Shown here: piece by piece, positions 1 to 31,484 of the stretch
How positions within the stretch are numbered: position 1 is the first letter of the stretch
Layout: the number at the start of each line of letters is the position of its first letter
IMG/VR virus record: IMGVR_UViG_3300017726_000043
Location: 1 to 31,484 of that record
Direction: 5' to 3' (one strand)
DNA from: a virus
Length of the DNA: 31,484 bases
The notes under the pieces: generated by a model
The model's input: only the letters and a program-made list of their open reading frames with translations
Told to the model about the DNA's origin: nothing
Databases searched by the model: none
Translations under genes and position numbers: made by a program

Positions 1-314
1 AAACTTAATTTACCTTCTTCGGCTCTACGTTTTCTTTCGAAGTATTCGGGAAAAATTAATTGTTCGCTAAACGGTATAGGTGCAACTCTATATCTATCTA
101 TTTTATTTTTTCGTATAGTATTTGCTGCATTTTTTATTTGTTCAGCACTCATATTACTTAATTGGTCATAAGTTCCAGGAAAAGTTTCTTCAGTTAAAAT
201 TATTAAATCATTCTCGTCTATTAATTGTCCGTAAGTAAACGCACCGTCTCCTTCCATAATCGGAGTACTTGAATATATACTCGATAAAAGTTCAGGAGGT
301 GGTGTAGTCGACAT
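1..314 (-). CDS. Probable internal virion protein, cut by left edge
   Basis: The N-terminal 104 codons of a gene that runs off the left edge. It begins MSTTPPPELL at an ATG that shares one base with the stop of the upstream gene (TAATG), so it is probably translationally coupled to it. The visible part has no signal peptide or membrane helix, is charged and lysine/arginine-rich towards the cut end (FERKRRAEEG), and matches no family I recognise. Its place after three putative internal virion proteins suggests another large ejection-type or internal virion protein, but that rests on position only. Confidence 0.75.
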   Translation of the reverse strand, partial: MSTTPPPELLSSIYSSTPIMEGDGAFTYGQLIDENDLIILTEETFPGTYDQLSNMSAEQIKNAANTIRKNKIDRYRVAPIPFSEQLIFPEYFERKRRAEEGKLS

Positions 315-2131
315 TATAGTTTAGGTTGGGATTCTTGAATTTGTTTTTGAATAGCGTTATAAGTTTCCTCAGGTATACTTTTGGTTGGGTCTGGTTGTTG
401 ATTACCCATAGGGTCTATTCTAAATTGTCTATTACTTTGTCTCCAATCTTGAATAGTTGGTGAGTCTGAGTTTCTAGTAAAAAAATCTTTTAAAGCATAT
501 GGATTGTTATAATCAGTTATTCCTGTTTCTTCATCTGGTTGAAATAAGTAATAATCTTTTAACGTATTTAATAAAGAATCAGTAACTTTACCTTTTTCGT
601 TTAGATTACCGTATATACCATATCGAATATTTTCACCTTCACCTAAAGGTCGAAGTTTATCTAATTTAAACCTACCTGCTGTTTCATCATCTCTAGCTTC
701 TATAACACTATTTATAAATTTTAATAAAACATCATGTTGAACTTCTATATCTTGACCTGCATTACCTCCGATAATAGTAAAAAAGTTAGCTAAATCTTTA
801 TCGGATAATGTTCTACCAGTTTGTCCTGCAGTTGCTGCTGCATAATATGCTATATTTAAAAACCCTGAAGCTAATACAGCTTTGCTTCTTGCTAATTGTT
901 GTAAATTGTTAGTTAAAAAACTTTTTTGTGGCTTGTCTATATCCGCTCGTTCTATAAAATTACTTATCATATTTTCAAGGTCTTCTGCATAAGTAGGTGA
1001 ACTTTGGTTTAATGTTTTTAAACTTTTAAATAATTCTTCCCCTGCTACACCACTACCTCTAGTTTGATTACTTGTACCACCGTCTTTACCTTTACTAAAC
1101 AGTTTATCGGTATATTCTGGAGTAAAAAACTGGTCGAAATTAACTCGTATATCGTTTCCTAAACTTGCTAAAGTAGCTACTGTAGTGGTACCTGACGCTC
1201 CTGATTCTATCTGTTTATCGATTTCGTTTAAAACATTATTTGATAAGTTTATTAATCTCACTGTAGCAGCGTCTTGAAGTTCCATTTCGTCAGTAAGTTT
1301 TCTTAAAACTTTTACAGGATTATCATCTTTACCGTGAAAATTATATGCAGAATCTGCTTTTAATGATTCTGCCATACTAGCACTGTAATTTACCCACCCA
1401 TCAGGGTTTACAAAATATTCTTTATTGCTTAAAGTTATTGGTTTTTGATTTTTAAATATCGGGTCGTTAGGGCTAAACGCACTAGTAGGTACATAGTAAT
1501 CTGTACCGAAATCATTTTCAGCGGTTATCCCCATAACGATGTCGGGTTTTTTATCTACGTTAAGGTCTTCGTAATTTAATAAATTTGTTTGTTTAAAATC
1601 TTTTTTAAGACTTTCTTTTTTAAATTGATTTTTACTAGTATTTATTGATTGATTAACAGTACTTTTCCTATTTATATATTGATTAGTTATACTTGCTGAT
1701 GTTGGAGACATTCTTCCAGAAAATAAAGTACCTATACTACCTGCTATAGTCATTCCGTCTACTCCGCTTGTATCTCTATCAGGACCATAAATAGCGTATG
1801 CTTTTAATTCAGCATTTTTTACTTCTTTATTTATTAAACCTTCTTTCTCTAACTTATTTAGTCTTTCCTGTTCTTTTTTAAAACTTTCAGGAGTAACTTT
1901 ATATTTATTTTTAGTTACTGCATTATCTATTAAACCTACTACACTTAAAATTCCAGGAAGATATTTTTCTCCAGCAGATAATTCATTAGGTTCAGGTGCA
2001 GGAGCTCTAGTTCTGGCTGTAGGGAAACTCACTCTAGTAGGTTGTACTTGTACTTGAGTAATTCCAGTAGCTCCTTGATTTCCTCCACCTATAGTTGGGA
2101 AAGGACTAAGACCAGTTATTCCATTAGCCAT
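314..2131 (-). CDS. Putative internal virion/ejection protein, 605 aa
   Basis: A 605-aa protein with a proline/glycine/threonine-rich start (residues about 1-50), then charged, mostly helical-looking sequence with lysine-rich stretches. There is no signal peptide, clear membrane helix or enzyme motif. Its start overlaps the upstream stop as TAATG, and its own stop overlaps the next start the same way, so it belongs to a coupled set with its neighbours. Large low-complexity proteins at the end of the structural region in marine podovirus-like genomes are commonly virion-internal or ejected with DNA. I infer that role here; the sequence itself does not show it. Confidence 0.6.
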   Translation of the reverse strand: MANGITGLSPFPTIGGGNQGATGITQVQVQPTRVSFPTARTRAPAPEPNELSAGEKYLPGILSVVGLIDNAVTKNKYKVTPESFKKEQERLNKLEKEGLINKEVKNAELKAYAIYGPDRDTSGVDGMTIAGSIGTLFSGRMSPTSASITNQYINRKSTVNQSINTSKNQFKKESLKKDFKQTNLLNYEDLNVDKKPDIVMGITAENDFGTDYYVPTSAFSPNDPIFKNQKPITLSNKEYFVNPDGWVNYSASMAESLKADSAYNFHGKDDNPVKVLRKLTDEMELQDAATVRLINLSNNVLNEIDKQIESGASGTTTVATLASLGNDIRVNFDQFFTPEYTDKLFSKGKDGGTSNQTRGSGVAGEELFKSLKTLNQSSPTYAEDLENMISNFIERADIDKPQKSFLTNNLQQLARSKAVLASGFLNIAYYAAATAGQTGRTLSDKDLANFFTIIGGNAGQDIEVQHDVLLKFINSVIEARDDETAGRFKLDKLRPLGEGENIRYGIYGNLNEKGKVTDSLLNTLKDYYLFQPDEETGITDYNNPYALKDFFTRNSDSPTIQDWRQSNRQFRIDPMGNQQPDPTKSIPEETYNAIQKQIQESQPKL

Positions 2132-3270
2132 TAATACCTAATTCCTCCTGGACCTGTTTCAGTACTATTTGGGTCAGTTCCGAACATCATTTGGGGGACT
2201 GTAGGAGGACTATATGTATTTCCTGCTAATGTAGTTATACCTTGTTGCGGGAATAAGCTAGGATTTAATGAAGTATTTCCAAACGTTGGTGGAGTTACGT
2301 TACTACCCATAATACCACTTTGATAATTTAAACCACCGTTGTTTTGTACGACTCCAGGAATTCCAGGAGCAAAACGGTCTGGATTACTAGCTTCTACCGC
2401 GTCTTCTGCGGGAGTTGCTCCAGCATAACCATAACCACCCGCCAACGGACCAAGAGCCGACACTATATTTCCAACGTTTTGTAAGTTTTGGAAAGGTAAG
2501 TTATATCTACCAACAAAATTTTGATAACCTAAATCTAATAAAGATTGGTCTCTATTTCTACCTAACCCTCCCGTAGAAAATAAAGAACTAATATCTTGTC
2601 TTTGTAAATTAGGTAATTGATTAGCTATATTAAATGTTCTACCAGAAATATCAGATAACGAAGCACCTAATGCTCTATCTCTGTCAGCTCCAGTTTGAAA
2701 ATCTTTAAAAGCTAAATTTTGTGCATTATCAAATCCTTTAGAATATATACTACCTAACGCGTCAGTTAATCCTTCTATTCCTTGTTTAGTAATATCCGCT
2801 TCTGTTATACCTTGTCTAGCACTACCGAGATTACCTGTTCTAGCGGCTCCTAAATTTAATTGATTAGTTCTATCCGAAATAAATTTACCGACCCTATCTT
2901 CAACTCTACCCGCAACTCTATCTAAAAATGGATTAAAAAATTCGTCAGTACTAGTCGGGTCAAATCTTTGACCTATTCCTTGTCGATATACATCAGCACT
3001 TTGACCTAATACATCTGTTCCTGTTTGTAAAAAAGGCATATAACTACCAATAGCTTGGTCAGTTAAACCAAACGCTCTATTTTCTCTAGGGTTAAAATTA
3101 GCTATACGTTGTCCCGTATAAGAATAAGGATTACTATCAGGAACATTAGGGTCGCTTAATCCTCTTTGTAATAAACCACTAGCCGCTGGAAAAATACCAG
3201 TTTCTAATATATCCGCTACCTGTGGTGCGGGTGCTTGGGAGGAAAATTCTCGTTCTTCTCTACTAGCCAT
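2131..3270 (-). CDS. Putative internal virion protein, 379 aa
   Basis: A 379-aa protein rich in Gln, Asn, Gly and Arg. Residues about 55-75 contain a FNPRENRAFGLTDQAIG segment, and residues about 130-180 a helical arginine-rich region (NLGAARTGNLGSARQG) of a kind I associate with conserved marine-phage structural proteins. The C-terminal third is glycine/proline/asparagine-rich and probably disordered. It overlaps the upstream gene by 8 bases and the downstream gene by one (TAATG). I assign it as a virion protein, probably internal or ejected, from composition and neighbourhood; no catalytic motif is visible. Confidence 0.6.
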   Translation of the reverse strand: MASREEREFSSQAPAPQVADILETGIFPAASGLLQRGLSDPNVPDSNPYSYTGQRIANFNPRENRAFGLTDQAIGSYMPFLQTGTDVLGQSADVYRQGIGQRFDPTSTDEFFNPFLDRVAGRVEDRVGKFISDRTNQLNLGAARTGNLGSARQGITEADITKQGIEGLTDALGSIYSKGFDNAQNLAFKDFQTGADRDRALGASLSDISGRTFNIANQLPNLQRQDISSLFSTGGLGRNRDQSLLDLGYQNFVGRYNLPFQNLQNVGNIVSALGPLAGGYGYAGATPAEDAVEASNPDRFAPGIPGVVQNNGGLNYQSGIMGSNVTPPTFGNTSLNPSLFPQQGITTLAGNTYSPPTVPQMMFGTDPNSTETGPGGIRY

Positions 3271-4243
3271 ATCTCTGATTACCTTTATTATTAAATGCGT
3301 TTAATCTAGCGATACCTAATTCGTGATTACCGCCACCAGCATGGTCTACCGCTGCTTTTGATAACATAAACTCACCATCACTCGCAAGTACTGGTATTAT
3401 ATCATCTTTTGGACCTCCTGGACCTACTACGGGGTCACCTTTAAACATAGGTCTTGCTAAAATTTTAGCAGGGTCTCCTCCCATATTCATCCCAATACTA
3501 TCTAAAGTTATACCTTTATTAGGAGCTTGATACGAAAAACTAGGGGCAGAAGCAGGGGCTAAAAGTTTTTTGTCGTCGTCATCGAGGATTTCTGCTAATG
3601 TAGCTATTCCTTGCATAGCGACATTAATCCAACCTGCTGCTTCAGAAGCAGTCATCGGTGCGTTCATAGCTTCTGTTGTTGCAGCTATAGCTTCTGTTGT
3701 TGCAGCTGTAGTAGTCTCAGGCAGTGACGCTTTTATATCAGCGTTTACTTTTGCCATTGCTTCATTGGGATTGGGGTTTTCAAAAAGAGATATTAAACTT
3801 TCGTCATCGATTGGTGGAATATCAACTTTGGGTTTCTCAAAGGTTGGAGTAAATGTAGTCATCGCGTCTTCCATAGATAAACTACTTCCAACCTCAGTAA
3901 GTTCATCTCTACCAAAAAGATTTAATAATTCTTCTAAAGTCATATCTTCTAAAGAAGATATAGGTTTACCACTTTGAGCTCCTAATTTTTCTTTTAATGC
4001 ACTTGCAATACCCGTATCTTGATTATTAGTAGCTACATTAAAATCGGCTCCTTCTAATGTTATATCTTCAGCAATATTTTGAGTATCTTCACCAATATTT
4101 TCTAAATTTAAATTAGTTATTCCTCCTTGTCCTTGACCGCCTAAAGCGTTAGCGTTAGCGGGAGGTAATTTTTGTTCAGGTTTATTAGTTATTTGGTGGA
4201 GAGTAGAAACCCCCGTCATAACTGCCATTGCTACGAAAGACAT
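3263..4243 (-). CDS. Putative internal virion protein with C-terminal DDIIPVLASDGEF motif
   Basis: A 326-aa protein. The C-terminal part reads GPGGPKDDIIPVLASDGEF followed by MLSKAAVDHAGGG, which matches a motif (roughly D-D-I-P-x-x-L-S-D-G-E-[FY]-V) recurring in phage internal virion and tail-associated proteins. The middle is acidic and contains an Ala/Thr/Glu repeat (AIAATTEA) coded by a tandem 21-bp repeat. A DDDDKK run lies near residue 220. The start is a methionine-rich hydrophobic segment (MSFVAMAVMTGVST) that may be a weak membrane anchor. It overlaps the cupin gene end by 13 bases. Its precise role is unknown. Confidence 0.6.
   Translation of the reverse strand: MSFVAMAVMTGVSTLHQITNKPEQKLPPANANALGGQGQGGITNLNLENIGEDTQNIAEDITLEGADFNVATNNQDTGIASALKEKLGAQSGKPISSLEDMTLEELLNLFGRDELTEVGSSLSMEDAMTTFTPTFEKPKVDIPPIDDESLISLFENPNPNEAMAKVNADIKASLPETTTAATTEAIAATTEAMNAPMTASEAAGWINVAMQGIATLAEILDDDDKKLLAPASAPSFSYQAPNKGITLDSIGMNMGGDPAKILARPMFKGDPVVGPGGPKDDIIPVLASDGEFMLSKAAVDHAGGGNHELGIARLNAFNNKGNQRYG
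3666..3707 (-). repeat. Tandem 21-bp repeat, two copies
   Basis: Two perfect head-to-tail copies of a 21-bp unit (3666-3686 and 3687-3707), in frame inside the 326-aa virion protein gene, coding for the doubled Ala-Ala-Thr-Thr-Glu-Ala-Ile/Met segment. The in-frame unit length suggests copy-number variation that would keep the gene intact. Confidence 0.9.
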
Positions 4244-4797
4244 TTAGTTCCCTCTAATTCTTTAATTAAATTTTCTAAGTGTTTTGTTTCAGGAGCAGAT
4301 AAAATTAAATCATCGAAAGATTTAGCAATGACTTCATTTTCTACTTCTTCTATTGTTAAACAATCTGTTCTATGTACGGTAATAAAAGTACATTCTTCGT
4401 GAATAAATAAAACTCTTTTTGTACCTATTTCAGTAATACCGTGGAAAGGTGCTTTAACACGCTCCACACCTTGTTCTGTAAAAATAGAGGCTTCACCTTT
4501 CATAATAAAAAATGGATGATTTTTAGCATGAATTCTAGTAACTACTACTAAATCTTTAGGCATTACGATTGTTCTTATGTACAGTCCATCTGCAAAATTG
4601 TGCGTAACAGCTCCCTCATTTTCACCCCTTAACTTTTTATTAGATTCTTCTTGATTAGTTTTTTTACAAAAATCATCTACAGCTTCTTCAAACTGTTTTA
4701 TTTTACTTTGAAACTCTATTTTGTTTTTCTTATATTCAAAAAACTCACAAGCCTCTTGATAAGTTAGTTCTGGAGTTTTTATTAAACTTAAACTCAT
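4231..4797 (-). CDS. Cupin-fold protein, 188 aa
   Basis: A 188-aa protein whose second half looks like a single cupin barrel. Residues about 98-112 read TRIHAKNHPFFIMKGEA, with the His and Gly-Glu typical of cupin motif 1. This is followed by EQGVERVKAPFHGITEIG and a closing strand KRVLFIHEECTFITVHRTD, with His in the motif 2 position. The N-terminal 60 residues are a charged helix. Cupins are functionally diverse, so no reaction is assigned; a structural or virion-associated role is possible because it heads the internal-virion block. The ATG has a good Shine-Dalgarno (AGAGGAAAT) and a possible promoter upstream. Confidence 0.65.
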   Translation of the reverse strand: MSLSLIKTPELTYQEACEFFEYKKNKIEFQSKIKQFEEAVDDFCKKTNQEESNKKLRGENEGAVTHNFADGLYIRTIVMPKDLVVVTRIHAKNHPFFIMKGEASIFTEQGVERVKAPFHGITEIGTKRVLFIHEECTFITVHRTDCLTIEEVENEVIAKSFDDLILSAPETKHLENLIKELEGTKCLS

Positions 4798-4874
4798 TAT
4801 TTCCTCTGCGTTTATTAACGTATTAGCGAGTTAAAGCCCGTCTCGTAAGCTGCAGTTTATATAACTGTAAAGTG

Positions 4875-4880
4875 ATTATA
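4875..4880 (-). promoter_or_regulatory. Candidate sigma70-type promoter before the cupin/internal virion block
   Basis: The minus strand carries a perfect TATAAT at 4880-4875. An 18-bp spacer upstream is TATACA (4904-4899), matching four of six bases of TTGACA. It sits in the 111-bp gap 4798-4908, one of the two longest gaps between genes in the window. The predicted leader is about 70 nt, contains a small CAGTT/AACTG hairpin and ends in AGAGGAAAT before the cupin ATG. It would allow separate expression of the cupin and internal virion genes. The weak -35 keeps confidence modest. Confidence 0.4.
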
Positions 4881-4908
4881 CTTTATGAACTAATAAGTTG
4901 TATAGCCC

Positions 4909-5292
4909 TTAATTATCTTTTTCTTCCAAAATAGCTCTTATCTTTTCTGCTTTTTCTTTAGCTGTATCGGCATGTAATTCAGAATCTACTACTTTTTCTA
5001 ATTTAAAATTATCTAATTTTTGGTTCGGGATATACCTCCATGTATATCCATCTTCGCTATAAACACCAAACACGGTTTGCGAGAAACCAATTTTTATAAT
5101 CATAGCCGTTTGTCCGTCTAGAATTACTTTATCACCTTCATCAAAAGGAGAAAATAATCTAAAAAATGCTCCTTTTACAAAAGTTACAGCGTAATCTTTT
5201 ATAGCTAATCCTAATAATAAAGTAAGTACGAATCCTATAAATTCAATATAAAAATCGTTTAACGTAATTTCAAACATGGACATATCATACAT
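4909..5292 (-). CDS. MscS-like membrane protein: one TM helix plus beta domain
   Basis: A 127-aa protein with a single membrane helix (about residues 14-38, IEFIGFVLTLLLGLA), then FSPFDEGDKVILDGQTAMI (47-65) and YIPNQKL (88-94). This reproduces the order of the pore-lining TM3 and beta domain of MscS mechanosensitive channels: G-L-A-l-x-D, then R-P-F-x-x-G-D-x-V, then I-P-N-x-x-[LI]. Full MscS is near 280 aa with three helices and a C-terminal cage, so this is a minimal version with a short charged tail. It lies next to a holin-like gene, hinting at a membrane or lysis role (inference). The start overlaps the upstream stop as TAATG. Confidence 0.7.
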   Translation of the reverse strand: MYDMSMFEITLNDFYIEFIGFVLTLLLGLAIKDYAVTFVKGAFFRLFSPFDEGDKVILDGQTAMIIKIGFSQTVFGVYSEDGYTWRYIPNQKLDNFKLEKVVDSELHADTAKEKAEKIRAILEEKDN

Positions 5293-5486
5293 TAATGTAT
5301 CGTTGTTTTATGGTCTTCAGTACCATATGACGACATTAATGTATCTAATTTACCCACAACTATCATCCCTAAATTTTCAGCGTGTTGTTCTGCTTCTTCA
5401 AAACTGTCGGCTATAATATTTGGTCCATCGTAAGTAACTCCATCGTATTCGAACTCTGTTAAATAAATTTTTAAATTATCAGTCAT
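5292..5486 (-). CDS. Hypothetical protein, 64 aa
   Basis: A small acidic protein (64 aa) beginning MTDNLKIYLTEFEYDG. It contains a SFEEAEQHAENLGM helix followed by a short strand (IVVGKLDTL). The pattern strand, then ADSFEEAEQHAENLG, then strand resembles small phage proteins of unknown function that carry an 'A..A...A...G' helix. It overlaps the holin-like gene by 8 bases and the MscS-like gene by one (TAATG). No membrane segment is present. Its position between two membrane-protein genes is the only functional hint. Confidence 0.65.
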   Translation of the reverse strand: MTDNLKIYLTEFEYDGVTYDGPNIIADSFEEAEQHAENLGMIVVGKLDTLMSSYGTEDHKTTIH

Positions 5487-5817
5487 ATTGTTTTAATTTA
5501 GTTTTACTTGCACCGCCTGTACCTGCATATAAACCAAACCAAGCGGCTCCCGCTCCTACAACAACAGATACAAATCCACTTTGTTCTAAACTAGGGGTAT
5601 CTAAACCCATGAACCATACACAAGTTTTATATAATAAAACTATGTATATTGTAATAAATAGTCTAGGAAAGATTCTCCAAGAGTCTATAGCTACCGCTAA
5701 ATCTACCCAAGTTTGGAATTTATTAGGTTCGTATTTCTTTTGCGTAGTATCTAATTCTAACTCTAATTTAACCTTCTGGGGTTCCCCAGCTTTTATGATT
5801 TCGTTAGGTTGTTCCAT
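5479..5817 (-). CDS. Holin-like protein with two membrane helices, 112 aa
   Basis: Two membrane segments are visible: residues about 50-70 (FPRLFITIYIVLLYKTCVWF) and 80-98 (glycine/alanine-rich, SGFVSVVVGAGAAWFG). They are followed by a basic tail (SKTKLKQYD). Small size, two helices and a charged C-terminus fit a class II-type holin, which would permeabilise the inner membrane for the endolysin. Function is inferred. I start at the ATG (MEQPNE) rather than the GTG three codons upstream because AGGTGA lies at proper distance from the ATG. That Shine-Dalgarno can pair with AATCACC at 5856-5862. Confidence 0.6.
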   Translation of the reverse strand: MEQPNEIIKAGEPQKVKLELELDTTQKKYEPNKFQTWVDLAVAIDSWRIFPRLFITIYIVLLYKTCVWFMGLDTPSLEQSGFVSVVVGAGAAWFGLYAGTGGASKTKLKQYD

Positions 5818-5820
5818 AAT

Positions 5821-5862
5821 AATCACCTACCAAGAACAATAATAAAGTATTTTTTGGTGATT
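5821..5862 (-). promoter_or_regulatory. Possible hairpin masking the ribosome-binding site of the holin-like gene
   Basis: On the minus strand, AATCACC (5862-5856) and GGTGATT (5827-5821) are perfect 7-bp complements separated by 28 bases. The second arm contains the Shine-Dalgarno of the holin-like gene (AGGTGA, ATG at 5817). If it folds in the mRNA it would hide the ribosome-binding site. The long AT-rich loop makes the stem weak in isolation. Confidence 0.4.
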
Positions 5863-5876
5863 GTTAATGCATTAAC
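5863..5876. repeat. 14-bp perfect palindrome GTTAATGCATTAAC
   Basis: A 14-bp perfect palindrome with no spacer, spanning the stop codon of the 2OG oxygenase gene and abutting the AATCACC arm of the predicted hairpin. It could be an operator-like protein binding site, or chance in AT-rich sequence. Confidence 0.55.
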
Positions 5877-6456
5877 GCCAAGCGGGTCCTTCTATCCAAG
5901 TAACTAAACTTTTCCTAATTCCTTTAATAACAGGATTTACCTTATGAGGCATAAAAGAAGGAAAAATTAAAACTCTACCTTTTTCTCTTATAATATTTTT
6001 ATCAAAAGGGTCTGATATAATATCATTATCGAATTCAAAATCACCTCCTTCATATTCATCTGAATCAGATAACTGTATAGTCATACTAAGTTTTCTATCA
6101 TACATTTCTCCTCTGCCTACAAAGCTATCTATATGTTTATGATAAAAACCTTTATTTGCTGCCAAGTATTCCGTATATTGAATATTAAATATTCTTTCAA
6201 TATCTAAACCGAAATGTTCTCTATTAATATCAACAAATAAATTTGTACAGAGATTAGTTAATTTAACTGTATCTTCTCTACGTGGGTCTATCCAACGAAT
6301 TTGAGACCTTCTAATATCTTTGTCTTGTTTACAATCCTCGCCTATTCTTTCGCCCACGACTCCAATTTCTTCTGGAAATTTTAATGCCATAGTTTTTATA
6401 TCTTCAATAATATCATCTGGTAATACTTCAGGAAGCAAAAAAGAAACACATTTCAT
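5872..6456 (-). CDS. 2OG-Fe(II) oxygenase (prolyl 4-hydroxylase-like), 194 aa
   Basis: A 2-oxoglutarate/Fe(II)-dependent dioxygenase of the prolyl 4-hydroxylase type. The iron ligands are visible: an HxD motif (H108-I-D110 in YHKHIDS), distal H171 in FPSFMPHKV, and R181 ten residues later for 2-oxoglutarate. YEGGDFEF (about 135-142) is the conserved strand between them. The substrate is unknown; proteins, nucleobases and lipids are all possible in phages. I chose the ATG at 6456, one base past the upstream stop, over a TTG 14 codons earlier that lies inside the nuclease gene. Similar oxygenases are common in marine phage genomes. Confidence 0.85.
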   Translation of the reverse strand: MKCVSFLLPEVLPDDIIEDIKTMALKFPEEIGVVGERIGEDCKQDKDIRRSQIRWIDPRREDTVKLTNLCTNLFVDINREHFGLDIERIFNIQYTEYLAANKGFYHKHIDSFVGRGEMYDRKLSMTIQLSDSDEYEGGDFEFDNDIISDPFDKNIIREKGRVLIFPSFMPHKVNPVIKGIRKSLVTWIEGPAWR

Positions 6457-6457
6457 A

Positions 6458-7141
6458 TTAATCTGTAATTCTTTCTTTGCACAATCCCTCTTTACCAAAA
6501 TGACACCAACGACATTTCCATTTATGAGGGTTAGCGGGAAACTCTGTAGCTGTAGTCATATCTATAGCTCTAGCGTTTATACGGTCTCTTTTTAAAATTA
6601 TTGTTTGTGTATCGTAAACAAACTTACTTATTTTATTATGGTCTAAATACCACATTTCAGTAACTATTTCTTCTAATTCTGGAAACCTTTTTAAAGCTAT
6701 AGAACCATATAATTCACATTGTTCTCTATGAGCTTCTTCATTACCTTCGAACTTTCCTGTTTTAAAATCAATAACTCTAGCTTGTTTAGAAATACCTTCT
6801 TGATATACGAAAGAGTCTACTTTAGCTCTTCCCCAAGTATTATAATCAAACCAACCTGTGCGTTTCCATTCTTCGTCCCAAGCCCAATCTTCTTCACAAA
6901 GTACGTGACCTCTTTCATGAAGCTCTTTTAATTCTTTAAAATTATCTTCTAATCCTTTTATTTCTTCAGGTATCTCTTGATGAAACCCTCGAATATATTC
7001 TTCACAAAGTTTATGAATATATTTACCTCTATCCATCGCTGGACTTCCAGGCTCTTTTAATTTTTTAATGAATTTAAATTCTGCTTGTTTCGGACATTTT
7101 TCAAAACAACTTAAACGGCTATATGACCATTGATTTATCAT
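6458..7141 (-). CDS. PD-(D/E)XK nuclease, RecB/Cas4-like with Fe-S cysteines, 227 aa
   Basis: A single-domain RecB-type nuclease. The core motifs are in order: G39-x-x-x-H43-x-x-x-E47, then RAKVDSF with D109, VIDFKTGK with D125 and K127, and Q141-x-x-x-Y145. A cysteine near the N-terminus (C16 in FEKCPKQ) and three at the C-terminus (C210, C213, C221) match the [4Fe-4S] arrangement of Cas4, AddB and Dna2. The expected activity is end-dependent DNA cleavage, perhaps in recombination or DNA-end processing. It is not associated with any CRISPR gene here. AAAGGAGAT lies at good distance from the ATG. Its place among structural and lysis genes is unusual. Confidence 0.85.
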   Translation of the reverse strand: MINQWSYSRLSCFEKCPKQAEFKFIKKLKEPGSPAMDRGKYIHKLCEEYIRGFHQEIPEEIKGLEDNFKELKELHERGHVLCEEDWAWDEEWKRTGWFDYNTWGRAKVDSFVYQEGISKQARVIDFKTGKFEGNEEAHREQCELYGSIALKRFPELEEIVTEMWYLDHNKISKFVYDTQTIILKRDRINARAIDMTTATEFPANPHKWKCRWCHFGKEGLCKERITD

Positions 7142-7176
7142 GCTAATCTCCTTTTAGATATTATATTTGAAAATAT

Positions 7177-7527
7177 TTATAATGTAATTGTAGTGTCTCC
7201 ACCAGCACTAACAGACAAAGTACCTAAAGAAGACTGAGCCTCTAATCCATTGGTAGGCGGTCCACTAAAAACATCGGGGTCTATAGTAGCAATAGTTAAC
7301 CAATTATCTCCGTCATATACTTGTAATTTATCTAAAGTCGTATCAAATACGATTGCTCCTAAATTAAATTTATTTTTTAATTTTTCTTCGGTAGTTATTT
7401 GTCTAGTATTATCAGGGTCAAACTCTCCTAAATTTAATTCTAATATTCTAAGTAATCTATTATATAGCTCACCATTAACTTGACCGTCAGAACTAAAAGG
7501 TAATGAAGTTCTTAATAATTTAGCCAC
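7177..7527 (-). CDS. Small virion/tail protein with 'GAIVFDTT..YDGDNW' motif
   Basis: A 116-aa protein. Residues about 57-81 read GAIVFDTTLDKLQVYDG followed by DNW. This is the short beta motif (G-x-[IL]-x-[FY]-[ND]-[ST]-T-x-x-x-[LF]-[EQ]-x-Y-[ND]-G-x-x-W) common in phage tail-fibre and structural proteins. The C-terminus is Gly/Ser/Thr-rich. The start is GTG, overlapping the upstream TAG as TAGTG, with GGA about ten bases before it. I infer a minor tail or fibre-associated protein. Confidence 0.6.
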   Translation of the reverse strand: MAKLLRTSLPFSSDGQVNGELYNRLLRILELNLGEFDPDNTRQITTEEKLKNKFNLGAIVFDTTLDKLQVYDGDNWLTIATIDPDVFSGPPTNGLEAQSSLGTLSVSAGGDTTITL

Positions 7528-9431
7528 TAGCGTTTTCCGTCAGGTTTTATTTCTATCCTATTATTACCTAATCGCCAACCAGTATCACTGTTTCCAGGAT
7601 AAGAAGCGTCGTCATCTGATTCAAATCTAAAAGCTGCTTGTCTAGACCTAGAACGTAAATCTACTTTAGCAGAGGTACTCGTTACAGCGTTAGTGCTTTT
7701 AGTAGTTAATGTTTCTCCAGGAGCGTTTCTAGTTTTTAATACGAAATTTATTTGTCCTCCTCCTGGATTATTTAAAAATCTAACATCAGGTATTAATTTA
7801 GATATATGACTAAATTGTTCTCCTTCATCTAAATCCATATCTGAGCTTTCTATAAAAACATTAGTCATAGGACTACCATCATCGTCATAACCGAACTCAT
7901 GTTCATATAAATAATTACTACTTGTGGCTCTTGGGTAAGGTTCTGTACCCGCGTCTAACCAAGCTGTTCTACTTAATACTCCGTAAGTCCATGCACCTAT
8001 TTCATAGTTATAAGAAACATATCTATCTATTTCAGAACCGTTTTTCGAAGTATAAAACCAACCTACTTCGTTAAATTCTTCATTTAAAAAAGCATGAAAT
8101 TTATAAACTTCTGAAATATTTATATCATCAAAAACATAACTCAAAACTGTACAAGGAACTTTTTGTACTGTACCTGTGTAGACATAAAAATTATCTACCG
8201 CCATCCAAAAAACACCTTTAGACGTTACTATCGCAGCATTAGGTCCAATTAATCCAGTTTCTTTATTTATTAAATTTATACCAAATGTAAAGGGTGGTCC
8301 GATAAATTGCATACTATATAAAGAAGTATCTGTCCAAACTAATATTTCTTGCCTAGATTTTACTGCTCCTACAATAGTACTACCTTCGGATAAACTTAAA
8401 GCTCCTGCGGTGTTAGTAGATTTTGGTTCCCATTCTACAATATTATCTTGGTCGCTAAATGCAATAAGCATTGGGTCAATTACTCCCGTTCTGGCTGTTC
8501 CTGCAGTATTTATAGGGTCTGTCCCTAAAACTATAGCGTGTTTATCTACCTGAGATACTAGGGTAAATAACCCTACTGTGGGGGCTAAATTAGCCCCTAC
8601 TAGGTCGGATAACGCTTTAGCCCTATTATGATTATTATTACTAGCCCATTCTACTCCTGCAGAAGTGTCCCAGAAAAATATACCGCCATTTCTAGGATTA
8701 ATAATTAAATCTTCACCGTAATTATCATGCGACCATAATCTTAATTGACTAGCAAAAGCTAATGGGCTTGTACTCCCCCAAGTGCTTTGTCCCCAAGTTC
8801 CTGCTCCCCAACCAGTTCCAGATATATAAGTATCTAATCCTATTTGTATTTGATAGTAACCTATAGTACTACTACCTCCATTATTCGAGTCAGAACCTGT
8901 AGCAGCTACTGGTGAAGTTATCGTATAACTATTCGCATTTACTACTGAAGAAACAATATACCCTATTTGATTTAAATATGTTGTTCCTGTTTGATTTAAA
9001 ACATCTGCAGTTATAGCACCACCTAAACTAGCTGCTCCACTAAAAGCTACATAGTCTCCCGCTCCTAATCCATGATTAGTATCTGTTACAGTTATAGTAG
9101 TCGAGCCAGAACTAGCAGAAAAAGTTACATCTCCTGCTGCTGTTGTTTGTCTTAGCGGTGTTATATCATAAAACCCGCCACCTTTTTCGATATAATATTT
9201 ATTAGTTGTACCTAATCCTAAAAACTTAGTACCGTTTAAATCAGTCCAACCGTGTAATTTTCTAGCATTACCTAAAAAAGTTGTACTATTATCTTTTCTC
9301 CAACCACCTATTTTTTCTACGTTTTGTTTATTAAAACGTATTAAATTACCGTCGAACCAACCTCCCTCATTACTATAATTAGTACCTTCTCTATTGATTC
9401 CTGGTTTAAATTGTAATTTTAGTAAGGGCAT
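7527..9431 (-). CDS. Virion structural protein, possibly P22 gp10-like stabilisation/tail hub protein
   Basis: A 634-aa beta-rich protein starting MPLLKLQFKPGINREGTNYS, followed by GGWFDGNLIRF and VEKIGGW. This N-terminus and the later WMAVDNFYVYTG and GWFYTSKNGSEIDRYVSYNYE segments are like the packaged-DNA stabilisation/tail hub family (P22 gp10) and related marine virion proteins. In P22 this protein plugs the portal vertex beneath the adaptor. The residue-level match is from memory and could not be tested, so the product name is tentative. It is certainly a real gene: long, in the structural block, coupled to the endolysin gene by TAATG. Confidence 0.55.
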   Translation of the reverse strand: MPLLKLQFKPGINREGTNYSNEGGWFDGNLIRFNKQNVEKIGGWRKDNSTTFLGNARKLHGWTDLNGTKFLGLGTTNKYYIEKGGGFYDITPLRQTTAAGDVTFSASSGSTTITVTDTNHGLGAGDYVAFSGAASLGGAITADVLNQTGTTYLNQIGYIVSSVVNANSYTITSPVAATGSDSNNGGSSTIGYYQIQIGLDTYISGTGWGAGTWGQSTWGSTSPLAFASQLRLWSHDNYGEDLIINPRNGGIFFWDTSAGVEWASNNNHNRAKALSDLVGANLAPTVGLFTLVSQVDKHAIVLGTDPINTAGTARTGVIDPMLIAFSDQDNIVEWEPKSTNTAGALSLSEGSTIVGAVKSRQEILVWTDTSLYSMQFIGPPFTFGINLINKETGLIGPNAAIVTSKGVFWMAVDNFYVYTGTVQKVPCTVLSYVFDDINISEVYKFHAFLNEEFNEVGWFYTSKNGSEIDRYVSYNYEIGAWTYGVLSRTAWLDAGTEPYPRATSSNYLYEHEFGYDDDGSPMTNVFIESSDMDLDEGEQFSHISKLIPDVRFLNNPGGGQINFVLKTRNAPGETLTTKSTNAVTSTSAKVDLRSRSRQAAFRFESDDDASYPGNSDTGWRLGNNRIEIKPDGKR

Positions 9432-9898
9432 TAAACTACTCTATAATTTATTCCGTCATATGCGAAACTGTTTTTTCTATTTTCTTCAGGACTAACATAT
9501 GATACATGAATCCAGCCACTATCAGGAGTTATTCCATCATAGTACTCTAATATGACTTGGTCAAAGTCTAACTCATTTTTTATGTATGCGAATAGTGTTT
9601 CGTTGTCTATACCAACGATTTCTATATCTACAGCTTGACCTAAAGTGTGTTGGCTAGTGTCACGAGAGCCAAGCTTTCGATTGAGCTGTAAACAGCGGTA
9701 ACCAGAATTAGGAGTAAAAGGTTTACCGAAATGATTTCGTACAGGTTCAAGTATTTCCTCACTTAAATTTTTTAAATTATTAAATATTGTTTTATCTACT
9801 ACTCGATTATCAATACCTAAACGGTAAGCCATTTGAGACTTTTCAAATTCTTTTAATTTAAAGTGTTTTGATAATCTAGTTTCTGAGGAAAACTCCAT
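9431..9898 (-). CDS. Peptidase M15 endolysin, 155 aa
   Basis: A zinc D,D-/L,D-carboxypeptidase-type enzyme of the M15A family, expected to cut the peptide side chains of peptidoglycan. The metal-binding set is visible: H84 and D91 in SQHTLGQAVDIE (SxxHxxGxAxD) and H131 in GWIHVSY. An earlier NSGYRCLQLNRKLG segment is the usual substrate-side motif. The size fits phage endolysins of this family, and there is no signal peptide, so release would need a holin. Upstream lie two small membrane-protein genes, giving a complete-looking lysis cassette. Confidence 0.9.
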   Translation of the reverse strand: MEFSSETRLSKHFKLKEFEKSQMAYRLGIDNRVVDKTIFNNLKNLSEEILEPVRNHFGKPFTPNSGYRCLQLNRKLGSRDTSQHTLGQAVDIEIVGIDNETLFAYIKNELDFDQVILEYYDGITPDSGWIHVSYVSPEENRKNSFAYDGINYRVV

Positions 9899-9907
9899 TT
9901 AGCTCTC

Positions 9908-10117
9908 CTAAAACAAAGTGTATTTTACTAAAAATCCTACAATAGTTAAGGATATAGTAACTGTAAATATTAAGCTATTCCTAATAGTTTTATTAATTGA
10001 TGAAATTCCGTTTTCTATAGAATCTAATCTACGGTAATTTTCTCTCCAACGTTGTTCACAAGCAGCTTCATGAGCACTTAATCTTTTATCTAGTTCTGAT
10101 ACGGTGGCTCTAGTCAT
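9908..10117 (-). CDS. XhlA-like coiled-coil protein with C-terminal membrane anchor, 69 aa
   Basis: A 69-aa protein: a charged coiled-coil N-terminal two thirds (about residues 5-45, SELDKRLSAHEAACEQRW and RLDSIENGISSINKTI) followed by one C-terminal membrane helix (about 48-68, SLIFTVTISLTIVGFLVKY). This layout resembles XhlA/hemolysin-type proteins that sit beside endolysins. It lies 9 bases before the M15 endolysin gene, and its start overlaps the stop of the 44-aa membrane peptide as TAATG. A holin or holin-accessory role is inferred from architecture and context. Confidence 0.65.
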   Translation of the reverse strand: MTRATVSELDKRLSAHEAACEQRWRENYRRLDSIENGISSINKTIRNSLIFTVTISLTIVGFLVKYTLF

Positions 10118-10251
10118 TAGAAATATTCTTTTAAGTTTTTCCAGTATTCTTTTATTTTATCGTCTAGTTCTTTATTCTTGTAAGGAGCTATTGCTTTTAA
10201 CAATGCCTTACTAATTACTGTTATAAATATTATCCAAAGTAAAACTTCCAT
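10117..10251 (-). CDS. Small membrane protein, 44 aa (possible holin/pinholin)
   Basis: A short gene read directly from the gap: MEVLLWIIFITVISKALLKA, then a charged lysine/glutamate tail ending YWKNLKEYF. Residues 3-18 form one membrane helix. The ATG lies one base past the stop of the upstream tail-fibre assembly gene, with GAAAG before it. The stop TAA overlaps the next ATG (TAATG). It is the first of three adjacent genes (TM peptide, coiled-coil TM protein, endolysin), so it may be the holin or pinholin. The reading frame is tightly bounded on both sides, which supports it being real. Confidence 0.7.
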   Translation of the reverse strand: MEVLLWIIFITVISKALLKAIAPYKNKELDDKIKEYWKNLKEYF

Positions 10252-10252
10252 T

Positions 10253-10588
10253 TTAACTTTCTAAATCAGATATTGTTTGTCGAGCTGTTGCTCTTTTAGT
10301 TGTTATATCCGATGGAACAGCTTTACCTGTATCAGCTTTCCTAACAACATACCAATCTGTAGAAGATAAATATGCTTGTGCTTCTGCGATTTTTTGCGGT
10401 GTAGTCTGCTCTACTGCTATAGTTTTTGATGAGCCATTATCAGCAATATAATTATGATTATTATCTACTGCAGATTGCCATTGTTCATCGGTTAAGCTTA
10501 CTTTAGGTGTTGGAATACTGTCGTGTACAGCATTATCGTAAAAACCTTTTAAAATATTATTTTCGTCTACGTGTGCGTATTTAGCCAT
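10253..10588 (-). CDS. Tail fibre assembly-like protein, 111 aa
   Basis: A 111-aa protein. Residues about 73-93 read YLSSTDWYVVRKADTGKAVP, followed by an arginine/alanine helix (TTKRATARQTISDL). This matches the C-terminal signature of phage tail-fibre assembly and related proteins (x-x-x-D-W-Y-[VI]-x-R-x-x-[ED]-T-G-x-x-[VI]-P). The N-terminus (MAKYAHVDENNILKGFYD) fits the usual small beta start. It sits directly downstream of a tail-fibre gene, one base away, as these genes usually do. It could be a chaperone for that fibre or a minor virion component. Confidence 0.65.
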   Translation of the reverse strand: MAKYAHVDENNILKGFYDNAVHDSIPTPKVSLTDEQWQSAVDNNHNYIADNGSSKTIAVEQTTPQKIAEAQAYLSSTDWYVVRKADTGKAVPSDITTKRATARQTISDLES

Positions 10589-10589
10589 A

Positions 10590-11669
10590 TTAATACCCTA
10601 TAGCCATTACTCTCATATTTCCTGGATTTGCACTTGTTAAAAATACGGCACCTGTTGTACTAACTGAATATATATAGTTTGAACCATCTCCAGAAGATGT
10701 TGTTCTTTCGTCATGTTTAGAAAGAGATACGACAGCATTTGGAAAAGCAAGTGGAAAAGTCCAAGAAGGGTACCAACTGCTGATTGTTACTCTAGCCCAA
10801 CACATTTGTAGTCCATTACTAAATCTGATGTATCCTGAAGTACTAGAATTAGAATAATTACTTGCAGTTAAAAATCCTGAATTATTACTTAATTGTGATG
10901 TAGCTGTAGGTATTGTTGGTTTACTACTTAAATCATTATAGCTCCCACTAAAGTTAGACGTGCCTTTAGCATTTATTTGTGTTTGTATCGCAGAGCTTAC
11001 TCCATTTAAATATTGAAATTCTGTATTACTAATAGTTCCATTTGCAATTTTTGCAGCGTCTATCGCAGCAGAGGTTTTTATATTAGCGTCTTCTACATTT
11101 GTTAAACTATTACCTGTTCCATCTGCGTCGAAGGTCTTATTGGTAAATGTAGTCGTACTTGAAGCAGTTATAAAATTAGCTAATTGACTAGCTAAAGTAC
11201 TGCCTCCGATAGTAACGTTTGCTGATAAAGCTACTTTATCTAAACCGTCATAAACTGCGGCACCAGAACCTAATCCGTCAGTAAATACTACTTTAGCAGT
11301 TCCATTAGCAATAATTACATTAGCACCAGAACCTTGTGATATAGATATTGATTGTCCTCCCGTTGTAGCATTTTCTATAATAAATATTTTAGAAACCGTA
11401 TTAGGAGCTATATTTAATGTTCTAGTGGCAGATAAAGTGGTGCTTCCATCACAAGTAACTTTAATATACATCGCCCTATATTTATCAGATACTCCATCTC
11501 CTATAGTAGCAGTTTTAGCTCCATCACTGTCAAATGTAGCTTCAGTTTGATATGAAAAAGCCTCCGCTATTAACTCTAAATTAGTATTAGTTACTGAACC
11601 CCAAGTACCAGACTGGTCCCCAGTTCCCATTTCATTTAATCTAAGATTATTTCCGTATGTACTCGCCAT
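10590..11669 (-). CDS. Tail fibre protein with gp53-like C-terminal domain, 359 aa
   Basis: A 359-aa fibre. The N-terminal part (NLRLNEMGTGDQSGTWGSVTN) is a fibre-type domain widespread in marine phages. The middle is a beta-rich Ser/Thr/Gly shaft containing TTFTNKTFDADGTGNSLTN and EFQYLNGVSSAIQTQI motifs. The last 85 residues begin GYIRFSNGLQMCWARV, contain FPLAFPNAVVSL and end VMAIGY, which fits the gp53-like receptor-binding C-terminal domain of tail fibres. It would bind host surface structures. The tail-fibre assembly-like gene follows one base downstream. Confidence 0.8.
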   Translation of the reverse strand: MASTYGNNLRLNEMGTGDQSGTWGSVTNTNLELIAEAFSYQTEATFDSDGAKTATIGDGVSDKYRAMYIKVTCDGSTTLSATRTLNIAPNTVSKIFIIENATTGGQSISISQGSGANVIIANGTAKVVFTDGLGSGAAVYDGLDKVALSANVTIGGSTLASQLANFITASSTTTFTNKTFDADGTGNSLTNVEDANIKTSAAIDAAKIANGTISNTEFQYLNGVSSAIQTQINAKGTSNFSGSYNDLSSKPTIPTATSQLSNNSGFLTASNYSNSSTSGYIRFSNGLQMCWARVTISSWYPSWTFPLAFPNAVVSLSKHDERTTSSGDGSNYIYSVSTTGAVFLTSANPGNMRVMAIGY

Positions 11670-11699
11670 ATTGCCTCAATTATATGTAATAAAATCTGT

Positions 11700-12638
11700 T
11701 TACGCTACCTCATCCCAATTAGGGTTTTGAGTATCGTTTACGTTACCATAGTTCGGTGTTTGACTGCTAGAAACATCAATATAGTTCGGTGTTTGACTAT
11801 CATCTACCATACTCCAAATTAATACTTTTGGCTCTCCTGTTGTACCTACCTGTCCTACAGGAGTTATATTAGCTTTACCAATAAATGATATAGAACCTAA
11901 TGATGATGTGCTGGACACACCAGAAATACTAACTGCATTTTCCGTTCTCGTACTCGGGTTATTTAGAGTAGCTTGTAAAGTTAGTCCTGCTGCAGAAATA
12001 TTGGCTTTACCTGTTATTGAAGATAATGTACCTAATGCTGATGTACTCGTTTGACCGTCTACACTTATATTAGCTTTTCCACTTGCTGTTATTGAACCTA
12101 CTGCAGAATTTGCAGCTCCTACTGCTTCTGTATCGGTACTTGCCAATACGTTCGCTGCACCTGCAGTGGAAGGTGTGCCAAGTGTTAAAGTACTAGTTTG
12201 ACCTACGGCAGTAACATTAGAGTCTGCGTTTGTAGTTACACTTACAGAACCAACACCCCCTGATACTCCAGGAACTATAGATACAACACTACCATTTACC
12301 CCTAAACCAGAAACAGAAGCTGTTAATGCTGATAATGGTTCATCAGGGTTATTTCCATAGTCATTAACTAGTGCACTTGCGGAAATTGTTGGACTGCCTA
12401 GTGCTGATGTACCTGCTTGACCAGAAAGAGTAACACTTGCTCCAGCAGCAACAGTAGCTGTACCTAAAGCAGAAGTTCCTACTTGACCTGTAGGGTTTAT
12501 GTGAGCTACACAAACAAAAGCGGTTGTACCTACAGCTCCAGTACCAGCTTGTCCTGTTAGAATTACATTTACACTCGCAGAGTCACCTCCAGCTAATGCT
12601 GAAAATGGGGCTTCTGAAAATGCACTTATACCAAACAT
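11700..12638 (-). CDS. Repeat-rich virion/tail protein with 'GQxGTSALG' repeats, 312 aa
   Basis: A 312-aa protein built of roughly 30-residue beta repeats centred on G-[QV]-x-[GS]-T-[SG]-[AS]-[LV]-G. Copies include TGQVGTSALGTATV, SGQAGTSALGSPTI, DGQTSTSALGTLSS and SGVSSTSSLGSISF. It ends with three short repeats of the type SQTPNYxxV. Composition (Ala, Val, Ser, Thr, Gly; few charges) suggests an extended surface or fibre protein. The first residues (MFGISAFSEAPFSALA) match a capsid/tail attachment-like start seen in phage fibres. One repeat unit is shared at protein and DNA level with the cupredoxin-bearing protein. No enzyme motif is present. Confidence 0.7.
   Translation of the reverse strand: MFGISAFSEAPFSALAGGDSASVNVILTGQAGTGAVGTTAFVCVAHINPTGQVGTSALGTATVAAGASVTLSGQAGTSALGSPTISASALVNDYGNNPDEPLSALTASVSGLGVNGSVVSIVPGVSGGVGSVSVTTNADSNVTAVGQTSTLTLGTPSTAGAANVLASTDTEAVGAANSAVGSITASGKANISVDGQTSTSALGTLSSITGKANISAAGLTLQATLNNPSTRTENAVSISGVSSTSSLGSISFIGKANITPVGQVGTTGEPKVLIWSMVDDSQTPNYIDVSSSQTPNYGNVNDTQNPNWDEVA
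11748..11798 (-). repeat. Direct 18-bp repeat encoding SQTPNY units
   Basis: Two identical 18-bp copies (11748-11765 and 11781-11798), 33 bp apart start to start, are in frame and code for the repeated Ser-Gln-Thr-Pro-Asn-Tyr unit at the C-terminus of the repeat-rich protein. A third, diverged unit follows towards the stop codon (TQNPNW). Confidence 0.85.
12391..12424 (-). repeat. Dispersed 34-bp repeat, copy 1
   Basis: This 34-bp segment matches 18614-18647 at 31 of 34 positions by direct comparison. Both code for the SGQAGTSALGSPT/TGQVGTSALGSPT beta unit, in two different genes 6 kb apart. The nucleotide-level match suggests duplication or recombination between tail genes. Confidence 0.85.
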
Positions 12639-12899
12639 TTAATTACCAGATAAAAATTGATAAACGGGTCCGTATGCAATATCTGTTCCTAAAAAAGTAT
12701 TTAGAAGAAAAATTATTCCGTTAATAAATACAATTTTAGTTCCTACTACAATAAATACTATCCAAGCAATAGTTAATAGTAACCCATGTTTTTGATAAAA
12801 TTCTTTTACTTTTCTAATTATAGGAAAATTCCATTTACCTTCTGTAAAAACTGTATTTAATACAGGTACTAAGTAAAATAATTTATCCTTTATTTTCAT
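12639..12899 (-). CDS. Small membrane protein, 86 aa
   Basis: An 86-aa protein with a basic N-terminus, a strong membrane helix at residues about 38-62 (HGLLLTIAWIVFIVVGTKIV) and a second, weaker hydrophobic stretch just after it (INGIIFLLNTFLG). I do not recognise the family. Its stop abuts the next ATG (TAAATG), and its start abuts the stop of a 41-aa membrane peptide. It is in one tight run with the Coq4-like gene, so a membrane function linked to that cassette is possible, as is a holin role. Confidence 0.65.
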   Translation of the reverse strand: MKIKDKLFYLVPVLNTVFTEGKWNFPIIRKVKEFYQKHGLLLTIAWIVFIVVGTKIVFINGIIFLLNTFLGTDIAYGPVYQFLSGN

Positions 12900-13025
12900 T
12901 TATATAACTCCCAACCTCATTGCAAACGGTAAAATCTCATAATAAATAAGTACTGCCGTTGCAGTAATAATGACTCCTGATAAAAAGCCGCCTATAAGTG
13001 TTATTAATTTTACTTTTATTTCCAT
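12900..13025 (-). CDS. Small membrane peptide, 41 aa
   Basis: A very short gene read from the gap between the Coq4-like gene and the 86-aa membrane protein. It starts MEIKVKLITLIGGFLSG and has one membrane helix (about residues 7-30), with a short tail ending MRLGVI. A GAGGAG Shine-Dalgarno, embedded in the last codons of the Coq4-like gene, sits at proper distance from the ATG. The TAA abuts the next ATG. Good spacing on both sides and the strong ribosome-binding site support it as a real gene. Function is unknown. Confidence 0.7.
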   Translation of the reverse strand: MEIKVKLITLIGGFLSGVIITATAVLIYYEILPFAMRLGVI

Positions 13026-13027
13026 AG

Positions 13028-13801
13028 TTACTCCTCGTGTTGATTAATCCATTTTAAATATCTAACGGGTTTTTCGAACCCAAATTCTTTTCTAATATCA
13101 TTCACATCTTTTTCTAAAAAATATAATAAAGAATGTTCTATTAAATTATTTTGGTTTACTTTTTTAGCAATTTTACAGGCTTCTCTATATATAAAAAATG
13201 GTTCTAGTGATTTAGCTCTCCATGCAATCCTACAAGTTACTAAAAAACCTACGTACCACATTCCTATGTTGCCCACCTGTCTCCAAGTAGTTCCTTGTAT
13301 TAAAGCCTCACCAAAAGGTGAAGTGTCATATTTAAATAATATATGGTGTAAATCATGAGTTAACATCATATGTCTGCCAACATTGTTCCTTAAATCATTT
13401 GTTCTATCATCGGAAAGCATATCTTTTTTAGCATTGTCTTTTTCGAATCTGTCTTTATATAAATCATTAAATGTCCATTCTTTAAAAAACTCAGCTAAAT
13501 GTCCTCCTGCGGTATTAGGGGGTAAACTTTTTAAATATTTCATACTCGATATTTTTGGTATAACATTTTTATCACAATATTTTTTATCATTCCAATCTAA
13601 TCCTAAAGCTACTTTTATTCGTTCGGGAGAACTTCTAAAATTATTTTTCATTCTTTTTTGACTAATAAACATTAATTGTGCGTATATAGCTTGTAATTCT
13701 GAAAGTCTAGCCCTTGCCTCTGGATGAGACACTCTTTGTTCATGAGAATCTCTTATCAAAATTGATTTAGATAATTTTAAAAATGTAGGAAAACTAAACA
13801 T
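13028..13801 (-). CDS. coq4: Coq4-family protein (ubiquinone biosynthesis), 257 aa
   Basis: Residues 149-165 carry the diagnostic Coq4 motif exactly: H149-D150-x-x-H153, eleven residues, then E165 (THDLHHILF ... SPFGEAL). Upstream, KSLPPNTAGGHLAEFF (91-106) matches the Coq4 'L-P-x-x-T-x-G-x-x-x-A-x-F' segment, and RHMMLTHD matches the 'R-Y-R-x-T-H-D' run. In eukaryotes and many alphaproteobacteria Coq4 works in coenzyme Q synthesis, organising the complex and replacing the ring C1 carboxyl in an oxidative decarboxylation step. The length is near the family's. A phage copy could sustain quinone supply and respiration during infection, but activity is unproven. Confidence 0.8.
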   Translation of the reverse strand: MFSFPTFLKLSKSILIRDSHEQRVSHPEARARLSELQAIYAQLMFISQKRMKNNFRSSPERIKVALGLDWNDKKYCDKNVIPKISSMKYLKSLPPNTAGGHLAEFFKEWTFNDLYKDRFEKDNAKKDMLSDDRTNDLRNNVGRHMMLTHDLHHILFKYDTSPFGEALIQGTTWRQVGNIGMWYVGFLVTCRIAWRAKSLEPFFIYREACKIAKKVNQNNLIEHSLLYFLEKDVNDIRKEFGFEKPVRYLKWINQHEE

Positions 13802-14533
13802 TTATTTAGCGATAGTTACTATCCTAGCTACTTCAGAAGATTGATTTGTTATATCTACTTCTGAACTTGTAACTTTTTTTACATCATATTGTTCTATTTG
13901 TGTTTCACCTATAGAACAGTTTTGCGAAAAGAAAATATAGAACAAATCAACATCTTCTCGTTGTACTGTTTTAGTTTTTCCAGGTTCAATATCTAATAAT
14001 TTTAAATTAAAACCTTCTTTTTCAGTCATAAAACAAAGAAACCTAGTATCGTCTTCTAGTGCTGTTTGAGCAGCGTATCTACCATTAATATGCCATTTAG
14101 CAGAACGAGGATATATTACATCGAAATCCGCACCAAACTTGTAAGAAGTTAAAAGCTCTTTATTAGCAATTGTTTCTTCTACTGTGCTTTCTGTATATTC
14201 ACCTTTTTTAATTTTATCGTCTGCAGTTATTTCTTTCCATCTTTCTATATCTTTTGCTTCTATACCGTCTTCTTCTTTCCATCTTTGACAAGATTGAATT
14301 TTACCTTGTATCAAAACAAAATGATTAGGTCTATATACGATATGAGGACTAACTTCATCAACGATATGTTCATCTATCTCAGCAGTAGTTTCGCTAAAAT
14401 AAAGCAAACTTTCTTCAAAAGTATCTCTACTTTGTACGTCTCCTTTTTTTCCTATAGTTACTGTGACTTGAAATTCATCATCAATAATTTTATGGGTTTC
14501 TTCTATCCAATTAAAATCGAACCTTACTGTCAT
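13802..14533 (-). CDS. Unrecognised protein, 243 aa
   Basis: A 243-aa acidic protein that I do not recognise. The C-terminal 70 residues (about 173-243; PGKTKTVQREDVDLFYIFFSQ then TSSEVDITNQSSEVARIVTI) have the strand pattern of a small cupin-like or jelly-roll barrel, but the metal ligands are not clear. The middle contains a charged helix with two similar RWKE segments (QRWKEEDG and ERWKEITADD). It ends one base before the Coq4-like ATG and overlaps the upstream 77-aa gene as TAATG, so all three are probably translated together. Confidence 0.55.
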   Translation of the reverse strand: MTVRFDFNWIEETHKIIDDEFQVTVTIGKKGDVQSRDTFEESLLYFSETTAEIDEHIVDEVSPHIVYRPNHFVLIQGKIQSCQRWKEEDGIEAKDIERWKEITADDKIKKGEYTESTVEETIANKELLTSYKFGADFDVIYPRSAKWHINGRYAAQTALEDDTRFLCFMTEKEGFNLKLLDIEPGKTKTVQREDVDLFYIFFSQNCSIGETQIEQYDVKKVTSSEVDITNQSSEVARIVTIAK

Positions 14534-14766
14534 TATATCTCTCCTGTCGTAATTTTCTTAGCGTTAGCGTCTACACTAAACATATCATATATATTTTCTT
14601 GTGTAATGTGTCTGAAAAATTCTTGTTTAATGTGTACTTCTTCATAACCTTCAAACATAGATTTAGGTTTACGAATAGCAATTCCTCTATAATCACAACG
14701 ATATACTATTGTTCCATTATCAGCAGTTTCTTCGTAATAAATAATATCTTCTGCTTTTTCAACCAT
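14533..14766 (-). CDS. Hypothetical protein, 77 aa
   Basis: A 77-aa protein starting MVEKAEDIIYYEETADNGT. I start at the ATG at 14766, which overlaps the stop of the fibre gene as TAATG, in preference to a TTG eight codons upstream inside that gene. A likely beta start (IVYRCDYRGIAIRKP) is followed by a helix (EVHIKQEFFRHITQENIY). No known motif is visible. It opens the cassette that contains the Coq4-like gene and is joined to the next gene by TAATG. Confidence 0.65.
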   Translation of the reverse strand: MVEKAEDIIYYEETADNGTIVYRCDYRGIAIRKPKSMFEGYEEVHIKQEFFRHITQENIYDMFSVDANAKKITTGEI

Positions 14767-15554
14767 TATTTTGTAATACTTATATTCCAAGTACCTGACA
14801 TATTAACATTCGTATTAGTAGCAGTGGTCCAACTAAAAGTTGTATATGCTCCGATTCCAGGATAAGTACCTTGAATAGACCATTGTTTGCCAGTTATCCA
14901 TCCACTGTTTTGATGAGTATCACTTCCATAAAGTCTAGTTGTAGGAACTCCATCTTTAGCAGGAACATCGATATAACGAAAAGGACAAGTTGAAGTATTC
15001 CAATTAGCTCCTGCATTGTAATTAGTTCCCCATGTTCCACCTATAGCTAATGCAAAGTTAAGATTACCCCAAGCTCCATTGTTTGTTTTGGATTGCGAAG
15101 CCCAAAAACCAGCAGTATAACGATTTGTAGTTGTAGGATTATTATCAGTTCCTCTAAAGTGATTAAAAGATATTGCACCAGAAGAAGGTATTTGTCCTGC
15201 ATTTCCTACTTGGTCTATACCTTCTTTAAATGCGTAAGTAAGGGTTGACTGTCCTCCAATATAAGGATAAGCAGTGCTACTTCCTAACTGTGACATTTTT
15301 CGCCCAAACTGACGATAATAACCATTATATGCTGGAGTCCCTGGAACACCTTTACTTCCAGGTACTGCTGGAAAATATATATTTGTGCTTGAATAAGATA
15401 CTGCATTAGCAACAGTAGCAGGATTATTATTACTATTTAAATTTCCTGCATAGTATTCACTCATACTATCAGGAGGCTGACCACTTGTTCCACCATAACT
15501 CCATTCTGTTCGGATGTTAGTCATTGAAACAGAACCTGATGCAGGTATCGTCAT
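14766..15554 (-). CDS. Tail fibre/receptor-binding-type protein, 262 aa
   Basis: A 262-aa protein starting MTIPASGSVSMTNIRTEWSY, with a second related segment (IPSSGAISFNHFRGTDN) at about residues 122-138. Both match the 'I-P-x-S/T-G-x-[IV]-S-[MF]-x-x-[IF]-R' unit common in phage fibre and baseplate-distal proteins. The rest is rich in Gly, Asn, Trp, Tyr and Thr, like a receptor-binding tip. It overlaps the S74 fibre by ATGA (4 bases), so the two are probably made and assembled together. Its ligand cannot be read from the sequence. Confidence 0.7.
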   Translation of the reverse strand: MTIPASGSVSMTNIRTEWSYGGTSGQPPDSMSEYYAGNLNSNNNPATVANAVSYSSTNIYFPAVPGSKGVPGTPAYNGYYRQFGRKMSQLGSSTAYPYIGGQSTLTYAFKEGIDQVGNAGQIPSSGAISFNHFRGTDNNPTTTNRYTAGFWASQSKTNNGAWGNLNFALAIGGTWGTNYNAGANWNTSTCPFRYIDVPAKDGVPTTRLYGSDTHQNSGWITGKQWSIQGTYPGIGAYTTFSWTTATNTNVNMSGTWNISITK

Positions 15555-16858
15555 CCCTTAACCTCTAGTTCTTTTACTTTAGCTGTAAGAGTTTCTATTT
15601 GTTCTTGTTGTTCTTTAATTGCTTCTACTAATAACCCTACTGTGTTGCCATAACGAATAGCTAAATGTTCTTCTGCTTCTATACCATTAATTTCATCAGG
15701 TATTGTTTCTGAAGTATAAACTGCTTCAGGTAAAACTTTTTCTAAGTCTTGTGCTATTAGTCCTGTGAGCCTATTCCCATCAGATTTTAAAGTGTAGGTA
15801 ATACCTTTAAGTTGTTTTACTTTATCTAAAGCATTATCTATAACCTCTATATTTTGTTTAAGTTTTATATCAGAAGGAGAGCCATAAGCTGTAATATTTG
15901 CTAAAGCTACAAAGTTTCCAGAGCCATCAACTTGTGCTGTATTAGTGCCACTTGCATTTCTAAAAACATGAGAGGCACTTTGATAATAGATATGACCACT
16001 ATGTGCTTGTATTTTTCTAGCTTTTTCTCCTGTCCAATTTCCGTCATTTAATTCAATATCAGTTCCTGCGGCTATATCAATACCACCATTAAAATTAGCT
16101 CTACCTGCATCAGACATATCAACAGTAAGAGCAGTAATATCAGAGCCTCCATCCACACCTTTAAATATAATATCTTTATCAGAAACTTTAGACTCAATAG
16201 TAAAATTACTACTCCCTAAATTTATTACTCCTGTCTCTGTTCCAGAACCTAAAAATTGAAACTCTGGAGTACCTGTATTTGAATTAAATTTTATAGCATC
16301 ATTTGCTTGAATTTTTCCACCAAAGATTGCTGTAGCTCCATCAGAGTAATCAATAGTTAAACCTGTTTTTAACCCACCACCATCAGAGTCATAACCTTTT
16401 AAGATGAAGTCTTTATCATTTAAATTGTTTTGAATAATGAAATCATTATTGGTGGTTTTAATAACTGCAATTGTGTTAGACGAGTTAGTAAAACTAAAAT
16501 CATCTCCAGGAGCATTAAATTCTAAGTCTCCTGAGCCATCTATAAATACAGCTTTACTTGCAGGTAATGTACAAAATACATCTTTAGTTCCTGCGGAAAA
16601 GTTTACTGCGGAGTCTGAGTTTGAACTACTAATAATCGTAGTTCTTGATAATGTGTCTGGTGAAGAATCTGATACTGTGCCTAAACCTACTTCAAACTCA
16701 TCTGCGGTTTGGTGAACTATAGAGTAGTAAGTAGTATTGGTGTTACCTATACCTGCTACAAAAGTTTCAAATCCTACTTCGGCTCCAGCTAAATTAACTG
16801 TACCTGTGCCTGTAGTAGTAGTGGTTTCTTTTACCCTATCGTTAAGGACAAGAGCCAT
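15551..16858 (-). CDS. Tail fibre with C-terminal peptidase S74 chaperone domain, 435 aa
   Basis: The N-terminal 110 residues (MALVLNDRVKETTTTTGTGT on) form an attachment domain common in marine phage fibres. The middle is a beta shaft with repeated NDKDFILKGYDSDGG / SDKDIIFKGVDGGSD units, each followed by TGLTIDYSDG or TALTVDMSDA. From residue 329, SDIKLKQNIE and LTGLIAQDLEKVLPEAV form a peptidase S74 intramolecular chaperone, with Ser329 and Lys334 placed five apart as in the endosialidase Ser-Lys dyad. It should trimerise the fibre and then cleave itself off. The C-terminus is a coiled coil. A strong GGAGGAG precedes the ATG. Confidence 0.9.
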   Translation of the reverse strand: MALVLNDRVKETTTTTGTGTVNLAGAEVGFETFVAGIGNTNTTYYSIVHQTADEFEVGLGTVSDSSPDTLSRTTIISSSNSDSAVNFSAGTKDVFCTLPASKAVFIDGSGDLEFNAPGDDFSFTNSSNTIAVIKTTNNDFIIQNNLNDKDFILKGYDSDGGGLKTGLTIDYSDGATAIFGGKIQANDAIKFNSNTGTPEFQFLGSGTETGVINLGSSNFTIESKVSDKDIIFKGVDGGSDITALTVDMSDAGRANFNGGIDIAAGTDIELNDGNWTGEKARKIQAHSGHIYYQSASHVFRNASGTNTAQVDGSGNFVALANITAYGSPSDIKLKQNIEVIDNALDKVKQLKGITYTLKSDGNRLTGLIAQDLEKVLPEAVYTSETIPDEINGIEAEEHLAIRYGNTVGLLVEAIKEQQEQIETLTAKVKELEVKG

Positions 16859-16867
16859 GCTCTCCTC

Positions 16868-17296
16868 CTACGCTATTCTTATAATAGCCGTACTAGCTGC
16901 AGCCGCAGGAAAAACTATTGTAAAGTCTCCAGCAGTTGAAGTTTTATCTCCACCAAAATCTATACTAGCTACTGATTTATTAGAATCAGAACTATTATAA
17001 ATTAAGCAACCTCTAGCAGTTATTGAAGCAGTACTAAAAGTTAAATCTGCGAAATCTGTAATCGCAGTTGTTCCATCAGCTGACGGAGTAACGTTAGTTA
17101 GTGTTCCTCCACCTGCACTATATCCAGTACCTGAAACTTCATTAGTAGTAGCATACGCTGTAGTAGCTGCTCCTAAAGTAGCAGAACTTGTAAAAAGTGC
17201 TAATTTGTAAGTATCTCCACTACTGTTAGTAAAATTGTGGTCGCCAGTTAATAATTGAGTTTTAAAACTGGTTGTTAAAGTTGAAGTTATTGCCAT
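16868..17296 (-). CDS. Conserved virion protein, 142 aa
   Basis: A 142-aa beta-rich protein (MAITSTLTTSFKTQLLTGDH, then KLALFTSSATLG and SGTGYSAGGGTLTN) ending FPAAAASTAIIRIA. I associate this pattern with a conserved marine phage virion protein coded beside tail fibres, where short fibres or tail-tip spikes attach. No enzyme motif, signal peptide or membrane segment. It lies 9 bases before the S74 fibre, consistent with a fibre adaptor or minor tail protein, which is inference. Confidence 0.6.
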   Translation of the reverse strand: MAITSTLTTSFKTQLLTGDHNFTNSSGDTYKLALFTSSATLGAATTAYATTNEVSGTGYSAGGGTLTNVTPSADGTTAITDFADLTFSTASITARGCLIYNSSDSNKSVASIDFGGDKTSTAGDFTIVFPAAAASTAIIRIA

Positions 17297-17297
17297 G

Positions 17298-17588
17298 TTA
17301 AAGCTCCTTAATAATTTTAGCTAAATCACCGTGACCTTGTTTATTCAACATCTGGGTTACAGTTGTTCTATCACTGGTAATAGCTTGATTCATATAATAA
17401 AGTATTGTCTGGTAAATAGCTACCTTAAACGCTTCAGCTTGTTGCCTAACTTCAGGTGTGCTGCTTTCAGAAATACCGCAGATTTTATCGGCACATCTTT
17501 GAGCCAAATATTCTGAAGAATGTCCTCTTTCGTTTTCAGTTTTTACTGAAACATTTCCTATATTACTAGTAACTTCTATTTCAAACAT
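17298..17588 (-). CDS. Hypothetical protein, 96 aa
   Basis: A 96-aa, mainly helical protein (MFEIEVTSNIGNVSVKTENE, then SSEYLAQRCADKIC and a long helix AEAFKVAIYQTILYYMNQAI). No catalytic residues or membrane helix are evident. It overlaps the end of the adaptor-like gene upstream by 8 bases and is one base from the next gene. Position in the connector-to-fibre region suggests a small tail or assembly protein; I do not recognise the family. Confidence 0.6.
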   Translation of the reverse strand: MFEIEVTSNIGNVSVKTENERGHSSEYLAQRCADKICGISESSTPEVRQQAEAFKVAIYQTILYYMNQAITSDRTTVTQMLNKQGHGDLAKIIKEL

Positions 17589-18249
17589 TAGATTGGTTTT
17601 GAGGAGGTGTTAGTTTTATACTATCGCTTCTAGATTCATCTCTTAAACTTTTAAACTCTCCTAATGCTTTTAGTAGAATTAAAGCTTCTTGAAATTTACT
17701 TTCATATAAAGAAATCGTATTCGGGTCTTGTTTCATATAAACAGCCGCTTCTACTAAAGCTCCATATAATAAAGCATTAGGAGCATTATCAGAAAGCCAT
17801 GTGTTACCACTATCGCTTCCCGATGTTAAAGAAGCAGGTCTATAATAATAATGTAACTCAAAACTATATCCAGTATTGGGAGTAGGTGCTAAAATAAAAC
17901 TATCGTTATCAAATAAAGCATAGTAAAGTGGTTCTCCTGTTGTACTAGCCTTGGGAGTATAATCTCTTATAAACGAAACGTGTTTAAATAAAAGGTAATT
18001 ATAATTACTACTAGAGTCTATTAAAGCTAAACTATATGGTGATAAAAAATCGCTAGGAGTAGCCAAATAAGTATTAATAGCCGTAGAAGTACCTGTTACG
18101 TTTTTTCTAAAAACTGGAAGTTGCACCGTTTTTAATATTCGTTCTTCAGCAGTTTTTATAAAATTATCTAAGTTATTTACAAAAGAAGTTTCGGAATAAT
18201 CAGAATAATCTTGTATAGCTGTTTTTAATGTTGCGTAAGTAAAACTCAT
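17581..18249 (-). CDS. Putative tail/adaptor (connector) protein, 222 aa
   Basis: A 222-aa protein with two N-terminal helices (YATLKTAIQDYSDYSETSF and NLDNFIKTAEERILKTVQLP), a beta middle including a PSDFLSPYSLAL segment, an LHYYYRPASLT strand and a C-terminal helix (ESKFQEALILLKALGEFKS). This order is shared with head-tail adaptor and tail-tubular proteins of podoviruses (T7 gp11 and P22 gp4-type, 'phage adaptor'). It would join portal to tail. The family call rests on pattern memory, so moderate confidence. Confidence 0.65.
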   Translation of the reverse strand: MSFTYATLKTAIQDYSDYSETSFVNNLDNFIKTAEERILKTVQLPVFRKNVTGTSTAINTYLATPSDFLSPYSLALIDSSSNYNYLLFKHVSFIRDYTPKASTTGEPLYYALFDNDSFILAPTPNTGYSFELHYYYRPASLTSGSDSGNTWLSDNAPNALLYGALVEAAVYMKQDPNTISLYESKFQEALILLKALGEFKSLRDESRSDSIKLTPPQNQSNV

Positions 18250-18267
18250 AACTAAATTATACTCTGA

Positions 18268-19077
18268 TTATGGAGTATTTGCTTGTCCTCCCATACCAGA
18301 ATGATTTGTACAGTAATAATAAAGTGTTGGAGCTCCTACCGCAACAGTTATTTGAGTGTATGCTCCTGAACTTCCAGGTGTACCATTAGTTGTTACCCCT
18401 GTAGTGTATTCTGAACCACTATTATGTGTGCCGTCAGATGTTGTAGAAAATCTTAATGGGTGGCTAGAATTACTATTATCTGATTGGTCAAACCTATATG
18501 TACTACCTTCTTCTAAAGTCAATGTAGGATATACCACTCCATCTATATAGAATCTATTGCCACCTAAGTAAGAAGCTACGGTAACTGCGTAAACAGTATC
18601 GGCATTAACAGTAGGACTACCTAGTGCAGATGTACCTACTTGACCAGTAACTGAAACACTTTCAGATATGTTTCCAGTAATTGTTACTGTGCCTAAATTT
18701 GAAGTAACGTTTAGACCACTTAAATTCACTGTTAAAGTAATATTTTCTGTATTTACTGTTAGTATTCCTATAGAACTTTTCCCTTGATATCCAGTAAATT
18801 TACTTCCTATTAAATCCTCATCGGGATTGACGTTTCCTGGATTATCTGTAAAAACTCTACCTAATTCTGCTTGTGGTAATGACACTTCCCCTCTAGGTTT
18901 CCAAAGTGCTTCTGCGTCTACTGTTAAAGGAAATGTATCCTCTTGAGGATTTTTAGGTTCAAAACACTCATTACAAACTCTGTTACCGTTCCATTTAGTT
19001 TTTGCTGTTATATATGGGTATGCAAAACCACAAGTATCGCATATGAATTTTGCATATTTACCAGAAGCGTAAGCCAT
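18268..19077 (-). CDS. Virion protein with zinc ribbon and C-terminal cupredoxin domain, 269 aa
   Basis: Three modules are visible. Residues 13-38 are a zinc ribbon (C13-x-x-C16 ... C35-x-x-C38). Residues about 100-160 are beta repeats ending TGQVGTSALGSPTV, shared with the repeat-rich protein downstream. Residues 162-269 look like a cupredoxin: H206 in SSHPLRF and C256-x-x-H259-x-x-M262 in YYCTNHSGMGG reproduce the type I copper ligand set (His, Cys, His, Met). The gene sits between two adaptor genes, so a virion role is likely. Copper binding is a prediction; the fold may serve only as a structural or adhesive domain. The start overlaps the upstream stop as TAATG. Confidence 0.7.
   Translation of the reverse strand: MAYASGKYAKFICDTCGFAYPYITAKTKWNGNRVCNECFEPKNPQEDTFPLTVDAEALWKPRGEVSLPQAELGRVFTDNPGNVNPDEDLIGSKFTGYQGKSSIGILTVNTENITLTVNLSGLNVTSNLGTVTITGNISESVSVTGQVGTSALGSPTVNADTVYAVTVASYLGGNRFYIDGVVYPTLTLEEGSTYRFDQSDNSNSSHPLRFSTTSDGTHNSGSEYTTGVTTNGTPGSSGAYTQITVAVGAPTLYYYCTNHSGMGGQANTP
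18614..18647 (-). repeat. Dispersed 34-bp repeat, copy 2
   Basis: Partner of 12391-12424, 31 of 34 bases identical, coding for the GQVGTSALGSPT unit of the cupredoxin-bearing protein. Confidence 0.85.
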
Positions 19078-19748
19078 TAGATATATTGTTGTTTCGGTAC
19101 TATCCTAACAGAAGACCTATCTTCATCATATTTTAAGGCATTCTGTAAATCTTGTTCGTATTGTTGTTTAATTAAAGGAACTTTTTGTGTGTTCTTTTTT
19201 AAACATAAGTAATATGCTAACCCTGAAGCTAAACAAGGCATGAATCTACTCGGTATATCTACATCATTTACAGAAGCACTAGAATCCTCTATTCTTCTCC
19301 AAACATAGTAAATGAGTTTGTCTGTTGAGTTCTCGGGTGTTGGATAAACGTGAATCACAGGTGTTTTAATTCTTTCTAACCAAAATTGTGTTGGTCTAGC
19401 TTGAGTTGATTTTTGTGGTATTCTTATATATTCGTTTCTATCGATACGTTCTATAACATTATCTGTTGTGGTTCCGTTTTCAGTTTTAGAAATATAAGCG
19501 TCTAAAATATCTATATCGAAACTATTTATAGTATATTCATTAGTTCCTTGAGTTAAATCTTGAGTAACCTTAGAAACTTCCCACATTTGAATACCTCTAT
19601 TTGACCAATCGGCAAACATAATATTCATTGAACGTCTTGCAGTTACTGCGTCATAAGAGGTACGAACTTCCATCCCTGCAAGTTCGTAAGCCTCTTCAAT
19701 AGCTGTTGCTACATCTAAACTAAATGTTCTAGTTCCAGAAGTTGCCAT
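19077..19748 (-). CDS. P22 gp4-like head-tail adaptor, 223 aa
   Basis: A 223-aa protein. The N-terminal helices (AIEEAYELAGMEVRTSYDAV, then RRSMNIMFADWSNRGIQMWE) match the P22 tail accessory factor gp4 family, in which these helices dock on the portal ring. A beta part follows (VIHVYPTPENSTDKLIYYVW) and a C-terminal helix (YEQDLQNALKYDEDRSSVRI). In P22 this protein binds portal after packaging and prepares it for the tail hub. Finding it together with a gp10-like protein points to podovirus-type morphology. It is upstream of the cupredoxin gene with a TAATG junction. Confidence 0.75.
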   Translation of the reverse strand: MATSGTRTFSLDVATAIEEAYELAGMEVRTSYDAVTARRSMNIMFADWSNRGIQMWEVSKVTQDLTQGTNEYTINSFDIDILDAYISKTENGTTTDNVIERIDRNEYIRIPQKSTQARPTQFWLERIKTPVIHVYPTPENSTDKLIYYVWRRIEDSSASVNDVDIPSRFMPCLASGLAYYLCLKKNTQKVPLIKQQYEQDLQNALKYDEDRSSVRIVPKQQYI

Positions 19749-19749
19749 A

Positions 19750-20076
19750 TTAACAAACGTATGCTACAAAAAAGTCGCAATTAGCTAATACAACATAAGC
19801 TCCTGTACTGAACCTTACTCCATCGTTAGGTAGGTAGTGGTCAAACGATTCATTTGCTGCACTACCAAACTTAAACTCTGCTAATAATTTAGTTCCAGAA
19901 GCACCAGTACCGTCGTATATTTTTATACTAGCGTCAGCCGCACTTGATTGTGCCTGAATGGACTGTATTCTTATTGGACCTAAGTTTGTAGCACTACCTG
20001 CACCACTACCTATGTATCCTTGAAGTTGTCCTGTGCTGGTCAATGGGACTGTTACTTTTACGTCTGATGAACTCAT
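19750..20076 (-). CDS. Small virion protein, 108 aa
   Basis: A 108-aa beta-rich protein. The strand sequence RIQSIQAQSSAADASIKIYDG, then LPNDGVRFSTGAYVVLANCD, follows a pattern of small virion proteins (a 'P-x-x-G-[IV]-R-F-x-T-G' hairpin near the end) that I associate with marine phage head or tail decoration. No membrane or enzyme features. It lies one base before the adaptor gene. Decoration or head completion is possible but not shown. Confidence 0.6.
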   Translation of the reverse strand: MSSSDVKVTVPLTSTGQLQGYIGSGAGSATNLGPIRIQSIQAQSSAADASIKIYDGTGASGTKLLAEFKFGSAANESFDHYLPNDGVRFSTGAYVVLANCDFFVAYVC

Positions 20077-20093
20077 ATTAAGCTCCTAAATTA

Positions 20094-20600
20094 TTATGCG
20101 TCAGCAAATGGAGTTACTAAAGTTCCAGAACCTAAAATAATACCTTCTACGGCATATTTAGCAGAAGCTATAGCTGTTACTGTTATAATACTTCCTGCAA
20201 GACCACCTTTAGTAGTACCGTTTAAAGTAATAACATCGTTACTCGCTCCAGATATAAAAGTTTTTCCAGTTGCATTATTTACACCTGTGTATAACCCTCC
20301 AACGAACTTATCTGTTCCGTCGGTTAATACATCTAAATCAGTAGCTGCTGTTTCTATTACGAAAGTAAAAGTAGCACCTAAGTTATTAGTTTGGTTTGGG
20401 TCGTCATCACGTCCAGGAGCTGTTGCTACGATACTGGGTAAAGTGAATTTACCGTCAGCGTCGTTACATAACAAGATTTTACCTGCGTGAGAATCTACTG
20501 TTAAAGTTGTGTCAGCTGTTAAACTGACTGCGTTTGCATTTCCTGCGGAAATAAAACCAGCAAGTGACCTTACTGGACCTGAGAATGTTGATTTTGCCAT
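20094..20600 (-). CDS. Virion structural protein, 168 aa
   Basis: A 168-aa protein of mostly Gly, Ala, Thr, Asp with beta pattern (SLTADTTLTVDSHAGKILL, then FTFVIETAATDLDVLTDGTD and NDVITLNGTTKGGLAG). It is the first gene after the terminator and promoter that follow the capsid gene, and has a near-perfect Shine-Dalgarno (AAGGAGG), suggesting high expression. A trimeric decoration or tail-spike-like minor protein is possible. I do not recognise a precise family. Confidence 0.6.
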   Translation of the reverse strand: MAKSTFSGPVRSLAGFISAGNANAVSLTADTTLTVDSHAGKILLCNDADGKFTLPSIVATAPGRDDDPNQTNNLGATFTFVIETAATDLDVLTDGTDKFVGGLYTGVNNATGKTFISGASNDVITLNGTTKGGLAGSIITVTAIASAKYAVEGIILGSGTLVTPFADA

Positions 20601-20666
20601 TTTTCCTCCTTAAAGAAAAATAATCTATAGTCTTGGCATGTCTGCTAGGTCAGTCTATAGAATAAA

Positions 20667-20672
20667 ATTATA
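20667..20672 (-). promoter_or_regulatory. Candidate promoter opening the connector/tail block
   Basis: A perfect TATAAT on the minus strand (20672-20667) sits between the capsid-gene terminator and the next gene, whose ribosome-binding site is AAGGAGG. No good TTGACA lies at 16-18 bp; a TAGACT is at 14 bp. The leader contains two CTATAG copies about 30 bp apart that could pair as the base of an imperfect stem (20627-20660). Context more than consensus supports a promoter here. Confidence 0.45.
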
Positions 20673-20713
20673 CCTAGATAAAAGAAAGTCTATCTTGTTT
20701 TTGAACAAAAAGA

Positions 20714-20735
20714 AAGGGGGACCGAAGTCCCCCTT
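20714..20735 (-). terminator. Intrinsic terminator after the major capsid gene
   Basis: On the minus strand the sequence is AAGGGGGAC, TTCG, GTCCCCCTT: a 9-bp perfect stem (seven pairs of it GC-rich core with GGGGG) closed by a stable UUCG-type tetraloop, followed by TTTCTTTTTG. It lies 18 bases beyond the capsid stop codon. This is the clearest regulatory element in the window and would end or attenuate the head-gene transcript. Confidence 0.92.
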
Positions 20736-20753
20736 CCTATTAATCGTTTAAGA

Positions 20754-21662
20754 TTAAGCTCCTGGTGAGCCGAAGATTCCTCTCCAGTCACTGAAACCAA
20801 AACTATAACGTTCTCTAGCTTTATATCTTACATTACCAGTTTCGAAGTCTCCTTCCATGCTGGTTGAAACTGGAGTTCTAACGAAATGTTTCATTCCGTT
20901 TGGAACATCAGTTTTAATGAAGAAAGCGTCTGTGTCAGTTAGATAATTATTGACAGTGTAGCCACCAGAAATCATTCCTAGATTTCTAATAGCGTTTATG
21001 TCATTATCTGAAGTTCCGACACGACCTTGAGATTCCATTAGTCTGTCTGCTACGAATTGTAGAGCAGGTGGAATTATTAGTCTTACCGCTTGTGCGTTAA
21101 CCTTCAATCCTCTTTCGTCTTTAAAATCAGCAATGTCAATCAATGCTTGTTCTAAAGAAGTTTCATTAAGGTCCGCTGCTGTTGCAAGTTCATTTCTCAA
21201 ATCACCTGCGCCAACCGTTGGATGGTCAGTTGCACACAATTCTTTTCCGTCACCACCAACAAAAGAAGAACTAAACGCATTGTTTAATACGTTAGCTGCT
21301 TTCACTTGTTTAGTTGTTGACATTGACCTAGCTAAAGCTCTTGTGTATCTAGAAGAAAGAGTATCGTAGAGATTATCTTCGATAGCTTCTTCTGTCAATG
21401 CAAAAGCTAATGCTACTGTTTCATGTGTGTAACGACTAGTCCACGCTTCCTGAGCAGTATCATAACTAACAGCTGCACCTTCACCTTTTACGGTTGCTTG
21501 ACCAAAACCAGAAAGCATAACTTCTTCTTCGAAAGCTCTATCAGAGTTTTCTGTGTCGAAGATAGCTTCGTGTTGATTTTCATATCGGTCATACTCTAAT
21601 CCGAAGAGAGCATGTAGACCAGGAACTAACTCTTTTACGAGTTGGGCTCTATTTATTGCCAT
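20754..21662 (-). CDS. Major capsid protein, Mu gpT-like, 302 aa
   Basis: A 302-aa capsid protein. The N-terminus (AQLVKELVPGLHALFGLEYD) and the helix LDTLSSRYTRALARSM-type region, followed by KQVKAANVLNNAFSS, ATDHPT, and RLIIPPALQFVADRLMES, resemble the Mu gpT family of HK97-fold major head subunits. The C-terminal strand RYKARERYSFGFSDWRGIFG fits the same family. Its length is typical. It follows portal, GroES-like, scaffold and decoration genes in the usual head order and is closed by a strong terminator. A good GGAGGA Shine-Dalgarno precedes the ATG. Confidence 0.85.
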   Translation of the reverse strand: MAINRAQLVKELVPGLHALFGLEYDRYENQHEAIFDTENSDRAFEEEVMLSGFGQATVKGEGAAVSYDTAQEAWTSRYTHETVALAFALTEEAIEDNLYDTLSSRYTRALARSMSTTKQVKAANVLNNAFSSSFVGGDGKELCATDHPTVGAGDLRNELATAADLNETSLEQALIDIADFKDERGLKVNAQAVRLIIPPALQFVADRLMESQGRVGTSDNDINAIRNLGMISGGYTVNNYLTDTDAFFIKTDVPNGMKHFVRTPVSTSMEGDFETGNVRYKARERYSFGFSDWRGIFGSPGA

Positions 21663-21675
21663 GATGTCCTCCTAA

Positions 21676-22215
21676 TTAGACTGCAAATGTGTTAGTTGGG
21701 AAAGTAAAGTAAGCTCTAGCATTAGCTCCTATTGAGTTGCTTGGTGCTAGATTAAACCCTACACATAAAGCTACACCACTTGAAGTAGTTGCTGTTACAC
21801 CTTCTTTACTTCTACCGTTTAATGTACTACCAGTAGTTGTAGATAAAGTGTATTTACTGCCAATAAAACTTACGGCAGGAGTACCTGCTGTAAATTGAGC
21901 TTCATATACAATTCCAGGGTCATTGTATACAAGAGCTTTAGCGTCAGCACTACCTTGAGTAGCTGTGCTTCCTGTCCATACTTTAGAAAACGTAGGGGTA
22001 CCGTCCGTTGCTGTAAATAATACTCCGTAAAAAACACCTACGGGTGTATCAGTGGCTCCTGCTTGTTGAACATAGCCGCTTGATAAAGTTACCACGTCAC
22101 CGCTAAAAATAGAAGTGTTATATCCACTAGCTATTCTCATTTCAGCAGGTCTGATAGTACCACCATAAATGTGATATGCGGGAGTAAATCCATTGGGTGC
22201 GTCTGTATTTGCCAT
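21676..22215 (-). CDS. Putative head decoration protein, 179 aa
   Basis: A 179-aa beta-rich protein starting MANTDAPNGFTPAYHIYGGT. Segments such as IFSGDVVTLSSGYVQQAGAT and PVGVFYGVLFT resemble the head decoration/stabilisation proteins of Mu-like and marine phages, which bind the assembled shell. It is directly upstream of the capsid gene, 13 bases away, where such proteins usually lie. It has few charged residues and no signal peptide. Role inferred from position and composition. Confidence 0.65.
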   Translation of the reverse strand: MANTDAPNGFTPAYHIYGGTIRPAEMRIASGYNTSIFSGDVVTLSSGYVQQAGATDTPVGVFYGVLFTATDGTPTFSKVWTGSTATQGSADAKALVYNDPGIVYEAQFTAGTPAVSFIGSKYTLSTTTGSTLNGRSKEGVTATTSSGVALCVGFNLAPSNSIGANARAYFTFPTNTFAV

Positions 22216-22243
22216 ATTATTACCTCGTTAAGTTAAATACAAA

Positions 22244-22744
22244 TTAATCACTTTCGGAATTGTTCCTACTACCAAATGCGACTTTAGATGACCTTTGGAT
22301 ATCACTATCTTTTAAGGGCATTTTAGGGTCGCTTTCTCGCAAGAAGTTTTGGTCGACACCGCTCATAGCGTCTTTTGCTTGACTATTAAAGTAAGCATTA
22401 CGCTCGTCTGCAGTTTCGACTGGAACTTTTGCAAGTATTAAACCTCCAACTCCAATTACTCCTTTATTAGCTCCGTTCTCTACAGTAGGTGCTTCGAAAT
22501 CAGGATAGTCTTCTGCTCTCACAGGTTCATATCCTTCTCTAATACGTTTAGACATATTAGATTTATCATCACTACCTCTTGTAGATTCACGAATCCACCT
22601 GAACTTATATCCAGGAGGTGCTTCGGGTGCGTCCAACATGGACGGGGGTTGCCAAGGTCTTCTGCGAGTTTGAGTTACTCGTGTCTCTGCAGAACGTGAG
22701 TTTCGCTCTGTGGTGACTTCTGGGTTTTTAATATCATCTGTCAT
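22244..22744 (-). CDS. Conserved phage protein between scaffold and decoration genes, 166 aa
   Basis: A 166-aa hydrophilic protein. Residues about 43-73 (PPGYKFRWIRESTRGSDD, then NMSKRIREGYEPVRAEDYPD) form a conserved segment that I recall beside the scaffold gene in marine phages, followed by a short hydrophobic strand (VIGVGGLILAKVPVE) and a charged, probably disordered C-terminus. No enzyme motif. A head-assembly role, perhaps with scaffold or capsid, is inferred from gene order only. Confidence 0.65.
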   Translation of the reverse strand: MTDDIKNPEVTTERNSRSAETRVTQTRRRPWQPPSMLDAPEAPPGYKFRWIRESTRGSDDKSNMSKRIREGYEPVRAEDYPDFEAPTVENGANKGVIGVGGLILAKVPVETADERNAYFNSQAKDAMSGVDQNFLRESDPKMPLKDSDIQRSSKVAFGSRNNSESD

Positions 22745-22745
22745 T

Positions 22746-23627
22746 TTATACTCCTTTTTCTATATGTTTAGCATATTCTTCAAGCGGAACATTAAGTCTT
22801 TTAGCTATTGCTACTTGACTCGGTGTCAGCTTGACCTTGCGTGACGCTTTTCTGCCACTAGCACCTCTGCTAGAGGCGGCAACTTGTTGCACGGGTTTAG
22901 GTTGCTCTTCTGAAAACTTGTTTGGATAGATATCTCGCATACCTGAATCTATTTTTTCATAATATTCATTTGATTGCGGGTCGATACCTGAATCCACTAA
23001 TTCTTTATGTAATCCAAAAGCAGTAAAAGTCATAGTCTGGTCTTCTCCAAACCATTTATTTTTAGAAGCCCATTCTTCAGCTTTAGGGTCAGGTTGTGCT
23101 TGAGGTTGTGAATATTGCTGGGGAGCAGTGTATTCTTGAACCTTAGATTCACTTTCTTCTCTAAGCTGTTGTTGTGCAGATAACCTTCTAAAGTTTTCTG
23201 CTTCCGCAGCAGCCCTAGATAAATTTTCTGTAGCGGTTGTAATCGCTTCTGCATTTTGTGCTTCATTTGCTTCTCTGAGCTCAATTTTGGCTCTTTCAAG
23301 GTCAGATTGTATCCTATTTTCATACTCTTTGAAAAGGGATGAGTCCGAACTTTTTAATTTACTTTTTAAATCAGAATTAGCAGTGTTTAAAGATTCTGCA
23401 AAAGTGACTGCTTCATCTCGCTGTCTTTCTGCTTCTCTCATCTTATAAGTTAGCTTATCAATACGTTTTTGTACTGAATCACTAATAGAATCTAATTCAT
23501 CTTTAGTTTCTACTACTTCTGTTTCTTGTTCAGGCTCGTCTACGATATTATCGTCTACGTCTGCCTCCCTTATGTCAACTTCCCCTTCAGGAAGTTCTAG
23601 TTCTATCTTTTCTTCTTCTTGTTGCAT
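22746..23627 (-). CDS. Scaffold-like protein, 293 aa
   Basis: A 293-aa protein with a very acidic N-terminus (EEEKIELELPEGEVDIREAD), a long coiled coil (about residues 50-165, with KRIDKLTYKMREAERQRDEA and a stretch of alanine/glutamate heptads), a Gln/Pro linker and a basic C-terminus (SSRGASGRKASRKVKLTPSQ). Acidic-helical-basic layout beside capsid and portal is typical of scaffolding proteins, where the basic tail binds the capsid. A strong GGAGGAGG precedes the ATG. A separate protease is not apparent here, so exit without cleavage, or cleavage by an unseen protease, are both open. Confidence 0.75.
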   Translation of the reverse strand: MQQEEEKIELELPEGEVDIREADVDDNIVDEPEQETEVVETKDELDSISDSVQKRIDKLTYKMREAERQRDEAVTFAESLNTANSDLKSKLKSSDSSLFKEYENRIQSDLERAKIELREANEAQNAEAITTATENLSRAAAEAENFRRLSAQQQLREESESKVQEYTAPQQYSQPQAQPDPKAEEWASKNKWFGEDQTMTFTAFGLHKELVDSGIDPQSNEYYEKIDSGMRDIYPNKFSEEQPKPVQQVAASSRGASGRKASRKVKLTPSQVAIAKRLNVPLEEYAKHIEKGV

Positions 23628-23643
23628 GGTTCCTCCTCCATGA

Positions 23644-24075
23644 TTATGTTGATATTATGTCTTCTGGACTATCAATAACTGCTAAAATTTCGTCATCATT
23701 TAATAGTCGCATATCGCCACCATCTATTTGAAAACGAGCTCCAGCATATCTACCGAATATAACCCAATCTCCTTCCTTACACCAAGCTCCATCAGGAAAT
23801 TTTCCTAAGTCGCCATAAGCGTCAGGTCCAAGAGATACGACATAACCAACAACGGTTGCTAACCTTTCTTTATCTACAGTCTGTGTAGCTAAATGTATTC
23901 CACCTTTAGTCACATTAGACATAGTGAAAGGTAATATTAAAATACGATAACCCGTTGGTTTAGGTAATCGCTCTTTATGCGAGTTTAAATTTTCGTGAGT
24001 GATTTTTGGTTCCTGAGAAACAGGAGCTTTATCGCTACCGAAGTTTTCTACTCGGTCGGGAACAGTATTAGTCAT
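23644..24075 (-). CDS. GroES-like co-chaperonin, 143 aa
   Basis: The central and C-terminal part is a Cpn10 domain. PTGYRILILPF (40-50) is the first strand and KGGIHLATQT (57-66) corresponds to the GroES mobile loop, where G-G-I-x-L touches GroEL. Then come VVGYVVSLGPDAYGD and GDWVIFGRYAGARFQIDGGD, and NDDEILAVI as the closing strand. About 40 extra N-terminal residues are present. Like T4 gp31, it may pair with host GroEL to fold the capsid protein. I start at ATG 24075 because GGAGG lies six bases before it; the upstream TTG is inside the previous gene, which it overlaps by 8 bases. Confidence 0.85.
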   Translation of the reverse strand: MTNTVPDRVENFGSDKAPVSQEPKITHENLNSHKERLPKPTGYRILILPFTMSNVTKGGIHLATQTVDKERLATVVGYVVSLGPDAYGDLGKFPDGAWCKEGDWVIFGRYAGARFQIDGGDMRLLNDDEILAVIDSPEDIIST

Positions 24076-24265
24076 TGACATCCTCCATATTAGAATGTAG
24101 GTCTTGAATTTCCTGTTCAATGAAATTCAATCCTGCGATTTGCCCTACTATCATCTGGTATTGATTAAAATCTTCAACACCTCCAACAGCAAGTGTCTGC
24201 GAAAGAGATTCGCGTCTCTCTCGCACCTTACGGAGTAAATACTCCGTACCTATTATAAAATCCAT
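24068..24265 (-). CDS. Hypothetical helical protein, 65 aa
   Basis: A 65-aa charged helical protein (GTEYLLRKVRERRESLSQTL, then QYQMIVGQIAGLNFIEQEI) ending in acidic residues. It resembles small coiled-coil proteins near portal genes in marine phages, function unknown. The last codons carry the Shine-Dalgarno and start of the GroES-like gene (8-base overlap), so the two are probably translationally coupled. The upstream 45-aa gene ends three bases before its ATG. Confidence 0.65.
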   Translation of the reverse strand: MDFIIGTEYLLRKVRERRESLSQTLAVGGVEDFNQYQMIVGQIAGLNFIEQEIQDLHSNMEDVND

Positions 24266-24268
24266 TAA

Positions 24269-24406
24269 TTACTTAATGTATCTATAAAACTTATTTCCTT
24301 TGGTTGCTGCGCCTGAGCCTTTTATTTGTATTTCCTCACCCACAACTTTCCCTTCGGAATCAGTAATCAACTTTGGTTGTTTTACTTCTTTTATCTTCTT
24401 TTCCAT
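24269..24406 (-). CDS. Small conserved-type protein, 45 aa
   Basis: A short gene read from the gap after the portal gene: it starts MEKKIKEVKQPKLITDSEGK, and ends with a KGSGAATKGNKFYRYIK-type tail. The G-x-G-A-A-x-[KR]-G-x-K-F tail is a motif I recall from very small marine phage proteins. It is basic and has no membrane segment. There is no Shine-Dalgarno before the ATG, but a TATAAT lies nine bases upstream, so the transcript might be nearly leaderless. The tight fit to the next gene (three bases) supports it. Confidence 0.65.
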   Translation of the reverse strand: MEKKIKEVKQPKLITDSEGKVVGEEIQIKGSGAATKGNKFYRYIK

Positions 24407-24415
24407 AATTTATGT

Positions 24416-24421
24416 ATTATA
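24416..24421 (-). promoter_or_regulatory. Weak candidate promoter, TATAAT upstream of 45-aa gene
   Basis: A perfect TATAAT on the minus strand nine bases before an ATG that lacks a Shine-Dalgarno. The -35 position at 17 bp reads AGTAAA, a poor match. It may be chance in AT-rich DNA. Confidence 0.25.
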
Positions 24422-24452
24422 TGTTAATAGTTTGATTTTTTACTAGTCTTTT

Positions 24453-26858
24453 TTATTTATCTAAATCTTTTAAAACCTTTACTGTATCTATAAAATCTTT
24501 ATCTAAGTCTTTATTAGTTTGTGCTTCTAGTTTTTGAATATCTAAAGCAGTTCTAGTATCTAACTTTTCTAATTCTACATTTGCAGTTAATTGAGCTTTA
24601 GCTAACTCTACTTCTTTATCTCGTATATCTTCATTTTCTTTTTGAGCTAATTGTTGTTTTTCTAAGTCTAATTGTTTCTCAAACATTTCTCTTTGTGGGT
24701 CTGCTTGTGCTCTAGCTTGTGCTTCTGCCATAGCTTGTGCCTGACCTGTTACTACTTGTGTTGCTTGAGCTGCCGCTACTGCTATTTCATTCATAACCTC
24801 TGGGGACATTTCTTCTCCAACAGGTGGTAGCTCTCTACCTAACGCTTGTTGTATTTGTTGTCTATAAAGCATAGCTTGTCTTTCTTGTATATTAGCTCCT
24901 ATAACTTGTGAAGCTGTAGGATTTTGAGCAACCATTGGGTTTTGTAAAAAAGCACTATGTGCCGCTATATACGCTTCCTGGTTTTGAAAATCAAACGCTT
25001 TTATAGGATTACCTGTTAGTGCTGCTTGTTGTTCACTAATCGGGTCTCTCGGTGGTAGTTCTTCTACCTCAGGTAATAACGCTTCTATGTTTTTTACGTT
25101 TAATGCTAAATACATTTTACGATACGCTTCTCGTAAGTCATGTAATTCAGGTGCTGATTGTGCTAATTGTAATTGTGTTTGTGCTAATGTAATTCTTTGT
25201 GTAGTACTGAAGATATTAGGGTCACTGACAGGAATAATATCTACACTATCATCAAAATCTTGTTTAAAAACTGTAGAAGAAGCACCTTGTACTTCATAAG
25301 GGTACTCATCTGGTAAATATTCACCAAATATTCTTTTTAAGATTTTAAATTCAGTTTTTTGAGCATAATGTAATCTTTTATGTATTGCAGACATAATACG
25401 TTGCCCTTTTTCTAAAAGAGCTACGGTTGTACCTACGGGTGCTTCGGAATTTCCGTCTCCAGTCGGATTTTCTATAGTAGAAGCGAATTGTTTTCCAGAA
25501 GTTACCAAAGCACCTAATAAATTAGCTAAAGTTCCCGAAGGTTCTTTATATGGTAACGTCATAAACGAATCTGTTAGTCTACCACCAGGAGCGTCAACAT
25601 CCCGCCATTCTCCAGGTTGTAAAGGGTCATCATGTCTTTGAATATTTAGTCCTCTGGATTTAAAACCTGCGGGTAAATTAGATAAAGTTCCTGCGTCTAT
25701 TAATTGTCTTAATATTGCAGTAACAGATTTAGTTAATCCACCCATCATGTGTATAAGTCCGAAACCATAAAAACCTAATCCTGGAAGAAACTTGTAATGT
25801 GTAAAATGTTCTATCTTTTTACGCATTGGGTCTTCTTTATCGTAGTTCGCTCTTATAGATAAAACTTTATTCATATCTTTACAGATAGTTACTATGTACG
25901 GTAACGCTAATCCTGTTGGTTCACCGTTTTTATCCGTGTCTTCGTAACCTTCTATATCTAAATCAACATGAACTTCTAATAAAGTGTATTCTTCTTCACT
26001 AATCGTTTTACTAATACCTTGTATTTCGTCAATTTTATCATCTACCTCATTAGAGCCTACATCTGCTCCTGGATTTCCTAAATCCATGTCTTTATAAAAG
26101 CCAGAAAGTTGTAATTTACGTAATTCGTTCTCAGTCATGTTAATTACGTGAGTAATTCTTGGACTTGTGAGTAAATCTACTGCGTAATACGGTACAACAA
26201 GGTCTTCAGCCTTAATAAACCTAGCCGAAGCACGTCCTAAAGACGGGTCATAGTAAATTTTCTTAAAAGCAGAGCCTGAAAGTGGTAAATAAAACAATAA
26301 TTGGTCCATTTCTGGGTCGTATTCTTCCATTCGGCACGTAATTTGATAATTCATAAAGTTTTTTACTCTATTTCCTCTGGAAACTTTAGCGTCATCCGTT
26401 TTTCCTAAAATTTCTACGTCTACAGGACCTCCTGCGGGAAGTAATTCTTTATATGCTTGTGCTTGAAACTGTGTAACAGCTTCTGCTAGTATTGGATGAT
26501 GAACTCCAGACGCTCCAACGAAAGGTTCTGACCTATCTTCTCCATTTATTCCTAATAAATCAAGTCCTTTTGTAAAGGTTTGAAACCAAGCATCTCTAGA
26601 TTCTAAATCTTCTTCAAAAAGTGCTGTTAATTCTGAAGCTATTTCATTTAATTCTCTTTCGTCTAATGTTTCTGCTATATTTTCACCGAACTCAATTCTA
26701 CTTTGTTCCTCAAATTCTTCAGCGTCTAAAAAAGAACCATCTTCTTGTACTAAAAAAGTTTTGCTGCCGTCTGGCTCACCTAAATTTTGTTCTAATTCTA
26801 TCTCGATAGGAGTTTCATCTTCCATTGATGAATCTAAAGGGGATTTTTCAATAGCCAT
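24453..26858 (-). CDS. Portal protein, 801 aa
   Basis: A large portal-type protein. An acidic N-terminus is followed by DAWFQTFTKGLDLLGINGED and PFVGASGVHHPILAEAVTQF, QAYKELLPAGGPVDVEILG, then PLSGSAFKKIYYDPSLGRAS and FLPGLGFYGFGLIHMMGGLT. These segments are typical of the long portal/head-tail connector family of P22-like and marine podovirus-type phages. The C-terminal 120 residues are a Gln/Ala-rich helix and coiled coil (KQLDLEKQQLAQKENEDIRD), fitting a barrel. The portal forms the packaging channel with terminase, coded just upstream, and later carries the adaptor. The ATG is at 26858, 26 bases after the terminase stop. Confidence 0.9.
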   Translation of the reverse strand: MAIEKSPLDSSMEDETPIEIELEQNLGEPDGSKTFLVQEDGSFLDAEEFEEQSRIEFGENIAETLDERELNEIASELTALFEEDLESRDAWFQTFTKGLDLLGINGEDRSEPFVGASGVHHPILAEAVTQFQAQAYKELLPAGGPVDVEILGKTDDAKVSRGNRVKNFMNYQITCRMEEYDPEMDQLLFYLPLSGSAFKKIYYDPSLGRASARFIKAEDLVVPYYAVDLLTSPRITHVINMTENELRKLQLSGFYKDMDLGNPGADVGSNEVDDKIDEIQGISKTISEEEYTLLEVHVDLDIEGYEDTDKNGEPTGLALPYIVTICKDMNKVLSIRANYDKEDPMRKKIEHFTHYKFLPGLGFYGFGLIHMMGGLTKSVTAILRQLIDAGTLSNLPAGFKSRGLNIQRHDDPLQPGEWRDVDAPGGRLTDSFMTLPYKEPSGTLANLLGALVTSGKQFASTIENPTGDGNSEAPVGTTVALLEKGQRIMSAIHKRLHYAQKTEFKILKRIFGEYLPDEYPYEVQGASSTVFKQDFDDSVDIIPVSDPNIFSTTQRITLAQTQLQLAQSAPELHDLREAYRKMYLALNVKNIEALLPEVEELPPRDPISEQQAALTGNPIKAFDFQNQEAYIAAHSAFLQNPMVAQNPTASQVIGANIQERQAMLYRQQIQQALGRELPPVGEEMSPEVMNEIAVAAAQATQVVTGQAQAMAEAQARAQADPQREMFEKQLDLEKQQLAQKENEDIRDKEVELAKAQLTANVELEKLDTRTALDIQKLEAQTNKDLDKDFIDTVKVLKDLDK

Positions 26859-26884
26859 AGTCCGAAATGATAATCTTTATTTAC

Positions 26885-28414
26885 TTAATAATAAACCCTT
26901 GAAGTAGGAAAGTAATCTTCATCATCACGATAGTCACTTGATAATTTTAAAAACCCGCCTTCTCTAAATCTTGCAAGTGCTAAAGTTGTTGCGTCTACTA
27001 AGTCATCATTTTCACCTGCTGGAAAATCACTAACTTCTTCCATAACTTCTTCTCCAAACCTATTATCAGGAATCCAAACCCTGCCGTCTTGAAAAATAGG
27101 TGATACAGAATTTAATCTTGCAATTTTATCTTGACCTTTTCCTGGAGAAAATGTATTTACAGGAATACCTACACGTCTAAGTTCTTGTACTAACGGTATG
27201 CCTGATGCTTTTGCTTCAATAATAACAGTATCAGGTTGCCAATATTCGTATAAACGTAACGCTTCGTTTTTTAATTCTGGAAAATCAAATCTTTCTTTTA
27301 TACAATCTACTAAAATTAAATGAGCTTCATCGCCTGAATAAGTTTCTTCACCTATTTTACCTTCTGGATAAAAAACTCCCCACGTTGTTATAGCTGTAAA
27401 GTCAGACCTTTCGCTTTTTAGAAATGCAGTATCGTAACTTTGTATTAAATAATCACATTTAGGTGGTTTTAATTCTTCCCAAACATTGAACCATTCTTTA
27501 GGGATTATAGAAATACCTTCCCCCGTAGGTCTTTGCATATATTGTGCCGCCCATTTAGAAGGGCTTACTGAAGCTTTTATACCCTCAAGTTCTTCTAATT
27601 TCCAAAACTCTTTCCATAATGGTTTTCCTGAAGGTAAAATCGCAGGAAACTCAATAACTTCCCATTGGTCAGCTCCTTTTTCTTGTGCCATTTTTTTAAT
27701 TAATCTACCTGTTAGGTCTTTTTTATTCCAACGGGTCATAACTATTACTATTGCACCTCCAGGTTGTAACCTTTGTCGCGGTCCAGACATATACCATTCG
27801 TATGCTTCTTCTAATGCTTTATCAGACATAGCGTCTTGTTCCGAATGTGGGTCATCAATAATAAACAAATCAGCTCCCCTTCCTGCTAAAGCACCTCCGA
27901 TACCTGCGGCATAATATTCACCGCCTTTATTAGTAAGCCATTTTCCTGCACTTCTACTATCTGCTTTTAATTCTGTTTCAGGAAAAAGTTCAGCATAATC
28001 TTCTCCGTCAATTAAGTCTCTTACTTTTCTACCAAAATTTACCGCAAGGTCAGCGGTGTGGGTTGCTTCAATAATTTTTAATTTAGGATTTTTACCTAAT
28101 AAATAAGCTGGGAATAAATGCGAAGCGAATTCAGATTTAGTATGTCTAGGAGGCATATTAATAATTAATCTTTTTAATTTACCCGTAGCGATATCATCAA
28201 ATGCTTTTGCCATTTTTACATGGTGGTCACCAGAAATAAAATCTTTCCAAATAGATTTTACAAAACCTAAAAAGTTTTTTGTAGAATTTTCTTGATGTTC
28301 TCTTTTACCTAATTGTTCTAAAAGCAGTGTAAATTCTTTTGCTTCTGTTGTAGAAAAATTAGAAATATCAATTTCTTTTAAAGCCTCAAGTCTTTCTGTA
28401 AAATTTTCAGACAA
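26885..28414 (-). CDS. terL: Terminase large subunit, 509 aa
   Basis: The DNA-packaging motor and nuclease. The Walker A-like segment NMPPRHTKSE (86-95), Walker B FIIDDPHSEQDA (184-195) and coupling motif VMTRWNKKDLTGR (225-237) form the ATPase. The RNase H-like nuclease begins at SYDTAFLKSERSDFTAITTW (D328) with VIIEAKASGIPLVQEL and DDLVDATTLAL further on. The length is normal. The start is TTG at 28414, just past the previous stop with a weak AGG upstream; the first ATG is at residue 68, inside the conserved region, so the TTG or another non-ATG codon must be used. No small terminase subunit is recognised in the window. Confidence 0.92.
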   Translation of the reverse strand: MSENFTERLEALKEIDISNFSTTEAKEFTLLLEQLGKREHQENSTKNFLGFVKSIWKDFISGDHHVKMAKAFDDIATGKLKRLIINMPPRHTKSEFASHLFPAYLLGKNPKLKIIEATHTADLAVNFGRKVRDLIDGEDYAELFPETELKADSRSAGKWLTNKGGEYYAAGIGGALAGRGADLFIIDDPHSEQDAMSDKALEEAYEWYMSGPRQRLQPGGAIVIVMTRWNKKDLTGRLIKKMAQEKGADQWEVIEFPAILPSGKPLWKEFWKLEELEGIKASVSPSKWAAQYMQRPTGEGISIIPKEWFNVWEELKPPKCDYLIQSYDTAFLKSERSDFTAITTWGVFYPEGKIGEETYSGDEAHLILVDCIKERFDFPELKNEALRLYEYWQPDTVIIEAKASGIPLVQELRRVGIPVNTFSPGKGQDKIARLNSVSPIFQDGRVWIPDNRFGEEVMEEVSDFPAGENDDLVDATTLALARFREGGFLKLSSDYRDDEDYFPTSRVYY

Positions 28415-28415
28415 A

Positions 28416-28598
28416 CTACTTGCCTACTTTTTTCATCGCAATTTTATGCGATTGTCCAAAAGTTTTACCTGCTTTCATCAATTTTCTCATCTCAGTCATG
28501 TGTTTAGACGTATGATGTTTTTGATGTCTCTTTAAAGTATCTTTTTGTCTTTGCGTAAGTTGTTTTACTTTACTACGCTTTTTTCTTTTTTCTGACAA
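28416..28598 (-). CDS. Small basic His/Lys-rich protein, 60 aa
   Basis: A 60-aa basic protein with KQLTQRQKDTLKRHQKHHTS and KLMKAGKTFGQSHKIAMKKV segments. I recall this pattern (K-x-L-T-x-R-Q-x-x-x-L-x-x-H-x-x-H-H-x-x-x-H-[MT]) in marine phage genomes next to the terminase. The start is TTG, and the gene overlaps the previous basic-protein gene by 26 bases; no ATG occurs before residue 33. It may bind nucleic acid or be packaged, or be a small terminase-like helper; none of these is shown. Confidence 0.6.
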   Translation of the reverse strand: MSEKRKKRSKVKQLTQRQKDTLKRHQKHHTSKHMTEMRKLMKAGKTFGQSHKIAMKKVGK

Positions 28599-28773
28599 TT
28601 TTCTTTTTAGCGGTTTTAGCGGAACGTTTAAAATCTGCAGCTGTAGGTGCTCCTTTAGCTCCTTTTTTACGAGGCTTTCTACCCTCTTTACGTTTCTTAT
28701 TTATATTATAGTAAAGACCTTTTTTAGCTGTCCTACCATCCTTAGTTTTATGTGTTTTCTTCTTAGAAGGCAT
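28573..28773 (-). CDS. Very basic Lys/Arg-rich protein, 66 aa
   Basis: A 66-aa protein dominated by lysine and arginine (GRTAKKGLYYNINKKRKEGR, then PTAADFKRSAKTAKKKIV) with a K/A-rich C-terminus like histone H1 tails. A YYNIxxKRxxG segment recalls small conserved marine phage proteins. GGAGAT lies upstream of the ATG. Such a charge suggests DNA or RNA binding, perhaps in packaging or the virion interior. It forms part of a run of three basic genes before the terminase. Confidence 0.65.
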   Translation of the reverse strand: MPSKKKTHKTKDGRTAKKGLYYNINKKRKEGRKPRKKGAKGAPTAADFKRSAKTAKKKIVRKKKKA

Positions 28774-28840
28774 TTTAATCTCCGTTCTTTATTTTAATAT
28801 GTTTAAGTTTATAAGTTTTATTTTGTTTCGTAAATATGTT

Positions 28841-29137
28841 TTAACACTTCCACCTTCGTCTTGCTTGTCTTAATCTCGAATTAGGATTTTTTGCTGCTTT
28901 AGGAAACTTTTTCATTTGTCCTGCCGAACGTGCACAATATGACTTTCTTCTTTTAGCGGCTTTACTACCTTTTTTAACTTTACCTGTAACAGCAGTTTTT
29001 AATTTACTTCCAGGATTTTTCTTTCTATACGCTTTAACACCTTTAGCCGTCATTCCCGCACCAGATTTAGTGGGGCGGTAATTAGCTCCTTTACCTTTAG
29101 TGGTTCTTCTAATTGATTTTTCTTTTTTCCTTGGCAT
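28841..29137 (-). CDS. Basic conserved phage protein (DUF6321-like), 98 aa
   Basis: A 98-aa basic protein. SGAGMTAKGVKAYRKKNPGS, LKTAVTGKVKKGSKAAKRRK, then SYCARSAGQMKKFP form a signature recurring in marine phages, including cyanophages, and listed as DUF6321 as far as I recall; no function is known. The SxCAR cysteine (about residue 68) and C-terminal Cys are conserved features. It is usually found close to terminase or structural genes. A DNA-binding or packaging role is possible from the charge. Confidence 0.75.
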   Translation of the reverse strand: MPRKKEKSIRRTTKGKGANYRPTKSGAGMTAKGVKAYRKKNPGSKLKTAVTGKVKKGSKAAKRRKSYCARSAGQMKKFPKAAKNPNSRLRQARRRWKC

Positions 29138-29157
29138 AGCTGTTTTATTCTATAATA

Positions 29158-30162
29158 TTATTTGTTACCTGATAACCTTTTAACTAATTCATTAAGTTCT
29201 GATAAAGACATTTCGTCTAAAACTTTTGTATTTAGTTCAGGACTTACTGAAATTAAAGTATCTGATTGGTTACTTCTTCTAGTCGGGTACCGTATAGAAT
29301 CTATACCTTTATCTTTTAATAATTCACCCGCTTTTTCAGTAAAACCTGTAGGTGCTCCTGCAAATATCGGTGCACGAGTTTGACCTAATTGAAAAGCAGC
29401 TTCGTTAAAATTACCGTCTTTAGTAAGTTGTTTTTCCATTTGTCTAAATAATTTATCTGTCTTTTTATCTAAATTACCCGCTACTACAGTATTTTTAAAA
29501 TCAGGTTTAACGACATACGCTGAACCTGCTCCTTCAGAAGGTCGAAAAACATAATCTTTTAATCTAGGGTCTAAAAATTCATCTGTAAAATAAAGTCCTC
29601 CTGGAGAACTACCTTTCGGGTTTAGAAGTAATTGTTCTATACCTTTTGTCGTACTACCGTGAAATATATTACGGGGGTCTTTTATTAAACTTTCTAAACC
29701 TAATAATCTAGGGTTAGCAATATTCGAAGCAGTAAATTCTGTAGGTACTTTCTTTCCTGTTTCTTTAAATATTTGGTCAGCTACTTCTTTTATTTCTTTA
29801 TTAGCTTTAGTAAATTTTGCTCTTTCTTTTAATTCACCTGTTACAGCAGCTCGTCCATCTACTCTTACATTATCAGCTTCTCTTTTTATTCCAAAAAAAG
29901 CATCATCGCGTTTTTTATACGCTTTCATTAATTTTTTTACTAATATGGGTGAAACGTCTGAAAAGAAACTAGCTGCTTTAGCACCACCGAACACGGACAA
30001 CGGGTCGTCAATATCTGGTGTAGTAAAATCTAGTGCGTTTAAAACTTTCTTTTTTACAGGGTCATTAGTTCTCATACCTAACGCTTTAAATATACCTACC
30101 TTTTCTTTATCTAATAGAAATTGGGGTAAAAAACTCGGTGCTTTAAATTCTGGTTCAGCCAT
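29158..30162 (-). CDS. Possible ADP-ribosyltransferase-like protein, 334 aa
   Basis: A 334-aa protein. The C-terminal half has the order of an ART/PARP-like fold: IFHGSTTKGIEQLL (H168), GGLYFTDEFLDPRLKDYVF (Y191), GSAYVVKPDF (214-223), then KGIDSIRYPTRRSNQSDTLI (285-304), where the third catalytic residue would lie (Asp301 rather than Glu). These match the H-Y-[E/D] class found in phage-injected effectors, but the spacing is imperfect. The N-terminal 160 residues are charged helices of unknown function. If active, it could modify host proteins. It may instead be a degenerate or structural domain. It has no clear Shine-Dalgarno. Confidence 0.45.
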   Translation of the reverse strand: MAEPEFKAPSFLPQFLLDKEKVGIFKALGMRTNDPVKKKVLNALDFTTPDIDDPLSVFGGAKAASFFSDVSPILVKKLMKAYKKRDDAFFGIKREADNVRVDGRAAVTGELKERAKFTKANKEIKEVADQIFKETGKKVPTEFTASNIANPRLLGLESLIKDPRNIFHGSTTKGIEQLLLNPKGSSPGGLYFTDEFLDPRLKDYVFRPSEGAGSAYVVKPDFKNTVVAGNLDKKTDKLFRQMEKQLTKDGNFNEAAFQLGQTRAPIFAGAPTGFTEKAGELLKDKGIDSIRYPTRRSNQSDTLISVSPELNTKVLDEMSLSELNELVKRLSGNK

Positions 30163-30174
30163 AAGTAAAGTACT

Positions 30175-30195
30175 TTAACACTTAGGTGGTGTTAA
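30175..30195. promoter_or_regulatory. Inverted repeat TTAACAC-N7-GTGTTAA between HNH and ART-like genes
   Basis: A perfect 7-bp inverted repeat with a 7-base loop, in the 47-bp gap between the HNH gene and the ART-like gene. No T-run follows it on the minus strand, so it is not a good terminator. It could be an operator or an RNA stem 12 bases before the ART-like start. Confidence 0.5.
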
Positions 30196-30209
30196 TGTCG
30201 CGATTTATA

Positions 30210-30698
30210 TTAATCTATTTTGTCGTGTTTGGCTATTAGATTACGGCACCACCAAAGTAAGAGGTCCTCGGTCAGTGTGTGTTTCATAATATTTACGCGG
30301 TACGTGACCAGTTGTACGTTGGTCCGTGTGTATACAGGTTTTGACGAATCAATCCTATCAATGGACGCGTTAAATTCTTTACTGCCATTTCCGTCTTTTC
30401 CGTAAGTCATAAATACACCACTGAGAGCACACCGCCCACCTTGTTCATCCCATAAATCATGTAAGTCTTCGGAAGTTATTGACCATTCCATATCTTTAGA
30501 ACGTTTACTTTTAGATTGAGTATGTACTTTAGTTAAATAAGTATAGGGAGTACTACTTATAAATTTATTTTTACGTAACAAATCGCAATCTTTACATACG
30601 TTACGAAATCCAGGTTGACCGTTCTTTAACTTAAAATTTTGAGAATACTTATTAGTATTCCTAGCTTTACCACATGATATACAAGTTTTAGTCCCCAT
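30210..30698 (-). CDS. HNH endonuclease with N-terminal zinc finger, 162 aa
   Basis: A freestanding HNH nuclease. Residues 6-38 are a Cys4 zinc finger (C6-x-x-C9 ... C35-x-x-C38). The HNH domain follows: DLWDEQGGRCALSGVFMT, then NASIDRIDSSKPVYTRTNVQ and VNIMKHTLTED with the catalytic D-x-x-[DH] region and closing Asn. Such genes in phages are usually mobile homing endonucleases, sometimes helpers of packaging when beside terminase. It overlaps the upstream hypothetical gene by 11 bases. Its start region includes more GC-rich codons than neighbours, by eye, consistent with transfer. Confidence 0.88.
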   Translation of the reverse strand: MGTKTCISCGKARNTNKYSQNFKLKNGQPGFRNVCKDCDLLRKNKFISSTPYTYLTKVHTQSKSKRSKDMEWSITSEDLHDLWDEQGGRCALSGVFMTYGKDGNGSKEFNASIDRIDSSKPVYTRTNVQLVTYRVNIMKHTLTEDLLLWWCRNLIAKHDKID

Positions 30699-30978
30699 TC
30701 CTTTTTTCTCTAGCTTTACGGTTATTCCTATCTCTAGTACTTTCGTTTTCTTCTATAAACCAATCATTAACTATTTGTTCTTTTAATTCTTGGTTACTTT
30801 TGCTAGTTTCGTTTTTAACAATTTTTATATGGGAAGGATTTATAACTAATGTTGCATAGTTATGATATTTCTCATCTGTAAGGGTAAATTTATAATCAGG
30901 TCCAAAGTAACGATATTTATTATTAATAACTTCTAAATATTGATTACTCGGTTCCTCCGTCTTTTTGCTTTTCCTCAT
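30688..30978 (-). CDS. Hypothetical protein, 96 aa
   Basis: A 96-aa protein with a Lys/Arg-rich start (MRKSKKTEEPSNQYLEVINN) and a charged C-terminus ending RDRNNRKAREKRNGD. The middle reads RYFGPDYKFTLTDEKYHNYA then LVINPSHIKIVKNET, a short beta pattern. I do not recognise the family. It overlaps the lipoprotein gene by 35 bases and the HNH gene by 11, which is more overlap than elsewhere in the window, so insertion of the HNH gene next to it is possible. Confidence 0.65.
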   Translation of the reverse strand: MRKSKKTEEPSNQYLEVINNKYRYFGPDYKFTLTDEKYHNYATLVINPSHIKIVKNETSKSNQELKEQIVNDWFIEENESTRDRNNRKAREKRNGD

Positions 30979-31315
30979 CTAAACTCCTGTAATATTTTAT
31001 TATACTTAAAATATTTTCAATGTATCTGGTAATGTCCGCGACGTTAGACGACAAGTTCTCATACTGCTGAGTCGTTAAAGAATAATACGGTATAGCAGGA
31101 GCGTCTCCTTTTTTAAACATCTCTAAATATTCTTCCATAAGTTCTGGTGTCATAACTCTCCAATTAACAGGTAGTATTTCTATTTCAGCGGGTAACGGAG
31201 GATGATACAACGGTGCAGGTTTAGCAATAGTTTTTACTTCTACTGGTGTCTTCGGAAGCAGTGTACAGCCTCCGAAGACGAACAAACTAGTCAGGGAGAT
31301 TATAAGTATTTTCAT
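30944..31315 (-). CDS. Predicted lipoprotein, 123 aa
   Basis: A secreted lipoprotein: positive start, hydrophobic run ILIISLTSLFVFGG and lipobox Cys17 (F-G-G-C), then a proline-rich linker (KPAPLYHPPLPAEIEILPVN). The body has W-R-V-M-T-P-E and SLTTQQYENLSSNVADITRY, followed by a helix ending SIIKYYRSL. I recall this layout (P-P-L-P, W-x-V, Y-x-N-L-x-x-N-x-A-D-[IV]-x-R-[YF]) in small lipoproteins of marine phages. It could be an outer-membrane spanin partner or an exclusion protein; function is unproven. It overlaps the upstream partial gene by 29 bases. Confidence 0.75.
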   Translation of the reverse strand: MKILIISLTSLFVFGGCTLLPKTPVEVKTIAKPAPLYHPPLPAEIEILPVNWRVMTPELMEEYLEMFKKGDAPAIPYYSLTTQQYENLSSNVADITRYIENILSIIKYYRSLDEEKQKDGGTE

Positions 31316-31484
31316 ACTTGGGAGAGGAGAGATTGACTAGTTTGTCCATAGCCGCTTGAGTTCCTTTATTAATTATGTTTTCTATTAGCTTTGGTTTATT
31401 TAAAGCTAAGTTATCTAAATCATGTTCACTAAAAATCTTACGTAAACGTTTTACTTCTTTTCCTGCTTCTGCTTTTTCTCGTTC
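31287..31484 (-). CDS. C-terminal fragment of a gene cut by the right edge
   Basis: An open frame with no stop from the right edge to TAG at 31287 (65 codons). The visible end is charged and helical (EREKAEAGKEVKRLRKIFSE, then LALNKPKLIENIINKGTQAA) and finishes SPKYENTYNLPD. It overlaps the lipoprotein start by 29 bases. The fragment is too short to place in a family. Confidence 0.65.
   Translation of the reverse strand, partial: EREKAEAGKEVKRLRKIFSEHDLDNLALNKPKLIENIINKGTQAAMDKLVNLSSPKYENTYNLPD

Follow-up and report, generated by a model that had tools for sequence, protein, structure and literature searches.

A Coq4-family gene with an intact metal motif carried among phage tail genes

What might a phage gain from a member of the Coq4 family encoded in the midst of its tail-fibre genes? 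Animal COQ4 takes the C1 carboxyl off the polyprenylated ring precursor (PMC7615680), and the human enzyme has been reported as an oxidative decarboxylase that achieves decarboxylation and hydroxylation in one step (work reviewed in PMC11495197). The question arises from a 31,484-base IMG/VR virus record, the whole of which we analysed and refer to as the window. Its minus strand carries almost all of the genes, which include terminase, portal, capsid and tail-fibre genes, an M15 endolysin, a PD-(D/E)XK exonuclease, a 2OG-Fe(II) oxygenase and GroES.

Family membership, metal motif and predicted fold

The gene at positions 13028–13801 on the minus strand has an ATG start and encodes a protein of 257 amino acids. 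An earlier note on this DNA had recognised in it the metal motif of Coq4, HDxxH-(x)11-E, together with a matching segment further upstream, and both are present. The motif (13307–13357, minus strand) opens with HDLHH at residues 149–153, and E165 follows H153 after a gap of exactly 11 residues; H149, D150, H153 and E165 are thus the candidate metal ligands, and all four occupy invariant alignment columns. The second segment, LPPNTAGGHLAEFF (residues 93–106; 13484–13525, minus strand), aligns with the cellular LPxGTxGxxYxxF.

The search against the family profile, PF05019, that the note had proposed gives a significant score of 26.3 bits against a curated cut-off of 22.9. The match spans profile positions 72–220 only and leaves the first ∼80 residues of the protein unmatched, and it is the C-terminal two thirds that place it in the family; with the cut-off exceeded all the same, we do not treat the N-terminus as a defining part. 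Of the related viral records, all 11 that were tested also score above the cut-off (23.5–36.6 bits), as does L227. Comparison of the phage alignment with a cellular-only Coq4 alignment in HHalign gives 99.1% and an E-value of 1.3e-18 over 165 columns. In an alignment of 49 Coq4 sequences from phages and cells, T148, H149, D150, H153, G164 and E165 are invariant and R237 is nearly so; a separate Coq4 alignment shows L90 nearly invariant and G99 invariant. On this basis the assignment to the Coq4 family, which the note had made from the motif, is in very little doubt.

The protein thus shares with human COQ4, yeast Coq4 and the bacterial members the metal motif, the L90/P94/G99 segment, T148, G164, R237 and a predicted helical core fold. 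It differs from them in being phage-borne, in being only 14–23% identical over the alignment, and in its N-terminal third, where the ∼80 N-terminal residues are unrelated and, in the 49-sequence alignment, the region of the cellular EDTxxVF stretch has no counterpart. Scanning of the genome contigs with patterns from this N-terminal part gave no match. A phmmer search of the PDB with the single window sequence likewise found nothing, and a phage profile reached 3msq at an E-value no better than 0.096, with the motif aligned.

An AlphaFold2 model built from the 49-sequence alignment has a pLDDT of 75.5 and a pTM of 0.76, with block means of 78–92 around the motif, and supersedes a model from six near-identical phage sequences (pLDDT 38); because the larger alignment contained cellular Coq4 rows, the fold is not independent of them. 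The motif residues sit on two helices, 137–155 and 162–176. In a Foldseek search of the PDB the sole convincing matches were 3msq and 6e12 (probability 1.00; E-values 3e-4 and 1e-3), the next being unrelated chains at E-values of at least 1.5; viral models gave no match. Both structures are Coq4-family proteins from Nostoc, 13–16% identical to the window protein and from source organisms without ubiquinone, and one is titled in the PDB as a complex with oleic acid. The TM-scores to them are moderate (0.46–0.49, normalised by the query), and the likely reason is that the window protein departs from Coq4 in its N-terminal third. Judged from conserved residues and predicted fold, the protein is probably a working enzyme of the family.

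The gene as phage cargo

The gene lies inside a phage tail-fibre block, as the note had stated; Pfam and PHROGs calls on genes to both sides bear this out. Upstream (14533–16858, minus strand) lie tail-fibre-type genes for proteins of 77/85, 262 and 435 amino acids, the last identified by a Peptidase_S74 domain in Pfam and by PHROGs and the two smaller, which have no Pfam or PHROGs match, by context. Downstream (10590–12638, minus strand) are genes for a 312-residue protein, assigned by context, and a 359-residue protein with Gp53-like_C, assigned by Pfam and PHROGs. Directly upstream of coq4 is a gene for a 243-residue protein (13802–14533, minus strand) for which searches of Pfam, PHROGs and INPHARED returned nothing; it is conserved in the same place across carriers, at 78–93% identity in the close ones and 41–42% in L227–L229. 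Directly after coq4 comes a 41-residue open reading frame with one hydrophobic stretch in its translation (MEIKVKLITLIGGFLSG...; 12900–13025, minus strand), a similar frame being found in G005 and G010. This is followed by a gene for an 86-residue protein with two predicted membrane helices (12639–12899, minus strand; hydrophobic windows 34–52 and 56–74), for which Pfam and PHROG searches gave no match. It lies downstream of coq4 in all carriers checked and is 92–94% identical between carriers whose large terminase subunits (TerL) are 56–59% identical; in L227 and L228 a homologue of 46–47% identity adjoins coq4.

Related coq4 genes are found on 14 further IMG/VR contigs, at identities of 98–100%, 82%, 65% and about 40%. 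Carriers examined on both sides of coq4 have, in order, the 262-residue protein, the 77/85-residue protein, the 243/233-residue protein, coq4, the two-helix protein, a protein of 230–310 residues and a tail protein of 360–440 residues. The dN/dS of coq4 is 0.05 between the window and L003, 0.11 (0.07 in the core) against L004 and 0.26 against L010. A cell-type gene is thus fixed between phage genes, with the same neighbours in all carriers examined, as expected of an auxiliary metabolic gene, and we conclude that coq4 is real phage cargo under purifying selection.

Comparisons of marker genes bear on the kind of phage involved. The window TerL is 56–57% identical to those of HTVC027P and 023Pt_psg01, and 60% identical, over 90% of its length, to that of the lake phage DSL-LC04; the capsid protein is 76% identical to that of 023Pt_psg01 and 69% to that of HTVC027P. 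The GC content of the window, 0.347, is near those of HTVC027P (0.356) and 023Pt_psg01 (0.362), for both of which parts of the genome were compared, whereas that of DSL-LC04 is 0.524. Taken together, these identities and GC values point to a phage of the HTVC023P/HTVC027P type, which would be related to viruses of SAR11, and the likeliest host would be a low-GC marine alphaproteobacterium. Across the pelagiphages of this type the window shares the late-gene order, with TerL 52–57% and capsid 69–76% identical. The deposited genomes of the type differ from the window in having no Coq4 match; the INPHARED search found none in HTVC027P, 023Pt_psg01 or DSL-LC04, and a survey of 80 genomes mentions neither ubiquinone nor Coq4 (PMC9599517). 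The curli-secretion genes CsgG and FecR, reported for the group, are present in some coq4 carriers too. In two of these (L227:8194–10737 and L023:11366–13909) the block is 97–98% identical while their Coq4 proteins are much more diverged, suggesting a recently exchanged block.

Viral and cellular relatives

Scanning with cellular Coq4 profiles revealed further viral carriers, and Coq4-family genes are now seen in four virus types, the window type and three others. The largest set comprises 36 contigs of T4-type phages (L182–L218 except L190 and L192, plus L240; for example L188:7153–7962), in which the gene comes after that for the large terminase subunit and, on contigs that extend far enough, before the one for the tail sheath. 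Two of these proteins were tested against Pfam and score 82 and 69 bits; the nearest INPHARED TerL to those of the carriers is from a cyanophage, at about 56%. Large contigs also carry a family member: L190 (360 kb; 7638–8321, 70 bits) and L192 (90 kb). The gene on L181 (4073–4816) scores 87 bits, and its product is 41% identical to a cellular alphaproteobacterial Coq4; it adjoins a 2OG-Fe(II) oxygenase-like gene on a contig that also encodes NifU_N (a NifU/IscU-type scaffold), a holin and a DNA ligase. Each of the 42 additional viral copies listed keeps HDxxH-(x)11-E.

A tree of 82 rows joins L190 with the window and T4-type clades in one group (87/99) apart from cellular sequences, whereas L181 pairs with a sequence from an alphaproteobacterium (99/93), so that at least two acquisitions are called for. 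The earlier note had proposed a phylogeny with alphaproteobacterial Coq4; in it the window clade does not join the coq7-linked sequences and instead stands on a long branch in the virus-only group. Its stem is very long, at 3.3 changes per column, which makes its exact position unsure. Long-branch attraction may draw the viral sequences other than L181 together, and we do not claim a single viral origin.

INPHARED has no match to the Coq4 proteins of the window, L010, the T4-type phages or L181, PHROGs has no Coq4 family, and we found no phage Coq4 in the open-licence literature searched, consistent with the remark in the note that no characterised example was known. As far as these collections show, phage-borne Coq4 is undescribed; it represents a known enzyme family in a new, phage-carried form and not a new kind of system. 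A comparable case is ubiG, found in Baltic Sea viruses (PMC9301287), likewise a viral gene assigned to ubiquinone biosynthesis but encoding another enzyme for another step of the pathway.

Among cellular genomes, Coq4 is present in 13 of 18 low-GC marine alphaproteobacteria (the order of G287). In the three genomes of this order examined, two small genes separate coq4 from the nearby coq7, and in a 53%-GC relative coq4 is likewise near coq7; this linkage speaks for a quinone-related role of Coq4 in bacteria. The order of G115, a large order of 1.0–1.5 Mb genomes, several with rhodopsin, is probably SAR11, the names SAR11 and HIMB59-like being assigned here from size, GC and gene content. COQ7 occurs in 53 of 58 genomes of this order, UbiD in none of the 58 and Coq4 in none of 117, so that its C1 decarboxylation enzyme would be neither of these. 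The C1 step in Rhodobacter capsulatus is carried out by a flavin enzyme, UbiN (PMC10626278), and a host need not therefore lack the activity; the idea of a host without any enzyme for the step, which we had considered, is weakened accordingly.

Up to six Coq4-family matches occur in a single alphaproteobacterial genome (L113/L138 and L136; genomes G069, G160 and G263), which suggests that family members do not all have one function. Sphingomonas members (L071, L075, L076, L085 and other loci) depart from strict HDxxH-(x)11-E; in L076 the spacing to the glutamate is one residue longer (HDIWHVLTGYKADESLGE).

Possible roles of the phage protein

The reading that we favour, to which we give about an even chance, is that phage Coq4 would carry out the C1 decarboxylation, perhaps oxidative, of ubiquinone synthesis and so support respiration during infection. 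On this view, a lytic marine podovirus of the HTVC023P/HTVC027P type carries in its late (tail) genes, as cargo, a gene that an ancestor acquired from a cell in the distant past and that selection has since maintained. Its product, a putative Coq4-family metal enzyme, would have as its substrate a host aromatic acid that is polyprenylated and membrane-bound, the C1 carboxyl of polyprenyl-4-hydroxybenzoate being removed or oxidatively replaced, and quinone supply and respiration might thereby keep pace during infection. What we infer is that the enzyme is active, what it acts on, which host it serves and how the phage benefits. In ancestral animal COQ4, C1 decarboxylation needs H142/H146 and D143/E158, the same motif residues (PMC7615680). 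No other quinone genes are seen in the window. Transcripts for oxidative phosphorylation rise in the host when the related pelagiphage HTVC027P infects it (PMC12753301), a phage with no annotated coq4, making respiration a plausible target and the gene one that is not needed for the effect.

The unmatched N-terminal third and the very long branch mean that the substrate may have changed. A Coq4-family enzyme, or a lipid-binding protein, acting on some other prenylated or lipid substrate and not on ubiquinone precursors is the most serious competing account, though clearly a less probable one. Cyanobacteria make plastoquinone and not ubiquinone, and the Coq4 family is also present in them, so that membership does not fix the substrate; the oleic acid in the title of the Nostoc structure, the several family matches in some alphaproteobacteria and the high divergence of the window clade all fit such a change. 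Against these stand the unchanged metal motif and core residues, the linkage between coq4 and coq7 in those low-GC marine alphaproteobacteria that were examined, and the COQ7 of the host if it is SAR11, which implies that it makes ubiquinone.

It is unlikely that the fold has been reused without catalysis, as a tail or virion component or as a membrane scaffold working with the small hydrophobic neighbours. The placement of coq4 between tail-fibre genes, that of the T4-type copies between terminase and tail sheath, and the highly conserved two-helix protein that follows coq4 would suit such a role, but the four metal ligands are intact in every viral copy despite very long divergence, unlike those of a protein freed from catalysis, and the related phages that have no Coq4 match (HTVC027P, 023Pt_psg01 and DSL-LC04) indicate that the tail can do without it. 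A role in signalling or against the host, such as the binding of quinone intermediates to slow respiration or counter a defence, draws on the same plausibility of respiration as a phage target and seems very improbable. We give practically no credence to a passenger or artefact (misbinned host DNA, a chimera or a decaying gene), for although contigs in IMG/VR come from metagenome assembly, coq4 sits within the tail genes, and synteny and dN/dS lead us to reject host contamination and gene decay; the 14 further contigs have the same neighbours and an open frame in all, and purifying selection is strong.

Returning to C1 decarboxylation in ubiquinone synthesis, a broader proposal, which we advance tentatively, is that a Coq4 subfamily specific to viruses, common to phages that are otherwise unrelated, takes over this step in SAR11-type hosts without recognised UbiD or Coq4. 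If this were so, quinone synthesis would be a direct target of phages, and hosts would receive a decarboxylase during infection; were the SAR11-like order the host, the phage would bring a decarboxylase for a step whose UbiD the host lacks. The role of the Coq4 metal site is debated, between a plain decarboxylase (PMC7615680) and an oxidative one (work reviewed in PMC11495197), and the phage members, with an unchanged site in very diverged surroundings, offer natural test pieces for it. Some phages may tune host respiration by a route that the literature searched does not describe. Respiratory capacity is set by the quinone level, and an enzyme of their own that modifies the ring at an early step would, if the favoured reading is true, give phages of the ocean and of fresh water a direct handle on the respiration of their hosts.
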